DNA from: Cupriavidus alkaliphilus
GTDB taxonomy: Bacteria > Pseudomonadota > Gammaproteobacteria > Burkholderiales > Burkholderiaceae
Direction: 5' to 3'
Assembly (NCBI RefSeq): GCF_900094595.1
Contig: NZ_FMAD01000001.1
Coordinates: 682,001-746,000, forward strand
DNA length: 64,000 bases
Shown piece by piece: positions 1 to 64,000 of the stretch. The translations under genes and the position numbers were made by a program. The notes under the pieces are model-generated. The model saw only the letters and a list, made by a program, of their open reading frames with translations, ran no database searches and was not told the DNA's origin. How positions within the stretch are numbered: position 1 is the stretch's first letter; each line of letters starts with the position of its first letter.

Positions 1-279
1 CGCGAGAAGCGCGGCACCGGGGTCTACCGCAATTTCGTGGCCGACACCATCGAGGCCTTCCTCGACGCCGGCGCGCAGCTGTACAACGAGGCCATCCTGC
101 TCACCGCCTACGGCAGCCTGCCCATCCGGGCCGGCAAGCAGTTCGCGGCCAGCCGGAAGCTGGGCAAGACGCACCAGAACGTGCTGGTGTTCGTGAAGGG
201 CGACTGGAAGCGGGCGGTGGCCGCATGCGGCGACGTGAACGTGTCGGACGACCTGTTTCCCGAGGCTGATGAAGAGTAG
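1..279 (+). CDS. Phage DNA modification methylase, C-terminal fragment
   Basis: The reading frame is open from the first base, so this is the last 92 residues of a longer protein cut by the window edge. The block GKTHQNVLVFVKGDWKRA, near the C-terminus, is the pattern seen at the end of phage N4/N6 DNA methylases that lie just upstream of terminase genes. The catalytic DPPY-type motif and the SAM site would be outside the window, so activity cannot be judged. Its position before the small and large terminase supports a phage modification enzyme that protects phage DNA from host restriction. An alternative is a ParB-methylase fusion. Confidence 0.6.
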   Translation, partial: REKRGTGVYRNFVADTIEAFLDAGAQLYNEAILLTAYGSLPIRAGKQFAASRKLGKTHQNVLVFVKGDWKRAVAACGDVNVSDDLFPEADEE

Positions 280-283
280 CGCC

Positions 284-865
284 CTACCTATGCAATTGTG
301 GCGGGTCCATCTTGATGACGCATCCCATCGGCTCCTTTGCCTCTTTCGATATGGATGTGTAGCCCCCTGAGACAGCCGAAACAAGCAGGCCGAAGCCGAG
401 GACGACGCTCCAGATCGCAATCCGACCCCACCAGTGCGTGTAGCGACTGAGATCGGATGACGGCAGTGCCAACTCCGTAGTGCTGCGACCGTTGATCGCT
501 GCCGCGAGCAAATCGGCCCTTCTGCGGCTTGCTTCGGCTGACGACAGGAACGTCCCGGCGCAAGCAATCAAGCAACCGACCAAGACCCCGAGTGCTCCTA
601 GCAGTTGTATCGGTGCGTGCTTCATGTAGCCAACGCTTGCAAATACCCCAACGGCTGCAAGTGAGGCGACTGCGAGAATCGCAATATGCTTGACCGATTC
701 CAGTATCCAGGTCGAGTGCTGGTTAGCTTCGAAGTACCACAGGGTGATTTGCTCATCCCTGCGTTTCGCATGAGCAGTATCGGCAGGGACCGGTGGCTTC
801 GGATCATGTGGCGCATCTTCGGCCCATTGCATGATGCTGCGAACAAGGGTCTTAATTAGTTTCAT
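284..865 (-). CDS. Predicted three-helix membrane protein (phage moron)
   Basis: A 193-residue protein encoded against the surrounding late genes. The ATG at 865 was chosen because the longer frame upstream of it runs antisense to the small terminase gene. Three hydrophobic segments lie near residues 60-80, 87-107 and 148-168; the N-terminal 55 residues and the loop around 110-147 are polar. No family is recognised. Its opposite orientation and its place between the methylase and terminase genes are typical of a moron expressed in the lysogen. Superinfection exclusion is a reasonable guess for a small membrane moron, but nothing in the sequence shows it. Confidence 0.6.
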   Translation of the reverse strand: MKLIKTLVRSIMQWAEDAPHDPKPPVPADTAHAKRRDEQITLWYFEANQHSTWILESVKHIAILAVASLAAVGVFASVGYMKHAPIQLLGALGVLVGCLIACAGTFLSSAEASRRRADLLAAAINGRSTTELALPSSDLSRYTHWWGRIAIWSVVLGFGLLVSAVSGGYTSISKEAKEPMGCVIKMDPPQLHR

Positions 866-956
866 GTTGGATCGCAACTCAGGTGACCGATGATTGACGG
901 CATTGGCACGCGGTTTCTGAACCCAACCTGCATGGGGTTCAACGGAGTGACGTTGT

Positions 957-1367
957 ATGGCAGGACGCAAACCATTCCAGCCGACCGACGAAGACCGCCG
1001 CGTGGTCACGTCGCTCGCGGGCTTCGGCGCGCCGCATGAGTACATCGCCAGCCAGGTGATCAACCCGCAGACCGGCAAGCCGCTGACGGCCAAGACGCTG
1101 CGGGCGCATTTCCGCGCCGAGCTGGACAACGCGAGGGACAAGACAAACGCCCTGGTGGCGCAGGCCCTGTTCAAGCAAGCCACCGGCACCGGCAAGGGCG
1201 CTGTGCCAGCCGCCATCTTCTGGATGAAGGTGCGGGCGGGTTGGAAAGAGCCGGCCCAAGGGATTGAGCTGACAGGCAAGGACGGCGGCCCGGTCGAGCA
1301 ACGAACCACCGTCGTCGATGAAAAACAGGTCGCAGCCGCCGTCGCCAAGCTCGAGGACGAGTATTGA
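957..1367 (+). CDS. Putative terminase small subunit / HTH protein
   Basis: A 136-residue protein directly upstream of the large terminase gene and overlapping it by 50 bases. Residues 28-56 ([12 protein letters not shown], then [11 protein letters not shown]) look like a helix-turn-helix with the recognition helix second, as in small terminases that bind the packaging site. The C-terminal half is acidic and could contact the large subunit. The call rests mainly on position and the HTH-like segment. An unrelated DNA-binding protein is possible. Confidence 0.6.
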
Positions 1368-2868
1368 CCCTGCCATCGAGCGGGCCGTCCTGAAGGCGAA
1401 GTGCGAGCGCGACCACCTGTTCTTCAGCCGGTACTTCTTCAAGCACCGCCAGGGCATCAAGTTCCGCGTCAACTGGCACCACGTGCTGATCGCGGACACG
1501 GTGCAGCGTGTCATCGATGGCGAGCTCAAGAACGTTGTCATCAACGTGCCGCCGGGCTCGTCGAAGACCGAGCTAGTAGCGATCAACCTGATCGCGCGGG
1601 GCTTGGCGGTGAACCCGCGCGCGCGGTTCCTGCACATCTCGTACTCGGATGACTTGGCCCTGCTGAACAGCGAGACGGCGCGCGAGATCGTCCAGTCGGA
1701 CGAGTTCCAGGCGCTGTGGCCGCTGACCATCGCGCCGGACGCGAAGTCGAAGAAGCGGTGGAACGTCATCGCCGACGGCAAGAAGGCTGGCGGCGTGTAC
1801 GCGGTGTCCCTGGGCGGACAGATCACTGGCTTCCGCGCGGGCCACATGACCGATGGCTGGCAGGGCGCCATCATCATCGACGACCCGCTGAAGGTCGAGG
1901 ACGCGTACAGCAAGCCGAACCGCGACAAGGCGAACCGCAAGCTGCTGTCCACGGTGAAAAGCCGGAAGGCCAACCCGGACACGCCGATCATCGTGATCAT
2001 GCAGCGGCTGGCCGAGGAAGACCCGACGGGCTTCATCAAGGCCGGCAAGGTGCCGGGCGACTGGGAATTCATCGAGATCCCGGCGCTGATCACCGACGAA
2101 TACGTCGAAGCGCTGCCCGAGCGCGTGTGCGACCTGGTCGAACACGGCGAGCAGGACGAGGAAGGCCGGTACAGCTACTGGCCTTACAAGGAACCGCTCG
2201 ACGACCTGCTGGCCAGCGAGAAAGCTGACCGGTACGTGTTCAGCGGGCAGTATATGCAGCGCCCCAGTCCGCTGGGTGGCGGGATCATCCGCAGTGCCAA
2301 CTTCGGTCGGTACACGGTGGTGCCCGAGCTGCACAAGCGCGTCATCTACGCCGACACGGCGCAGAAGACTGCCGAGCGCAACGACTACAGCGTGCTGCAG
2401 TGCTGGGGGCACGGGAAGAACGGCCGCATCTACCTGCTGGACCAGATCCGGGGGAAGTGGCCGGCGCCCGAGCTGCGGCAGAAGGCCATCGACTTCTGGA
2501 ACAAGCATCTGCCGTATGACTTTCACTTCGGCGCGGCGCTGGTGAAGATGCGCGTCGAGGACAAGGCCAGCGGCACAGGCCTGATCCAAGACATCCAGGC
2601 GTCGGGGACCATCCCCGTCGAGGGAATCGAGCGGCACCGCGACAAGCTGGTGCGCGTCATGGACGTGGTCAGCTATATCGATGCCGGTCTGGTGATGATT
2701 CCCGAGGCGGCCGAGTGGGTCAGCGATTTCACGCAGGAATGCGACGCCTTCACCCCTGACGACACGCACGCGCACGACGATCAGATCGACCCGATGGTCG
2801 ACGCGATCAATGACATGCTGGCCGGCGGCCGGTCGCTGGACATCTGGACCAAACTCGGACAGCAATGA
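1318..2868 (+). CDS. Phage terminase large subunit
   Basis: The 516-residue ATPase-nuclease motor that packages DNA into the prohead. The Walker A-like PPGSSKT lies at about 78-84 and the Walker B AIIIDDP at about 184-190. The nuclease half starts near RVIYADTAQ (D346) and ends with the acidic HDDQID near 486-491, matching RNase H-like terminase nucleases. The length is normal for the family. The start at 1318 lies inside the preceding gene and has no clear ribosome site, so the true start may differ by a few codons. It ends in an ATGA overlap with the portal gene. Confidence 0.93.
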
Positions 2869-4424
2869 ACCGTAACCAACGCAAAGCGCTACAACGGGCG
2901 CACAAGGCCAACGTGGCCGCGTCCGCGAACGCCAAGCGCTGGATGAGCGGCGACAGCTTCCAGAACTTCGAGGCGCGCGTCGGCCTGGGTACGAACAACC
3001 AGGCCAGCCAGTACAGCTACGGCTTCGACTTCATCAGCCGCAACCGCGTGCAGCTGGAGGCGATGTACCGGTCCAGCTGGGTGGTGGGCCAGGCGGTCGA
3101 CGTGGTGGCCGAGGACATGACCCGCGCGGGCGTGGATCTTGACGCCGACATGGATCCGGCCGACCGGGACAAGCTGACGGCCGGCTTCGAGCGCATGGCG
3201 CTGTGGGACCGGATCAACGACACGATCAAGTGGGGCCGGCTGTACGGCGGCGCCCTCGCGGTGATGTTGATCGACGGGCAGGACTCTGCGACGCCGCTGC
3301 GGCCGGATACGGTCACCCGAGACCAGTTCAAGGGGCTGTTCGTGCTGGACCGCTGGCTGGTGCAGCCGTCCCTGAATGACCTGGTCACGGAGATGGGCCC
3401 GGACATGGGCATGCCGCGGTTCTACGACGTGGTCGACGACAGCATTGCCCTGCGGCGCCAGCGCATTCACTACAGCCGGGTGCTGCGGATCGACGGCGTC
3501 GAGCTGCCGTATTGGCAAAAGATCAGCGAGAACCTGTGGGGGCAGTCGGTGATCGAGCGGCTGATCGACCGCCTGGTGGCGTTCGACAGCACCACCGTCG
3601 GCGCGGCGCAGCTCGTCTACAAGGCACACCTGCGCACGTACAAGGTGGAGAAGCTGCGCGAGGTGATTGCCATGGGCGGGCCGGCGCTGGAAGCGCTGGT
3701 GAAGAACGTCGATTTCATTCGCCGGTACCAGTCGAATGAAGGCCTGACCTTGATCGACGCCGCAGACGATATGCAGGTCGACACCTACCAGTTCTCCGGC
3801 CTGGACAACGTGCTGATGCAGTTCGGCCAGCAGCTGTCCGGGGCGCTGCAGATCCCGCTGGTGCGCCTGTTCGGGCAGTCGCCGGCCGGTCTGAACAGCA
3901 GCGGCGAGTCCGACCTGCGGACGTACTACGACAACATCAAGCAGCAGCAGGAACGCCGGCTGCGCGCGCCGCTGACGCGGCTGTTCGAAGTGCTGGTTCG
4001 GTCCGAACTGGGCAAGGCGCCACCGGAAGGCTTCGCCTACCAGTTCACGTCGCTCTGGCAGCTATCCGACACCGAGAAGGCCAACAACGCCAAGACGGTG
4101 ACCGAAGCAGTCACGACGGCGCTGGATGCCGGCCTTATCGACACGGCCACCGGCATGAAGGAACTGCGAGCGTCCAGCCACGCGACCGGCATCTTCACCA
4201 GCATCACCGACGAGCAGATCACGGAAGCGGAGAACGCGCCGCCGCCCGAACCGGAGTTGAGCCTTGACCCTGACAACCGACCGCAAGAAGGGCCGGAAGA
4301 ACCCGGTCAAGCTCGCCGGGCCGGAAAGGCAGTACAGGACGCAGCTCCGACAGGTCGCGCAGCAGGTGGGCGCGTTGGTCAATGGCTTTCCGCCTGGCGA
4401 TCCCGCCGCGGCGCCGACGATTGA
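2865..4424 (+). CDS. Phage portal protein, DUF1073 family
   Basis: A 519-residue portal that would form the dodecameric ring at the capsid vertex through which DNA passes. The core stretch with [28 protein letters not shown] and [17 protein letters not shown] is characteristic of DUF1073 portals. It starts in an ATGA overlap with the terminase. The last 53 residues are proline-, glycine- and arginine-rich and are read from DNA that also encodes the start of the next gene in another frame, so the tail is probably weakly constrained. Some databases attach an anti-CBASS Acb1 name to this family; no Acb1 phosphodiesterase domain is visible here. Confidence 0.9.
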
Positions 4425-5007
4425 GCAGCTGTTGCGCCGGTACGCCGAGGCCCTGACACCCTGGGCTGAGGCGACAGCGGCGCGCATGCTTTCCGACGTC
4501 AACCGACGCGACGAGGCGGCGTGGATGGAACAGGCCAAGGAGATGTCCCGCGCGCTGCGGCTGGAGATCCGGACGGCGCCCACCGGCGCCACCATGCGCG
4601 CGCTGATGGCCGAGCAGGTCGGGCTGATCAAGTCGCTCCCGCTGGATGCTGCAGAGCGCGTGCACCGCCTGACGATCGAGGGGCTGGAAGACAGCACCCG
4701 CGCGTCGGAGATCTCGAAGGCCATCCAGGCGTCCGGCGACGTGGCGAAGAGCCGCGCCGACCTGATCGCCCGGACGGAGGTGGCGCGCACCGCGTCGACG
4801 CTGACCGAGGCCCGCGCGCTGCATGTCGGCTCGCCGGGCTACTTCTGGCGAACGTCTGGCGACACGGACGTTCGCGACTCGCACCGCAAGATGAACGGCC
4901 AGTTCGTGGCGTGGGACGACCCGCCGACGCTGGACGGCATGACCGGGCACGCCGGGCAGTTTCCCAACTGCCGGTGCTACCCCGAACCTGTGATTCCCGA
5001 GGACTGA
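4264..5007 (+). CDS. Phage minor head protein (SPP1 gp7 / MuF-like)
   Basis: A 247-residue minor capsid morphogenesis protein. The C-terminal third carries the family hallmarks: IARTEVARTAS, then the DTDVRDSHRKMNG block, then a final cysteine-containing FPNCRCYPEP. These proteins sit inside the capsid near the portal and are often injected with DNA. The start is a TTG at 4264, preceded by GGAG at 4253-4256 with seven bases of spacing, which decides the start. The first 161 bases overlap the portal gene in another frame. The stop is one base from the next ATG. Confidence 0.85.
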   Translation: MTLTTDRKKGRKNPVKLAGPERQYRTQLRQVAQQVGALVNGFPPGDPAAAPTIEQLLRRYAEALTPWAEATAARMLSDVNRRDEAAWMEQAKEMSRALRLEIRTAPTGATMRALMAEQVGLIKSLPLDAAERVHRLTIEGLEDSTRASEISKAIQASGDVAKSRADLIARTEVARTASTLTEARALHVGSPGYFWRTSGDTDVRDSHRKMNGQFVAWDDPPTLDGMTGHAGQFPNCRCYPEPVIPED

Positions 5008-5008
5008 G

Positions 5009-6298
5009 ATGCGCTTCTACACCGTGCAGAAGCTGGGCCCGAAGCGCTCGCTGACGCCCGAGGGCTTCCTGCTGTGCGAGGAAGTGCCCGTCGCGCGCAC
5101 CGGCGAGATGCTATACGGCCCGGGCGAAGTGCCCGTTGAGCCCGGCCCGGATGGGCTGATCCGCATCAGCCGGACACCGGAAGAGGTGTTCCGCGATGCG
5201 ACCCTGGCCAGTTGCGTTGGCAAGCCCGTGACCCTCGACCACCCCGAGGATTTCGTTACGCCCGCCAATTTCTCGGCGCTCGGCAAGGGGGCGATGCTCA
5301 ATCTTCGGCGCGGAACTGGCATTGCCGATGACCTGCTGATCGCCGATCTGCTGGTGACAGACCAGGCCGCAATCGACGCCATCCAGAAGGACAGCATCGA
5401 AGAGGTCAGCCTCGGCTATGAGGCCGACTACGAACAGGTATCACCCGGCCGCGGGGTACAGCGGAACATCGTTGTCAACCACGTAGCCCTCGTCGAGCGC
5501 GGCCGGTGCGGCCCGCGCTGCGCGATTGGCGATAAGGAACCCCAAATGGCAAAGAAGAAGCCCACTTTCCTCGACAAACTCCGCGCCCTGATGAAGGACG
5601 CAGAGTCCGAGATGGAAGAAGAGAAGAAGACCGGCGACGAAGCGCCGGACGACGAGGACGAGGATGACGATCCACCGGCGAAGACCGGCGACGCTCAATC
5701 CGTCCTGCTCAAGAAGATCCTGAAGCGCATGGACGCCCAGGATGCCGCCATCGCCGCGCTGGGCCAGCGCCGCGCCAAGGACTCGGGGAAGGAAAAGACC
5801 GACGACGAGGACGAGGAAGACCCGGAAAAGAAGAAGACCGGGGACGACGGCGACCTGACCGAAGCCGAGACCGCCGGCAAGCTGAACCAGTCCGAGGTCG
5901 ACCTGTACACCGGCGACGCCGCGGCCAGCATCCCGTCGCGCGCCGAGATCCTGGCGCCCGGCATCAAGCTGCCCACCCTGGACGCCAAGATGGCGACGGC
6001 CGACCGCGCTGCCGCGCTGTGCAAGTGCCAGCGCAAGGCCCTGGACCTGGCCTACCAAACCGACGCCGGAAAGAAGGCCATCGGCCCGTTCCTGGGCGGC
6101 CTGACGGCTGACTTCGAGAAGCTGCCGGCCGCGCTGGTGCATGCGGCGTTCATGGGCGCCAGCGAGCTGGTGAAGGCCCAGAACAATGCCGGCAACAGCC
6201 GCAGCGCCGCGCCGACGCGCGACTTCGGCAAGGCCCGCACCGTGGCCGACATCAACGCCGCCAACCGCAAGTACTGGGCCGACCGGTCCGCCAACTAA
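5009..6298 (+). CDS. DUF2213 head maturation protease / scaffold
   Basis: A 429-residue protein with two parts. Residues 1-175 form a DUF2213-type domain (TLASCVGKPVTLDHPEDFV, then EEVSLGYEADYE and NHVALVERGRCG), the arrangement of prohead proteases whose His and Ser residues cleave scaffold and capsid. Residues 185-290 are extremely charged and low in complexity (runs of Asp, Glu and Lys), as in an internal scaffold. The remainder is a helical C-terminal region. It probably acts during prohead assembly and removes itself by cleavage. It begins one base after the minor head gene and precedes the cement and capsid genes. Confidence 0.8.
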   Translation: MRFYTVQKLGPKRSLTPEGFLLCEEVPVARTGEMLYGPGEVPVEPGPDGLIRISRTPEEVFRDATLASCVGKPVTLDHPEDFVTPANFSALGKGAMLNLRRGTGIADDLLIADLLVTDQAAIDAIQKDSIEEVSLGYEADYEQVSPGRGVQRNIVVNHVALVERGRCGPRCAIGDKEPQMAKKKPTFLDKLRALMKDAESEMEEEKKTGDEAPDDEDEDDDPPAKTGDAQSVLLKKILKRMDAQDAAIAALGQRRAKDSGKEKTDDEDEEDPEKKKTGDDGDLTEAETAGKLNQSEVDLYTGDAAASIPSRAEILAPGIKLPTLDAKMATADRAAALCKCQRKALDLAYQTDAGKKAIGPFLGGLTADFEKLPAALVHAAFMGASELVKAQNNAGNSRSAAPTRDFGKARTVADINAANRKYWADRSAN

Positions 6299-6310
6299 GG
6301 AGTCCCGAAC

Positions 6311-6805
6311 ATGGGCAACGCAATCCTGTATCGCATGGCCTCGGGCATCCCGGGCGACATCTCGCGCCAGTCGCAGGCGACCGTCGAGGCGCAGATCCTG
6401 AACTCGGCCCTGCCGTTCCCGGGCTATGGCCTGTTCGGCAAGATCGCCGCCGGCAAGTTTGTGCCGATCGCCGGCGGCGACACCGCGGCGGCGGTCTACG
6501 GCCTGCTGGTGCGCCCGTACCCGACCACCGGCGGCGCCGGCTCGGAACCGCTGTGTACGGCCACGCCGCCCACCACCGGCATCGCGGACGTCCTGCGCCG
6601 CGGCTACATGACCGTCAAGAACAACGCCGGCACGCCCGCCATCGGCGGCCCCGTGTATGTCCGCGTGGCCACGCCCGCCGCCGGCAAGCCGATCGGCGGG
6701 ATCGAGGCGGCCGCTGACGGCGCCAACACCATTGCGGTGACCGGCGCCACGTTCATGAACGCCGGCGACGCCAACGGCAACGTCGAAATCGCCTACAACA
6801 TCTAA
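6311..6805 (+). CDS. Capsid cement / decoration protein
   Basis: A 164-residue protein rich in Gly, Ala, Thr and Pro with predicted beta structure. It lies between the protease/scaffold and the major capsid gene, the usual place of the gp24-like structural cement protein. The stretch RRGYMTVKNNAGTPAIGGPV resembles the beta-rich core of those stabilisers, which bind the outside of expanded capsids. No catalytic residues are expected. The start follows an AAGGAG-type ribosome site at about 6297-6302. Confidence 0.75.
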   Translation: MGNAILYRMASGIPGDISRQSQATVEAQILNSALPFPGYGLFGKIAAGKFVPIAGGDTAAAVYGLLVRPYPTTGGAGSEPLCTATPPTTGIADVLRRGYMTVKNNAGTPAIGGPVYVRVATPAAGKPIGGIEAAADGANTIAVTGATFMNAGDANGNVEIAYNI

Positions 6806-6818
6806 GGGGTCACCCAGA

Positions 6819-7856
6819 ATGAGCAAAATCATCGTTCCGCGCATGGCAGCGGCGGCCGCGATCGCCATGGTCAACGCCCCTGCGGTCATCCGCGCCCGCA
6901 CGCGCGACAACATGCTGACGTTCGACAGCCGCACGATCGACAGCGCCGGCGCCTTCCTGATCGGCGAGCTCGAGCGCCTGGACCAGACGCTGCACGGCCC
7001 GCTGGCCTCGGTCACCTGGTCGCGCGACATCGACCTGCGCGAGGACGTCTCGATCGCCGACGAAACCTCGTCGTTCACCAACTCCAGCTTCGCGGCCGCC
7101 GGCGGCGCCTCGCCGAACGGCAAGTCGTGGATCGGAAAGGACGCCTCGGCCATCGCCGGCATCGCTCTGGACATCGGCAAGACGGCGAACCCGCTGACCC
7201 TGTGGGGCATGCAGATCGGCTGGACCATCCCCGAGCTGGAAAGCGCCCAGAAGCTGGGCCGCCCGGTGGACCAGCAGAAGTTCGCCGGCATGCAGCTGAA
7301 GCACAACATGGACGTCGACGAGCAGGTCTACATCGGCGACACCGTGCTGGGCGTGACCGGCCTGGTGAACAACGCCGCGGTGACCAACCTGTCTAACGCC
7401 GTCACTGGCAACTGGAATACCGCAACGGCTGACCAGATCGTCGCGGACATCAACGAGCTGCTGACGAGCGTCTGGACTGCCTCGGCCTACGCCTACTGTC
7501 CGGCGGAGCTGCGCCTGCCGCCGGCCAAGTTCGGCATCCTGGTCAGCCGCAAGGTCAGCGACGCCGGCAACATCAGCGTGCTCGAGTACGTGAAGCAGAA
7601 CACGATCTCGAACTCGATCAACGGCCGGCCGCTGAACATCCAGCCGCTGAAGTGGCTGTTCCAGCGCGGCACGGCGAACGCTGACCGCATGATGGCGTAC
7701 ACCAAGGAACAGGACAAAGTCCGCTTCCCGATGGTGCCGCTGCAGCGCACGCCGCTCGAGTACCGCGATATCCGCCAGCTCACCACCTACTTTGGCCGCC
7801 TGGGCGTGGTCGAGGTGGTGTATCCCGAGCTCATCGGCTACCGCGACGGCATCTGA
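6819..7856 (+). CDS. Major capsid protein (DUF2184 family)
   Basis: A 345-residue capsid subunit. The length, the position after the cement gene and the DUF2184-like segments (SLGRPV-type linker KLGRPVDQQKF, DEQVYIGDTVLGVTGLVN and the C-terminal PLEYRDIRQLTTYFGRLGVV) point to the HK97-fold capsid protein used by this contractile-tail phage type. The N-terminus is hydrophobic and may be processed by the upstream DUF2213 protease; no cleavage site can be assigned. Many subunits form the icosahedral shell. Confidence 0.88.
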   Translation: MSKIIVPRMAAAAAIAMVNAPAVIRARTRDNMLTFDSRTIDSAGAFLIGELERLDQTLHGPLASVTWSRDIDLREDVSIADETSSFTNSSFAAAGGASPNGKSWIGKDASAIAGIALDIGKTANPLTLWGMQIGWTIPELESAQKLGRPVDQQKFAGMQLKHNMDVDEQVYIGDTVLGVTGLVNNAAVTNLSNAVTGNWNTATADQIVADINELLTSVWTASAYAYCPAELRLPPAKFGILVSRKVSDAGNISVLEYVKQNTISNSINGRPLNIQPLKWLFQRGTANADRMMAYTKEQDKVRFPMVPLQRTPLEYRDIRQLTTYFGRLGVVEVVYPELIGYRDGI

Positions 7857-7869
7857 AGGGGAGAGCGAC

Positions 7870-8256
7870 ATGCCGAAGATCTACGTCAAGAAGGGCTTCA
7901 CGCTCCAGCACGAAGGCGAGAAGCACGAGTTCGCTGTGGGCAACCACGACGTGCCGGCTGCGATTGCCGCGCACTGGTTCGTGAAGGCGCACACCGGCGA
8001 CGAACCGGCGGCTGGTAGCGAAGCTGAGCAGGGCGACATGGCCGAGCAACGCGCCGCGCTCGAATCGGCCGCCCAGTTGCTGGAGGGACGGGCCGAGCAG
8101 CTGCGGCAGCTGCAGGACCAGTTGGCCCAGCGTCAGGAGGCCATCGCCGAGCGCGACGCCGAGCTGGCCAAGCGCGAGGCCGCAGTGGCGGAACGCGAGC
8201 AGGCCGCCGACAAGGCAGCAGCCGACGCGGCCAAAGCGGCGAAGCAGTCGAAATGA
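7870..8256 (+). CDS. STY1053-like phage protein with coiled coil
   Basis: A 128-residue protein. The ATG at 7870 was chosen because GGGGAGAG lies just upstream and the frame before it is antisense-like. Residues 1-37 (MPKIYVKKGFTLQHEGEKH, then AAHWFVKAH) match the short N-terminal motif of STY1053-type phage proteins. Residues 50-128 are a long Ala/Glu/Gln/Arg coiled coil with heptad-like spacing. It follows the capsid gene and precedes the connector genes, so a head-completion or chaperone role is likely, but its exact function is unknown. Confidence 0.75.
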   Translation: MPKIYVKKGFTLQHEGEKHEFAVGNHDVPAAIAAHWFVKAHTGDEPAAGSEAEQGDMAEQRAALESAAQLLEGRAEQLRQLQDQLAQRQEAIAERDAELAKREAAVAEREQAADKAAADAAKAAKQSK

Positions 8257-8295
8257 GGGGTATGATGCCTCGCAAGGGGCATCACCCATCCGCCT

Positions 8296-8679
8296 ATGAC
8301 ACCCAGCCAGTTCCGACAGGACTTTCCCGAGTTCGCCGACACGACGAAGTATCCCGACGCCACGGTGCAGTTCTGGCTGACGGTGTCGGCATCGCTCGTC
8401 AACGAGTGCCGCTGGGGCGTTCTGACCGATCAGGGCATCGAGCTTTGCACGGCCCACCACCTGGTGCTGGCCGCCCGCGACCAGCAGGCCGCAAGCGTTG
8501 GCGGCATCCCGGGCCAGATGACCGGCCCGCTGTCTTCCAAGGCCGTCGACAAGGTCAGCGCCAGCTACGACACCGGCGCGGCGACCATCGACGACGGCGG
8601 ATTCTGGAACCTGACCACCTACGGCGTGCGGTACCTCACCCTCGCCAAGATGATGGGCGCCGGCGGCATCCAGCTGTAG
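8296..8679 (+). CDS. Head-tail connector, DUF4054 family
   Basis: A 127-residue protein beginning MTPSQFRQDFPEFAD, the typical opening of DUF4054 and gp6-like head-tail adaptors. The conserved HHLVLAARDQQAA helix and the C-terminal FWNLTTYGVRYLTLAKMMG helix fit an all-helical adaptor ring that binds beneath the portal. It is the first of four small connector genes in a row (8296-10155), all co-directional and closely spaced. Confidence 0.78.
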   Translation: MTPSQFRQDFPEFADTTKYPDATVQFWLTVSASLVNECRWGVLTDQGIELCTAHHLVLAARDQQAASVGGIPGQMTGPLSSKAVDKVSASYDTGAATIDDGGFWNLTTYGVRYLTLAKMMGAGGIQL

Positions 8680-8704
8680 CGCAGCCGCCCATCGGGAGAT
8701 CCCC

Positions 8705-9184
8705 ATGGGCGTCATGAAAGTGGACCGACTGAAGGAAGTCCTGCAGTCGATCAACGGCCTGGTGCAGAGGGAAGTGCTGGTCGGCATTCCCGACAGCGCG
8801 CCCGAGCGCAAGGACGACGAGCCGATCGGCAATGCCGCCATCGGCTACATCCAGGAGACCGGTTCTCCGGTCAACAACCTTCCCCCGCGACCGTTCCTGG
8901 TGCCCGGCGTCGCCACGGCAGAGGGAAAGGTGTCGCCGCAGCTGCAGAAGGCCGTCGAGTCTGCACTGGACGGCGACCTGGCCGGCGCTGAGCGCCGCAT
9001 GGGCGCCGCGGGCCTGACCGCGCAGAACTCGGTGCGCGCGCGGATCAACAGCGGCATCGACCCGGCGCTGAAGGATTCCACGCTTGCCAACCGCCGGCGG
9101 CGCGGCCGCACCGGCACGGTGCCGCTGATCGACACCGGCCAGCTGCGCAACGCGATCACCTACGTGATCCGAAAAAGGAAGTAG
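8705..9184 (+). CDS. Head-tail joining / virion morphogenesis protein
   Basis: A 159-residue protein of the HK97 gp10 and phage virion-morphogenesis type. The diagnostic block is GYIQETGSPVNN followed by PPRPFLVPGV, and the C-terminal PLIDTGQLRNAITYVI is the matching family signature. Such proteins complete the head-tail interface. A second in-frame ATG at 8714 is possible; the first was kept because GGGAGA lies eight bases upstream of it. Confidence 0.78.
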   Translation: MGVMKVDRLKEVLQSINGLVQREVLVGIPDSAPERKDDEPIGNAAIGYIQETGSPVNNLPPRPFLVPGVATAEGKVSPQLQKAVESALDGDLAGAERRMGAAGLTAQNSVRARINSGIDPALKDSTLANRRRRGRTGTVPLIDTGQLRNAITYVIRKRK

Positions 9185-9187
9185 GCC

Positions 9188-9559
9188 ATGGCGCTACTCG
9201 ACGTCACCGACGTCCTGCTGGACCCGGATTTCATGGACACCGGTCTGGTGTGCAACCGGATGACGCAGGCGGTGGACAGCCACGGCCGCGCGACGAACAC
9301 GGTCACCGCCACACCGTTCGCCGCGGTGGTGACCAGTGACAAGGGCGACATCCTGCACCGCAACGCTGACGGCAGCCGGATCATCGGCTCCATCACCGTT
9401 CACACGCCGTTCCGGCTCTCGGACGGCAGCACCGGCCAGGACGCGGACGAGATCGTCTGGCAGGGACGGACCTACACCGTGGTCAACGTCAACGACTACA
9501 GCCACTTTGGTCGCGGCTTCGTCTGCGCCACCTGTGACCTGAAACCGCTTTCTGGGTAA
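9188..9559 (+). CDS. Phage head-tail completion protein, small beta-rich
   Basis: A 123-residue co-directional gene between two connector genes, with three bases separating it from the upstream stop. The sequence is beta-rich and ends GRGFVCATCDLKPLSG; the central ADEIVWQGRTYTVVNVNDY resembles proteins that form a stopper or joining ring in contractile-tail phages. No named domain is certain. The role is inferred from gene order. Confidence 0.6.
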   Translation: MALLDVTDVLLDPDFMDTGLVCNRMTQAVDSHGRATNTVTATPFAAVVTSDKGDILHRNADGSRIIGSITVHTPFRLSDGSTGQDADEIVWQGRTYTVVNVNDYSHFGRGFVCATCDLKPLSG

Positions 9560-9564
9560 TCCAC

Positions 9565-10155
9565 ATGGCCAATACCAGTGCAACCGGCGGCTACCTGGCG
9601 CCGACGGCACCGGTACCGCCAGAAGACGATGCGCTCGACAACCTGCTGCAGGAGCTGGTGGCGGGCGTGACGGGCCTGCCCGGCAACTTGGTGCGGCCGC
9701 GCTGGCAGCCGACCGTGCCCAAGCAGCCGGAACCCTCCGTGAACTGGTGCGCCTTGGGCATTCCCGAGCAGGAGAACGACGCCGGCCCGGCGATCCAGCA
9801 CGACCCCGCCGGCGAGGGGCACGACGAATACCAGCGGCACCAGGACATCAGGCTGCTGTGCACCTTCTACGGGCCGGCCGCCAAGGGCTACGCCCAGCGC
9901 CTGGCCGACGGGCTGTCAATCCCGCAGAACCGCGAGCAGTTGCGCCTGAACGACATGGCCTTCGTCTCGGTCGGCGAGATCCGCGCGGCGCCGGACTTCG
10001 TCAACCAGCAGTGGGTGCGGCGCTACGACCTGACCGTGCTGCTGCGCCGCAAGATCACCCGGACCTACCCGGTCCTCAACCTTCTGTCAGCTCAGGTGAG
10101 CACGGAAACCGACTCGGTACCGCCGATGGCGAGCACCAACAACATCGACCAGTAG
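9565..10155 (+). CDS. Tail terminator / neck protein, LIC_12616-like
   Basis: A 196-residue protein lying immediately before the sheath gene. The features FYGPAAKGYAQRLADGLS and NQQWVRRYDLTVLLRRK match the LIC_12616 and neck-terminator class that caps the tail tube and fixes tail length. The first 45 residues are proline-rich and probably flexible. The stop at 10153-10155 abuts the ribosome site of the sheath gene. Confidence 0.7.
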   Translation: MANTSATGGYLAPTAPVPPEDDALDNLLQELVAGVTGLPGNLVRPRWQPTVPKQPEPSVNWCALGIPEQENDAGPAIQHDPAGEGHDEYQRHQDIRLLCTFYGPAAKGYAQRLADGLSIPQNREQLRLNDMAFVSVGEIRAAPDFVNQQWVRRYDLTVLLRRKITRTYPVLNLLSAQVSTETDSVPPMASTNNIDQ

Positions 10156-10164
10156 AGGATGACC

Positions 10165-11640
10165 ATGCCCAACGGATTGCCGGTTTCGCGGCTGATCGAC
10201 GTCACCATCAACATGTCGCCGCTGGCGGCGCAGGGTGCGAATCTCAACACGGCGCTGATCCTGGGCGCCTCGGCGGTAATCGACACCAGCGAGCGGATGC
10301 GCTCGTACGGCACCATCGACGCTGTCGCAGCCGATTTCGGCACCACCGCGCCGGAATACCTGGCCGCGCTGCTGTACTTCCAGCAGACGCCCCAGCCGTC
10401 GCAGCTCTATCTGGGCCGCTGGGCCAAGACGGCCACCTCTGGTTCGCTGCGTGGCGCTGCGCTGACGGCCGCGCAGAAGGACATCGCGGCGTGGCAGGCA
10501 GTCACCGCTGGCTCGTTCAAGGTCACCATCGACGCCACCGTCAAGACGCTGTCGGCGCTCAATTTCTCGACTGCCACCAATCTGAACAACGTCGCCAGCA
10601 TTATCACGACCGCGCTGACCGGCGCGACCTGCGTCTGGAACGGCACGCAGTTCGTGATCACGTCGCCGACCACTGGCGTCGCATCGAAGGTGAGCTACGC
10701 GACGCCCACCGGTTCGGGCACCGACATCTCGGCGATGCTGGGACTGACCAGCGGCCTGGCCTCGGCGCCCGTCGACGGCATTGTTGCCGAGACGCCCGAG
10801 GCCGCGGTGGCCATCTTCCTGAACCGCTTCGCCAATAGGTTCCTGGGCCTGATGTTCGCCGACACGTCGCTGACGAACGCGCAGCACACCGCGGTGGCCA
10901 ACCTGGTCGAGGCGGACCAGCGCCACATCTACGGCGCGACCTCGCAGGAGCCGCAGGCGCTGGATTCGACCAGCACCGCCGACCTGGCGTCCACGCTGAA
11001 GGCGCTGGGGCTGAAGTACTCGTTCGTGCAGTACTCGAGCTCCAGCCCGTACGCTGCGGCGTCGATGTTCGGCCGGCTGCTGACGACCGACTTCAACGCC
11101 AACAACAGCACCATCACGCTGATGTACAAGCAGGAGCCCGGCATCGTGCCGGAGAGCCTGACCAGCAGCCAGGCGGACACCCTGCAGGCCAAGCGCTGCA
11201 ACGTGTTCGTCGCCTACAACAACGACACGGCGATCATCCAGTACGGCGTGACGCCCAGTGGCATCTTCATCGACTCGGTCTACAACTCGATCTGGTTCCA
11301 GAACCGGGTCCAGACCGACGTGTACAACCTGCTGTACCAGAGCCCGACGAAGATCCCGCAGACGGACGCCGGCAACGCGCTGATCGCTGCCACCATCGAA
11401 GCGGCATGTGATGCCGCGGTGAACAACGGCTACCTGGCGCCAGGCGTCTGGAACTCGGGCGGCTTCGGTGCGCTGAAGCAGGGCGACACGCTGGCCAAGG
11501 GCTACTACGTCTACGCGCCGCCCATCGCGCTGCAGTCGCAGGCGGACCGCGAGGCCCGCAAGTCGGTGTCGTTCCAGGTCGCGGCCAAGGAAGCCGGCGC
11601 CATCCATTCTGTTGACATCCTGGTCAACGTCAACCGCTGA
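10165..11640 (+). CDS. Tail sheath protein, DUF3383 family
   Basis: A 491-residue contractile sheath candidate. The family shows in [20 protein letters not shown], in [15 protein letters not shown], and in the C-terminal [23 protein letters not shown]3383 proteins fill the sheath position in myophages of this gene order. Two ATGs lie six bases apart. The second (10165) was chosen because AGAGG at 10154-10158 leaves only a useless zero-base gap to the first but six bases to the second. The tube gene follows at once. Confidence 0.85.
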
Positions 11641-11652
11641 TAGGGGGAAACC

Positions 11653-12096
11653 ATGTCCGGAACGTATTCGTTCATCGATGTGCAGGCCTCGCTGGTCGGC
11701 CCCGGCGGCGCATTCTCGCTGGGCTACGGCGAAGCCACGGCTGAGGAAGGCATCACCATTGCCGCGGCCAACGACAAGAACACCATGACCGTCGGCTCGG
11801 ACGGCAAGGTGATGCACAGCCTGCGCGCCGACGGCTCGGGCCAGATCACGCTGCGGTACCTGAAGACCGCGCCCGTCAACTCGCGCCTGATGGCGCTCTA
11901 CAACGCTCAGAAACTCGACAGTCGGCTGTGGGGCAAGAACGTCATTACGGTCAGCCAGTCGGTGGCCGGCGACATCGCGACGGGCATCCAGTGCGCCTTC
12001 AAGAAGGTGCCGGACCTGACCTACGCCACCGAGGGCGGCACGGTCGAGTGGGTGTTCGACGCCGGCCGCATCGAGGAAATGCTGGGGACCTACTGA
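11653..12096 (+). CDS. Tail tube protein, DUF3277 family
   Basis: A 147-residue protein next to the sheath gene, as expected for the inner tube of a contractile tail. The segments MSGTYSFIDVQASLVGPGG, KNTMTVGSDGKVMHSLRADG and GGTVEWVFDAGRIEEMLG are those of DUF3277, which has the beta-barrel tube fold. The ribosome site GGGGGAAA sits just upstream of 11653. Hexameric rings would stack along the length set by the tape measure. Confidence 0.85.
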   Translation: MSGTYSFIDVQASLVGPGGAFSLGYGEATAEEGITIAAANDKNTMTVGSDGKVMHSLRADGSGQITLRYLKTAPVNSRLMALYNAQKLDSRLWGKNVITVSQSVAGDIATGIQCAFKKVPDLTYATEGGTVEWVFDAGRIEEMLGTY

Positions 12097-12098
12097 CC

Positions 12099-12548
12099 AT
12101 GGCTCACGAAATCGATCTGGCGGGCAACCGCTACTCGCTGGGGCGCTTGAACGCGATGCAGCAATTCCACGTGTCGCGGCGCATCGCACCGATCGTGCCG
12201 ACGCTGATCCCGGTGTTCCTGCGCGTGCGCGCCAGTGGCAAGCCGCTGACCGACGATCTGGAAGGCCTGGCCGCCGCTCTGCAGCCGCTGGCCGATGGCC
12301 TGGCCGCGCTGAAGGACGAGGACGCCGAATACGTGTTCGGTACCTGCCTGTCGGTCGTGCAGCGCCAGCAGCAGACCGGCTGGGCGCGCGTATGGAGCGG
12401 CTCGCAGACCATGTTCGAGGACATGGATCTGGCCGTGACACTGCCGCTGGTGGTGCAGGTCATCACGGCGAATCTCGGCCCTTTTATCAACGGGCTGCTT
12501 ACCAGCCAAGCGAGCAGCCCGGCGGCCGCGGCAGCGCGGGCTGGCTAA
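12099..12548 (+). CDS. Tail assembly chaperone, unshifted product
   Basis: A 149-residue helical protein between tube and tape measure, the universal site of the tail assembly chaperone (lambda gpG role). The start MAHEIDLAGNRYSLG at 12099 lies two bases after the tube stop. A slippery heptamer CCCTTTT at 12479-12485 is exactly in phase near the 3-prime end (P-F codons CCT TTT), and the -1 frame stays open to 12733. Most ribosomes would make this product; a minority should make the longer fusion listed separately. Confidence 0.8.
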   Translation: MAHEIDLAGNRYSLGRLNAMQQFHVSRRIAPIVPTLIPVFLRVRASGKPLTDDLEGLAAALQPLADGLAALKDEDAEYVFGTCLSVVQRQQQTGWARVWSGSQTMFEDMDLAVTLPLVVQVITANLGPFINGLLTSQASSPAAAAARAG

Positions 12549-12733
12549 GGCACCTTCCCGGCGGCGAGGACTGGCTGCTGGCGCCGGTGGCCGAGGGCTG
12601 GTGCAAGTACGAATCGCTGCTGGACGGCTCGCTGGGGCTGGAAGACATCGCCCTGATGAACGACGCCATCACCGTGCGCGGTGACAACCTCGCGGCGGCC
12701 CGCCGCATGCTGGAAGAGAAGAATGGCCGATAG
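12099..12733 (+). CDS. Tail chaperone -1 frameshift fusion (DUF6889-like C-terminus)
   Basis: Predicted 211-residue product made by slipping one base back on CCCTTTT (12479-12485). Reading then continues in the other frame through WLLAPVAEGWCKYESLLDG and LGLEDIALMNDAI to the stop at 12731-12733. That downstream block looks like the small DUF6889-type domain often found between chaperone and tape measure. No ATG with a ribosome site opens the second frame, so expression by frameshift explains it best, as in lambda gpGT. The fusion would load tube subunits on the tape measure. A separate GTG-initiated gene near 12600 is the alternative. Confidence 0.72.
12479..12485 (+). promoter_or_regulatory. 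Predicted -1 ribosomal frameshift heptamer CCCTTTT
   Basis: The heptamer has the canonical X XXY YYZ phasing relative to the chaperone frame (GGC CCT TTT), so both tRNAs can re-pair as CCC and TTT after a one-base slip. It lies 63 bases before the zero-frame stop. The downstream frame is open for 82 further codons with protein-like sequence. Confidence 0.7.
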
Positions 12734-14471
12734 CACCGTCATCCGCGAGTTCCTGGTCGCGCTCGGCTTCAAGGTCGACGAGAAAGGCCTGAAGAACTTC
12801 ACGACCGGCGTGGATCAGGCCACGAAAGGCGTGGTGCGGCTGGTGAGCACCATCCAGGGCGCGGCGCTGTCGATCGGCGCCGGCGTTTCCGCCTTTGCCT
12901 CGAAGCTGGAAGGTCTGTACTTCGTCAGCCAGCGCACCGGCGCCGCCGCAACCAGCCTCAAGGCACTCGAGTACGCCGCGCGCAACCTGGGCGTCTCGTC
13001 GGAAGCGGCGTTCGGCACCGTCGAGAATCTGGCCCGCTTCCTGCGGAACAACCCGGCGGGCGAGGGCTACCTCGCCACCATCGGGGTGCAGACGCGCAAC
13101 GCCAACGGCGAGCTGCGCGACACCGTCGACATCCTGGCCGACCTGGGCAAGGAGCTGGCCCAGCGCCCGACCTGGCTGGCGAGCCAGTATGGCAACGTCC
13201 TCGGCATCGACGAGAACCTGCTGCTGGCCATGCGCAATGGCGACTTCGCCAGGTTCATGGCGCAGTACCGCGTCATGGCCCGCAACAACGGGCTGGACAA
13301 GGCGGCGGAGGACTCGCACGCGCTCATGATCGCCCTGCGCGACCTGGGCACGACGTTCGAGAATTTCGCCATACGGGTGCAAGGCGCGCTGCTGCGCAAG
13401 ATCGGCCCGCAGCTCGAGCGGTTCAAGCGGTGGTTCGATGACAACTCGCCGGCCATCGCCGACCGGGTGGCGAGCATCGCCAGCGCAATCCTCGCGGCGG
13501 CCGCGGCCATGGGCCCGCCGCTCCAGTGGGTCGTGGACAAGTTCATCGAGCTGGACAAGGCCACCGACGGGTGGTCCACCCAGCTGCTGCTGCTGGTGGG
13601 CGTGTTCAAGGTGCTGGGCGGGTTCCAGATCATCGCGGGCATCTGGAAGATGGTCGCAGCGGTGCGTGCGCTGGGCGCTGCGAACGCGGCCGCTGCGGCG
13701 GCCGGGGGCGCCGCGGGCGCTGGCGGGGCGGCTGGGGCTGCCGGCGCCGGCGCGGCGGCGGGCTGGTTGTCCAGGTTTCTGCCGTGGCTGGCCAAGGCCG
13801 GCGGTGCCGCGGCGCTGCTACTGCACAGCGGCAGCCTGAATGACGGCGAGGAAGCAGAGCTAGAACGCCGTCGCGCCGCGGCTGGGCAGTCGCCCGGCGG
13901 AGCGCCGGCGCCCGGCCAGGCCGGCGCCGGGCAGCAGCCGGCCGGCGGACGGCGGGCAGCCCTCGATGCCGTTGGCTTCTTTCAGCGCATGGGCTGGACG
14001 CACGACCAGGCCGCCGGCATCGTGGCCAACCTGCGCCATGAGAGTGATCTCAATCCGCGTGCCGTGGGCGACAGCGGCCAGGCGTACGGTGTGGCCCAGT
14101 GGCATCCGGACCGACAGGCCAACTTCGCGCGCTGGGCCGGCAAGGACATCAGGGAATCGTCGCTGATGGAGCAGCTGCAGTTCGTGAACTACGAGCTGAC
14201 GCAGGGCGCCGAGCGGCGCGCCGGCCAGCTGCTGCGCGCGGCGCAGAACGCCCAGCAGGCGGGCGAGATCGTCTCGCGGCACTACGAGCGGCCGGCCCGG
14301 GCTGATATGGAAGCGGCACGGCGCGGCTCTACCGCCGTCGACCTGAAGCAGGAAACCAATATCCATATCCATGGGGTGTCGGATCCTGTCGCGGCCAGTC
14401 GGGCCACCGCCGGGGAGCAGGGGCGCCTGAACGGTGACCTGGTGCGCAACCTCCAAGGAGCGGTTTCGTGA
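12723..14471 (+). CDS. Tape measure protein with C-terminal lysozyme-like domain
   Basis: A 582-residue tail length ruler. The ATG at 12723 has GGAAGAG just before it and overlaps the end of the frameshift frame. Residues 1-60 open with IREFLVALGFKVDEKGLKNF, the usual tape measure N-terminus. Residues 250-370 contain hydrophobic segments and an Ala/Gly-rich stretch typical of membrane insertion at infection. From about residue 412 a tail-tip lysozyme-like domain is visible (FFQRMGWTHDQAAGIVANL, RHESDLNP with a candidate catalytic Glu, YGVAQWHPDR). It is short for a tape measure, implying a short contractile tail. Confidence 0.88.
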   Translation: MADSTVIREFLVALGFKVDEKGLKNFTTGVDQATKGVVRLVSTIQGAALSIGAGVSAFASKLEGLYFVSQRTGAAATSLKALEYAARNLGVSSEAAFGTVENLARFLRNNPAGEGYLATIGVQTRNANGELRDTVDILADLGKELAQRPTWLASQYGNVLGIDENLLLAMRNGDFARFMAQYRVMARNNGLDKAAEDSHALMIALRDLGTTFENFAIRVQGALLRKIGPQLERFKRWFDDNSPAIADRVASIASAILAAAAAMGPPLQWVVDKFIELDKATDGWSTQLLLLVGVFKVLGGFQIIAGIWKMVAAVRALGAANAAAAAAGGAAGAGGAAGAAGAGAAAGWLSRFLPWLAKAGGAAALLLHSGSLNDGEEAELERRRAAAGQSPGGAPAPGQAGAGQQPAGGRRAALDAVGFFQRMGWTHDQAAGIVANLRHESDLNPRAVGDSGQAYGVAQWHPDRQANFARWAGKDIRESSLMEQLQFVNYELTQGAERRAGQLLRAAQNAQQAGEIVSRHYERPARADMEAARRGSTAVDLKQETNIHIHGVSDPVAASRATAGEQGRLNGDLVRNLQGAVS

Positions 14472-15043
14472 TTCTGGACATGATCACCTTGGTGCCAAAG
14501 AGCATCGGCAGCATCACCATCCCGGTGCTGATCGAGGAAGCCCACCAGGACGAACTGCAGATCACCGAGCACCCGGTGGAGAAGGGCGCCGAGATCAATG
14601 ACCACGCCTTCAAGCGCCAGCCGGAGGTCGTGCTCAAGTGCGGGTGGAGCAATTCGGATCTCGCCGCGCTGGCCGGCTTGGCCCAGTCCATCTTCTCGGG
14701 CGGTGGGCTGCCGTCCGCCGACTACATCAGCACGGTCTATTCCCAGCTGCTGGCACTGCAGGAGCTGCGAGAGCCCTTCGACGTGGTGACGTCGCTGCGG
14801 ATGTACGACAGCATGCTCTTCAAGGGCTTAGCCGTACTGAAGGACCAGAAGACCGGCGCCGCGCTGTCGGTGACGGCCACACTGAAGCAGCTGCGCATCG
14901 TTGAAACGCAGGTGACGACGCTGCCGCCGCGGGAGAACCAGGCCGACCCAGCAGCCACTGCCGAGACGCAGAACACCGGCGTCAAGGCAGCTACGCCGGC
15001 CACGCCAGCGCCAGGCGGGTCCGTACCACCGACGAGCATGTGA
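14468..15043 (+). CDS. Baseplate protein, Dit-like N-terminal domain
   Basis: A 191-residue protein starting at a GTG that overlaps the tape measure stop (GTGA). The first 130 residues, with IPVLIEEAHQDELQITEHPV and GAEINDHAFKRQPEVVLKCG, follow the pattern of Dit-like phage tail domains that form the ring at the end of the tube. The last 45 residues are Ala/Pro/Thr-rich and low in complexity. It is the first of the baseplate block. Confidence 0.75.
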   Translation: MILDMITLVPKSIGSITIPVLIEEAHQDELQITEHPVEKGAEINDHAFKRQPEVVLKCGWSNSDLAALAGLAQSIFSGGGLPSADYISTVYSQLLALQELREPFDVVTSLRMYDSMLFKGLAVLKDQKTGAALSVTATLKQLRIVETQVTTLPPRENQADPAATAETQNTGVKAATPATPAPGGSVPPTSM

Positions 15044-15360
15044 TGCCCAACTTCTTCGAGATCCCGCTGTCGCCGCTGCCGCAGCGCTTCACGATCACGC
15101 TGGGCGGCGTGGACTATCGCCTGACGGTCCAATACCGGAAGGCCGGCGGCGCAGGCTGGGTGCTGGACATCGCTGACGCCACCAACGCGTCGCTGGTGTC
15201 CGGCATCCCACTGGTGACCGGCACCGACCTACTGGCGCAGTACAAGCACCTCGGCTTCGCCGGCCGGCTCTGGGTCCAGGGCGCGGCGGATCCCGACGAC
15301 GTGCCAACTTACGAGGACTTGGGCATCGGCTCGCATCTCTACTGGGTGACGGACGCATGA
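15043..15360 (+). CDS. Baseplate plug-like protein (DUF6983)
   Basis: A 105-residue beta-rich protein. The start ATG overlaps the previous stop as TGATG; a GTG one codon earlier (15040) is less likely. The opening NFFEIPLSPLPQRFTITLGG and the middle SLVSGIPLVTGTDLLAQYKH are typical of small baseplate plug proteins in this myophage type. It ends with an ATGA overlap to the next gene, which indicates translational coupling. Confidence 0.72.
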   Translation: MPNFFEIPLSPLPQRFTITLGGVDYRLTVQYRKAGGAGWVLDIADATNASLVSGIPLVTGTDLLAQYKHLGFAGRLWVQGAADPDDVPTYEDLGIGSHLYWVTDA

Positions 15361-16325
15361 GTACACCGCAATTTGGCCGCAAGGTCTCGCTGATCATCGG
15401 CCAGGACAGCGGTGATGCCCTTGACCTGTCCGAACTGCGCGTCGTGTTTTCCATCAAGCGAGGCGATCTGCAGACGCCAAACTCGGGGCGCTTCCGGGTG
15501 TTCAATCTGGCGCCAGAGACCGCGCGGCGCGTCCAGAAAGAGTTCACGCGTGTGGTGTTCCAAGGCGGCTACGCCGGCAACTATGGGATTCTGTTTGACG
15601 GGACGATCAAGCAGGTGCGCCGAGGGCGCGAGAGCCAAACGGATACCTACCTGGACATCACCGCGGCGGACGGCGATTCCGCCTACAACTTTGCGGTGGT
15701 GAACACCACCCTCGCGGCTGGCTCGACGCCGGCCGACCACGTGGCGGCCGCCTGCACGGCAATGAACCCGTACGGCGTGACGCAGGGCTACCTGCCGGAA
15801 CTGCCGACGAACCCACTGCCGCGCGGCAAGGTGATGTTCGGCATGGCCCGGGACTTCATGCGCTGGACGGCCCGCACGTGCCAGACGGTCTGGAGCATCC
15901 AGGACGGCAAGGCGATCATGGTGCCCGAGACGTCCTACATGCCCGGCGAGATCCCGGTGATCACATCGGAAACAGGGATGATCGGCCTGCCCGAGCAGAC
16001 CCAGAACGGCATCACGATCAAGATGCTGCTGAACCCCAGCGTCAAGATCGGCCGGCTCATCGAGATCAATAACGCCAGCGTGCAGCAGTACGAATACAGC
16101 CTGAATGTCGGGCAGCAGGCACAGAACGAACGGATCGAGCAGCAGGCGAAGCTGCAGGACGACGGCTACTACTACGTGATGATCGCCGAGCACTACGGCG
16201 ATACCCGGGGGAACGACTTCTACACGGATGCGATCTGCCTGGCGGCGGACGTCACGGTGTTGCCTGATTCCTTCAAGACCAAGGCCGCGGTGCCGCCGGA
16301 CTTCGTGATCAAGAAGTACGGCTAG
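15357..16325 (+). CDS. Baseplate hub protein
   Basis: A 322-residue protein in the place of the gp27/gpD-type hub that carries the central spike. The N-terminal half has short beta segments (LRVVFSIKRGDLQTPNSGRF, RFRVFNLAPET) and FDGTIKQVRRGRES, as in hub domains of small contractile tails. The spike gene follows after an inserted opposite-strand gene. The function is assigned from gene order and general resemblance; no catalytic site is expected. Confidence 0.7.
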   Translation: MSTPQFGRKVSLIIGQDSGDALDLSELRVVFSIKRGDLQTPNSGRFRVFNLAPETARRVQKEFTRVVFQGGYAGNYGILFDGTIKQVRRGRESQTDTYLDITAADGDSAYNFAVVNTTLAAGSTPADHVAAACTAMNPYGVTQGYLPELPTNPLPRGKVMFGMARDFMRWTARTCQTVWSIQDGKAIMVPETSYMPGEIPVITSETGMIGLPEQTQNGITIKMLLNPSVKIGRLIEINNASVQQYEYSLNVGQQAQNERIEQQAKLQDDGYYYVMIAEHYGDTRGNDFYTDAICLAADVTVLPDSFKTKAAVPPDFVIKKYG

Positions 16326-16861
16326 CGCAGAGAGTCGTGATAGGACCGCACGTTCTTCATGAACTCTTCTTGTGACATGGCCGGCTTGACGTACTGCGCC
16401 GATCCGTCCCGCTGGATCTTGGCCTCGACGTAGGCGGTGAGAGAGTCCTGGCGCGCGTCGCCGTAGGTGGAAACGACCACGATTCGGTCCTTCGTCGGGC
16501 TGACCAGCGTGCCCCAGCATGCCGGCACCAGGGCGCGCCCGTGCAGAGTCTCGGCCGCGCGCATGTCCTTGGCATTGACGATTGGCAGCCTGCACGGCGT
16601 GTCGCGATAGAGAACAGTGACCATCGAACCGCGGGAGATGGTTTCCTCGACGGCTTTGCTGAAGAGGAAAGCTACCCGTCCGACAGTGGCCGGATCGAAG
16701 GACTTCATTCTGATTTGGGCGTCTTCCGCTTCCTGCTGCACCTTCCATTGAGGCTTCACCGCTTGTTCGGCAGCCCATGCCCGGTTCCTCTCGGTGAGGG
16801 AGTCGGCGCCCATCGCATAACTGGCAGCGCCTAACAGGACTGTTGCGGCAAGCATTTTCAT
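16322..16861 (-). CDS. Secreted protein of unknown function (phage moron)
   Basis: A 179-residue gene on the strand opposite to the baseplate genes, squeezed between hub and spike. The N-terminus MKMLAATVLLGAASYAMGAD is a signal peptide, probably cut after about residue 19. Two cysteines remain (Cys90, Cys115) and could form a disulfide in the periplasm; there is no lipobox. The central CRLPIVNAKDMRAAETLHGR and the repeated Val/Ile strands are not assigned to a family. The alternative start at 16873 adds four residues. Its stop overlaps the hub stop. It is probably expressed separately from the late operon. Confidence 0.65.
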   Translation of the reverse strand: MKMLAATVLLGAASYAMGADSLTERNRAWAAEQAVKPQWKVQQEAEDAQIRMKSFDPATVGRVAFLFSKAVEETISRGSMVTVLYRDTPCRLPIVNAKDMRAAETLHGRALVPACWGTLVSPTKDRIVVVSTYGDARQDSLTAYVEAKIQRDGSAQYVKPAMSQEEFMKNVRSYHDSLR

Positions 16862-16871
16862 AGCGATCACC

Positions 16872-17603
16872 ATGGATAGACGAGAGCGAGTTGACGATCC
16901 CGAGGTAGCGCTTCGGGAGGCGTTCGACGGGCTGCGCGCGGGCATCTGGACCGCGCTGCCGGGGGTCATCCAGTCGTTCGACGACGGCGCCATGACCTGC
17001 GAGGTGCAGCCGACGATCAAGATCCCGGTGCGCCGGCTCAATGGCACCGTCGAAAGCGTCGCGCTGCCGCTGCTGGTGGATTGTCCGGTGCAATTCCCAT
17101 CTGGCGGGAATTGTAGTCTGACCTTCCCGGTTGCTCCAGGCGATGAGTGCCTGGTGGTCTTTGCCAGCCGCTGCATCGACGGGTGGTGGCAGTCCGGCGG
17201 CGTGCAGGAGCAGGCCGAGCTACGGATGCACGATCTCTCGGACGGGTTCGTGCTGCTGGGCTTTCGGTCGAAGCCTCGTGCCCTGGCCGGCGTGAGCACC
17301 ACCGCGGCGCAGCTGCGGACGGACGACGGGGAGGCCTTCGTCGAGGTCAACGCGGCGACCCATGCGATCAACATCCAGACGACGGCGCCGGTGAACGTCA
17401 CTTCGACGGCGTCGGCAAGTGTGACAGCGCCCAGCATCAGCCTGGGCGCCGCTGGCCAGTCGCTGCTGTCCTTTGTGACGTCGGCGTTCCAGGCCCTGTT
17501 CAACGGGCATACACACACGTCCGCCGGCGCTGGTTCGCCAACGAGCGTGCCCAACCAGACGATGGGCAGTAGCCATTTGACCAGCACAGTAAAGGGCGGA
17601 TGA
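16872..17603 (+). CDS. Baseplate central spike, Gp138-type
   Basis: A 243-residue spike. Residues 25-130 (LPGVIQSFDDGAMTCEVQP, PLLVDCPVQFPSGGNCSLTF, GDECLVVFASRCIDGWW) form the Gp138 N-terminal OB-fold. Residues 150-205 are Thr/Ser/Val-rich repeats that would make a trimeric beta helix. The tip NGHTHTSAGAG carries the HxH motif (H213, H215) that binds an iron ion in membrane-piercing phage spikes. The gene begins 11 bases beyond the start of the opposite-strand gene, so the two promoters or leaders face away from each other. Confidence 0.85.
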   Translation: MDRRERVDDPEVALREAFDGLRAGIWTALPGVIQSFDDGAMTCEVQPTIKIPVRRLNGTVESVALPLLVDCPVQFPSGGNCSLTFPVAPGDECLVVFASRCIDGWWQSGGVQEQAELRMHDLSDGFVLLGFRSKPRALAGVSTTAAQLRTDDGEAFVEVNAATHAINIQTTAPVNVTSTASASVTAPSISLGAAGQSLLSFVTSAFQALFNGHTHTSAGAGSPTSVPNQTMGSSHLTSTVKGG

Positions 17604-17604
17604 C

Positions 17605-17955
17605 ATGCAATACCGAAAGGAAGACGCCGATGGCGACTATGTCTTCGGTGGGGGATCGGCTGACTTCTACAAGGACGTGCCAGAGGCCGTCGGCCAGGCG
17701 GTGGTCACCCGGCTGCGCTTAGCGCGCGGTGAATGGTTCCTCGATATCACCGAAGGCACACCCTGGGAACAGGTGCTGGGCAAGTACACCAGCGGGACTT
17801 ATGACGCGGTCATCCGGCAGCGCATCCTGGGCACGCAGGGCGTCCTGTCGCTGGCTTCCTACAGCAGCACGCTGAACAGCGAGACGCGGGCGCTGAGCGT
17901 GACAGCGACGATCAACACCATCTACGGCCCCACCACCATTCAGGCGACATTCTGA
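17605..17955 (+). CDS. Baseplate wedge protein, gp25/W-like
   Basis: A 116-residue protein with the gp25 lysozyme-like wedge pattern: AVVTRLRLARGEWFLDITEG, then a central helix, then the beta-rich NSETRALSVTATINTIYG. It follows the spike and precedes the J protein, the standard W-J order. It shares its last base with the first base of the J start. It nucleates sheath assembly onto the baseplate. Confidence 0.85.
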   Translation: MQYRKEDADGDYVFGGGSADFYKDVPEAVGQAVVTRLRLARGEWFLDITEGTPWEQVLGKYTSGTYDAVIRQRILGTQGVLSLASYSSTLNSETRALSVTATINTIYGPTTIQATF

Positions 17956-19136
17956 TGGCCATCACCACGACCGCACCGACCATCGATGCCAACGGCATCA
18001 CGGCGCCTACCTATGCCGACGTGCTGGAATATCTCAAGGCGAAATACCGATCGATTTACGGGCAGGACACGTACCTGGAAGCGGACAGCAAGGATGGGCA
18101 GCTGCTGGCGGTGTTCGCTTCGTCGATCAACGACGCCAACGCGGTGGCGGTCGCCATCTACCGGTCATTTAGCCCAGCCACCGCACAGAACGATGCGCTG
18201 TCGAGCAACGTCAAGATCAACGGCATCGCGCGGCATGCGTCTTCATATTCGACGGTGGACCTGCTGCTCGTCGGCCAGGCCGGTACGACGATCACCAACG
18301 GCATCGCCAAAGACAGCAACGGCGTGAAGTGGGCGCTGCCGGCTTCGGTGACGATCCCGCCGGCCGGCGAGATTACCGTGACTGCCACCTGCCAGACCAT
18401 CGGTGCGGTGTCGGCCGCCGCCGGCAGCATCACACAGATCGGGACCCCGACGCAGGGCTGGCAGACGGTGACGAACCCGGCCGCCGCCGCCGAGGGCGCG
18501 CCGGTGGAATCCGACGCCGCGCTGCGCCAGCGCCAGACCGTTTCCACCGCGCTGCCGTCCCTGACGGTGTTGGACGGCATCGTCGGCGCCGTCGCTAGCC
18601 TGCCTGGCGTGACGAGGTGGGCTCCCTACGAGAACGACACGGACGCCACGGATGCCAACGGAATCCCAAAGCACTCGATCTCGCTGGTGGTGGAAGGGGG
18701 CGATGCAACGGCCATTGCCAACGCCATCGCGGCCAAGAAGACGCCCGGGTCAGGCACGTACGGCACGACGTCGGTGGTGGTGCTGGACGTCTACGGCCGG
18801 CCCATCACGATCCGGTTCTTCCGCCCCTCCAACGCCGCCATCACCGCGACCGTCAACGTGAAAGCGCTGGCCGGGTACAGCACGCAGACTGGCGACGCGA
18901 TCAAGCAGGCCATCGTCGACTACGTCAATGGCGTCGCTATCGGTGGTGGGCAGTCTGGCAGCGTGGAATGGGCGGATGCCATCACCGCGGCAAACAGCGT
19001 GGGCGGCGGCACGGCTTTCAAGCTGACCGGCCTGACGCTGAGCGGCCCGGCCGGCGCCGGCGCGCCCGACGTAGCGCTCGCATTCAACCAGGCGGCGTCG
19101 TGCACGCCAGCAAGCATCACTCTCAACGTGACCTGA
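17955..19136 (+). CDS. Baseplate J-like protein
   Basis: A 393-residue wedge protein homologous to P2 gpJ and T4 gp6. The N-terminal YAD VLEYLKAKYRSIYG region, the helix EADSKDGQLLAVFASSINDA, and the C-terminal QTGDAIKQAIVDYVNGVAIG followed by GSVEWADAITAANSVGG are family hallmarks. Its start overlaps the last base of the gp25-like gene and its stop abuts the DUF2612 gene, so the wedge proteins are likely made together. Confidence 0.9.
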   Translation: MAITTTAPTIDANGITAPTYADVLEYLKAKYRSIYGQDTYLEADSKDGQLLAVFASSINDANAVAVAIYRSFSPATAQNDALSSNVKINGIARHASSYSTVDLLLVGQAGTTITNGIAKDSNGVKWALPASVTIPPAGEITVTATCQTIGAVSAAAGSITQIGTPTQGWQTVTNPAAAAEGAPVESDAALRQRQTVSTALPSLTVLDGIVGAVASLPGVTRWAPYENDTDATDANGIPKHSISLVVEGGDATAIANAIAAKKTPGSGTYGTTSVVVLDVYGRPITIRFFRPSNAAITATVNVKALAGYSTQTGDAIKQAIVDYVNGVAIGGGQSGSVEWADAITAANSVGGGTAFKLTGLTLSGPAGAGAPDVALAFNQAASCTPASITLNVT

Positions 19137-19137
19137 C

Positions 19138-20640
19138 ATGGCAGACCTGACCGATTACACCGGGCTGGTGACGTCCGAGCATAGCCAGCGCCCGAAGTTC
19201 ATGAGCGTAGTTGCGGCACTGGCCCAGCCGATGGTCGACCTGATGAACCTGCTCGGCGGCATGCCGGACAAATTCGACCTCGACCAAGCAGTCGGCGCGC
19301 AGCTGGACGACGTTGGACGATGGGTCGGCATCTCTCGGCGGGTGTCCACGCCGCTCACCGGCGTCTACTTCTCTTTCGACACGCCTGGCGTGGGCTTTGA
19401 CCAGGGGAGCTGGAAGGGGCCGTTCGACTCGGACACCGGGCTGACGCTGCTGGACGATGACACCTACCGGCTGGTGCTGCGCGCGAAAATTGGCGCGAAC
19501 CATTGGGACGGCACGCTGGAATCGACGGCGGGCATCCTGAACAGCATCTTCTCGCCCGGCGACGGGCCGGTGGCGGTGCATGCGAATGCCGAACCGTTCG
19601 GGACTGGTGACGGTGCCTCGACGCAGTTCCAGCTGCTGTACCAGGGGCAGCCGGTCTACCAGATTGACAGCGCGACACTCTACCGGAACGACTGGCAGGG
19701 CAACCAGTTGATGTACCAAACGCCGCGAACGAACATAGCCACCTACTCGGAACAGCTGGACTTATCGGCATGGGGTAAAGCCGCCCTCACTGTCACACCG
19801 AACGCAACAACAGCCCCGAATGGCACGACCACTATGGACAAACTGGTGGAAACGGCTACTACCGGCACGCATGCCTTGACCCGTAACATCTTCGGCACGC
19901 TGGGCAATACGCCCTATACGGTGTCTGCATTCGTCAAAGCTGGTGAGCGTAGGTATGGCCGAATCCGTCTTGGTACAAACATCGGGTTCGTAGCCGATGC
20001 CAAGTTTGACCTTGTCACCGGCAAATACACAAACTCAGCCGGAAACCCCATCGGGGACATCATCCACCTGGGCGGCGGGATTTATAGGGTGACGGTGACC
20101 GGGGTAACTCAAGAGGGCGCCACCAATCTATCCGGCACAGGCCTGTATCTGCATGACCTCGTTACAGGCGGGTCGGCTGGAGGGGACGCGTACGCAGGTG
20201 ATGGCACCTCGGGATATTACGCATGGGGTCTGGACGTCAAAGAAGGTCCGGACCTGACAAGTTACGTATCCGCGACCAATGCACCGGCAACGCTCACTGA
20301 CTACACGCTCGGCCCCAGCGGCATCGCGCAACTGGCCGTTCCGCCGGCGGCCGGTGCCTCACTGAGCTGGACTGGCGACGGCGAAATCTATCCCTCGGGC
20401 ACCTACGTCTTCATCCAAGACAACCAGGACATGTCGATGACCATCGGCGTCGCCGGCAAGGTGCCGTCGGCGGTGTTCCTCGCGCTGCTGGAAGGCGGCT
20501 ACATCCCGCTCAAGCCCGAGGGCGTGCGGGTCAACTTCGTGATCGTCACCTCTGTTGACGGCGTGCCGATGTTCGGTTTCGACGTCGCCAACCAATACGT
20601 CATGGGCCTCGATGCTGGGGCCTGGGGCACACCACTGTAA
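19138..20640 (+). CDS. Tail protein (DUF2612) with inserted fibre/lectin-like domain
   Basis: A 500-residue protein, more than twice the usual length of about 200. Residues 1-190 form a DUF2612 tail protein I-like domain (MADLTDYTGLVTSEHSQRPK, AQLDDVGRWVGISR). Residues 385-500 finish it with VFIQDNQDMSMTIGVAGKVP. Between them, about 197-384, lies an extra beta-rich domain starting NIATYSEQLDLSAWGKA and containing PYTVSAFVKAGERRYGRIR, the pattern of phage head-spike or carbohydrate-binding fibre modules. The inserted DNA is visibly less GC-rich than its flanks, suggesting transfer. It links the baseplate to the fibre and may bind host sugars. Confidence 0.8.
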   Translation: MADLTDYTGLVTSEHSQRPKFMSVVAALAQPMVDLMNLLGGMPDKFDLDQAVGAQLDDVGRWVGISRRVSTPLTGVYFSFDTPGVGFDQGSWKGPFDSDTGLTLLDDDTYRLVLRAKIGANHWDGTLESTAGILNSIFSPGDGPVAVHANAEPFGTGDGASTQFQLLYQGQPVYQIDSATLYRNDWQGNQLMYQTPRTNIATYSEQLDLSAWGKAALTVTPNATTAPNGTTTMDKLVETATTGTHALTRNIFGTLGNTPYTVSAFVKAGERRYGRIRLGTNIGFVADAKFDLVTGKYTNSAGNPIGDIIHLGGGIYRVTVTGVTQEGATNLSGTGLYLHDLVTGGSAGGDAYAGDGTSGYYAWGLDVKEGPDLTSYVSATNAPATLTDYTLGPSGIAQLAVPPAAGASLSWTGDGEIYPSGTYVFIQDNQDMSMTIGVAGKVPSAVFLALLEGGYIPLKPEGVRVNFVIVTSVDGVPMFGFDVANQYVMGLDAGAWGTPL

Positions 20641-20650
20641 GGACCAATCA

Positions 20651-21604
20651 ATGGCAACGAACGATTTTCTGGTGTTCGGCGGCGGCGCGGGCGCCAACGT
20701 CATCACGCAGGTCACCTACTCGGGCCTCGCCGCGCGCACGGCCGGCTTCTCGTCCGGCGTTGCTCAATCGGCCCAGCTCAACAAGGTGTGGCGCCAGTCG
20801 AGCATCATGGCCGCGGTGCTTGCCCAGTTCATTTCGGATCGGACGGGGCAGGATGCGATCGACGATGGCACCACAGCCACGCTTCTCGCAAACCTAAAAA
20901 AGTCGACGCCTGGCCGCCTCTTGCGCATTTGCGTGTACCAGCGCATTGGTGGGGTTCAAATGGTATCCGTCGACGGCGCGGCACCCACTGCGACCGCAGC
21001 GACAACTCACACGCGCCTATCCAATGCGACTAGGATCATCGGTAGGTGCCAGGGGGCTGGTTCAGCTGGAGGCGGGGCAGGCGGCGCGGCATCTGGAAAC
21101 GTCAGCATGGGCGCGCCAGGTATGTCAGGCGCGTACGGTGTCGCCTCGTGGGATGCAGCAGCGTTTGGCGCGTCTCAAGTTATCACTGTGGGAGCTGCCG
21201 GCGTACCGGTCTCCAACAACGTTGGTGGTAACGGAGGGTCATCATCGGTCGGATCCTTGATGACAGCGCCGGGCGGAAATGGCGGGGTAGTCTTCAATAA
21301 CGTTCCACCGCCTTCTTTGAATGGGAACGGTGGATTGTCTTCTGCCGCTACCGGCGCAAATCTGTACTCGTGGAGAGGGGCTGGCGGATCTCCATCGTTA
21401 GGTTTGGCAAGTACAGGTGGCGTTGGCGGTCAAGGCGGCGCATCTGCGTTTGGTCCGGGGCCAGCGGTGAGCTTTAATGCGAACGGCGCCGATGCAGTCA
21501 ACCCAGGAAGCGGCGGCAGCGGGGTGGCGATTAATCAAGCCGGCGGTGTCGCTATCGGCGGAAAAGGCGGTGACGGCATCGTAATCATTGAGGAATACGA
21601 GTGA
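20651..21604 (+). CDS. Polyglycine-rich tail fibre / receptor-binding protein
   Basis: A 317-residue protein; the start MATNDFLVFGGGAGANVITQ is chosen at 20651, eleven bases after the previous stop and after AAGGA. Residues 1-90 are a conserved tail-fibre N-terminus. From about 130 onward the chain is full of short glycine runs (GGGAGGAA, GGNGGSSS, NGNGG, GGVGGQGG, GSGGSG, GGKGGDG) separated by hydrophobic loops, the signature of polyglycine type II sandwich adhesins such as T-even gp38. Variable loops between glycine helices would set receptor specificity. It ends GIVIIEEYE, a common fibre terminus. Confidence 0.8.
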   Translation: MATNDFLVFGGGAGANVITQVTYSGLAARTAGFSSGVAQSAQLNKVWRQSSIMAAVLAQFISDRTGQDAIDDGTTATLLANLKKSTPGRLLRICVYQRIGGVQMVSVDGAAPTATAATTHTRLSNATRIIGRCQGAGSAGGGAGGAASGNVSMGAPGMSGAYGVASWDAAAFGASQVITVGAAGVPVSNNVGGNGGSSSVGSLMTAPGGNGGVVFNNVPPPSLNGNGGLSSAATGANLYSWRGAGGSPSLGLASTGGVGGQGGASAFGPGPAVSFNANGADAVNPGSGGSGVAINQAGGVAIGGKGGDGIVIIEEYE

Positions 21605-21825
21605 TGAAGACATATGTGCGAATCGATGGTGGCGTAGTTGTAGAGTTGATCCGGCCGATGGTGGATGAGGAAGGGAAAGATGTACCCATTGAGGCCCGAT
21701 ACCACCCTGACTTTGTAGCCACGCTGGTGGACGTCACGGATGTCACTCCCACTCCTGTCCAGGGCGATGTATATGCTGATGGAGAGTTCACGAAGCCAGA
21801 ACCATTACAGGAGTCTGGAGCATAG
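21604..21825 (+). CDS. Small tail-fibre accessory protein
   Basis: A 73-residue gene whose ATG overlaps the fibre stop (TGATG). The acidic sequence with YVRIDGGVVVELIRPM and PIEARYHPDFVATLVDVT is found as a small partner after fibre genes. It may assist fibre folding or cap the fibre. The family is only loosely recognised. A GTG one codon upstream is also possible. Confidence 0.6.
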   Translation: MKTYVRIDGGVVVELIRPMVDEEGKDVPIEARYHPDFVATLVDVTDVTPTPVQGDVYADGEFTKPEPLQESGA

Positions 21826-21970
21826 GTGCGTTTTGTACCTGGGCTCCGGCACCGTGTGTCTATTAACCTAGAACTGCTAGAATCACCAACGCCCGTGATT
21901 GTTGCGGAGGTCGCATCTTTCAAGCTGCTTGATGCTCTACTGGTGCAGGTTAATAGACACTATTTCCCAC

Positions 21971-22723
21971 ATGTTCAGCCAGATCAAATCGATGTTTCGC
22001 GAGCAGGGCTCAGAACCGGACCGGATCGGATCGTTCTTCCAGGATGGCAAGCTGTTGCTGGATCGACTCGATGCACTGCCCGAGCCAATGTCGTTCTTCC
22101 CAACGGGTTGGATGACGCCGCTGGAATTGCAGGTGCTGTACAACGCGGCGAAGTATGGTCGTGGCGATTTTCTCGAAATCGGGACTTGGATTGGTAAGTC
22201 TTCAACTGCCATTGCGCTTGGCAGGCGTGATGCCGGTGATTGGCGTACGCGCAAGTACGACGCTGTCGACTTCGGCTTTGTCTCTCTGACAGACTTTTGC
22301 TCCGCGCTTGCTGTTGGTATGGAGTACGCGGCGCAAGATGAAATTGCGAGGCCCGTCCTGACCCCGGGTGGAACCATGGCGGTGCTGATGGAGAATCTTC
22401 GCTCGCGCGGCTTGCTCGATACGGTAACTTCGGTGATTCGAGGCAACGCTGCAGACGTGCCGGTCCGTGAACACTATGGTGTGGTCTTCTGCGATGCGAC
22501 TCACAATGAAGCTGAGATCGCTGTTGTGGGTCCGATGTTGTCGCGCGCACTACGGCCGGGGAGTTGGCTCATGTGCGATGACATTCATGAGCATCAGCAT
22601 CTGGTTGACGCGTTGAGCAAATACGTGACCTTCGACTTCTTCCATCTGCTGACTCATTCGGATTCTCAGAGCAAGGCAGCAATCGGTCGAGTTAAGGCGA
22701 CCGCTGCGCATAAGCCGAGATAG
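21971..22723 (+). CDS. Class I SAM-dependent methyltransferase (accessory)
   Basis: A 250-residue methyltransferase. Motif I is FLEIGTWIGKSSTAIALG, followed by an acidic YDAVDFG; VVFCDATHNEAEI and SWLMCDDIHEHQHLV resemble the later strands of O-methyltransferases. Base composition is lower in GC than the phage structural genes. It stands alone after the fibre with a 145-base gap and two terminators behind it, so it looks acquired. The likely substrate is a sugar or surface polymer rather than DNA, since no DNA-methylase motif is seen. The start at 21971 is tentative, as no strong ribosome site is present. Confidence 0.7.
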   Translation: MFSQIKSMFREQGSEPDRIGSFFQDGKLLLDRLDALPEPMSFFPTGWMTPLELQVLYNAAKYGRGDFLEIGTWIGKSSTAIALGRRDAGDWRTRKYDAVDFGFVSLTDFCSALAVGMEYAAQDEIARPVLTPGGTMAVLMENLRSRGLLDTVTSVIRGNAADVPVREHYGVVFCDATHNEAEIAVVGPMLSRALRPGSWLMCDDIHEHQHLVDALSKYVTFDFFHLLTHSDSQSKAAIGRVKATAAHKPR

Positions 22724-22745
22724 CAGAAAGCCCCACGACACGATG

Positions 22746-22771
22746 TGCCACCTTCGGGTGGCATTTTTTTT
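22746..22771 (+). terminator. Rho-independent terminator of the late operon
   Basis: Perfect 7-bp stem TGCCACC / GGTGGCA with a TTCG loop, followed by eight T residues. It ends transcription of the tail and methyltransferase genes. Confidence 0.9.
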
Positions 22772-22772
22772 G

Positions 22773-22795
22773 CCCGCCACGAGCGGGCTTTTTCA
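22773..22795 (+). terminator. Second, tandem rho-independent terminator
   Basis: Stem GCCCGC / GCGGGC with a short loop and a run of five T residues, directly after the first terminator. Tandem terminators insulate the lysis cassette from the tail operon, although late antitermination could read through. Confidence 0.8.
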
Positions 22796-22809
22796 TTTCC
22801 GGGGAATCT

Positions 22810-23028
22810 ATGCGGCAAACCAATCCGGCCGAGGTATCGAGCTACGCGGGCAGCCTCGTCGCTGTGCTGTCCTCTCTCACGCTGACCGACATCGGGATTA
22901 TCGTCGGCATCGTCACGGCGCTGGCCACGTTCGCTCTAAACGCCTTCTACATGCGGAGGAAAGATCAACGCGAGCGCGAGGCACACATCGCCCGCATGCA
23001 CGCATTGACGGAGGCATGCCATGAGTAG
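22810..23028 (+). CDS. Holin, HP1-like
   Basis: A 72-residue protein with one clear membrane helix at about 27-47 (DIGIIVGIVTALATFALNAF) and a highly charged C-terminus (MRRKDQREREAH), the layout of HP1-type holins. It forms the timed membrane lesion at the end of the lytic cycle. It overlaps the endolysin start by eight bases and heads the cassette holin-endolysin-Rz/Rz1. Confidence 0.82.
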   Translation: MRQTNPAEVSSYAGSLVAVLSSLTLTDIGIIVGIVTALATFALNAFYMRRKDQREREAHIARMHALTEACHE

Positions 23029-23530
23029 GCAGCGGATTGCTGTGGCGCTGCTGACGATTTCGGCGGCCGGCTTCGGCGTGTGGAAATCGTGGGAGAGCTT
23101 CACCGGTCAGGCGGTGATTCCGACCAGGGGTGACGTGCCGACCCTGGGGTATGGCTCTACTCGCTATGAGGACGGCCGGCCCGTTCGCATGGGGGACAGC
23201 ATTACGCGCGAGCGCGCTGAGGTGCTGGCTCGCAACCTCATGAAGGCCGACGAGCGGCAGCTCGCAGCCAGTTTGCCGGGCGTGAAGCTGTATCAGGCCG
23301 AGTTCGATGTCTATGCCGATTTCGTTGGCCAGTTCGGCATCGGCAACTGGCGCGCGTCGACCATGCGTCGGCGCCTGCTCGCCGGCGACTATGCGGGAGC
23401 CTGTGATGCGCTGCTGCGCTACCGGTTTTCGGCCGGCTTCGACTGCTCGACGCCAGGGAACAAACGCTGTTACGGGGTCTGGGCGCGCCAGATGGACCGG
23501 CACCGCAAATGCGTGGAAGCGCAGCCATGA
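23021..23530 (+). CDS. SAR-type endolysin, glycoside hydrolase family 24
   Basis: A 169-residue muramidase. Residues 5-20 form a weakly hydrophobic Ala/Gly/Ser/Thr-rich N-terminal segment (IAVALLTISAAGFGVW) like a signal-anchor-release helix. The catalytic Glu is E25, followed by the conserved PTRGDVPTLGYGST block (D38 and T41 as probable partners). Two C-terminal cysteines (DCSTPGNKRCYG) may pair. With a SAR helix the enzyme is exported by Sec and activated when it leaves the membrane. The ATG overlaps the holin gene and the stop overlaps the Rz start. Confidence 0.85.
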   Translation: MSRQRIAVALLTISAAGFGVWKSWESFTGQAVIPTRGDVPTLGYGSTRYEDGRPVRMGDSITRERAEVLARNLMKADERQLAASLPGVKLYQAEFDVYADFVGQFGIGNWRASTMRRRLLAGDYAGACDALLRYRFSAGFDCSTPGNKRCYGVWARQMDRHRKCVEAQP

Positions 23531-24051
23531 TGGCGCTCACCAAGGTGTCGTGGCGAGCCATGGGCGCGCTGGGTGTTGCGGCCTCCTTGTTCGCGGCCGG
23601 CTGGGCGGCCAACGGCTGGCGCATCGGCGCGAAGATCGTTCAACTGGAAGCGGCACAGGCCAAAGAACGGGAAGGGCGGGCCGGCGCACTGGCCGCGGCG
23701 TCTCAAGCCGCGCGCGCCGAGGAACAACGCAGGACCGCAGAACAGAGGGGGATTGCCAATGCTGCAGCGAAAGAACGTGACCATGCCCAGGCTGATGCTC
23801 GCGCCGCTGGCGCTATTGCTGAGCAGCTGCGCGTGCGAGTTGCCCAGCTTGCCGCAGCTGCCCGCGCCGCCGGCAATTCCGGCGCTGCCGGCGGAAGCGC
23901 GGCAGCCGGAGACCCCCTCGATGTGCTTACCGACGTGCTCAGCCGGGCTGACGCGCGAGCGGGGCATCTGGCTGAGTATGCCGATCGCGCCCGGGTCGCC
24001 GGCCTTGCCTGTGAGCGAAGCTACGATGCGCTGACGCCGGCGGCGCAATAA
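23527..24051 (+). CDS. Rz-like inner-membrane spanin subunit (i-spanin)
   Basis: A 174-residue protein with a single N-terminal membrane helix (GALGVAASLFAAGWAANGW, about 11-29) and then a long Ala/Glu/Arg/Gln coiled coil through about residue 120, the i-spanin layout. DUF2514-like lysis proteins share this form. It starts with ATGATGG overlapping the endolysin stop. The second half of the gene encodes Rz1 in another frame. Confidence 0.82.
   Translation: MMALTKVSWRAMGALGVAASLFAAGWAANGWRIGAKIVQLEAAQAKEREGRAGALAAASQAARAEEQRRTAEQRGIANAAAKERDHAQADARAAGAIAEQLRVRVAQLAAAARAAGNSGAAGGSAAAGDPLDVLTDVLSRADARAGHLAEYADRARVAGLACERSYDALTPAAQ
23759..24034 (+). CDS. Rz1-like outer-membrane spanin lipoprotein, nested in Rz
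   Basis: A 91-residue protein read in the +1 frame entirely inside the Rz gene. The start ATG at 23759 is preceded by a strong AGAGGGGG ribosome site. Residues 12-24 form a lipoprotein signal ending APLALLLSSC with Cys24 as the lipidated residue. The next segment is proline-rich (PSLPQLPAPPAIPALPAE), the hallmark of Rz1. It would pair with Rz to fuse inner and outer membranes at lysis. Confidence 0.85.
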   Translation: MLQRKNVTMPRLMLAPLALLLSSCACELPSLPQLPAPPAIPALPAEARQPETPSMCLPTCSAGLTRERGIWLSMPIAPGSPALPVSEATMR

Positions 24052-24072
24052 AAAAGGCCGGCGCGGGGCGAG

Positions 24073-24351
24073 TTATTCGGGGCGTCCAGAATCACCGTCA
24101 AGCTCAACGTCGGCGCCTATGTCGCGCATGCGCGTCAGTACGCGCTCCATCTCAGCAGCGGATAGCGCCAGGCGCGCGGCGCCGAAGAACAGCATCTGCG
24201 GGGCCATCTCGCGCGGCTGGGCACCGCCCGTGTACTTGCGCCACTGTTGGCCACCGGCGACGCCGAACAGTTCAGCCATTTCCTCGCCCGTTCGGCCGAG
24301 ATCGTTCTTGAGGCGCTGCAGGTCGTCGGGTTTCGGCGGGTTGTATCGCAT
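24073..24351 (-). CDS. Helix-turn-helix protein, probable regulator
   Basis: A 92-residue protein convergent with the lysis cassette. Residues 8-40 (DDLQRLKNDLGRTGEEMAEL, then FGVAGGQQWRKYTGG) look like an XRE-type helix-turn-helix with a long recognition segment. The rest is helical. It lies in the leftward accessory unit behind the 59-aa membrane gene and may regulate the operator at 24617-24637, or may be a phage accessory HTH protein with a different target. Confidence 0.65.
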   Translation of the reverse strand: MRYNPPKPDDLQRLKNDLGRTGEEMAELFGVAGGQQWRKYTGGAQPREMAPQMLFFGAARLALSAAEMERVLTRMRDIGADVELDGDSGRPE

Positions 24352-24352
24352 A

Positions 24353-24375
24353 GAAGAAACCCGCCTTGCGGCGGG
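24353..24375 (-). terminator. Probable weak terminator between two leftward genes
   Basis: Stem CCCGCC / GGCGGG with a TTGC loop. On the minus strand it is followed by TTTCTTC. It may partly separate the membrane gene from the HTH gene. Confidence 0.5.
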
Positions 24376-24382
24376 CCTTGGA

Positions 24383-24562
24383 TCAGTTGAGGAAGAGCTT
24401 TGCGAAGGCCATCGCAGCAGCGATCAGGCCGGTGGCGTACACCACTGGAAGCCAACGGTGCTCGCGGTTCAGCTTCGAGGCTTCCGCGTTGAGCTTCATC
24501 GTCTCAGCCATCAGCTTGCCGATTTCGGCTTCAGTCTTCAGGATGTCCAAGGTCTTTTCCAT
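24383..24562 (-). CDS. Small coiled-coil membrane protein
   Basis: A 59-residue protein. The ATG at 24562 was chosen because AAGGACG precedes it; a longer frame upstream crosses the promoter. Residues 1-33 (MEKTLDILKTEAEIGKLMAE and on) are an amphipathic coiled coil; residues 37-57 (WLPVVYATGLIAAAMAFAKL) form one membrane helix at the C-terminus. The type recurs in Burkholderiaceae phages without known function. It is driven by a very strong promoter with a covering inverted repeat, so it is probably a regulated accessory or exclusion protein. Confidence 0.7.
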   Translation of the reverse strand: MEKTLDILKTEAEIGKLMAETMKLNAEASKLNREHRWLPVVYATGLIAAAMAFAKLFLN

Positions 24563-24614
24563 TTCGTCGTCCTTTCGGGGTGCCGGGCGGCGCGGTGCGC
24601 TACCTCTGGGATGA

Positions 24615-24642
24615 ATATTAGCACCAAAGGGGCTAATGTCAA
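24615..24642 (-). promoter_or_regulatory. Near-consensus sigma-70 promoter with overlapping operator
   Basis: On the minus strand TTGACA (24642-24637), 16 bases, then TAATAT (24620-24615). An inverted repeat spans 24617-24637 with arms ATTAGC and GCTAAT (eight of nine outer pairs match if extended) over the spacer and -10, as a repressor site would. Confidence 0.8.
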
Positions 24643-24681
24643 AGAACTTTTGTGCCTCCTGACTGGTCACGACGCTCGCCG

Positions 24682-24897
24682 CTAGAGACTGGGCGAGCCT
24701 TCGACGAATGTACTTCGCTGCCTGACGTGGCCGTCGCGGCCATGGATCAGCAGCTCCACTTGCCGTTGCCGAGCCTTTTCGGCTCCAGCAGCGATAGCGT
24801 CCTCTAGGGTGCGGAATGTTTCGCGGCCGTGCCCACCGTCGGCCACAACGGCCCAGCGGTCCCCGGCGGCTACGACATGCACTTCCTTGCGCGGCAT
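24682..24897 (-). CDS. DUF2188 family protein, copy 1
   Basis: A 71-residue protein with the DUF2188 pattern: HVVAAGDRWAVVADG, FRTLEDAIAAGAEKAR, and VELLIHGRDGHVRQRSTF. The start at 24897 is fixed by GGAG seven bases upstream. DUF2188 proteins are small beta-alpha proteins of unknown function. This is one of four paralogues in the window (with 24975-25202, 25495-25722 and 27285-27527), about half identical by eye, which suggests repeated duplication or acquisition. Confidence 0.75.
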   Translation of the reverse strand: MPRKEVHVVAAGDRWAVVADGGHGRETFRTLEDAIAAGAEKARQRQVELLIHGRDGHVRQRSTFVEGSPSL

Positions 24898-24974
24898 GAT
24901 TAACTCCTGAGCTTCATAGGCCAGTCTAGTTGTCCGAGACCTGGTATGGGTGCTTCCGAACGAAAATCCTTCGG

Positions 24975-25202
24975 TCACCCCTTGACGCTACGCGGGTCGT
25001 TGCCGAAGGAATTCCGCTCTCGGATCTGGCCGTCGCGGCCGTGGATCAGCAGTTCGACCTTGTCCTGCTTCGCTTTCTCCCTGCCAGCGGAGATCGCCTC
25101 TTCCTGGCTGGGGTAGTGCGTGGTCGCGCCGTCGGTGCCTTCAACGGCGACCGCCCAACCTTGGTCGCCGGCGGGCAGCACGTGGATGTTCTTGCCTGGC
25201 AT
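24975..25202 (-). CDS. DUF2188 family protein, copy 2
   Basis: A 75-residue protein close to copy 1 (HVLPAGDQGWAVAVEG, YPSQEEAISAGREKAKQDK, VELLIHGRDGQIRERNSFG). The start has GGAG upstream. An inverted repeat element at 25252-25278 lies upstream of it and has a near-identical partner upstream of copy 4. The stop lies 77 bases before the start of copy 1, so the two may be co-transcribed. Confidence 0.75.
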   Translation of the reverse strand: MPGKNIHVLPAGDQGWAVAVEGTDGATTHYPSQEEAISAGREKAKQDKVELLIHGRDGQIRERNSFGNDPRSVKG

Positions 25203-25251
25203 GGCTGTCTCCTGGCTGTTGATGCTGCTGCCAGTCTCGGCGCGTCGTGTG

Positions 25252-25278
25252 CCCGGCGGTATCGGACGCTGTCCGACA
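25252..25278 (-). promoter_or_regulatory. Conserved inverted-repeat element upstream of DUF2188 copy 2
   Basis: Read toward the gene it is TGTCGGACA, three free bases, then TCCGATACCG. TCGGAC and GTCCGA form a perfect inverted repeat at 25262-25276. The same element occurs at 27215-27236 before copy 4 with 19 of 22 bases matching. Confidence 0.65.
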
Positions 25279-25284
25279 AAAGAA

Positions 25285-25311
25285 AAGCCCTCGGCCGGGT
25301 GGCGAGGGCTT
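25285..25311 (-). terminator. Rho-independent terminator behind DUF2188 copy 3
   Basis: Eight-base stem AAGCCCTC / GAGGGCTT. On the minus strand it is followed by TTTTCTTTT. It lies between copy 3 (25495-25722) and the promoter element of copy 2, so copies 2 and 3 are separate transcription units. Confidence 0.75.
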
Positions 25312-25494
25312 CAAATTTAGGGTGGGCGATCCGGACGCCCGAAGAAATGATACTGTCACCTTCCTCAAATTGGTGCTGTCGCCGGCGCGCTATGTTGATT
25401 GGAGCACAAACCTCTTTAAGAGGCAGTTGATCGGCGACCGGGCAGGCGGCTCTTGGGGCGCCGCATGGTAGGTGGCCGCCGATTCGGTAGCCAG

Positions 25495-25722
25495 TCAGTG
25501 CCTCTTGGTGGTGTCCATAGTGCAGTTACGAAGGTCCAGCTCACTATCCTTCTTTCCTGCTCCGTGAATCATCAAAAGCGCATCGTTCTCCATTGCCATG
25601 CGCACACCCGCCGCGATGGCTGCATTGCGCGATGGATAAGTCGTGAACTGTTCGGCGCCATCTATTTCAACTTTCCACCGAGCGTCGTCAGTAAGTCGAA
25701 TCTGAACGGTGATTGTTGTCAT
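25495..25722 (-). CDS. DUF2188-like protein, copy 3 (divergent)
   Basis: A 75-residue protein with the same outline (ARWKVEIDGAEQ, YPSRNAAIAAGVRMA, ALLMIHGAGKKDSE) but a more divergent C-terminus. Its start codon lies inside a perfect 8-bp inverted repeat whose loop holds the ribosome site GAGGGA. That arrangement may be an operator or an RNA hairpin controlling translation. Its own terminator follows at 25285-25311. Confidence 0.68.
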   Translation of the reverse strand: MTTITVQIRLTDDARWKVEIDGAEQFTTYPSRNAAIAAGVRMAMENDALLMIHGAGKKDSELDLRNCTMDTTKRH

Positions 25723-25741
25723 ACAAGTCCCTCCTTGTATG
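25720..25741 (-). promoter_or_regulatory. Inverted repeat enclosing ribosome site and start codon
   Basis: Arms CATACAAG and CTTGTATG match perfectly around GAGGGA. The start ATG of DUF2188 copy 3 is the last three bases of one arm and the Shine-Dalgarno sequence is in the loop. Confidence 0.6.
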
Positions 25742-26067
25742 AGTGGTCATATCTGTGTTTTAGGAAAGCTCTCCGTGACGCGCTGTAGGAGAGTTCCGGC
25801 TTTTTTCGAAGAGAAGCTGCCCAGCGCACATGATGTGCCCCCCAATCAACGCGCGGCAGGCGCCGTCCGGCGCGGGAGTCATCACTTCTTGATTTCGCGT
25901 CGGGCGTTGGCATAGCTGCGTCGCTCGGTAAGTTCGCGTCGACGTCATGATGAAGCCGGTGTGCGCGCCGGGTCGACACGGTGCAATCATGCGCCGTCCG
26001 ACAAATTCAGGAACGTCTACAGCACTTCCCAATTCGTCTATTTTCAGGCGATGCGCTATCGATTCAA
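25742..26067. other. Accessory-region gap without a supported gene
   Basis: About 325 bases between DUF2188 copy 3 and the three-gene unit. Short minus-strand frames of 86 and 90 codons overlap each other here, but neither has a ribosome site or recognisable protein character. No terminator or RNA gene was seen. Confidence 0.5.
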
Positions 26068-26364
26068 CTATTTTTCTAGGCCTTCGAGTTCGGCGCGGTA
26101 GGCAGCCCAGTAGTAGTGGCTGTGCCGGTTGTGGCGGGCAAGCTTTTTCTCGACGAAGAGCCGGACGGTGCCAAGATAGCCGGCGTCGATCAGCAACTTA
26201 TGGTGGCTTGGCGCGGTCGCCGTGGCTGGGCCCAGCGTCTGTAGGCCGGCGGCAATGTAGTTGCCTTGGACGCGCCCGAGTATGCCGTTTGCGCCGGCGG
26301 CAGGAGAGGGCTCGGACCCTGCGCCTGGGAGATGGCAGCTGGCGGCGAGTTTGCTATTTCCCAT
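26068..26364 (-). CDS. Hypothetical protein, third gene of SOS-type unit
   Basis: A 98-residue protein of unknown function. The start at 26364 (MGNSKLAASCHLPGAG) overlaps the end of the preceding gene by 11 bases, which supports co-translation. The C-terminal half is basic and helical (GYLGTVRLFVEKKLARHNRH, then YYWAAYRAELEGLEK), perhaps for nucleic acid binding. It is the last gene of the three-gene leftward unit behind the LexA box. Confidence 0.55.
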   Translation of the reverse strand: MGNSKLAASCHLPGAGSEPSPAAGANGILGRVQGNYIAAGLQTLGPATATAPSHHKLLIDAGYLGTVRLFVEKKLARHNRHSHYYWAAYRAELEGLEK

Positions 26365-26659
26365 GGTCGGCTTGATCCGGCGTCGCGGCGTGTTCGCGCC
26401 GCGCAAACACGACCGTGCTCGGCCCGGCTTCGGCCCAGCGACTCACTGCATGCCGTCGCACCTGACCGGCGGCCTGAAACGAGACGTAGTCCGGCGTCCA
26501 GCGCAGTGCGCGGATGTGGCGAACATCGAGACCGTGGACAACGATGCGGTCTCGCCTCTCGGTGATGGCTTCGCAGTCCAGCCGCTGTTCGACCTGGTCG
26601 TCGGGGAAGAACTGTGCCTCGAGGAATACCGCAGACATCTCGCGCAACTCAGTGGACAT
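26354..26659 (-). CDS. Hypothetical protein, second gene of SOS-type unit
   Basis: A 101-residue protein without a recognised family. It overlaps both neighbours by 11 bases. The sequence is mixed alpha/beta (DRIVVHGLDVRHIRALRWTP, then VRRHAVSRWAEAGPSTVVFA). No membrane segment or signal peptide is visible. By position it would be induced with its neighbours when LexA is cleaved. Confidence 0.55.
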   Translation of the reverse strand: MSTELREMSAVFLEAQFFPDDQVEQRLDCEAITERRDRIVVHGLDVRHIRALRWTPDYVSFQAAGQVRRHAVSRWAEAGPSTVVFARREHAATPDQADHGK

Positions 26660-26939
26660 GCTTCCATGCCTCCACGATGATGCTGAAGCTCACTGCCACC
26701 GCGCCGGCGCTGCCAAAATCAGCGGGCTCATCGTTCGTCGGATACCCCATCAGCGGCGAGGCGCGCATCATGCGCACGATCCCCGGATTGGCCTTTCCCG
26801 CGGCCGAGACGGCGGCAACAACCTCATCTTCGATTTGATGGAGTAGGCGCCAGGTGAGATGTCCGGCGCCGCGGTGGCGCGCTACGATGTCCGGTGTGGC
26901 TTCGCGAATGGCGGCTTCTGCCGCACGGATAGGGTCCAT
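26649..26939 (-). CDS. Hypothetical protein, first gene of SOS-type unit
   Basis: A 96-residue protein whose ATG lies 18 bases downstream of a LexA-type site. The N-terminal half is helical (RAAEAAIREATPDIVARHRG and LLHQIEDEVVAAVSAAGKA); the C-terminal half ends in a hydrophobic strand (AVAVSFSIIVEAWKHV). No family was recognised. Its position makes it the leading gene of an SOS-controlled prophage operon, so roles in induction, DNA repair or toxicity are candidates. Confidence 0.58.
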   Translation of the reverse strand: MDPIRAAEAAIREATPDIVARHRGAGHLTWRLLHQIEDEVVAAVSAAGKANPGIVRMMRASPLMGYPTNDEPADFGSAGAVAVSFSIIVEAWKHVH

Positions 26940-26957
26940 GGCGGTGTGGGATGAGTA

Positions 26958-26973
26958 CTGTATGGATATACAG
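26958..26973 (-). promoter_or_regulatory. LexA (SOS) box
   Basis: CTGTATGGATATACAG matches the CTGT-N8-ACAG core with an AT-rich centre, and the flanks (TA before, TGTA after) extend the palindrome. It lies 19 bases upstream of the first gene of the leftward three-gene unit. Confidence 0.85.
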
Positions 26974-27284
26974 TGTACCCAACCGCGAAATCGATCAGCA
27001 AATTATTTTCGGGGCACCGTAAGGGGCACCGGAAATATCACAGTCTGATAAGCCCGCGTCAGATAATGGTCTGCGGCTGATTTATGAATCCTGTCGGCGG
27101 GACCACCGGCCATCTGGCAACGGTCTGCCAAAATCCTTCCTCCCGCGTCATTCCAGGAGTTTCTGCGGCATTATGGCCTGCCGTATCTCATGCTCCGCTG
27201 TTGCAAATCCGCCCTGTCGGACAAAATCCGATACCGACCAGGGGGCCGACTGCAGATACTCACTGCGTCAGCTTTGGAGCAGCC
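26974..27284. other. Probable prophage right-end region
   Basis: About 310 bases without a gene. It holds two direct copies of GGGGCACCG at 27011-27019 and 27023-27031, which could be integrase arm-type sites, and the conserved element before DUF2188 copy 4. The phage-chromosome junction is probably here, but no duplicated core is visible because the left end is outside the window. Confidence 0.4.
27215..27236 (+). promoter_or_regulatory. Conserved inverted-repeat element upstream of DUF2188 copy 4
   Basis: TGTCGGACA, AAA, TCCGATACCG; the arms TCGGA and TCCGA are inverted. The same element precedes copy 2 at 25252-25278. The distance to the start codon (about 50 bases) is similar in both. 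Confidence 0.65.
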
Positions 27285-27527
27285 ATGTCGGACGTTCACG
27301 TTTTGCGGATCGAGGGACTTCAGTGGGTAGTGGAACGCGCGTGCGGCAGCGAGGGCCGGCTGCTGTTCCCCAACCGGGAAGCGGCCATCGCGGCCGGCAC
27401 GGCGAAGGCTGAGGAAGACCGCGTCGACCTGATCGTCCACACGCGCGATGGCCGCGTCGGCCGGCGCATCTCCTTTGGCAAGGAGAAGGTCCGAATGCAC
27501 CCATCATGCGCTCGTCCGCGCGAATGA
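27285..27527 (+). CDS. DUF2188 family protein, copy 4
   Basis: An 80-residue protein. The ATG at 27285 has GGAG seven bases upstream; the open frame before it has no protein character. The pattern is HVLRIEGLQWVVERACG, FPNREAAIAAGTAKAEEDR, and VDLIVHTRDGRVGRRISFG. It is on the plus strand, unlike the other three copies, and may be the chromosomal relative next to the prophage end or the last phage gene. Function unknown. Confidence 0.72.
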   Translation: MSDVHVLRIEGLQWVVERACGSEGRLLFPNREAAIAAGTAKAEEDRVDLIVHTRDGRVGRRISFGKEKVRMHPSCARPRE

Positions 27528-27606
27528 TTCGCGTTGCTCGCGCCAGGAAGCGGTGGCGCCTGGCCCGCTGTGGGACGCAACGGGCGCGGCGCGGCCTTCC
27601 CGCGCT

Positions 27607-27939
27607 TCAGTGCGCGCTGGTCTTGGAAAACAGCTGGATCACCGCCACCCCGGCAATGATCAGCCCGATCCCGACACACGCTGCCAGGTCCGGCACCTGC
27701 CGGTACAACACCACCGCGATCAGCGATACCAGCACGATTCCCGCGCCGCTCCAGATGGCATAGGCGATGCCGACCGGGACGGTGCGCATCACCAGCATCA
27801 GCAGATAGAAGGCGGCGACATAGCCGGTGACCACCAGCACGCTGGGCAGCAACCGGGTAAAGCCCTGCGAGGCTTTCAGGCTGCTGGTGGCGATGACCTC
27901 GGCGACGATGGCGAGGGCGAGAAGCAGATATCCGTTCAT
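27607..27939 (-). CDS. SMR family multidrug efflux protein, EmrE-like
   Basis: A 110-residue four-helix transporter that exchanges cationic drugs for protons as a dimer. The membrane-buried E14 is present in AEVIATSSLKASQGF, and AYAIWSGAGIVLVSL carries the conserved Trp and Gly of helix 3. The close match to EmrE rather than the Gdx/SugE guanidine exporters is clear in the first helix and in GIAYAIWSG. It stands alone and no guanidine riboswitch was seen upstream. It is divergent from the coiled-coil gene. Confidence 0.88.
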   Translation of the reverse strand: MNGYLLLALAIVAEVIATSSLKASQGFTRLLPSVLVVTGYVAAFYLLMLVMRTVPVGIAYAIWSGAGIVLVSLIAVVLYRQVPDLAACVGIGLIIAGVAVIQLFSKTSAH

Positions 27940-28201
27940 GGCAATGCAGAAGAGGCTGGCCGGCAATGGGCTGAGCCGGCATCTTAGCGTCCCGCGCATG
28001 TTGCGCCAAAGCCGCGTCCCTCCCATGCGGTGGTTGTGCGCGGCGGCAAGGGCGGGGTTGAATGTGACGCTCAGAACTACAACAGGCGGGTCCACGCTGG
28101 CCCGCGGCAACAGGGTCGTCCAGACAGTCGCGAATAGTTTTGCCAGACCAAGCCGGCACGAGATCACGATGCCGGCGGCGGCCACGGGATAGGGGAGCGG
28201 T

Positions 28202-28720
28202 ATGCAGCACACTGGCATCGACGGGGCGGCCATGCCGGCATCGTCGGCAACATCGGGGTCGGGGGACACGGCCATCGCGCCGGACGCCAATCCATGGCAG
28301 GACACCATCGCGGCGGCGGACCACGCGCTGGAAGAGGCCGCGCGCATCCAGCGCGGCGTGCAGCACAACCTGAAGCTGATGCATGACGTGCGGGCGCTGC
28401 GTGAAGAGCTGCGCAAGGCCCATGCGGAAATCGACCGCTACCGCGGCATGCATGCCCGGGTACTGGTGGGCATGCGCCAGCTCGAGGAAGAGCACGCCAG
28501 CGCGATAAGCCGGCTGCATGCCGACAACGAGATGCTGCGGGTGCGGCACCGGGTTTACCGGCTGCTGGCCGAGCACTACGCGCGCGTGGCGCTGCGGCTG
28601 GATCCGGAGACCTTTGCCGATGACCGCGACCGCGTGATGCAGCACATCCTGTTCCAGCGCCGCAAGGGTGTGCCGCCCGAAGAGATCGGCCTGTCCGACC
28701 TAGCTTTCCTGCTGCTGTAG
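28202..28720 (+). CDS. Hypothetical coiled-coil protein
   Basis: A 172-residue cytoplasmic protein with AGGGGAG upstream of the ATG. Residues 1-35 are low in complexity; residues 38-125 form a long coiled coil (ALREELRKAHAEIDRYRGM, QLEEEHASAISRLHADNEM). The C-terminal LRLDPETFADDRDRVMQHIL is helical. No family is recognised. It converges on the BenE gene with 20 bases between stops. Its role is unknown. Confidence 0.7.
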   Translation: MQHTGIDGAAMPASSATSGSGDTAIAPDANPWQDTIAAADHALEEAARIQRGVQHNLKLMHDVRALREELRKAHAEIDRYRGMHARVLVGMRQLEEEHASAISRLHADNEMLRVRHRVYRLLAEHYARVALRLDPETFADDRDRVMQHILFQRRKGVPPEEIGLSDLAFLLL

Positions 28721-28740
28721 TTTCCGCGCCGGACCTGCCT

Positions 28741-29919
28741 TCAGGCTGCCCGGGGGCGCAGCACGTGGTAGGCGAGCATGCCGCCCACCACGCCCCAGAA
28801 CGCCGAGCCGATGCCGGCCAGGGTCATGCCCGAGGCGGTGATCATGAAGGTCAGCAGGGCGGCCTCGCGCTCGGCCGGGGTTTGCATGGCGACGGTCAGC
28901 CCGTTGGCGATCGAGCCCATCAGCGCGAACGCGGTCACGCCGACCACCAGCGCCTGTGGGAAGGCGGCGAACAGCGCGGCAATGCTGGCGGCCAGCGTGC
29001 CCGCGACCAGGTAGCCGACGCCGCAGACCACGGCCGCGGTATAGCGGCGATGGCGGTCGGGGTCGGCCTGCGGGCCGGTGCAGATTGCGGCGGTGATGGC
29101 CGCCAGGTTGATGCCGTGCGAGCCGAACGGGGCCAGCGCGGCCGAGGCCAGCCCGGTGACGGTGATCAGGCGCGAGGCCGGCACGTGGTAGCCATCGGCC
29201 TGCAGCACGGCCAGCCCGGGGATGTTCTGCGACGCCAGCGCGACGATGAACAAGGGTATCGCCAGGCTGATGAAGGCCGGCATCGAGAACGCCGGCGTGG
29301 TCCACACCGGCACGGCAAGTTCCAGCCGCACGCCGGAGAAATCGAGCTGCCCGAGCACCCCTGCCACCACCACGCCGGCCAGCAGCACCCCCGGCACCGC
29401 ATAGGCCGGCCACAGCCGCCGCCCCAGCAGGAAGGCGGCGAACATCGCCAGCAGCAGCACGGTCTGGTGCTGCGCCTGCACGAACACGTCCACGCTGATG
29501 CGGAACAGGATGCCGGCCAGCAGCGCCGAGGCAATGCTGGCCGGCAGGGCGCGCATCAGCTTGTCGAACCAGCCGGTCATGCCGGCTGCGGCCATCAGCA
29601 GCGCGGCCAGCAGGAAGGCGCCGATCGCCTCGGCATAGGGCACGCCTGGCAGGCTGGCGATCAGCAGCGCCGCCCCGGGCGTGGACCACGCCACCACGAT
29701 GGGCACGCGCAACGCCAGCGACAGGCCGATGGTGGTGATCCCCATGCCGATCGACAGCGCCCAGATCCACGACGAGATCTGCGCGTCGGTCAGGTGGGCC
29801 GCGTGTCCCGCCTGGATCATCAGCACCAGCGAACTGGTGTAGCCGGTGAGCGTCGCGACCAGCCCGGCGACAAGCGCCGACACGGACAGGTCGGAAAGTT
29901 TGAGGGAAGCGGTGGTCAT
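28741..29919 (-). CDS. benE: BenE family benzoate/H+ symporter
   Basis: A 392-residue inner-membrane transporter with about eleven hydrophobic helices. The start MTTASLKLSDLSVSALVAG at 29919 and the blocks YTSSLVLMIQAGHAAHL, PIVVAWSTPGAALL and APFGSHGINLAAITAAICTG are characteristic of BenE. It is not next to benzoate degradation genes, so the substrate may be another aromatic acid. It is transcribed away from uup, with a 341-base intergenic region between them. Confidence 0.9.
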   Translation of the reverse strand: MTTASLKLSDLSVSALVAGLVATLTGYTSSLVLMIQAGHAAHLTDAQISSWIWALSIGMGITTIGLSLALRVPIVVAWSTPGAALLIASLPGVPYAEAIGAFLLAALLMAAAGMTGWFDKLMRALPASIASALLAGILFRISVDVFVQAQHQTVLLLAMFAAFLLGRRLWPAYAVPGVLLAGVVVAGVLGQLDFSGVRLELAVPVWTTPAFSMPAFISLAIPLFIVALASQNIPGLAVLQADGYHVPASRLITVTGLASAALAPFGSHGINLAAITAAICTGPQADPDRHRRYTAAVVCGVGYLVAGTLAASIAALFAAFPQALVVGVTAFALMGSIANGLTVAMQTPAEREAALLTFMITASGMTLAGIGSAFWGVVGGMLAYHVLRPRAA

Positions 29920-30260
29920 CGGACGGGCAACTGGCACTTGGGTACGGCCGCCATCTTCGCACGAGTGCCTTGGCCGTACCAATCTGGCCCGGCTCGTCGC
30001 GGCCGCGGCGCGGCGACTGCCGTTGACGGGGCTTTCCCTTACGGACTTGTCCGACTGGAGCGGGGCGTGGGCGATTGTTATGCTGGTTCCGTGCCTTGCG
30101 AGCAGGGCACCGAGGAGAGACTCTTGGGCCCGCAGTGCGCGGGCCCTTCTTTTTTGCCCGGCCGGCTCCCGCTGCCGGTCGTCTACAATGCGGGCTGCCG
30201 CCGGGCGCGCCCGCGCCGCCGGCCCGTCCCTTCTTTCCTCGCTGTCTCGCCTTCCTTCCC
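29920..30260. other. Divergent benE-uup intergenic region with a terminated leader
   Basis: The 341-base gap holds TATGCT at about 30079-30084, a possible -10. It is followed by a hairpin with arms GTGCCTTG and CAGGGCAC and then a full terminator at 30126-30155, before the uup start. A short RNA or attenuated leader of about 60-70 bases is likely. Confidence 0.5.
30126..30155 (+). terminator. Strong terminator in the uup leader
   Basis: Perfect 8-bp stem GGGCCCGC / GCGGGCCC with a five-base loop, then TTCTTTTTT. It lies 106 bases before the uup start and cannot be the terminator of the opposite-strand benE transcript, so it ends a short rightward RNA. Confidence 0.85.
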
Positions 30261-32195
30261 ATGGCCCTGTTTTCCATTACCGACGCCCAGCTTGCCTTCG
30301 GGCACGTGGCCCTGCTCGATCACACCGACTTTTCGCTGGAGGCCGGCGAGCGCGTGGGGCTGATCGGGCGCAACGGTTCGGGCAAATCCTCGCTGCTGAA
30401 GATCGTGGCCGGGCTGTCGGCGCCGGATGACGGGCTGATCGCCCGCCAGAGCGGCGTGACCAGCGCCTACGTGCCGCAGGAGCCGCAGTTCGCGCCCGGC
30501 ATCACCGTATTCGACGCAGTGTCGCAGGGCATGGGCGACGCGTACGACCTGCTGGTCCGCTACGAGGCCGCCGCCGACCGCGTCGCCGAGCACCACGACG
30601 ACGAAGCGGCGCTGGCCGAGCTGCACCGGCTGCAGTCCGAGCTCGACGCCGCCGGCGCATGGCAGCTGCGCACCCGCGTGGAAACCACGCTGGCCCGGCT
30701 GGGGCTGGATTCGCACACGCGCGTCGACGCGCTCTCGGGCGGGCTGCAGAAGCGCGTGGCGCTGGCGCAGGCGCTGGTGGCCGAGCCCGACATCCTGCTG
30801 CTGGACGAGCCTACCAACCACCTCGACGTGGAGGCGATCCGCTGGCTGGAAGACCTGCTGCTGCAGTTCCGCGGCAGCGTGCTGCTGATCACCCACGACC
30901 GCGCCTTCCTCGATCGCGTCGCCACGCGCATCGTCGAGCTGGACCGCGGGCGGCTGGTGTCCTTCCCTGGCAACTTCGCCGCCTACCAGGCGCGCAAGGC
31001 GGAGATGCTGGCCGCCGAGCAGGTCGAGCAGGCCAAGTTCGACAAGCTGCTGGCGCAGGAAGAGGTGTGGATCCGCAAGGGCGTGGAAGCGCGCCGCACC
31101 CGCAGCGTGTCGCGCATCCAGCGGCTGGTGGCGATGCGCAACGAGCGCGCCGCGCGCCGCGAGGTGCAGGGCAATGTCAGGCTGGAGGTGTCGCAGGCCG
31201 ACCGCTCCGGCAAGATCGTGGCCGAGCTGACGGACGTGAGCAAAGCGTATGGCGACAAGGTGGTGGTGCGGGATTTCACCGCCACCATCATGCGCGGCGA
31301 CAAGGTTGGCCTGATCGGCCCCAACGGCGCGGGCAAGACCACGCTGCTGCGGCTGATCCTGGGTGAACTGGCGCCGGACAGCGGCACGGTGCGCAACGGC
31401 AGCAACCTGCAGGTGGCGTACTTCGACCAGATGCGCACCGCGCTCGACCTGGAGAAGTCGCTCGCCGACACCATCAGCCCGGGCAGCGACTGGGTCGAGG
31501 TCAACGGCCAGCGCAAGCACGTGATGAGCTACCTGGGCGACTTTCTGTTCGCGCCAGAGCGCGCGCGCTCGCCGGTCAAGTCGCTGTCGGGCGGGGAGCG
31601 CAACCGGCTGCTGCTGGCGCGGCTGTTCGCGCGGCCGGCCAATGTGCTGGTGCTGGACGAGCCCACCAACGATCTTGACATCGACACGCTGGAGTTGCTG
31701 GAGGAGTTGCTGCAGGACTACGGCGGCACCGTGTTCCTGGTTTCGCACGACCGCGCCTTCCTCGACAACGTGGTAACCTCGACGCTGGCCGCGGAAGGCG
31801 ACGGGGTCTGGCGCGAGTCGGTGGGCGGGTATTCCGACTGGGTCGAGCAATCAGCGCGCAGCGCCGCGCTGCAGGCGGCGCGCAAGCCGGCGGAGCAGAA
31901 GGTGGCGGAGCCGGCCAGGGGCAAGGATTCGCGCGAGGCGCGCGGGGCCAACCGGACGGTCAAGCTGTCGTACAAGGAGCAGCGCGAGCTGGATGGACTG
32001 CCCGAGCGCATTGCCGCGCTTGAGACCGAGCAGAAGACGATCTCGGCGCAGCTGGAGGATGGATCGCTGTATGTCAGCGATGCCGGCAAGGCGGCTTTGC
32101 TGGCGACACGGCATGATGAGATCGAGATGGAACTGCTGGAGGCGCTGGAGCGCTGGGAAGTGCTGGAGGGGAAGTCGAAGGGGGAGGGGGTATAA
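30261..32195 (+). CDS. uup: ABC-F ATPase Uup
   Basis: A 644-residue soluble tandem ABC protein. Cassette 1 has Walker A GRNGSGKSS (36-44) and signature LSGGLQKR near 159. Cassette 2 has GPNGAGKTT near 353-361 and LSGGERNR near 442. A basic linker (RRTRSVSRIQRLVAMRNER) joins the two cassettes. The C-terminal 85 residues (KLSYKEQRELDGLPERIAAL) form the coiled-coil domain specific to Uup, which binds DNA and ribosomes. It acts on stalled ribosomes and limits precise transposon excision. The start at 30261 begins at the first cassette. Confidence 0.92.
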   Translation: MALFSITDAQLAFGHVALLDHTDFSLEAGERVGLIGRNGSGKSSLLKIVAGLSAPDDGLIARQSGVTSAYVPQEPQFAPGITVFDAVSQGMGDAYDLLVRYEAAADRVAEHHDDEAALAELHRLQSELDAAGAWQLRTRVETTLARLGLDSHTRVDALSGGLQKRVALAQALVAEPDILLLDEPTNHLDVEAIRWLEDLLLQFRGSVLLITHDRAFLDRVATRIVELDRGRLVSFPGNFAAYQARKAEMLAAEQVEQAKFDKLLAQEEVWIRKGVEARRTRSVSRIQRLVAMRNERAARREVQGNVRLEVSQADRSGKIVAELTDVSKAYGDKVVVRDFTATIMRGDKVGLIGPNGAGKTTLLRLILGELAPDSGTVRNGSNLQVAYFDQMRTALDLEKSLADTISPGSDWVEVNGQRKHVMSYLGDFLFAPERARSPVKSLSGGERNRLLLARLFARPANVLVLDEPTNDLDIDTLELLEELLQDYGGTVFLVSHDRAFLDNVVTSTLAAEGDGVWRESVGGYSDWVEQSARSAALQAARKPAEQKVAEPARGKDSREARGANRTVKLSYKEQRELDGLPERIAALETEQKTISAQLEDGSLYVSDAGKAALLATRHDEIEMELLEALERWEVLEGKSKGEGV

Positions 32196-32219
32196 GGGCT
32201 TATTTGAAGCAGCGATGTC

Positions 32220-32967
32220 GGTTCTGGTGACATGCTCGCGGTCGTTGAGCCGCCGTGGTGCCAAATGGTGACATGCTGTCGGCCTTTGACCCGCGTGGTT
32301 CCGCCCTGCTGGGCCGGTCACTTTTTGGCCGAGCGCCAAAAAGTAACCAAAAAAAGCGCGTTTACTGCCCTGCGGGCGGCATGTCTTATCGTAGTGTGCG
32401 TTGGGGTTTTCGTACGGGGCTTTGCTTCCTCACATAGCGGGACTGCCTGCCGCGGTGGTGCGCGATGGTGACAGGGGCGTTGAAGTGTGGGTTGAACGAG
32501 CCCAGAGCACGGAGTGGCCCCTGCTGCTGGCCCTGTCGTAGGAACGTCTACGGCTGCGCTGCGCGCCGGCCCAAAACGGCAAGACTGCCTCACTGGTCGC
32601 GCGCCGCAATCGCCAAGCGAGCGCAGCGACGCATCCCGTGCCAGTGCCCACGCGCTGCGATACTGCCCGCGCGCAGCGCAGCCGAAGGCGTCCCGGCGTT
32701 GACGCCGGCAGCAGGCGGCCTACGCCCTGCATGGGGATCGTTCAATAGTGGGTCGACGTAGGCACTATCCCAGACTCACCTGGCGTAGCAGGTTCGACCC
32801 ACCAGCCACATCGAACGGAAATCACCGCCGCGCGAACCAGCAACGCCGCCAAATTGATAGCCAGCCGCTCAGGCGACGCGTTTTTTGGTTACTTTTTGTC
32901 GCTCGGACAAAAAGTGACCCGCCCAGGAGGGCGGAACCAGACGGTTCAAAAGCCGACAGCATGTCAC
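32220..32967. repeat. Composite intergenic repeat with inverted terminal arms
   Basis: Left arm about 32271-32350 and right arm about 32880-32967 are imperfect inverted copies. Both contain a TGACATGCTGTCGG-like end, a GGTTCCGCCCT-like block and a hairpin. In the left arm ACTTTTTGGC / GCCAAAAAGT lies at 32320-32344; in the right arm ACTTTTTGTC / GACAAAAAGT lies at 32891-32915. The 530-base interior has only low-quality open frames. The left hairpin may also terminate uup. This type of element is common in Burkholderiaceae intergenic DNA. It holds no gene. Confidence 0.75.
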
Positions 32968-32997
32968 CAACAGCGACAAAACCGCCGACACTACCCC

Positions 32998-33141
32998 TCA
33001 CCCACACCAAGCCAACACCATATTCGCCAGGTCCACCACGAACGACGGCCGCAGATATCCCACGAACCCAAGCGCCAGCAGCCCAGCCAGCACCGCCAGC
33101 CCGGCCGCCTTTGCCATGGTCGCCCGTCCCGCCGCCATCAT
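32998..33141 (-). CDS. Small membrane protein coupled to the MFS transporter
   Basis: A 47-residue protein whose ATG at 33141 overlaps the MFS stop (ATGATG with the TGA at 33140-33138), a classic translational coupling. After a short basic N-terminus, one hydrophobic helix (AGLAVLAGLLALGFVGYL) is followed by VVDLANMVLAWCG, which may form a second short segment. It probably sits in the inner membrane beside the transporter. No family was recognised. The longer frame upstream lies inside the MFS gene and was rejected. Confidence 0.7.
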   Translation of the reverse strand: MMAAGRATMAKAAGLAVLAGLLALGFVGYLRPSFVVDLANMVLAWCG

Positions 33142-34349
33142 GCCGCCGCCGGCTGCGCCCGCACCAGCGCTTGCTCGCGGATCGGCAGGTTGACCAGCGC
33201 GGCCACCAGGCCCAGTGCGATCGCGATCAGCCACACCGTGTTGTATCCGCCGGTGCGGTCATAGAGGTAGCCGCCCAGCCACGCGCCGAGGAAACTGCCG
33301 ATCTGGTGCGAGAAGAACACCACGCCCGACAGCATCGACAGGTATTTCACACCGAACACCTGCGCGATGATGCCGTTGGTCAGCGGCACCGTCGACAGCC
33401 ACAGGAAGCCCATCACCGCCGCGAACACCCAGGTGCTGGCCACCGTCAGGGGCAGCAGCAGGTAGGCGGCGATCACCACCGAGCGCGCCAGGTAGATAAA
33501 CGCCAGCAGGTAGCGCTTGGGCAGGCGCTGGCCCATCGCGCCGGCGGTATAGGTGCCGAAGACATTGAACAGCCCGATCAGCGCCAGCGCCACCACTGCT
33601 ACCTTCGGATCGGTCAGCCCCTGGTCTTTCAGGTACGGCGCCAGGTGCACGCCGATAAAGACCACCTGGAAGCCGCACACGAAGTAGCCCAGCGTCAGCA
33701 GCTGGAAGTTGCGGTTGCCGAAGGCTTCATGGATGGCCTGGCCGATGGTCTGGTGGTGGCCTCCGGTGTGGGCGGCCTCGCGCGGCTCGCGCAGGGTCAG
33801 CGCCAGCGGCAGCATCACGCAGGCCATCAGCGCCATCACGTACAAGGCGTTCTGCCAGCCCAGGCCGGAGATCAGCCCCTGTTCCACCGGGATCATCAGG
33901 AACTGGCCGAACGAGCCCGCCGCGGCGGCAATGCCCATGGCCCAGACCCGCTTTTCCGGGCTGGCCACGCGGCCGATCACGCCATAGACGATGCTGTAGG
34001 TGGTGCCGGACTGGGCGATGCCGATCATCACCCCGGCGCCGGTGGCGAAGGCGGTGCCGCTGGTCGCCAGCGCCATCACCACCAGCCCGGCCACATACAG
34101 CGCCACGCCCACCAGCATGATGCGCAGCGCGCCGAACTTGTCGGCCAGGGCCCCGGCGAAAGGCTGGCTGGCGCCCCACATCAGGTTCTGCAGCGCCAGC
34201 GCAAAGGCAAAGGTCTCGCGGTTCCAGCCGTGCGACTGCGTGATCGGCAGGTTGAACAGGCCGAAGCCGTGCCGGATGCCCATCGAAAGCGTGACCAGCA
34301 AGCCACCGCACACAAGGACGGTGGTCAGGGAGAGTTGTCGGTTCTGCAT
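33138..34349 (-). CDS. MFS transporter, oxalate/formate antiporter-like
   Basis: A 403-residue protein with twelve hydrophobic helices. The start at 34349 gives MQNRQLSLTTVLVCGGLLVT. The first half has FGLFNLPITQSHGW and GALADKFGALR, the loop 2-3 motif; the second half has TAGAMGQRLPKRYLLAFIYL and FFSHQIGSFLGAWLGGYLYD, as in OFA-type monocarboxylate or organic anion transporters. The substrate cannot be read from the sequence. It is followed by the coupled 47-aa gene and is divergent from parE. Confidence 0.85.
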   Translation of the reverse strand: MQNRQLSLTTVLVCGGLLVTLSMGIRHGFGLFNLPITQSHGWNRETFAFALALQNLMWGASQPFAGALADKFGALRIMLVGVALYVAGLVVMALATSGTAFATGAGVMIGIAQSGTTYSIVYGVIGRVASPEKRVWAMGIAAAAGSFGQFLMIPVEQGLISGLGWQNALYVMALMACVMLPLALTLREPREAAHTGGHHQTIGQAIHEAFGNRNFQLLTLGYFVCGFQVVFIGVHLAPYLKDQGLTDPKVAVVALALIGLFNVFGTYTAGAMGQRLPKRYLLAFIYLARSVVIAAYLLLPLTVASTWVFAAVMGFLWLSTVPLTNGIIAQVFGVKYLSMLSGVVFFSHQIGSFLGAWLGGYLYDRTGGYNTVWLIAIALGLVAALVNLPIREQALVRAQPAAA

Positions 34350-34695
34350 GTCTTGGCTCGGTGTGCGGCGGCCGCGCCGGGTGACGCGGCGCCGACAGGA
34401 ATTGTCTGTGCTTGTTGTTTTACCGCGCCGGAACGGCAATCAGGCTTGCCGGGGCCGGGTGGTGGGGAGTTTACTCCGCTCCGGGAAAACGCGTACGGCG
34501 CCGCCCGCACCCGCGGCGCCCCGACAAAAAGTGCCGGCGGCCCGGCAAGCCGGACCGGCGCAGGTCGTGGGGCACGCGCGCTTTTTCTGCGGGATTGGCG
34601 TCGCGCGCTTCCATTACAATGCAGTGCCCGGTGCCACGGCGCGTGCACAGTTGTGCGCCTCGCGGCAGCCGGACCATCACTTTCGTAGCGACTCC
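34350..34695. other. Divergent MFS-parE intergenic region
   Basis: 346 bases. A TACAAT hexamer at 34615-34620 is a good -10 for parE, about 75 bases before its start; a -35 is poor (TTGGCG at only 14 bases). No other structure was seen. Confidence 0.5.
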
Positions 34696-36687
<1,992 letters not shown>

Positions 36688-36778
36688 GCCGGGGCGCCGC
36701 GGGCGCGGGCGCGCCGGTGCCAGCCAGGCCCGATTGGCGCATAATGCCCGCTCCGGTCCGCCTCCTCTGGAACCCACG

Positions 36779-37579
36779 ATGAAGACGAGAACCCACGGCA
36801 ATCCCTGGCGCAAGGCAACCGCAGTCCTGCTGGCGCTGGCCGGGCTCGCCTGCGTGCCGGCTGCGCATGCCGAGCTGTGGGGCTTTATCGATGCCGACGG
36901 CGTGGCGCACTTCGCCGACCAGAAGCTGGATGCGCGCTACAAGCTGTTCATGAAGGACGGCGGCAGGCTCGACACCGGGCGCCTGGCCGCGCGGCAGGCG
37001 CAGGCGGCGCGCGGCGACATCGACCTCGAGCAGCACAAGCTGTATCGCTACGTCCTCAACCATCCCAATATCAAGACCGTCGAGCCGCTGATCCACCAGA
37101 TCGCCGGCAAGCAGGATGTCGATCCCGCGCTGGTCAAGGCGGTGATGGCGGTGGAGTCCGGCTTCAACCCGGCGGCGGTGTCGCCCAAGGGCGCGATCGG
37201 CCTGATGCAGGTGATTCCCGACACCGGCGCGCGCTTTGGCGTCAGCGCCGATGCGCGCCGCACCATCGAGCAGAAGCTGGCCGATCCGCGCACCAACATC
37301 ACCGCCGGGGTGCGCTACCTGAGCTGGCTGATGCAGCAGTTCCCCAACAACCTCGAGCTGGTGCTGGCGGCGTACAACGCCGGCGAGGGCGCGGTGCAGC
37401 GCTACAACAACCGCATCCCGCCGTATCCGGAGACGCGGCAGTATGTCAGCACCGTGCTGCAGTTCTACCGGCTGTACCAGCCGCAGCAGGGCGTGGTGCT
37501 CAAGCACGCCAGCGCCGGCGCCGGCGACGACGGCCCGCGCGTGAAGATGGTGATCGGCGCGCGCCGGCCCATGCCCTGA
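36779..37579 (+). CDS. Lytic transglycosylase with DUF4124-like and SLT domains
   Basis: A 266-residue periplasmic enzyme that cleaves peptidoglycan to 1,6-anhydro products. The signal peptide ends AHA-E at about residue 31. Residues 33-50 (LWGFIDADGVAHFADQKLD) resemble a DUF4124 segment. The SLT domain spans about 104-220 with catalytic E126 in AVMAVESGFNP, then GAIGLMQVIPDTG, and LVLAAYNAGEGAVQRYNN. It lies between parE and parC in the same direction (91 bases after parE, 79 before parC), possibly in one transcript. Confidence 0.9.
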   Translation: MKTRTHGNPWRKATAVLLALAGLACVPAAHAELWGFIDADGVAHFADQKLDARYKLFMKDGGRLDTGRLAARQAQAARGDIDLEQHKLYRYVLNHPNIKTVEPLIHQIAGKQDVDPALVKAVMAVESGFNPAAVSPKGAIGLMQVIPDTGARFGVSADARRTIEQKLADPRTNITAGVRYLSWLMQQFPNNLELVLAAYNAGEGAVQRYNNRIPPYPETRQYVSTVLQFYRLYQPQQGVVLKHASAGAGDDGPRVKMVIGARRPMP

Positions 37580-37658
37580 CCGGCACCCAAGAATCACAAG
37601 CAACCGGTGCGCCGGCCGTTGAGGTCCGACGCGTGGCGCGCCGAATCCTTGCCTATCC

Positions 37659-39998
<2,340 letters not shown>

Positions 39999-40012
39999 GT
40001 GGCTGCTGGTTT

Positions 40013-40043
40013 GCTCCCCTCTCCCGCTTGCGGGAGAGGGAGC
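40013..40043 (+). repeat. Hairpin repeat CCTCTCCCGC-type, copy 1
   Basis: GCTCCC-CTCTCCCGC and GCGGGAGAGGGAGC form a 14-bp stem with one bulged C and a TT loop. It lies 15 bases after parC between convergent genes and may act as a bidirectional terminator. It belongs to the same family as 54395-54424 and 57532-57557. Confidence 0.75.
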
Positions 40044-40065
40044 CCGCAATCTGGCGGACAACGCC

Positions 40066-41895
40066 TCAATCGACCCCCACAAATCCCCCCGTCTGATGCG
40101 CCCACAACCGCGCATACAGCCCCCCATGCGCGAGCAATTCCGCATGCGTGCCGCTCTCCACGATATGCCCGTTGTCCAGCACCACCAGCCGGTCCATGCG
40201 CGCGATCGTCGACAGCCGGTGCGCGATGGCAATCACTGTCTTGCCTTGCATCAGCGTTTCCAGGCTGTCCTGGATCGCCGCTTCCACTTCCGAATCCAGT
40301 GCCGAGGTCGCTTCGTCCAGGATCAGGATCGGCGCGTTCTTCAGCAGCACCCGCGCGATCGCGATGCGCTGGCGCTGTCCGCCTGACAGCTTCACGCCGC
40401 GCTCGCCCACCTGCGCCTCCAGCCCGGTATTGCCGTGGGCATCGACCAGGTTGGGAATGAACTCGTCGGCGCGGGCGCGGTGCAGCGCTTCGGCCAGCTC
40501 GGCCTCGGTGCTGGAGGGTTTGCCGTACAGCAGGTTCTCGCGGATCGAGCGGTGCAGCAGCGAGGTGTCCTGCGTGACCATGCCGATCTGCGCGCGCAGG
40601 CTTTCCTGCGTGACCGTGGCGATGTCCTGGCCGTCGATCAGGATGCGGCCGCTCTCCACGTCATAGAGCCGCAGCAGCAGGTTGACCAGCGTCGACTTGC
40701 CCGCGCCCGAAGGGCCGACCAAACCGATCTTCTCGCCCGGCCGCACCGTCAGGTTGACGCCCTCGATCACGCCCGAGCCCTTGCCGTAGTGGAACCCCAC
40801 CTGCTCGAAGCGGACTTCTCCGCGCGTGACGCGCAGCGGCTGCGCGTTGGCGCGGTCGGTGACCTGGCGCGGCACCGCGATGGTCTTCATGCCGTCCTGC
40901 ACCTGTCCGACGTTCTCGAAGATGCCGTTGACCACCCACATGATCCAGCCCGACATATTGTTGATGCGGATCACCAGCCCGGTGGTCAGTGCGATCGCGC
41001 CGGTGGTGACATGGCCGGTGCTCCACAGCCATACCGCCAGCCCGGTGGTGCCGGCGATCAGTGCGCCGTTCATCGCGGTGATGGTGACGTCCATGCCGCT
41101 GACCATGCGCCCGGCCTGCCGCGTCTTCTCGGTCTGCTCGGCCATGGCGTCGCGCGCGTAGTCCTCTTCCTGCCGGGTATGGGCGAACAGCTTGAGCGTG
41201 GTGATATTGGTGTAGCCGTCGACGATGCGCCCCATCAGCCGCGAGCGCGATTCGGTGGCAACCACCGAGCGCTGCTTTACGCGCGGCACGAAGTACAGCA
41301 GCGCGGCCACGTAGCAGACGATCCACAGCAGCAGCGGGATCATCAGGCGCCAGTCGGCCTGCGCGAACAGCACCAGCGAACTGACCGCGTAGATCGCCAC
41401 GTGCCACAGCGCGTCCACCGCCTGGACCGCGGAGTCGCGCAGCGAAAAGCCGGTCTGCATGATGCGCTGGGCGATGCGCCCGGCGAAGTCGTTCTGGAAG
41501 AACGACAGGCTCTGCTTGAGCACGTAGCGGTGGTTCTGCCAGCGGATCAGGTTGGACAGGCTGGGGCTGATCACCTGGTGCACCAGCACGTCGTGCAGGC
41601 CGAAGAAGATGGGGCGCAGCAGCACCGCCACCACCGCCATCCATACCAGTTCGTTGCGGTGCCGGCTGAAGAACTCGGCGCCGGGCGTGGTCTGCGCCAT
41701 GTCGACCAGCCGGCCGAGGAAGCTGAACAGCGCCACCTCGATCAGCGCGCCGACCAGGCCCACCAGCAACAGCAGCACGAACACGCCCCAGACCTCGCGC
41801 AGGTACCACGTGTAGAAGCGCAGCACCTGGCCCGGCGGCTCGCGGTCGGGCATATGGCGGAAGGGGTCGATCAGTCTTTCCAGGCGACGCAACAT
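40066..41895 (-). CDS. ABC exporter, fused membrane and ATPase domains
   Basis: A 609-residue half-transporter of the lipid/drug exporter type. Six hydrophobic helices fill residues about 30-330 (VFVLLLLVGLVGALIEVALF and onward). The nucleotide-binding domain has Walker A GPSGAGKST near 391-399, signature LSGGQRQR near 503-510 and Walker B LILDEATSALD near 522-532. It would work as a homodimer in the inner membrane. Substrate unknown; the form is like MsbA-type exporters. The ATG at 41895 with GGAA upstream was preferred over a GTG eight codons earlier. Confidence 0.9.
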   Translation of the reverse strand: MLRRLERLIDPFRHMPDREPPGQVLRFYTWYLREVWGVFVLLLLVGLVGALIEVALFSFLGRLVDMAQTTPGAEFFSRHRNELVWMAVVAVLLRPIFFGLHDVLVHQVISPSLSNLIRWQNHRYVLKQSLSFFQNDFAGRIAQRIMQTGFSLRDSAVQAVDALWHVAIYAVSSLVLFAQADWRLMIPLLLWIVCYVAALLYFVPRVKQRSVVATESRSRLMGRIVDGYTNITTLKLFAHTRQEEDYARDAMAEQTEKTRQAGRMVSGMDVTITAMNGALIAGTTGLAVWLWSTGHVTTGAIALTTGLVIRINNMSGWIMWVVNGIFENVGQVQDGMKTIAVPRQVTDRANAQPLRVTRGEVRFEQVGFHYGKGSGVIEGVNLTVRPGEKIGLVGPSGAGKSTLVNLLLRLYDVESGRILIDGQDIATVTQESLRAQIGMVTQDTSLLHRSIRENLLYGKPSSTEAELAEALHRARADEFIPNLVDAHGNTGLEAQVGERGVKLSGGQRQRIAIARVLLKNAPILILDEATSALDSEVEAAIQDSLETLMQGKTVIAIAHRLSTIARMDRLVVLDNGHIVESGTHAELLAHGGLYARLWAHQTGGFVGVD

Positions 41896-41997
41896 GGCGG
41901 GGTTCCCGTTGTGTGCCACGGCACGCCCGCTCGTCCTGGTGGGATGCCGGGCGCTTGCGGCGGATCAGACGCAACATGATACGCGCCTTGCCCAACG

Positions 41998-42029
41998 GAA
42001 AAGCCCCGCCTGGGGCGGGGCCTTTTCCG
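41998..42029 (-). terminator. Bidirectional rho-independent terminator after lldP
   Basis: The stem arms run from GGAAAAGCCCCGCC to GGCGGGGC then CTTTTCC, with an A/T flank on each side. It ends leftward lldP transcription before the ABC exporter gene. Confidence 0.88.
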
Positions 42030-42075
42030 GAACGCCATTGGAGAAACCGCTGCCGCGGCAGCGGCGTCAGCAGCG

Positions 42076-43758
42076 TCAGGGGTGGTGGATCACCATATGC
42101 GTGAACGGCGGCACGTAGGCCTGCAGCGTCACGAACAGGCCTACCAGGATCGCCAGCACGATCGAATGGAAGAACACGTAGCGCAGGATGTCGCCCTCGT
42201 GGCCGTACCACTTGGTTGCGGTCGACGCCACCACGATCGACTGCGCGTCGATCATCTTGCCCATCACGCCGCCCGAGCTGTTGGCCGACGCCATCAGCAC
42301 CGGCGACAGACCGAGCTGCTCGGCGGTGGTCTTCTGCAGGCCGCCGAACAGCACGTTCGAGGCCGTGTCCGAGCCGGTCAGCGCCACGCCCAGCCAGCCC
42401 AGCATGGTGCCGAACAGCGGGTAGAACACGCCGGTGTGGGCAAAGGCCAGGCCCAGCGTGGCATCGAGGCCCGAGTAGCGGGTCAGGTAGCCGACGCCGA
42501 ACATCGCGCAGATGGTCAGCAGCGAGTAGCGCACCAGCTTGATGGTTTCCCAGTACTCCCTGAACAGCCGCGGCACCGAGTAGCCCATCAGCAGGCCGCC
42601 GGCGATGGCCGAGACGAAGATGCCGGTGCCGGCCATCGACAGCACGTTGAAGTTGAACACCGCGCCTTCGATGACTTCCTTCGGCACCACCGGCGGCACC
42701 TTGACGATGGCCTTGTCCAGGCCCGGCACCGGGAATTTCCAGGCCCACAGGCTATCCATCAGCTTCTTGAACTCGGGGATGCCCCAGACGAACACAAACA
42801 CCGTCAGGATCACCCACGGCATCCAGGCCTTGGCCACCGAGATCCCGGCCGAGGCGGCGCTGGCGCGGGCGTCGGCTGCCAGCGCTTCGGGGTGGTCGAC
42901 CTTGGAGTCGTCGTGGCGGCCCAGGATCTTGGTCGAAGTCCAGATTTCCTTCGGATGCCAGATCTTCAGGAACAGCGTCAGCGCGCCCATCGACACCAGC
43001 GCGGCGATCACGTCCACCAGCCACGGGCCGTGGAAGTTCGACACCAGGTATTGCGGGATGGCGAAGCTCACGCCCGCCACCAGGATCGCCGGCCAGATCG
43101 CGAGCATGCCGCGGAAGCCGGCAAAGGCCCAGATCAGCCAGAACGGCACGAGCACCGAGAAGAACGGCAGCTGCCGGCCGATCATCGCCGACAGGTCGAG
43201 CAGGTCCAGCCCGGTCACCGAGGCCAGCCCGATGATCGGCGCGCCCAGCGCGCCGTACGCCACCGGCGCGGTGTTGGCGATCAGCGCCAGGCCCGAGGCC
43301 GCCAGTGGCGAGAAGCCCAGCCCGATCAGGATGGCGCCGGTCACGGCCACCGGCGTGCCGAAGCCGGCCGCGCCCTCGAAGAACGCGCCGAAGCTGAACG
43401 CCACCAGCAGCAGCTGCAGGCGGCGGTCTTCGGTGATGCCGGAGATCGAGTTCTGCAAGACCTTGAACGATCCGTTCAGCGTGGTGAGCCGGTGCAGGAA
43501 GATGATGTTCAGCACGATCCAGCCGATCGGGAACAGTCCGGACACAATGCCCAGCCCCGCCGCCTTGCCCGCCATTGCCGCCGGCATGCCGAACACGGTC
43601 GAGGCAACCACGATGCCGATCACCAGCGCCAGGCCCGCCGCCAGGTGCGCCTGCATATGAAAGAACGCCAGCGCTGCCAGCAGCACGGCGACGGGAATGC
43701 CCGCGGCAATGGTCGACAGCGCCATATTGCCTAGCGGGTCATAGACTTGACTCCACAC
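42076..43758 (-). CDS. lldP: L-lactate permease
   Basis: A 560-residue lactate/H+ symporter with about 13 hydrophobic helices. The start is a GTG at 43758, chosen because AGGAGGA lies eight bases upstream and the protein then begins VWSQVYDPLGNMALST, aligned with known LldP openings. Family blocks include FFEGAAGFGTPVAVTGAILI, GALGAPIIGLASVTGLD, and TGSDTASNVLFGGLQ with SANSSGGVMGKMI. It imports L- or D-lactate and glycolate. No lactate dehydrogenase gene is adjacent. Confidence 0.95.
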   Translation of the reverse strand: MWSQVYDPLGNMALSTIAAGIPVAVLLAALAFFHMQAHLAAGLALVIGIVVASTVFGMPAAMAGKAAGLGIVSGLFPIGWIVLNIIFLHRLTTLNGSFKVLQNSISGITEDRRLQLLLVAFSFGAFFEGAAGFGTPVAVTGAILIGLGFSPLAASGLALIANTAPVAYGALGAPIIGLASVTGLDLLDLSAMIGRQLPFFSVLVPFWLIWAFAGFRGMLAIWPAILVAGVSFAIPQYLVSNFHGPWLVDVIAALVSMGALTLFLKIWHPKEIWTSTKILGRHDDSKVDHPEALAADARASAASAGISVAKAWMPWVILTVFVFVWGIPEFKKLMDSLWAWKFPVPGLDKAIVKVPPVVPKEVIEGAVFNFNVLSMAGTGIFVSAIAGGLLMGYSVPRLFREYWETIKLVRYSLLTICAMFGVGYLTRYSGLDATLGLAFAHTGVFYPLFGTMLGWLGVALTGSDTASNVLFGGLQKTTAEQLGLSPVLMASANSSGGVMGKMIDAQSIVVASTATKWYGHEGDILRYVFFHSIVLAILVGLFVTLQAYVPPFTHMVIHHP

Positions 43759-44172
43759 GATCGAAATCCTCCTCTGGTTTGGCTCGGGCGCCCGGACGAT
43801 CTGCGTGCCCTGGAACTCCCGCATTCGCTTTGCACCGGCGTGCGGTATCCGCCGCGCCGGCAAAGAACAAGGAATTTTAAAAAGGGGCTTGCCGGCGCCC
43901 GCCGTACATCGCGTCATGATCGCGATGAGCCACATTCAGGGATCAGGGTTTGTCCGGAGAGCATGGCGGTGCACATGGGGCCCTTGCGGCACACCCGGCC
44001 AGAGTACTCTAAACGGCGCCCGTTGCAAAAGTATGCAAGCCAGCCGCGCGCCGGCATGACCGGCCCTGGCGACGATTCCGGCCGGCTGGCGCGGGCGCGG
44101 CCATGGCGCCATACTGGCGGGCAGCGCGCCGGCACACCGCGGGCGCCATCACTCTTCCAGGCGAGGTTTCCC
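43759..44172. promoter_or_regulatory. lldP upstream region with large inverted repeat
   Basis: The 414 bases between lldP and the LysE gene hold a 10-bp perfect inverted repeat at 43854-43863 and 43889-43898 (GCGCCGGCAA / TTGCCGGCGC). The AT-rich 25-base spacer contains TAAAAT, a possible leftward -10 for lldP. No good -35 fits, so an activator is likely. Nothing else is evident in the remaining 270 bases. Confidence 0.5.
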
Positions 44173-44826
44173 ATGACTGAATTCCTTCCGCCGTGGCCGT
44201 TGCTGACCGCCTTCGTGGTGGCCAGCCTGGCGCTGGCGATCACGCCGGGCCCGGCCGTGGTCTATATCGTCACGCGCACGCTGGCGCAGGGCCGGCAGGC
44301 CGGGCTGGCCTCGATCGGCGCGGTGGCGCTGGGCAACCTGGGCAATGCCATCGGCGCCTCGCTGGGGCTGGCGGTGCTGTTCTCGGTCTCGGCGCTGGCG
44401 TTCACGGTGGTCAAGTACGCCGGCGCGGCCTACCTGATCTGGCTGGGCCTGCGCGCGCTGCGTGGCGCGGGCACCAGCGCCGCCGGCGGCGCCCCGGAAG
44501 TGTCGCCGCGCAGCCTGCGCCAGGTGGTGCGCGATGGCTTCGTGGTGGCGCTGCTCAACCCCAAGACCGCGATCTTCTTCGCGGCCTTCCTGCCGCAGTT
44601 CATGAACCCGGAGGGTTCGGCGCTGGCGCAGAGCCTGGCGCTGGGCGTTGCCTTCGTGCTGATCGCCGCGACCACCGACGCCTGCTACGTGATGGCCGCC
44701 GCCGCGGTCATGCCGGCGCTGCGCCGCGCCGGCCGCGCGCGCGCAATGGGCCGCTACCTGACCGGCGCGGCCTTTATCGGGCTGGGAATCTTCACGGCGG
44801 CGTCGGGCTCGCGCGCGCCGAAGTAG
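44173..44826 (+). CDS. LysE/RhtB family amino acid exporter
   Basis: A 217-residue membrane protein with six hydrophobic helices. The opening has the family mark ALAITPGPAVVYIVTRTLAQ, then GLASIGAVALGNLGNAIG, and the loop FVVALLNPKTAIFFAAFLPQ. The start at 44173 has GAGG upstream. It exports amino acids such as homoserine, threonine or lysine; specificity is unknown. It converges on the GST operon, and a second LysE gene lies inside that operon. Confidence 0.85.
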   Translation: MTEFLPPWPLLTAFVVASLALAITPGPAVVYIVTRTLAQGRQAGLASIGAVALGNLGNAIGASLGLAVLFSVSALAFTVVKYAGAAYLIWLGLRALRGAGTSAAGGAPEVSPRSLRQVVRDGFVVALLNPKTAIFFAAFLPQFMNPEGSALAQSLALGVAFVLIAATTDACYVMAAAAVMPALRRAGRARAMGRYLTGAAFIGLGIFTAASGSRAPK

Positions 44827-44841
44827 CAGGGCGGGTGAAAA

Positions 44842-44870
44842 AACTGCCGCGGCTCAGCGCAGCGGCAGTT
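44842..44870 (-). terminator. Terminator of the eight-gene leftward operon
   Basis: Inverted repeat AACTGCCGC / GCGGCAGTT; on the minus strand it is followed by TTTTTT. The upstream arm lies within the last codons of the GST gene. Confidence 0.85.
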
Positions 44871-45498
44871 CCAGGATGCCGCCCGCGGCGGGGCGGGCGC
44901 GCATGGCGTTGAGCCAGCGCTCGAGCTCGGGGCGCGGCTGGTGCCGGCGCGGCAGTCCCATCCAGCGGTGCGCGGCGCAGGCCAGCGAGATGTCGGCCAT
45001 GGTGAAACGGTCGCCGCCGATGAATTCGCGCCCGGCCAGCGCCTGGTCCAGCAGCGCGGCGAGCGGCTCGGTGCGCTCGCACGAGGCCTCGATGGCGGCC
45101 GCATCGCGCTCGGCCTCGGGCTTGCGCACCAGGTTCAGGAACGCCGTCACCATCGCCGGGCTGAAGGCGGTGGTCTGCCAGTCCATCCAGCGGTCGGCCG
45201 AGGCGCGCGCCTTTACGTCCTCGGGCCACAGCGTGCCCTCGCCGTAGCGCGCGCACAGGTAGCGCACGATCGCGTTGGATTCCCACAGCACGAAGGGCTC
45301 GCCGCCGACATCCGTGCCGCGGAAATCCTCGATCACGGGGATCTGGCGGTTAGGGTTCAGGCGCACGTAGGCCTCGGTGTCGAGGTCGCCCTTGGTCACG
45401 CCGATATCGACGCGCTCGTGGTCCAGGTGCAGCTCGCGCGCGCACCAGACCACCTTCTGCACGTTGATGGAGGAAAGCCGGCCCCAGATACGCAACAT
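44854..45498 (-). CDS. Glutathione S-transferase family protein
   Basis: A 214-residue protein. The N-terminal thioredoxin-like domain (MLRIWGRLSSINVQKVVWCA, NPNRQIPVIED, LWESNAIVRYL) binds glutathione; the C-terminal helical domain contains RFTMADISLACAAHRWM. The SSINVQKV segment places a Ser at the usual catalytic position. It could conjugate or reduce an electrophilic metabolite. It is the last gene of the MocR-facing operon, 37 bases after the aminotransferase. The start was set at 45498, after a GGGAGA site. Confidence 0.85.
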   Translation of the reverse strand: MLRIWGRLSSINVQKVVWCARELHLDHERVDIGVTKGDLDTEAYVRLNPNRQIPVIEDFRGTDVGGEPFVLWESNAIVRYLCARYGEGTLWPEDVKARASADRWMDWQTTAFSPAMVTAFLNLVRKPEAERDAAAIEASCERTEPLAALLDQALAGREFIGGDRFTMADISLACAAHRWMGLPRRHQPRPELERWLNAMRARPAAGGILELPLR

Positions 45499-45535
45499 GT
45501 CGTCTCCCAAGTGAAGTGCGCCCCTTGCCGTGGCG

Positions 45536-46720
45536 TCAGGCCGCGCGCGGCTGCCGCGCCGCGGCAATGGCTTCGCGGAACAGCTCGCCGAGGATCGCCA
45601 CGCCTTGCTCGATGCGCTCCGCCGGCACCGTGACAAAGGCCAGGCGCAGCGCGTTGCGCTTCGGGTTGTTGGCGTAGAACGGCGCGCCCGGCACGTAGGC
45701 GACGTTGCGCTTCACCGCTTCTTCCAGGATCACCATGCTGTCCAGGCCCTCGGGCAGTTCCATCCAGATGAACATGCCGCCTTCGGGCGCATTCCAGCTG
45801 ACGCCCTCGGGCATGTGGCGCTTCAGCGCATCCAGCATGGTCTGGCACTGCTTGCCGTAGAGCTCGCGGATGGTCGGGATGTGGGTGTCGAGCAGGCCGT
45901 CGCGCACGGTCTCGTAGGCCACGCGCTGGGTGAAGGTGGGCGTGTGCAGGTCCGAGGCCTGCTTGGCCTGGCACAGCTTGAAATGCAGCTCGGGCGGGGC
46001 GATCACGTAGCCCAGGCGCATGCCGGGGGCCAGGATCTTCGAGAACGAGCCCATGTAGATCACGCCGTCGGGGTTCATCGACAGCAGGCTCGGCAGCTGG
46101 TCGCCGGTGTAGCTGAGCGCGCCGTACGGGTCGTCCTCGACCAGCAGCACGCCCAGTTGCTGCGCGCGCGCCACCAGCGCCTGGCGGCGCTCGAGCGGCA
46201 GGCGGCGCCCGGTCGGGTTCTGGAAGTTGGGCAGGGCGTACAGGAAGCGCGCGCCGGCGGTCAGCTCGGGCGTCAGCGCCTCGGGCAGCAGGCCCTTGTC
46301 GTCGCTGGGGATCGAGACGAATTCCGGCTCGAACAGCGAGAACGCCTGCAGCGCGCCGAGGTAGCTGGGGGTTTCCACCATCACCTTGCTGCCCGGGTCG
46401 ATCATCACCTTGGCGATCAGGTCCAGCGCCTGCTGCGAGCCGGTGGTGATCAGCACGCGCTCGACCGCCACGTCATGGCGCTTGGCGACGAACTCGCGCA
46501 GCGGCAGGTAGCCTTCGGTCGCGGCGTATTGCAGGGCCGCCTGCGGGTTGTCGGCGAAGACGCGGGCCGTCGCGGCTTCCATCGCCGCTACCGGGAACGA
46601 GGCCGGCGACGGCAGGCCGCCGGCGAACGAAATGACTTCCGGACGCTCGGTCACCTTCAGGATTTCGCGGATGGCCGAGCTGGTGAGTTGCTGCGCCCGG
46701 CGGGAAATGGCCCATTTCAT
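45536..46720 (-). CDS. PLP-dependent aminotransferase, fold type I
   Basis: A 394-residue enzyme of the 2-aminoadipate/aromatic aminotransferase-like group. The PLP lysine is K228 in GSFSKILAPGMRLGY. The segments FAGGLPSPASFPV, YAATEGYLPLREFVA and PNFQNPTGRRLPLERR are typical of the LysN and MocR-catalytic subgroup, so it resembles the effector domain of the regulator across the operon. It transfers an amino group to 2-oxoglutarate or another keto acid. The true substrate is unknown. Confidence 0.88.
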   Translation of the reverse strand: MKWAISRRAQQLTSSAIREILKVTERPEVISFAGGLPSPASFPVAAMEAATARVFADNPQAALQYAATEGYLPLREFVAKRHDVAVERVLITTGSQQALDLIAKVMIDPGSKVMVETPSYLGALQAFSLFEPEFVSIPSDDKGLLPEALTPELTAGARFLYALPNFQNPTGRRLPLERRQALVARAQQLGVLLVEDDPYGALSYTGDQLPSLLSMNPDGVIYMGSFSKILAPGMRLGYVIAPPELHFKLCQAKQASDLHTPTFTQRVAYETVRDGLLDTHIPTIRELYGKQCQTMLDALKRHMPEGVSWNAPEGGMFIWMELPEGLDSMVILEEAVKRNVAYVPGAPFYANNPKRNALRLAFVTVPAERIEQGVAILGELFREAIAAARQPRAA

Positions 46721-46781
46721 GATGTGTCTCTAGTGGTCTGCGGTAATACTGGGGAGAGCGGCCATGGCAACGGCCGGCCGC

Positions 46782-47111
46782 TCAGTCAACGATAAACAGT
46801 CTGGCACCCTTGGGCGAAGACGAACGGTGCGCTTCCGCCTGGTCGGCGACCTGGTAGCTGGTGCCCGCGCCGAGCACGAACTGCCGGCCGTCTTCCAGCT
46901 CGGTATGCAGCTCGCCTTCCAGCACGAACAGGATATGGCCCTTGCTGCACCAGTGGTCGGCCAGGTAGCCGGGCGAATATTCGACCATGCGCACGCGGAT
47001 GTCGCCGAACTGGCGCGTGCGCCAGGTGGCCTCGCCGTGCTCGCCGGGATGGCGCGTCGGCGCGATCGCCGCCCAGTCGGTGGTGCCGAAGGGCAGGTTG
47101 TCGATCCGCAT
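46782..47111 (-). CDS. DHCW-motif cupin protein
   Basis: A 109-residue single-domain cupin. The motif ADHWCSKGH (52-59) followed by FVLEGELHTELEDG is the hallmark of the DHCW-motif cupins; H53 and H59 with the downstream Glu are likely metal ligands. Its enzymatic role is unknown; it may bind or isomerise a small acid. It lies 61 bases upstream of the aminotransferase start and seven bases behind RidA. Confidence 0.82.
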   Translation of the reverse strand: MRIDNLPFGTTDWAAIAPTRHPGEHGEATWRTRQFGDIRVRMVEYSPGYLADHWCSKGHILFVLEGELHTELEDGRQFVLGAGTSYQVADQAEAHRSSSPKGARLFIVD

Positions 47112-47118
47112 GCAGTCT

Positions 47119-47586
47119 TCAGCCCTGCACTTCGGCGATCAGCTCGATCTCGACGCAGGAACCCAGCGGCACCTGCGCCACGCCGAACGCGCTGCGCGCG
47201 TGCTTGCCCTTGTCGCCGAAGACTTCGGCCAGCAGCTCGGAGGCGCCGTTGGTGACCAGGTGCTGCTCGGTGAAGTCGGTGGTCGAATTGACCAGGCTCA
47301 TCACCTTGACGATGCGGGTGACGCGGTTCAGGTCGCCGACATGCGCATGCAGCGTCGCCAGCAGGTCGATGGCGACGGCGCGGGCGGCGGCCTTGCCGGT
47401 TTCGGTGTCGATGTCCTGGCCCAGCTTGCCGGTCCATACCTTGCCGTCCTTGCGCGCGATATGGCCGGACAGGAACACGGTATTGCCGGTCTGCGCGGCC
47501 ATCACATAGGCGGCGGCGGGGGTGCTGACGGCCGGCAGTTCGATGCCGAGGCGGGCAAGGGTATCGTAGACCGAGGTTTGGGACAT
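47119..47586 (-). CDS. RidA-like enamine/imine deaminase
   Basis: A 155-residue member of the long YjgF subfamily. AAAYVMAAQTGNTVFLSGH, then DLLATLHAHVGDLNRVTRIV and HARSAFGVAQVPLGSCVEIE are family marks; the Arg in HARS aligns with the catalytic Arg of RidA and the Glu of VEIE is conserved. RidA hydrolyses reactive 2-aminoacrylate and related enamines. The subfamily is less studied than true RidA. The context with a PLP enzyme and AlaX supports an enamine role. Confidence 0.85.
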   Translation of the reverse strand: MSQTSVYDTLARLGIELPAVSTPAAAYVMAAQTGNTVFLSGHIARKDGKVWTGKLGQDIDTETGKAAARAVAIDLLATLHAHVGDLNRVTRIVKVMSLVNSTTDFTEQHLVTNGASELLAEVFGDKGKHARSAFGVAQVPLGSCVEIELIAEVQG

Positions 47587-47597
47587 GTAGGCTCCAG

Positions 47598-48596
47598 TCA
47601 GTGAATGCGTCCGGGAAGGATCGGTGAGGGTTCCGGGGCAGGTGCGGATTGCTGCACGGCGGCGCGGCGGCCCAGGGCCACGACGGCAATCACCGCCACC
47701 GCGAAGGCGATGGTGGCAGCGTCGAGCGGCTCGGACAGGATCAGCGCGCCGCCCGCCAGCGTCAGGAACGGCTGCAGCAATTGTATCTGGCCGACGCGGG
47801 CCACGCCGCCTTTTGCCAGGCCGGCGTACCAGAAAAGAAAGCCCACGAACATCGAGAACACCGAAACATAGGCCATGCCGCCCCAGGCCCGCGGCGACGC
47901 CGCGGCAATCGCCGGCAGGTCGCGCAGCGTCAGCCAGGCCACCACCGGCACCAGCACCGGCAGCGATACCACCAGCGCCCAGCTGATGGTTTCCAGCCCG
48001 CCCAGCTCGCGCGACAGCTTGCCGCCCTCGGCATAGCCGAGCGCGCCCAGCAGCACCGCGCCGAACAGGAACCAGTCGGCGTGCTGCAGGCCGCCGGCGC
48101 CCTGCCATACGGCAAAGCCGACCACCAGCGCGCTGCCGGCTACCGCCGACAGCCAGAACGCCGGCGACGGCCGCTCGCGCCCGAACCACGCGGCGAACAC
48201 CGCGGTCGCCAGCGGCAGCAGGCCGATCACGATGGCGCCGTGGCTGGCCGGCACCTCGCGCATGGCCAGCGAAGAAAACAGCGGAAAGCCCGCCACCACG
48301 CCCAGCGCGGTCACGGCCAGCCGCGCCCATTGCCCGCCGCGCGGGCGCCGGCCCGCGCGCAGCGCGCCGCGCCAGGCCAGCAGCGCCAGCGCCAGCAGCG
48401 CGGCCAGCACGGCCCGCGCCAGCGCGACGAAGATCGGGTCCAGTTCGGCCACCGCCATGCGCGTGAACGGCAGCGTCTGGCTGAAGATAGCCACGCCGGT
48501 CAGGCCCAGCAGCATGCCGCCGGAGGCCGGCACGGCGGCAGCCGGAGGTGTCGTCGATGACAAGGGGGTTTGCGGAGCGGGGCGGCTGGCGGGCAT
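47598..48596 (-). CDS. EamA/DMT family exporter
   Basis: A 332-residue membrane protein of the drug/metabolite transporter superfamily, with ten hydrophobic helices in two EamA repeats (FSQTLPFTRMAVAELDPIFV in the first, GLAKGGVARVGQIQLLQPFL in the second). The first 28 residues are low in complexity and cytoplasmic. Relatives export amino acids or cysteine pathway metabolites. It is followed by RidA after 11 bases. The start at 48596 was chosen because the preceding frame lies within the neighbouring LysE gene. Confidence 0.85.
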   Translation of the reverse strand: MPASRPAPQTPLSSTTPPAAAVPASGGMLLGLTGVAIFSQTLPFTRMAVAELDPIFVALARAVLAALLALALLAWRGALRAGRRPRGGQWARLAVTALGVVAGFPLFSSLAMREVPASHGAIVIGLLPLATAVFAAWFGRERPSPAFWLSAVAGSALVVGFAVWQGAGGLQHADWFLFGAVLLGALGYAEGGKLSRELGGLETISWALVVSLPVLVPVVAWLTLRDLPAIAAASPRAWGGMAYVSVFSMFVGFLFWYAGLAKGGVARVGQIQLLQPFLTLAGGALILSEPLDAATIAFAVAVIAVVALGRRAAVQQSAPAPEPSPILPGRIH

Positions 48597-48634
48597 GGTT
48601 GGCCTCTGTGTTGTCAGGGGTGTCGATGGCGTGG

Positions 48635-49285
48635 TCAGGCAGCCGCGGGCACGCCGGGACGGGCCCCGAGCGCAATCCACAGCGCCGTCAGCGCCAGCGC
48701 CGCGCCCATGGCGCGGTTGAACCAGCGCACGCGCTCGCCGTGCTGCAGCCACTGCCGCAGCGACGCGCCCACCGCGCCATAGACGCCGTTGCTGACGAAG
48801 CCCAGCACGCCGAACACGCCGCACACCAGCAGCACGCGCTGCACCGGCGACGACGCGCCCGCCATGTATGACGCCGCCACCGCCAGCGCCAGCATCCACG
48901 CCTTGATATTGGCGTACTGCAGCGCCGCCGACTGCCACACGCTGAGCGGGCGCAGCACCTGCTTTTCGGCCAGCGCCGTGCTGCGCGCGATTTTCCACGC
49001 CAGCCACAGCAGGTAGGCGACGCCGGCCGCGTGCACCGCGGCGGCCAGCGCGGGCTGGCCCAGCACCAGCGCGCCCACGCCCAGCGCGCACAGCGCCAGG
49101 ATGCTGGCAAAGCCGAAGGCGACGCCGACGCAGTGCGGCAGCGTCGCGCGCAGGCCGAAGTTGGCCCCGGTCACCGCGGCGATGGTGGTGTTGGGTCCCG
49201 GGGTGAACAGGCCGACCGTCAGCAGCGTCAGCAGCGCCGCGAACTGCGCCGCGCTCAGGCCGGTGAGCAGTGCGGAAGCGGTCAT
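48635..49285 (-). CDS. LysE family exporter (operon member)
   Basis: A 216-residue six-helix exporter. LTVGLFTPGPNTTIAAVTG and GANFGLRATLPHCVGVAFGF are the LysE/RhtB N-terminal motifs; WQSAALQYANIKAWMLALAV is the conserved loop. Its ATG overlaps the AlaX stop by four bases, indicating translational coupling. Together with the EamA exporter the operon contains two efflux carriers of different families, probably for one amino acid and its derivative. Confidence 0.88.
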   Translation of the reverse strand: MTASALLTGLSAAQFAALLTLLTVGLFTPGPNTTIAAVTGANFGLRATLPHCVGVAFGFASILALCALGVGALVLGQPALAAAVHAAGVAYLLWLAWKIARSTALAEKQVLRPLSVWQSAALQYANIKAWMLALAVAASYMAGASSPVQRVLLVCGVFGVLGFVSNGVYGAVGASLRQWLQHGERVRWFNRAMGAALALTALWIALGARPGVPAAA

Positions 49286-49995
49286 GCGAACGCCACCGCC
49301 ACGCGCCGGTTGGTGCGGCTTTTCTTTTCGATCCTGGTCACCACCACCGCGCCGATCTCGCCGGTGTTGGCCACGTGCGTGCCGCCGCACGGCTGGCGGT
49401 CGACGCCGGGGATCTCGATGATGCGGATGCTGGCCGTGCCCGCCGGCGGCGCGGCGCCGATGGTGCGCACCAGGTCGGGTTGCGCGGCCAGTTCCTGCGG
49501 CGTGATCAGGGTGGTGCGCACCGCGGTGTTGGCGCGGATCAGCGCGTTCAGGCGCTCGGTCAGGTCGGCCTTGTCGAGCGTGGATTCGGGCAGGTCGAAG
49601 TCGATGCGCGCGGCATCCGGCGAGATGCCGCAGCCGGTCACCGGCACCGGGATCAGCGAGCCCAGCAGGTGCAGGCAGGTGTGCAGGCGCATCAGCCGGT
49701 GGCGGCGCTCCCAGTCGATCGCCACGGTGACGCGCTCGCCGACGCGCGGCAGCGGCGCCCCGGCCGCCGGCACATGCAGGATGCGGCGGCGGTCGTCGGC
49801 GTAGAGCGTGTCGACGATGGCCACGGTGCGCCCGTCGGCCAGCGCCAGCGTGGCGGTGTCGCCCGCCTGGCCGCCGCTGCGCGCGTAGCACACGGTCTCG
49901 TCGAGCTCGATCCCTTCGGCGCTGGCGGCCACTACGGTGGCGGTGCAGTGGTCGAGGTACGGTTCTTCGTCGAAACGCTTGCGGGTGGCGGACAT
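49282..49995 (-). CDS. Alanyl-tRNA editing protein AlaX
   Basis: A 237-residue free-standing editing domain that removes wrong amino acids (Ser, Gly) from alanine tRNA. The zinc-binding residues are present: H105 and H109 in RLHTCLHLL, and C203 and H207 in QPCGGTH. YARSGGQAGD near 37-46 is the related N-terminal glycine motif. It lacks a synthetase body. Its place in a metabolic operon suggests it guards against mischarging when the operon substrate accumulates. The stop overlaps the LysE start. Confidence 0.9.
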   Translation of the reverse strand: MSATRKRFDEEPYLDHCTATVVAASAEGIELDETVCYARSGGQAGDTATLALADGRTVAIVDTLYADDRRRILHVPAAGAPLPRVGERVTVAIDWERRHRLMRLHTCLHLLGSLIPVPVTGCGISPDAARIDFDLPESTLDKADLTERLNALIRANTAVRTTLITPQELAAQPDLVRTIGAAPPAGTASIRIIEIPGVDRQPCGGTHVANTGEIGAVVVTRIEKKSRTNRRVAVAFA

Positions 49996-50026
49996 CGGGG
50001 GCTCCTGGGGGCTTATGTGGGGATGG

Positions 50027-50704
50027 CTAGCGCAGGGTGCGGATGCCCTGCGCCGTTTCGATCTCGGCCATCAGGCCGGGCGGGCCGTCGTCCTGCTCCA
50101 CCGCGAGCAGGTGGTCGGCACCCAGCCAGGCCAGCCCCTGGCGCAGCAGCTCGGCGCGCGGATGGCGTGCGCACAGCCGGCGCAGCGCCAGGTCCTGCCG
50201 CGGCAGGCTGGCGCCGGGGGCGGGGGTCACGTCCCACTGGATCAGGCTGGGCAGCGCGCCGTCGCCGGCGCTGCCGGCTTCGCCGGGCCAGGCCGGCAGG
50301 CTGCCGTCGGCCGGGACGGTGATGCGCCAGTGCAGGCTGCCGCGGCTCATGGGGATGACGGGGGCGATGCGGTCGGGATACTGGGCCTGCCAGCGGCTCA
50401 GGTCGGCGGGCCGTTCCACGCGCGCGGCCCAGTGCAGCAGGAACGGGCCGTCGCGCAGGCGCTGCTGTACTGCATCGCTGTCCAGGCCGAACCAGCGCGG
50501 CCGTGCCGGCGCGGCGGCGGCCGGATCGATCGCGATCACTTCCAGGTAGATGCCGCCGAACAGGCCCAGCACGCGGTTGTGCGTGCCCATGGCCGCATGC
50601 GCGCCGCCGCCCCGGGGCGCAATGCCCAGCACGCCGGCAACGTAGTCCGTGCCGGCGTCGAGGTCTGCGGCGGCAACGACGAGGTGATCGAGGGCTAGCT
50701 TCAT
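50027..50704 (-). CDS. Glyoxalase-like VOC-fold protein
   Basis: A 225-residue protein with MKLALDHLVVAAADLDAGTD at the start, GVLGIAPRGGGAHAAMGTHN, and FGGIYLEVIAIDP, the metal-binding repeats of the glyoxalase-like VOC fold. It may isomerise or cleave a reactive metabolite. It is the first gene of the leftward operon; its start is 84 bases from the divergent MocR regulator gene, so both promoters share the GTACAGT repeats. Confidence 0.8.
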   Translation of the reverse strand: MKLALDHLVVAAADLDAGTDYVAGVLGIAPRGGGAHAAMGTHNRVLGLFGGIYLEVIAIDPAAAAPARPRWFGLDSDAVQQRLRDGPFLLHWAARVERPADLSRWQAQYPDRIAPVIPMSRGSLHWRITVPADGSLPAWPGEAGSAGDGALPSLIQWDVTPAPGASLPRQDLALRRLCARHPRAELLRQGLAWLGADHLLAVEQDDGPPGLMAEIETAQGIRTLR

Positions 50705-50710
50705 CTTGGC

Positions 50711-50739
50711 TTGATGGTAGACAAGGTACTCGGTACAGT
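50711..50739 (+). promoter_or_regulatory. Candidate MocR promoter TTGATG-N17-TACAGT
   Basis: The -35 TTGATG (50711-50716) and -10 TACAGT (50734-50739) are 17 bases apart. The -10 lies inside the first GTACAGT repeat, so binding of the regulator would affect its own expression. Confidence 0.55.
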
Positions 50740-50774
50740 ACCGGTACAGTTGAGCGGATCGTCTTCAGTACAGT
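50732..50774 (+). promoter_or_regulatory. Phased GTACAGT repeats, probable MocR operator
   Basis: GTACAGT occurs at 50733-50739, 50744-50750 and 50768-50774, spaced 11 and 24 bases apart, about one and two helical turns. The first is part of the 11-bp palindrome GGTACAGTACC. MocR regulators often bind direct repeats between divergent genes. Confidence 0.65.
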
Positions 50775-50788
50775 TGCAGGAGCAGCAC

Positions 50789-52339
50789 ATGGATGCCCAT
50801 ACCAGCAAGGACGGCGCCGGCGGAAACAGCGCCGCCGCGGCCAGCCAGAAGGATAGCCGAGGTGGCGCGCCAGCCGCAGCCGGCACCGCGCCGGCGCGCG
50901 CGCTGCAACTGGTGCTGCCGTCCACGGCGCGGCTGCCCGACCCGATCCCGTCGGCGCAGATGACGCTGGTCGAGCAGCTGACCGAATGGGCGCGCATGCG
51001 CATCGACGAGCGCGTGTTCCGCGCCGGCATGCGCATGCCGTCGATCCGGCAGCTGGCGCAGGAGAAGGGCATCTCGCGCTTCACCGTGGTCGAGGCCTAC
51101 GAGCGGCTGGTGGCGCTGGGCTACCTGGAATCGCGCCGCGGCTCGGGCTTCTACGTGCGCGAGCGGGCCCCGGCCGCGCCGGCGGCGCCGGTCTCGCGCG
51201 ACGCGCCGGCGGCGCGCAAGATCGACGTGACCTGGCTGCTGCGCAGCATGTTCCATACCGCCGAAGCGCACAAGGCGCCGGGGCTGGGCTTCCTGCCCAA
51301 CGACTGGCTCGACGGCGAGCTGATCGCCAGCGCGCTGCGCGGGCTTGGCCGCCAGCCCGGCAACCATTTCCTGGCCAGCGGCACGCCGCAGGGCTTCCTG
51401 CCGCTGCGCCAGCAGCTGCGCACCCGGCTGGAAGAGCTGGAAATCCGCGCCGGCGCCGAGCAGATCGTGCTGACCTCGGGCATCACCCAGGCGCTCGACC
51501 TGATCGCGCGGCTTTACCTGCAACCCGGCGACGCGGTGCTGGTGGGCGACCCGGCGTGGTTCGTGATGTTCGGCCGCTTTGCCGCGCAGGGCGCGCAGGT
51601 GATCGGCGTGCCCTACACCGGCGAAGGGCCGGACCTGGAGGCGCTGGAGCGCATCGTGCAGGCGCGCCGCCCCAGGCTGTTCGTGATCAACTCGGTGCTG
51701 CACAACCCGACCGGCACCTCGCTGTCGGCCGCCAAGGCCTTCCAGCTGCTGCGCATGGCCGAGCAGTACGACTTCCTGATCGTCGAGGACGACATCTACT
51801 GCGACCTGTGCCCGCCCGGCCATGCCGCCACCAGGCTGGCCAGCCTGGACCAGCTGCGCCGGGTAATCTACCTGGGCAGCTTCTCCAAGACGCTGGCGGC
51901 CAACCTGCGCGTCGGCTTTGTCGCCGCGCACCCGGAGACGGCCGCGGCGCTGACCGACAGCAAGCTGCTGGCGGGCCTGGCCACGCCCGAGATCAACGAG
52001 CGGGTGCTGTACAAGGTGCTGACCGAAGGGCATTACCGCAAGCATGTCGAGCGCGTGCGCACCCGGCTGGACCGTGCCCGCGACGACACCCGGCGCGAGC
52101 TGGAACGGCTGGGCCTGCGCCTGTTTCCCGGCCAGCACGCCGGCATGTACCTGTGGGCCGACACCGGCCGCGATTCCAACGCGATCACCACCGCCGGCCA
52201 TGAAGAAGGCTATCTGTTCGCCCCGGGCAGCTTGTTTTCGCCGTCGCAGATGCCATCCGGCTGGATGCGCTTCAACGTCGCCAGCAGTGGCGACCCCGAC
52301 ATGCTGCGCTTCCTGGCGCGGCAGCTCGAACGGCTGTAG
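50789..52339 (+). CDS. MocR-type GntR-family regulator with PLP aminotransferase domain
   Basis: A 516-residue regulator. After a low-complexity leader, residues 65-140 form a winged HTH (MRMPSIRQLAQEKGISRFTV, EAYERLVALGYLESRRGSG). The rest is a fold-type I aminotransferase domain with the PLP lysine K367 in YLGSFSKTLAANLRVGF. It should sense an amino acid through PLP. The ATG at 50789 has AGGAG eight bases before it. It is divergent from the VOC-AlaX-LysE-EamA-RidA-cupin-aminotransferase-GST operon. Confidence 0.9.
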   Translation: MDAHTSKDGAGGNSAAAASQKDSRGGAPAAAGTAPARALQLVLPSTARLPDPIPSAQMTLVEQLTEWARMRIDERVFRAGMRMPSIRQLAQEKGISRFTVVEAYERLVALGYLESRRGSGFYVRERAPAAPAAPVSRDAPAARKIDVTWLLRSMFHTAEAHKAPGLGFLPNDWLDGELIASALRGLGRQPGNHFLASGTPQGFLPLRQQLRTRLEELEIRAGAEQIVLTSGITQALDLIARLYLQPGDAVLVGDPAWFVMFGRFAAQGAQVIGVPYTGEGPDLEALERIVQARRPRLFVINSVLHNPTGTSLSAAKAFQLLRMAEQYDFLIVEDDIYCDLCPPGHAATRLASLDQLRRVIYLGSFSKTLAANLRVGFVAAHPETAAALTDSKLLAGLATPEINERVLYKVLTEGHYRKHVERVRTRLDRARDDTRRELERLGLRLFPGQHAGMYLWADTGRDSNAITTAGHEEGYLFAPGSLFSPSQMPSGWMRFNVASSGDPDMLRFLARQLERL

Positions 52340-52456
52340 CCGCGGCAACCGGCGCGCCCCGGGTCTTGAAAATGGCCCGGGCGTCCCTATTTTTGCCGGC
52401 ACGGCCCCGGCGGCCACCCAACCCATCCAGACTCGCCTGTTTTCAAGAGGAGAACC

Positions 52457-54358
52457 ATGACCGCACCGCACGAGACGATGAGCTTCCAGGCGGAAGTGAA
52501 GCAGCTGCTGCACCTGATGATCCACTCGCTGTACAGCAACAAGGAAATTTTCCTGCGCGAGCTGGTCTCGAATGCTTCGGACGCCACCGACAAGCTGCGC
52601 TTCGAGGCGATCGCGAATCCCTCCCTGCTGGAAAACGACGCCGACCTGGCCATCCGCATCGAGGCCGACGCCCAGGCGCGCACGCTGAAGATCACCGACA
52701 ACGGCATCGGCATGAGCCGCGACGAGGCCATCCGCAATCTCGGCACCATCGCGCGCTCTGGCACGAAGGAATTCTTCCAGCAGCTGTCCGGCGACCAGCA
52801 GAAGGACGCCGCGCTGATCGGCCAGTTCGGCGTGGGTTTCTACTCGGCCTTTATCGTCGCCGACAAGGTCACCGTGGAAACGCGCCGCGCCGGCCTGGGC
52901 GCCGAAGACGCGGTGCGCTGGGAAAGCACCGGCGACGGTGAGTTCACCATCGATGCCATTGCGCGCCCCGAGCGCGGCACCACCATCACGCTGCACCTGC
53001 GCGAGGGCGAGGACGATTTCCTGTCGGCCTGGCGCCTGAAGAGCATCATCCAGAAGTACTCGGACCACATCTCGCTGCCGATCCGCATGCCCAAGGAAGT
53101 GTGGGACGCGGAGGCCAGCACCTACAAGCGCACCGACGAGTGGGAGAGCGTGAACCAGGCCAGCGCGCTGTGGACCCGCAACAAGTCCGACATCACCGAC
53201 GAGCAGTACACCGCCTTCTACCAGCACATCGCGCACGACAACGAGGCGCCGCTGGCGTGGACCCACAACCGGGTCGAGGGCCGCAGCGAATACACCCAGC
53301 TGCTGTACATCCCGGCGCGCGCGCCGTTCGACCTGTGGGACCGCAACCACAAGGCCGGGCTCAAGCTGTACGTGAAGCGCGTCTTCATCATGGACGACGC
53401 CGAGCAGCTGCTGCCGGGCTACCTGCGCTGGGTCAAGGGCGTGGTCGACTCCGCCGACCTGCCGCTGAACGTGTCGCGCGAACTGCTGCAGGAAAGCCGC
53501 GACGTCAAGGCGATCCGCGAGGGCTGCACCAAGCGCGTGCTGTCGATGCTGGAAGCGCTGGCCGACGCCGAGGACGAAGCCGAACGCGCCAAGTACGACA
53601 CCTTCTGGCAGCAGTTCGGCCAGGCGCTGAAGGAAGGCGCCGGGGAAGACCAGGCCAACCAGGAACGCGTGGCAAAGCTGCTGCGCTTCGCCTCGACCCA
53701 TAACGACACCGCCGAGCAGAACGTGTCGCTGGCCGCCTATGTCGGCCGCATGAAGGAAGGGCAGGACAAGATCTACTACGTGACGGCCGACACCTGGTCC
53801 GCCGCCAGGAACAGCCCGCACCTGGAAGTGTTCCGCAAGAAGGGCATCGAAGTGCTGCTGCTGACCGACCGTGTCGATGAGTGGATGCTGTCGTTCCTGC
53901 GCGAGTTCGATGGCAAGGAGCTGGTGTCGGTGGCGCGCGGCGACCTCGACCTGGGCAAGCTGGCCGACGAGGCCGAGAAGGCCGAGCAGGAAAAGGCCGA
54001 GGCCGACTGGAAGGACGTGGTCGAGCGCGCCAAGACCGTGCTCGCCGGCAAGGCCAAGGACGTGCGCGTGACGCTGCGCCTGACCGAGTCGGCATCGTGC
54101 CTGGTCTCGGACGAAGGCGACATGAGCGGCTACCTGCAGCGCCTGCTCAAGCAGGCCGGCCAGAAGGCGCCCGATGCCCAGCCGATCCTGGAACTGAACC
54201 CGGAGCACGCGCTGGTCAGGAAGCTGCGCGACCTGCCGGAGGGCGAGGCCTTCAGCGACCGCCTGCAGGTGCTGTTCGACCAGGCGCTGCTGGCCGAGGG
54301 CGGCATGCTGGAAGACCCCGCGGCCTACGTGCAGCGCGTGAACAAGCTGCTGGCCTGA
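52457..54358 (+). CDS. htpG: Molecular chaperone HtpG (Hsp90)
   Basis: A 633-residue Hsp90. The N-terminal ATP domain has [19 protein letters not shown] with the catalytic Glu, then [12 protein letters not shown] and [12 protein letters not shown]. The middle domain carries [19 protein letters not shown]. The C-terminal dimerisation part ends normally. A ribosome site AGAGGAGA precedes the ATG. It refolds proteins under stress, with DnaK. It is followed by a hairpin repeat and the glycosylase gene. Confidence 0.97.
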
Positions 54359-54394
54359 AGCTCGCGATTCGGGCCAGCACGGCGCTGGTTTTTG

Positions 54395-54424
54395 CTGCCC
54401 TCTCCCGCTTGCGGGAGAGGGCAG
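54395..54424 (+). repeat. Hairpin repeat CCCTCTCCCGC-type, copy 2
   Basis: Perfect 14-bp stem CTGCCCTCTCCCGC / GCGGGAGAGGGCAG with a TT loop, 37 bases after the htpG stop. It probably terminates or stabilises the htpG transcript. Same family as copies at 40013 and 57532. Confidence 0.8.
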
Positions 54425-54459
54425 GCACTACTCGCGGTGTCTGCATCGCCCCGTTTGCC

Positions 54460-54963
54460 ATGTCCACCCCTACGCCCCCCACGACCGATCTCCACCAGGG
54501 CCTGCCCCCCGTCATCGACACCCACACCCGAGTGCTGGTGCTGGGCAGCTTTCCCGGTGCCGCGTCGCTCGCCGCGCGCCAGTATTACGCTCATCCCCGC
54601 AACCAGTTCTGGCCGCTGCTGGGCGCGCTGACCGGCGAGCCGCTGCCGCAGCTGCCCTATGCCGAACGGCTGGTGCGGCTGCTGGCACATCGCATCGGCG
54701 TGTGGGATGTGCTGGGCGCGTGCCAGCGCGAAGGCAGCCTGGACAGCAATATCCGCTATCCGCAGGCCAACGATTTCACGCGCCTGCGCGCGCTGGCGCC
54801 GTCGCTGCGGCGCGTCGGCTTCAATGGCGGCACCTCCGGCCGCTTTGCGCCGCAGTTTGCCGCGCACGGCTACGAGACCGTGGTGCTGCCATCGTCCAGC
54901 CCGGCGCATGCCGCGCGCAGCTTCGAGCAGAAGCTGGCGTTATGGCGCAGCCTGCTCGACTGA
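54460..54963 (+). CDS. Hypoxanthine-DNA glycosylase (UDG superfamily)
   Basis: A 167-residue DNA-deoxyinosine glycosylase that removes hypoxanthine left by adenine deamination. THTRVLVLGSFPGAASLA (near 21-38), YYAHPRNQFWPLLGALTG and the C-terminal PSSSPAHAARSF are the UDG-superfamily motifs of this clade; the PRNQFW part supplies the catalytic Asn. The start MSTPTPPTTDL at 54460 was chosen over the antisense-like frame before it. Confidence 0.88.
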   Translation: MSTPTPPTTDLHQGLPPVIDTHTRVLVLGSFPGAASLAARQYYAHPRNQFWPLLGALTGEPLPQLPYAERLVRLLAHRIGVWDVLGACQREGSLDSNIRYPQANDFTRLRALAPSLRRVGFNGGTSGRFAPQFAAHGYETVVLPSSSPAHAARSFEQKLALWRSLLD

Positions 54964-55195
54964 GGGGCTTGCCGCCGGCATTGAGCGTATGGAATCGGCC
55001 TGCCCGGAAGTGACGCGTTCCGGATTGTCGTGGGCCATCGCGCACCTATACTGGAATCGGGCCGGCCCATGATTCCAGACCGGGAGTATCGGCCGCTCCT
55101 TGTGCGCCTTGCGGGCTCGCACTTTCTGACGCATGGCGCGAATGCATCGGAAGTGAGTTGCCTGAGCCGGCAAGTTTGCAGGCAAGGAGGCAATC

Positions 55196-55633
55196 ATGTT
55201 CAAGCATCTGCTGCTGGCGGTCGATGGTTCCGACCTGTCTGAATCGGCGTTCCGCAAGGCGCTCGCGCTGGCGCGGGACATGGGGGCGCGTACCACCGCG
55301 GTGCGCGTCTGTCCGAACTACCACGTGCTGACCTACCAGGTCGAGATGCTGGAGGACACGCGCGAAACCTACGTCAAGGAAGCGGCGGCGGGCGCCACGC
55401 AGTACCTGCGCGAACGCGCCGAGGAAGCCAGCGCGGCGGGCGTGCCCTGCGACACCGCCTACGCCGTCAACGACCATCCCTACGAAGCCATCATCAAGAC
55501 CGCCGAGGAGAAGGGCTGCGACCTGATCGTGATGGCATCGCACGGGCGGCGTGGCATCCAGGGCATGCTGATCGGCAGCGAGACGCTGAAGGTGCTGACG
55601 CACAGCAAGATTCCGGTGCTGGTCTATCGCTAG
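55196..55633 (+). CDS. Universal stress protein, UspA family
   Basis: A 145-residue cytoplasmic protein with AAGGAGG before the ATG. MFKHLLLAVDGSDLSESAF opens the Rossmann-like fold. HGRRGIQGMLIGSETLKVL near 116-134 is the nucleotide-binding C-terminal motif, and LIVMASHGRRG completes the ATP-binding half. It is a single domain. It lies alone, with a 232-base gap before it and a terminator after it. Confidence 0.9.
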   Translation: MFKHLLLAVDGSDLSESAFRKALALARDMGARTTAVRVCPNYHVLTYQVEMLEDTRETYVKEAAAGATQYLRERAEEASAAGVPCDTAYAVNDHPYEAIIKTAEEKGCDLIVMASHGRRGIQGMLIGSETLKVLTHSKIPVLVYR

Positions 55634-55657
55634 CCCGGCAACGCGCGTCAACCAGCA

Positions 55658-55706
55658 GGCCCCGGCCGGCACCGGTTGCGACACCGGCGCTGCCGGGGCC
55701 GCTTTT
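55658..55706 (+). terminator. Rho-independent terminator after the Usp gene
   Basis: GGCCCCGGC at 55658-55666 pairs with GCCGGGGCC at 55692-55700; a run of six Ts follows at about 55703. Inner bases form a second smaller stem. Confidence 0.82.
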
Positions 55707-55847
55707 TTGCTGCCGCCAGGCGCTTCTGGCATCCTGAGGGCCTGTTCGCAGCCCTGTGCTGCGCCTGCGCCCCGGCCCCCCGCGGCGCCTTTCTGTCACA
55801 ATGCCGGCGGCTGGCGCGCCCGCCATGGTCTCAAAGGTGATCTTCCT

Positions 55848-56600
55848 ATGCGTATCTTCGGCATCAGCATCCATATCATCGTCGCACTGTTCTTTGCCGT
55901 GCACGCGGTGCGCACGCACCAGAACATGTACTGGCTGCTGATCCTGTTCCTGTTCCCGGGCCTCGGCAGCGTGGTCTATTTCTTTGCGATCTACCTGCCC
56001 GAGCTGCGCCAGTCGCGCGGGGCGCGCGCGGCAACGCGCGCCATCACGCAGCTGGTCGATCCCAACCGCGCCGTGCGCGAGGCCCGCTCGGATTTCGATC
56101 GGGCCCCGACGGTGGCGCATCGCATGCGCCTGGGCGCGGCGCTGCTGGCCGCCGGCGAGCCGGCCGAGGCGCTGCAGCACTACCAGGCGGCGGCCAACGG
56201 CCCGTTCGCGACCGATCCCGCGCTGCTGCAGGGCCTGGCGCAGGCGCAGTTCGCCACCAGCGACGCGCCCGGCGCGCTGGCGACGCTGGAGAAACTGTTC
56301 GCGGCCCAGCCGCACGCGCGCCAGCAGCCGGAGCCGGCCCTGCTGTACGCGCAAGCCCTGGCCGCCACTGGCGCGGCCGGCACGCGCGCCGCCTTCGAGC
56401 AGGCGCTGACCAGCGCCAGCGATGCCGCGCCGCGCTGCCTGTTCGCCGACTGGCTGGCGACCCAGCCCGACCCGGCCGACCGCGAGCGCGCGCAGCAGCT
56501 CTATGCCGAAATCATCCACGACGCCCGCCACTGGCCGCGCCATGCGCGCGACCACAACCGCGCCTGGCTGCAGCGCGCGCAGGCGGCGCTGGGCAAGTAA
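55848..56600 (+). CDS. Membrane-anchored TPR-like protein
   Basis: A 250-residue protein. Two N-terminal hydrophobic segments (about 4-22 and 28-48: ISIHIIVALFFAVHAV, YWLLILFLFPGLGSVVYFFA) resemble a PLDc_N-type anchor. The rest is helical with TPR-like repeats (RMRLGAALLAAGEPAEALQ, ALLQGLAQAQFATSDAPGAL, ALLYAQALAATGAAGTRAAF). It probably scaffolds envelope proteins. The start at 55848 was chosen because the hydrophobic segment begins there. Confidence 0.78.
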   Translation: MRIFGISIHIIVALFFAVHAVRTHQNMYWLLILFLFPGLGSVVYFFAIYLPELRQSRGARAATRAITQLVDPNRAVREARSDFDRAPTVAHRMRLGAALLAAGEPAEALQHYQAAANGPFATDPALLQGLAQAQFATSDAPGALATLEKLFAAQPHARQQPEPALLYAQALAATGAAGTRAAFEQALTSASDAAPRCLFADWLATQPDPADRERAQQLYAEIIHDARHWPRHARDHNRAWLQRAQAALGK

Positions 56601-56655
56601 ATCCGCGTTGCTTCCCATCGCCGGCTGGCGGGGAACGAACGCCTTTCTCGACGAC

Positions 56656-57528
56656 ATGACCCTACTGAAACGCAAATCGATTGAAGCCGTGGCCTCGCGC
56701 CGTCCGGCACGCGGCACCCGCACCCGGGGCGAGGCCCCTGTCCGCGAAGAAAAACGCATGACGCCGCGCTTCGCGCCGGTGACGTTCTCGGAAATGGAAG
56801 GGGTGCGCTACCTGCACTTCGGCACCGAGTGGGTGCAGGGCGCGATGAGGCTGCGCAAGCCGGACGCGATCGAGCTGGAATACGCGCAGCAGATGATGGC
56901 CTGGCTGCTGTTCCTGTCGCCGTCGGTCGATGAATTCCATGTGGTCCAGCTGGGCCTGGGCGCCGCCGCGCTGACCAAGTTCTGCCATCGCCAGTTCAGC
57001 CGCGCGCGCGTGACCGCGGTCGAGCTGAATCCCGCCGTGATCATCGCCGGGCGCAGCATGTTCGGCCTGCGCGAGGACGACGCGCGCCTGACCGTGCGCG
57101 AGCAGGATGCCTGGGACTACGTGATGGACGGCACCCACGCCGGCGCCGTCGACGTGCTGCAGGTCGACCTGTACGACGCCACCGCGCGCGGCCCGGTGCT
57201 GGACACCACCGCGTTCTACCGCGCCTGCCGCCGCACGCTGAAGGCCCCCGGCGTGATGACGATCAACCTGTTCGGCGACCACGACAGTTTTCCGAAGAAC
57301 ATCGAGCGCATCTGCGATGCCTTCGACAACCGCGTGCTGGTGTTCCCGGAAGTGCATGACGGCAACATCATCGCGCTGGCCTTCAACGGGCCGGAAATCG
57401 ATGTGTCGTGGGCGGTGCTGGAAGCGCGCGCCGACGTGGTCGAGGACACCACCGGGCTGCCGGCGCGGGACTGGGTGAAGAAGCTGCGCGCGGCGAATGC
57501 GCGGCAGGAAGAGCGGCTGAGGATTTAA
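56656..57528 (+). CDS. Spermidine synthase-like methyltransferase-fold protein
   Basis: A 290-residue protein of the spermidine synthase fold. VVQLGLGAAALTKFCHRQFS and ARVTAVELNPAVIIAGRSMF are motifs I and II, and DVLQVDLYDATARGP the next strand. It lacks an obvious polyamine-binding gate, so the substrate is uncertain; many bacteria carry such orphan relatives. The first 45 residues are basic and may be disordered. It follows the TPR gene by 55 bases in the same direction. Confidence 0.78.
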   Translation: MTLLKRKSIEAVASRRPARGTRTRGEAPVREEKRMTPRFAPVTFSEMEGVRYLHFGTEWVQGAMRLRKPDAIELEYAQQMMAWLLFLSPSVDEFHVVQLGLGAAALTKFCHRQFSRARVTAVELNPAVIIAGRSMFGLREDDARLTVREQDAWDYVMDGTHAGAVDVLQVDLYDATARGPVLDTTAFYRACRRTLKAPGVMTINLFGDHDSFPKNIERICDAFDNRVLVFPEVHDGNIIALAFNGPEIDVSWAVLEARADVVEDTTGLPARDWVKKLRAANARQEERLRI

Positions 57529-57531
57529 GCG

Positions 57532-57557
57532 CCTCTCTCCCGCAAGCGGGAGAGAGG
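57532..57557 (+). repeat. Hairpin repeat CCTCTCTCCCGC-type, copy 3
   Basis: Perfect 12-bp stem CCTCTCTCCCGC / GCGGGAGAGAGG with an AA loop. It lies between the convergent spermidine-synthase-like and SBP genes and may terminate both. Confidence 0.8.
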
Positions 57558-57583
57558 AGAAAACCCTCGGCGCGCGGACGCCC

Positions 57584-59203
57584 TCACTCCTTGTGGAAGA
57601 ACTGCGCCAGCGACCACTCGTCCGTCCGCGCCTCGTACTTCAGTCCCTTCTTCATCGCCCACATCGCCAGCTGGCTGTGCGACGGAATGATGGCGTGGTC
57701 GGCCAGCGCGAATTTTGCCGCGGCGCGGGCATTTTCCTCGCGCGCCTTGTCGCTGCTGACCGTGGTCAGCGACTTCTCGATCAGCTGGTCCAGCTGCGGG
57801 TTGCTGTACTTGCCCCAGTTCCAGGTGCCGTAGCCGGTCTTCGGGTTGGGCGTGCCGGTGATCGAGCGCAGCGCCACGTCGGCGGCGGCCGAGCCCCAGC
57901 CCAGCATCTGGAACGCAAACTCGCCCTGGCGCGCGCGCGTGAAGTAGGCGGCCACCGGCATGGTTTCCACCTTGGTCTGGATGCCGATGCGGGTCAGCAT
58001 GCTGGCGGTGGCCTGCGCCACCGCCGCGTCGTTCAGGTAGCGGTTGTTGGTGGCGTGCAGCGTCAGGCCGAAACCGTCGGGGTAGCCGGCCGCGGCCAGG
58101 AGCTTCTTCGCGCCTTCCGGGTCATAGGCCTCGGGTTTGGTGCCGGGATGGCCGAAGATCTGCGGCGACACGATCGACGATGCCGGCACTGCCAGGCCTT
58201 CCATGATGCGGCTGACGATAGCGTCGCGGTTCAGCGCCTTGCTGACCGCCGCACGCACGCGCGCATCCTTGAAAGGATTCTTGCCCAGCGGCTTGCCGGC
58301 CTTGTCGGTGACAAAGGGCGGGTTGTCGCGCGACTGGTCCATCTGCCAGAACACGGTGCGCCACGAGACCTGCTGCTCGATCTTGAATTTCGGGTTCTGC
58401 TTGAGCTTGGCGACGTCGGCCGATGGCACGCTTTCGATCACGTCGACATCGCCCGCCAGCAGCGCGGCGCTGCGCGCGCCGTTGTCGGTGATGATGCGGA
58501 ACACCGCGCGGTCCCACTCGGGCTTGGGACCCCAGTAGTCGGGATTGCGCGCCATCACGATTTCCTGGCCGCGTGCAAAGCGCACGAACTTGAACGGGCC
58601 GGTGCCGATCATGGCCTTGCCTGAATCGAAATCGGTCTGGGTCAGCGTGGCGGCGATCTTCTTCGGCATGATCGGAACGCTGTTCAGGTCGTTGGCCAGG
58701 TTGGCGTAGTTGGGCACGCTCATGGTCAGGCGCACGGTGAGCGGGTCGGGCGTGTCGATGCGGGCGATCGGCTTGGTGTAGCTGGTGAACGAGCCCGGAC
58801 TGTTGACCAGCTTCTCCGGGCGCTCCAGCGAGGCCTTGACGTCTTCGCTGGTAAAGGGCGAGCCGTCGTGCCACTTCACGTTGGGACGCAGCTTGATTTC
58901 CCAGGTGATGGCGTTGACCGGTTTCCACGACAGCGCCAGGCCGGGGATGTAGCGGGCGTTCTTGTCCATGAACACCAGCGACTCGAACACATGCAGGGCG
59001 ATGGCGTTGTTGGGGCCGGCGTTGTTCCAGTGCGGATCCATCGACGTGACGTCGGCGGCCAGGCCGATGCGCAGGTCTTCGGCATGCGCGGCGCCGGCCG
59101 GCAGCAAGGCGAAAGCGGCGCTGCCGAAGACTAGCGCCGCGGCGGCACGGAGCACCGCTCGGCGCGGTGGATGTTGTGGCGGCAGGGCGTGGAGGGTTGG
59201 CAT
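57584..59203 (-). CDS. ABC transporter substrate-binding protein, family 5
   Basis: A 539-residue periplasmic peptide/nickel-type binding protein. The N-terminus has RRAVLRAAAALVFGSAAFAL with two arginines, a possible Tat signal, and ends near AGAAHA-E at about residue 42. LRIGLAADVTSMDPHWNNAG, IGTGPFKFVRFARGQEIVMA, and KAREENARAAAKFALADHAI are SBP_bac_5 marks. No permease or ATPase genes are adjacent, so it may serve a distant transporter. The start at 59203 was chosen as the first ATG before the signal. Confidence 0.88.
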   Translation of the reverse strand: MPTLHALPPQHPPRRAVLRAAAALVFGSAAFALLPAGAAHAEDLRIGLAADVTSMDPHWNNAGPNNAIALHVFESLVFMDKNARYIPGLALSWKPVNAITWEIKLRPNVKWHDGSPFTSEDVKASLERPEKLVNSPGSFTSYTKPIARIDTPDPLTVRLTMSVPNYANLANDLNSVPIMPKKIAATLTQTDFDSGKAMIGTGPFKFVRFARGQEIVMARNPDYWGPKPEWDRAVFRIITDNGARSAALLAGDVDVIESVPSADVAKLKQNPKFKIEQQVSWRTVFWQMDQSRDNPPFVTDKAGKPLGKNPFKDARVRAAVSKALNRDAIVSRIMEGLAVPASSIVSPQIFGHPGTKPEAYDPEGAKKLLAAAGYPDGFGLTLHATNNRYLNDAAVAQATASMLTRIGIQTKVETMPVAAYFTRARQGEFAFQMLGWGSAAADVALRSITGTPNPKTGYGTWNWGKYSNPQLDQLIEKSLTTVSSDKAREENARAAAKFALADHAIIPSHSQLAMWAMKKGLKYEARTDEWSLAQFFHKE

Positions 59204-59320
59204 CGGGCAGGCTCCTCGTACGGTCCGCGCGGTCGCGGACGGGTTCTCAGGCGGGTTTGTCCCGCATTGTGCCGCTAAAGTGGCATGGTTGCAGCCTTGC
59301 CGCCGGGGCTGCCCGGTAAA

Positions 59321-60007
59321 ATGGCATCCATGTTCGCCAATTCCCGCACCATCGTCTCGGCGCAGTCCGATGTCCATGAACACCTGGCCGCGCGCGTCGC
59401 GCGCCACCTGGCCGAGCCGTTCCGCAAGCCCATCGGCGAGCCCAGCCGGCGCGAGCTGGGCGCGGCGCTGCAGCGCTGGCAGCAGGCCGGCGGCGCGCCG
59501 CTGATCCTCGATGCCGGCTGCGGCGTCGGCGAAAGCACGCTGCGCCTGGCCACGCAGTTCCCCGACCATTTCGTCATCGGCGTCGACCAGTCCGAAAAGC
59601 GCCTGGCCGCCGGCAAGGACTGGTGGGGCGACGCGCCGATGCCGGCCAATTTCTGCTGGGCGCGCGCCGACCTGGTCGATGTCTGGCGGCTGCTGCAGGC
59701 GGATGCGGTGCCGGTGGCGCGCCACTACGTGCTGTACCCGAACCCGTGGCCGAAGATCGGCCATCTGGGGCGGCGCTGGCAAGGGCACGCGGTGTTTCCG
59801 GCGCTGGCGGCGTGTGGCGACTACCTCGAGTGCCGCAGCAACTGGCGCATCTATATCGACGAGTTCGCGCAAGCGCTGGAACTGGTGGGACGGCCGGCGC
59901 GGGTCGAGGCCTGGGCGCCGGCGCAGCCGCTGACGCCGTTCGAGCGCAAGTACGCGGCCTCCGGCCATGGCTTGTGGCGCTGCGTCAGCGAGCGGCAGCC
60001 CGGCTGA
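59321..60007 (+). CDS. TrmB-like tRNA (guanine-N7) methyltransferase family protein
   Basis: A 228-residue SAM-dependent methyltransferase. LILDAGCGVGESTLRLATQF is motif I, VIGVDQSEKRLAAG the acidic strand, and YPNPWPKIGHLGRRW resembles the TrmB DPWPK motif but with Asn for Asp. ERKYAASGHGLWR closes the fold. It may be a paralogue with a different target rather than the canonical m7G46 enzyme. ATGs at 59321 and 59330 are both possible; the first was used. Confidence 0.75.
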   Translation: MASMFANSRTIVSAQSDVHEHLAARVARHLAEPFRKPIGEPSRRELGAALQRWQQAGGAPLILDAGCGVGESTLRLATQFPDHFVIGVDQSEKRLAAGKDWWGDAPMPANFCWARADLVDVWRLLQADAVPVARHYVLYPNPWPKIGHLGRRWQGHAVFPALAACGDYLECRSNWRIYIDEFAQALELVGRPARVEAWAPAQPLTPFERKYAASGHGLWRCVSERQPG

Positions 60008-60019
60008 ACGCCCAATGAG

Positions 60020-60044
60020 AAACGGCCCGCAGCGCGGGCCGTTT
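60020..60044 (+). terminator. Bidirectional terminator between convergent genes
   Basis: Perfect stem AAACGGCCCGC / GCGGGCCGTTT with an AGC loop, between the TrmB-like gene and the DUF2863 gene. Short T runs flank both sides. Confidence 0.78.
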
Positions 60045-60068
60045 CGCTGTCTGGCGCGTCAGTGCGCG

Positions 60069-61271
60069 TCAGTGGAACAGCGGCTGCTGCGTGGGCGCGT
60101 CTTCCGGCAGTTCGGCATGCACGATCTCGCCATTGCGGTCGGCGTACAGCGGCGTGCCGCAGTCTTCGCAGTATTCCGGATCGAACAGCGCGGCATGGCG
60201 GAAGATGTCCTCGACGCCGGCATTGCGCAGCTCCTCGCAGATCTGCTCGAGCGGATTGCCTTTTTCGTCGGCATCGACCTCGCCGGCTTCGCGGCCGTAG
60301 ACCGGCCAGACGATGCCGTAGATCACATCCTTCTCGCCGCGCATGGTGAAGCCGACGCGGTATTCCTCGACCACTTCCTCGCCGAAGGCGGCCACCACCG
60401 CGGCCAGCTGGCCCGCGGAGATGTCCAGCGTGCCGCACAGGTAGTTGACGGCGGCGCGCACGGTCAGCGGGCGGATGCTCTTGTCGGACTCGCGGCAGGA
60501 CAGGAAGAACGCGTCCGGCAGCAGCAGCTCGAACTCGCAGCCCGGCAGCAGCAGCGCCACCGACGGCTGCACCTGGCTGCGCCATTGTTCCAGGCAGGTC
60601 GAGCGCTCGGCGTGATGGTCCTTGGCGTCTTCCTGCCAGCGGAACAGCGCCTGTTCGCGCGGAGCCACCACCACGGCCAGCAGGTAGCGCGGGTCGGCCA
60701 GGATCGGCGCGGTCTCGGGCAGGTCGCGCAGGTCGACCTTGGGCACCGCGCCGGCCAGCGCGGCCGCGGCCAGCTTGTGCGTCAGCGCGAAGGTGTCGCT
60801 GTGCGTGCGCGGCAGCTGGTCGATGCTGTACAGGTAGGGCGACAGCGCGACCTTGGTGCCGTTGGCGAGCACGTGTGCCTGCAGGTGCACGGCCAGCGTC
60901 TGCGCCAGTTCCGGCTTGAGCGCGCCGGACGGGATGGCGTAGCGGGTGTGCGCGAGGATCGGGGCGGCGATCAGCAGCGCGTCATAGTGCTGGCCGTCGA
61001 CCTCGATCGAGGCGGATTCGGCCAGCGTCTCGGCCTGCTCGGCGAGCACATCTGACGCGTCGGCATTGTGCTTGAACAGGTGCTCCAGCGCCGCGTCGAG
61101 CGCGGTCTGGCTACCGTTCTTCAGCAGGCGGCCAAGGCGCTGCGAAAGCCGCCGCTCCCAGTATCCGTCCTCCATGCGGCTGCCCGATGCGTCGAGGGCG
61201 AGCGCATCGGCCACCAGACGCTCGGCGTCGGGAGAGAGTCGCGGGGAAGCCTTGGGGCGAAAACCTGCCAT
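60069..61271 (-). CDS. DUF2863 family protein
   Basis: A 400-residue protein of a family found almost only in Betaproteobacteria. The opening FRPKASPRLSPDAERLVADA, the middle IPSGALKPELAQTLAVHLQA and the C-terminal MRGEKDVIYGIVWPVYGREA are family marks. The C-terminus has CEDCGTPLYADRNGEIVHAE, a small two-Cys pattern that may bind zinc. Function unknown; it is probably cytoplasmic, as no signal is present. Its presence supports the host assignment. Confidence 0.85.
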   Translation of the reverse strand: MAGFRPKASPRLSPDAERLVADALALDASGSRMEDGYWERRLSQRLGRLLKNGSQTALDAALEHLFKHNADASDVLAEQAETLAESASIEVDGQHYDALLIAAPILAHTRYAIPSGALKPELAQTLAVHLQAHVLANGTKVALSPYLYSIDQLPRTHSDTFALTHKLAAAALAGAVPKVDLRDLPETAPILADPRYLLAVVVAPREQALFRWQEDAKDHHAERSTCLEQWRSQVQPSVALLLPGCEFELLLPDAFFLSCRESDKSIRPLTVRAAVNYLCGTLDISAGQLAAVVAAFGEEVVEEYRVGFTMRGEKDVIYGIVWPVYGREAGEVDADEKGNPLEQICEELRNAGVEDIFRHAALFDPEYCEDCGTPLYADRNGEIVHAELPEDAPTQQPLFH

Positions 61272-61377
61272 AGAAAGAAACCGTCCGTTTTTTGCGTAAA
61301 ACGGTATTCTACTCGTTGCGTTGACAGGGAGACCGCTATATGCGTGCGGTCGATGTGGACGCTACGCCCCGCCGCGC

Positions 61378-61533
61378 TTATTTCTCGGCCGGAGCGGACG
61401 CTGCGGGGGCCGCGGGCGCGTGGCTTTCGACGCTGTGCGACTCGCCGGAAATGGAAACGTCGCTGCCGCCCTTGGTCAGCAGGTAGAGGGCCGCGCCGGC
61501 GACCACGATGAATGCGATGAGGATCTTGACCAT
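61378..61533 (-). CDS. Small membrane-anchored protein, 51 residues
   Basis: A short gene with GGAG six bases before the ATG. Residues 3-19 (KILIAFIVVAGAALYLL) form a single membrane or signal-anchor helix. The tail is Ser/Glu- then Ala/Pro-rich (ESHSVESHAPAAPAASAPAE) and likely periplasmic. No family is recognised. It lies between DUF2863 and acnA, alone. It may be a small inner-membrane accessory protein. Confidence 0.72.
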   Translation of the reverse strand: MVKILIAFIVVAGAALYLLTKGGSDVSISGESHSVESHAPAAPAASAPAEK

Positions 61534-61682
61534 GGTGTCTCCTGGTTCTGGGTGATGCCGGGGTCCGGCTTCCGGTCATTCGACCGCGTTCTTGTGCGAC
61601 ACAGTTTGGCAGCCGTGGCTTGCGTGGAACTTACACGCGCCGGTTGGCGCTTCAGGTGATGCCCGGGTCGCAAGCGCCAATG

Positions 61683-61729
61683 AAAAACGCCGCCTGGCCA
61701 CGCCCCCGAAGGGACAGGACAGGCGGCGT
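61683..61729 (-). terminator. Rho-independent terminator after acnA
   Basis: Ten-base arms ACGCCGCCTG (61687-61696) and CAGGCGGCGT (61720-61729); on the minus strand a T run follows. It lies 19 bases after the acnA stop. Confidence 0.85.
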
Positions 61730-61747
61730 CCATGGCGCGGATGGCGC

Positions 61748-64000
<2,253 letters not shown>

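Follow-up and report, generated by a model that had tools for sequence, protein, structure and literature searches.

We propose that the eight-gene block described here belongs, as one unit among several, to a regulon through which MocR controls amino-acid export and clearance in the Burkholderiales, a reading to which we give a probability of roughly 0.6 and which is better supported than the guess that its substrate is serine, cysteine or threonine. The block lies in a 64,000-nt stretch of a Cupriavidus genome (the whole stretch is hereafter the window), where eight open reading frames are present on the minus strand at positions 44842 to 50704. The features, in window coordinates, are as follows.

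50789 to 52339, plus strand: MocR-type regulator, divergent; GntR HTH and aminotransferase domain (PF00392, PF00155)
50766 to 50773, minus strand: third, upstream operator box CTGTACTG, its consensus weaker across sites
50731 to 50750, minus strand: predicted MocR operator made up of two direct boxes, ACTGTACCGGTACTGTACCG in the operon-strand reading
50714 to 50719, minus strand: predicted -10 element TACCAT, separated by 11 bp from the operator core, its position fixed in 114 distinct sites
50027 to 50704, minus strand: Glyoxalase_3 protein of the VOC fold, heading the putative operon; PF13468 at 133 bits, above the cut-off of 25
49282 to 49995, minus strand: AlaX-type tRNA editing protein, free-standing; PF07973 above cut-off
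48635 to 49285, minus strand: LysE-family exporter; PF01810 above cut-off
47598 to 48596, minus strand: EamA/DMT-family transporter; PF00892 at 105 bits, above the cut-off of 28; an alternative start, ATG 48515, may apply
47119 to 47586, minus strand: Rid1-like imine deaminase; PF14588 and PF01042 above cut-off
46782 to 47111, minus strand: DHCW-motif small cupin, a variable accessory; NF038084
45536 to 46720, minus strand: PLP aminotransferase, LysN/KAT-II-like; PF00155 at 117 bits, above cut-off
44854 to 45498, minus strand: GST-fold protein, last gene; GST_N/GST_C Pfam models above cut-off
44846 to 44863, minus strand: terminator-like hairpin at the operon end, overlapping the GST stop

The layout agrees with the original prediction of a tight leftward block facing a divergent MocR gene: the gaps from VOC to GST, taken from the coordinates, are 31, −4 (an overlap), 38, 11, 7, 61 and 37 bp, and a single plus-strand protein joins a GntR HTH (PF00392, 54 bits against a cut-off of 27) to an aminotransferase-like domain (PF00155, 120 bits against 19.7), as in MocR/GabR regulators. 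A terminator had also been predicted, and although a hairpin does stand at the GST stop (44863-44846), the window holds 4 such hairpins where shuffles give 2.0 (sd 2.0), no clear excess over chance. Pfam backs seven of the eight gene names above cut-off, the exception being the cupin (24.3 against 27.2), which is named by the NCBIfam ‘DHCW motif cupin’ model (NF038084, 179 bits, cut-off 70). The nearest NCBIfam model to the GST-fold protein, PRK13972 (GSH-dependent disulfide bond oxidoreductase), gives 69 bits, below its cut-off of 332. An AF2 model of the VOC protein matches VOC structures, but at a mean pLDDT of 62 it indicates the fold alone, and we dropped the attempt to read a function from it.

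Upstream of the operon, ACTGTAYCGGTACTGTACCG is a predicted MocR target site. The consensus over 114 distinct sites consists of tandem CTGTAYYGG boxes, 11 bp apart, and a -10-like TAnnnT fixed 11 bp downstream, with the -10 bases constant in 98–99% of the sites. These boxes hold TGT and are spaced by one or more helix turns, as is typical of MocR/GabR direct-repeat operators. A consensus scan returned no sigma-70-like promoter. The MocR reading frame is open from TTG 50711; because the operator falls between this codon and ATG 50789, the latter is the likely start.

The same pattern recurs well beyond this locus. A search of 150 Burkholderiaceae genomes gave 127 sites, spread over 100 of them, compared with 11 for a reversed-pattern control, these being counts from related genomes and hence not independent. 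A MocR unit, a LysE-family exporter or an aminotransferase follows 116 of the 127: 58 sites lie before a MocR-divergent unit (24 of them assigned by coordinates), 8 before an aminotransferase alone, and 50 before a LysE-family exporter lacking a divergent MocR within the stretch read, which in the first survey was mostly 3 kb, so that a MocR gene more than ~1.5 kb away would escape notice. The remaining 11 lie elsewhere, and each of these stray sites carries one mismatch; all 97 exact sites fall within the three classes. In an order-wide search, regulon genes follow 15 of the 16 exact sites (control, 0). At one locus, L307, a MocR-like gene lies ~1 kb past the LysE gene, in convergent orientation.

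Within the Cupriavidus alkaliphilus genome, the single further site with at most one mismatch lies ahead of a second LysE-family exporter gene. Because at three mismatches this genome yields fewer matches to the operator pattern (3) than to the reversed control (14), only sites with zero or one mismatch carry weight. The presence of the same operator in trans before a second LysE-family gene argues that exporters are central to the system. Membership of the LysE or EamA family is no proof of amino-acid export, and this weighs against our main reading. Among aminotransferase, Rid or EamA genes without a MocR neighbor, none of 40 upstream regions exceeded 16 of the 21 operator positions; small-genome genera are an exception, with the operator standing ahead of genes that have no MocR neighbor.

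Co-occurrence in other genomes, proposed as a check on the block, was found for its core. Other Burkholderiales loci share the MocR gene, LysE- and EamA-type exporters and the aminotransferase, often with Rid and VOC proteins, while AlaX, cupin and GST are variable members. Since the block adjoining htpG recurs across Cupriavidus and the core recurs in other families, the grouping is more than chance. A divergent MocR is present in 21 of the 38 aminotransferase loci examined (4 of 42 matches stand outside this count: the window itself, one short locus and two not fetched), and these 21 include EamA in 16, LysE in 15 and Rid in 11, in neighbor lists that are incomplete, as gene calling overlooks some genes, in low-GC loci among others (AlaX in 10 of 33). 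In 12 of the 38 the aminotransferase is solitary and has no MocR, and EamA homologues have no MocR match nearby in 14 loci. Of the 12 named Cupriavidus-type loci that span the cupin site (L048 being titled Ralstonia sp.), 3 gave a tblastn match to the cupin. A class-wide search of 185 genomes gave one close aminotransferase relative outside the Burkholderiales, without a MocR match; it adjoins a protein that we read by eye as MOSC-like.

The enzymes offer some guidance as to what is being cleared. The Rid protein had been called RidA, a name that does not hold: it scores 38 bits against the 106 required by the RidA archetype (TIGR00004), and its best named structures are PA0814 and ACIAD3089, the very best match (3d01) being an uncharacterized protein. 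These best matches, rather than a tree, together with the catalytic arginine place it near Rid1. Its catalytic R131 and E146 are conserved in at least 95% of 71 alignment rows, rows of less than 85% coverage being excluded here as in the AlaX counts below. The aminotransferase resembles LysN/KAT II in sequence (361 bits for Thermus 2-aminoadipate aminotransferase, LysN). Threonine dehydratase, a classical enamine producer, is found in 9 of the 21 MocR-aminotransferase loci (one was scanned: 516 bits against 317, PRK06110). The operon in the present genome contains no serine/threonine dehydratase; its PALP-family genes lie elsewhere, and the two neighborhoods examined show no operon link. The suggestion that the system answers serine, cysteine or their enamines thus gains from the dehydratase in nine sister operons and from the conserved Rid arginine and glutamate, but no result names serine, and a Ser/Cys/Thr-type substrate, though our best guess, is less likely than not.

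In our proposed mechanism, MocR would hold PLP and react with an amino acid. It would bind the direct-repeat boxes, the promoter-proximal copy of which would occupy the -35 position, and, judging from the fixed spacing alone, would act as an activator of transcription from the -10 element placed 11 bp downstream. The LysE and EamA proteins of the operon, along with the second LysE-family exporter under the same operator, would then expel the amino acid, while the aminotransferase, and in sister operons threonine dehydratase likewise, would convert it. Imine or enamine by-products would be hydrolyzed by the Rid1-like protein, and VOC, GST, cupin and PhzF may serve as auxiliary enzymes. AlaX is best viewed as a possible lineage-specific add-on that would strip mischarged serine, or an analogue, from tRNA-Ala during amino-acid excess. 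The most specific version of this scheme, in which MocR with its bound PLP would detect a Ser/Cys/Thr-type amino acid or toxic analogue and thereby drive two or three exporters, transamination and imine hydrolysis, with a tRNA proof-reader recruited in one lineage, as a Burkholderiales-wide and undescribed system, we regard as doubtful.

It is also conceivable, if unlikely, that the regulon serves vitamin B6 (PLP) homeostasis in the manner of PdxQ, with MocR sensing PLP and the exporters carrying PLP-reactive amines or B6 vitamers. Among NCBIfam models, PdxR (NF052282) comes closest to the MocR protein, although at 253 bits it falls short of the cut-off of 320, and five operons of a small-genome genus contain a gene for an FMN-binding split-barrel protein (FMN_bind_2; one scanned, PF04299 at 211 bits, and four recognized by 52–68% identity to it). 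As set out in the main text of the 2016 survey, PdxQ regulons combine DMT/LysE transporters, aminotransferases, GloA and PhzF-like genes with pdxO/pdxH (PMC5320631). At our operator sites, however, the targets are mostly exporters and aminotransferases, and no pdxST, pdxK or pdxH was recognized, a weak point of evidence because genes were called only by likeness to the query set and a few Pfam scans.

AlaX had been listed among the genes that point to a Ser-like amino acid, but it is not part of the core. The protein carries the HxxxH, CxxxH and GGQ-loop signature of AlaX-type editing domains and scores 178 bits on the NCBIfam AlaXM model (NF040865), below the cut-off of 300. At least 95% of the 106 rows retain H105 and H109 and the Cys and His of CGGTH, which we take to be zinc ligands, and likewise G41, G42 and Q43. 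Among the loci examined, AlaX lies within the operon in Cupriavidus and one sister genus only (its tree excludes matches below 40% identity or 85% coverage), and 3 of 14 Cupriavidus genomes have no intact copy, the gene being disrupted or gone; VOC is likewise absent from 3 of the 14. We accordingly dropped the idea that the system centers on AlaX. A VOC-AlaX pair in Achromobacter was rejected as a trans member of the regulon: across 14 loci (13 Achromobacter and L196) no operator was recognizable, the best match being 16 of 21 positions at one locus and at most 15 at the others, about the level of shuffles. Distant AlaX relatives adjoin cysK in four loci, three of which are near-copies.

Another reading is defense against a toxic serine- or alanine-like antimetabolite of plant or competitor origin, in which AlaX would proof-read tRNA in the way that CtdA acts for canavanine. 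The conserved presumed zinc ligands fit such a role, as do distant AlaX genes that in Zooshikella and an Osedax symbiont are oriented divergently from a MocR-like gene. A free-standing editing gene likewise sits beside the canavanine-degradation operon of Pseudomonas canavaninivorans and Rhizobium leguminosarum, according to the part of the report available (PMC10018355). We nevertheless consider this quite improbable, as AlaX occurs in 1 of the 21 MocR-aminotransferase loci (the window and G026 also carry it, outside that count), is lost in Cupriavidus as noted, and the core seems to have too broad a distribution to be aimed at a niche toxin. A loose neighborhood of no common function, held by its position beside htpG, would suit the mosaic gene content and the htpG adjacency in several families, but is hardly credible, since position alone cannot explain why the same operator marks an exporter and an aminotransferase located elsewhere in the genome.

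How does the proposed export-and-clearance regulon compare with known systems? E. coli EamA and EamB are cysteine/O-acetylserine exporters, and here the same two transporter families are adjacent; both LysE proteins match best to the EamB-type model NF007653, at 72 bits (window) and 85 bits (second gene), but these scores lie far below the cut-off of 193 and so do not indicate orthology. The nearest named solved relatives of the Rid protein, Rid1 PA0814 and ACIAD3089, share the catalytic arginine and are reported to deaminate 2-aminoacrylate in vitro (PMC5619798); a MocR operon containing exporters is not mentioned for them in the part of that paper available. Rid clusters compiled in 2015 pair RidA, less often Rid1, with aspartate aminotransferase and enamine-forming PLP enzymes, whereas the word ‘transporter’ is absent from the main text (Niehaus 2015; PMC4433059). 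CtdA, a canavanyl-tRNA deacylase, is likewise encoded by a free-standing editing gene, one associated with an operon for clearing an amino acid; unlike the optional AlaX here, it is a B3/4-domain protein that acts on tRNA-Arg and is physiologically important (PMC10018355, in part).

Also among the closest known systems are the MocR regulons that Suvorova and Rodionov predicted (2016; PMC5320631), chiefly PdxQ and the groups of unknown function. They share with ours the MocR regulator and operators of direct repeats spaced by one or more helix turns, and the main text lists RidA-family genes in five regulogs as well as DMT and LysE/YggA transporters, aminotransferases, GloA, PhzF and threonine dehydratase. 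‘Alanyl-tRNA’, AlaX, cupin and glyoxalase have no match in that main text, and its available parts do not describe this operator or the trans LysE gene; tables S1b and S3 may hold the group. The original claim that no such system had been described was therefore too strong, as similar MocR regulons were predicted in 2016. Our literature search, by titles and the starts of abstracts, found comparable gene content only in that paper (PMC4944035 concerns YczE and PMC7221256 a different aminotransferase-Rid operon, as far as the parts available tell), and three spellings of the operator had no match in the literature searched.

What is new here is the operator, in which tandem CTGTAYYGG boxes are joined to a fixed -10 and which in this genome also precedes a LysE target in trans. 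Ligands are lacking for many MocR regulators, and the 2016 survey could assign roles to 38 of 86 MocR groups (PMC5320631, abstract). A sharp operator, a fixed promoter layout and exporter targets at two places in the genome make ligand discovery direct. The regulon would test whether enamine clearance by Rid and tRNA editing by AlaX are wired to amino-acid overflow and, should the Ser/Cys/Thr-sensing reading prove true, it would bring a free-standing AlaX under metabolite-responsive transcriptional control.

The eight leftward genes and divergent MocR gene of the original prediction are present as stated, by open reading frames and profile matches alike. Intergenic gaps within the eight-gene block are all ≤61 bp and one gene pair overlaps, a tight spacing that fits a single operon. 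The hairpin at its end is weak evidence for a terminator, because the 4 terminator-like hairpins in the window do not clearly exceed the 2.0 (sd 2.0) in shuffles, and a sigma-70 consensus scan returned no promoter.

The predicted operator between the MocR and VOC genes is a direct repeat, strongly conserved in MocR-operon gaps aligned by eye, which also carry a third box upstream of the repeat. Within the window's own 6.1-Mb genome, three matches with ≤3 mismatches were found (0 at the window site, 1 and 3), versus 14 for the reversed control at this loose setting. The 1-mismatch site ends 56 bp upstream of another LysE-family gene (207 aa), whose product is 38% identical to the operon LysE:

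50731-50750, operon strand (-): predicted operator, ACTGTAYCGGTACTGTACCG pattern, 0 mismatches
L262:8232-8855 (fetched locus; own-genome contig G000:C21, at about 70.7 kb): trans LysE-family exporter, same predicted operator

The trans gene adjoins yet another LysE-type gene. An RhtB-like LysE-family gene (window 44173-44826) lies convergent to the operon end, as in several other Cupriavidus (loci L031-L034, L119); no operator match was found at the window copy, which is kept out of the regulon counts.

Allowing ≤1 mismatch, 127 operator sites occur in 100 of 150 Burkholderiaceae genomes, versus 11 for the control (summed from the table); the genomes are related, and site counts are not independent events. 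All 127 were classified, 103 read from fetched loci and 24 placed by coordinates. Fifty-eight lie upstream of a MocR-divergent unit (14 in Cupriavidus, 13 each in genera g24 and g10, 1 in genome G004, 8 in two small-genome genera and 9 with MocR divergent to LysE), 50 upstream of a trans-type LysE-family gene with no divergent MocR within the stretch read, and 8 upstream of an aminotransferase alone. The other 11, each with one mismatch, equal the control's count, and each of the 97 exact matches belongs to the MocR-unit, LysE or aminotransferase class. An order-wide exact search gave 16 sites in 14 of 300 genomes (control 0), 6 of them already counted in the Burkholderiaceae survey; 15 lie upstream of regulon genes, and the remaining one, in genome G201, has no recognised regulon gene downstream. 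At six of the newly read order-wide loci the MocR-operon LysE is nearer the stand-alone LysE (44-60% identity) than the window's operon LysE, so that the exporter would remain under the operator wherever it is located. That the predicted regulon tracks exporter and aminotransferase, not genomic place, is the strongest functional evidence.

A TAnnnT hexamer (first T in 99%, A in 98% and last T in 98% of the 114 distinct exact sites) lies 11 bp 3' of the 18-bp operator core. No TTGACA-like hexamer was seen at the -35 position, which with a 17-bp spacer would fall on the second operator box. The window's predicted -10 is close to the VOC start codon (50704-50719). Based on the operator/-10 layout, we propose that MocR would act as an activator contacting polymerase at -35. 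In Cupriavidus, transcription is predicted to begin just a few bases away from the VOC start codon, which may leave the message nearly leaderless. Some MocR proteins respond to an amine; with exporters and an aminotransferase as the constant targets here, an amino acid in excess would be the simplest signal. MocR proteins bind PLP and regulate PLP, GABA and taurine genes, according to the available part of a 2016 regulon survey (PMC5320631).

Co-occurrence in other genomes, which the original prediction left to a neighbourhood search, was found by tblastn of the window proteins against 110 loci and then 104 larger ones: beside htpG the block recurs across Cupriavidus, and related gene sets occur in other families. 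VOC is absent from 3 of 14 Cupriavidus genomes (G069, G107, G145) and intact AlaX from three others (G079, G115, G138); of 12 larger named Cupriavidus-type loci, 3 gave a match to the cupin. Sister genus g24, perhaps Ralstonia, has a close AlaX adjoining MocR and EamA in 13/13 sampled genomes, and five larger loci read AlaX-EamA-Rid-aminotransferase-GST divergent from MocR. Other families, perhaps Oxalobacteraceae, Comamonadaceae and Alcaligenaceae, place opposite MocR either (DUF2917 or threonine dehydratase)-LysE-EamA-Rid-aminotransferase, LysE-EamA-aminotransferase-(GST)-PhzF-(VOC)-(threonine dehydratase), or a minimal EamA-LysE. The aminotransferase gave 42 matches in 41 of 399 Burkholderiales genomes. 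At 38 loci examined, it faces a divergent MocR in 21 (with EamA in 16, LysE 15, PhzF 12, Rid 11, VOC 9, threonine dehydratase 9, GST 6 and AlaX 1), lacks partners in 12, has Rid alone in 4, and in one has LysE-EamA-PhzF neighbours and no MocR match.

AlaX retains its zinc ligands, and its closest named relative is from C. neocaledonicus (97% identity). In a tree of 81 rows, operon AlaX forms a single clade of 47 (support 100/99; Cupriavidus 21, g24 13, Achromobacter 13), the Achromobacter sequences nesting among Cupriavidus with modest support (84/74). VOC and AlaX are adjacent in 13/13 Achromobacter loci, with no MocR match in the stretch covered, and no operator was found upstream of VOC in 14 loci tested. 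The nesting and the operator-less pairs suggest that the VOC-AlaX pair moved between genera and is maintained outside the regulon. Two rows on long branches of the tree, from Zooshikella and from an Osedax symbiont, are less similar AlaX proteins (42%) whose genes are divergent from a MocR-like gene (BLAST and by eye); the AlaX-MocR pairing may therefore have arisen more than once. One g24 genome holds a second, distant AlaX (42%; L129:8227-9885), with a same-strand EamA/DMT-like gene upstream by eye.

Several lines, each non-decisive, point to a Ser/Cys/Thr-group substrate. The Rid protein is Rid1-like, with catalytic Arg and Glu conserved; its closest named solved relatives are the Rid1 proteins PA0814 and ACIAD3089, for which PMC5619798 reports activity on 2-aminoacrylate. 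Threonine dehydratase occurs in nine sister operons (scanned representative 516 > 317 bits, PRK06110 equivalog), and the best-scoring model for both operon and trans LysE is a cysteine/O-acetylserine exporter, each far below cut-off. Outside the operon, distant relatives of AlaX have a cysteine synthase gene as neighbour at four loci (L071 and the near-copies L076-L078), and a sulfurtransferase-like gene at L071 and L080, all named by eye; this hints that AlaX may more generally be tied to Ser/Cys. A role in vitamin B6 metabolism, which we consider rather unlikely, would draw on an FMN-binding split-barrel gene, a fold that suits B6 metabolism, in five operons (one scanned, PF04299; four by likeness):

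L313, L358, L360, L363, L365 (fetched loci): FMN_bind_2 (PaiB-like) gene in MocR operon, small-genome Burkholderiaceae genus

It would also draw on the 2016 PdxQ regulons, where DMT or LysE transporters and aminotransferases stand alongside PLP genes (PMC5320631, available part). The MocR operons of L358 and L365 also contain a DJ-1/PfpI gene.

The original prediction knew of no described system with exactly this set, which overstates the case, as similar MocR regulons appear in PMC5320631. The literature search, with the tables of that survey outside it, gave no match for the operator, for the LysE gene in trans or for a version of the operon with AlaX; this group may be listed in those tables. 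Parts of this content are described already: the available text of PMC5320631 reports RidA in five regulogs, and that of PMC4433059 clusters Rid genes with aminotransferases. With the PMC5320631 regulons, as far as that text extends, the system shares DMT and LysE transporters, aminotransferases, GloA, PhzF, threonine dehydratase and direct-repeat operators.
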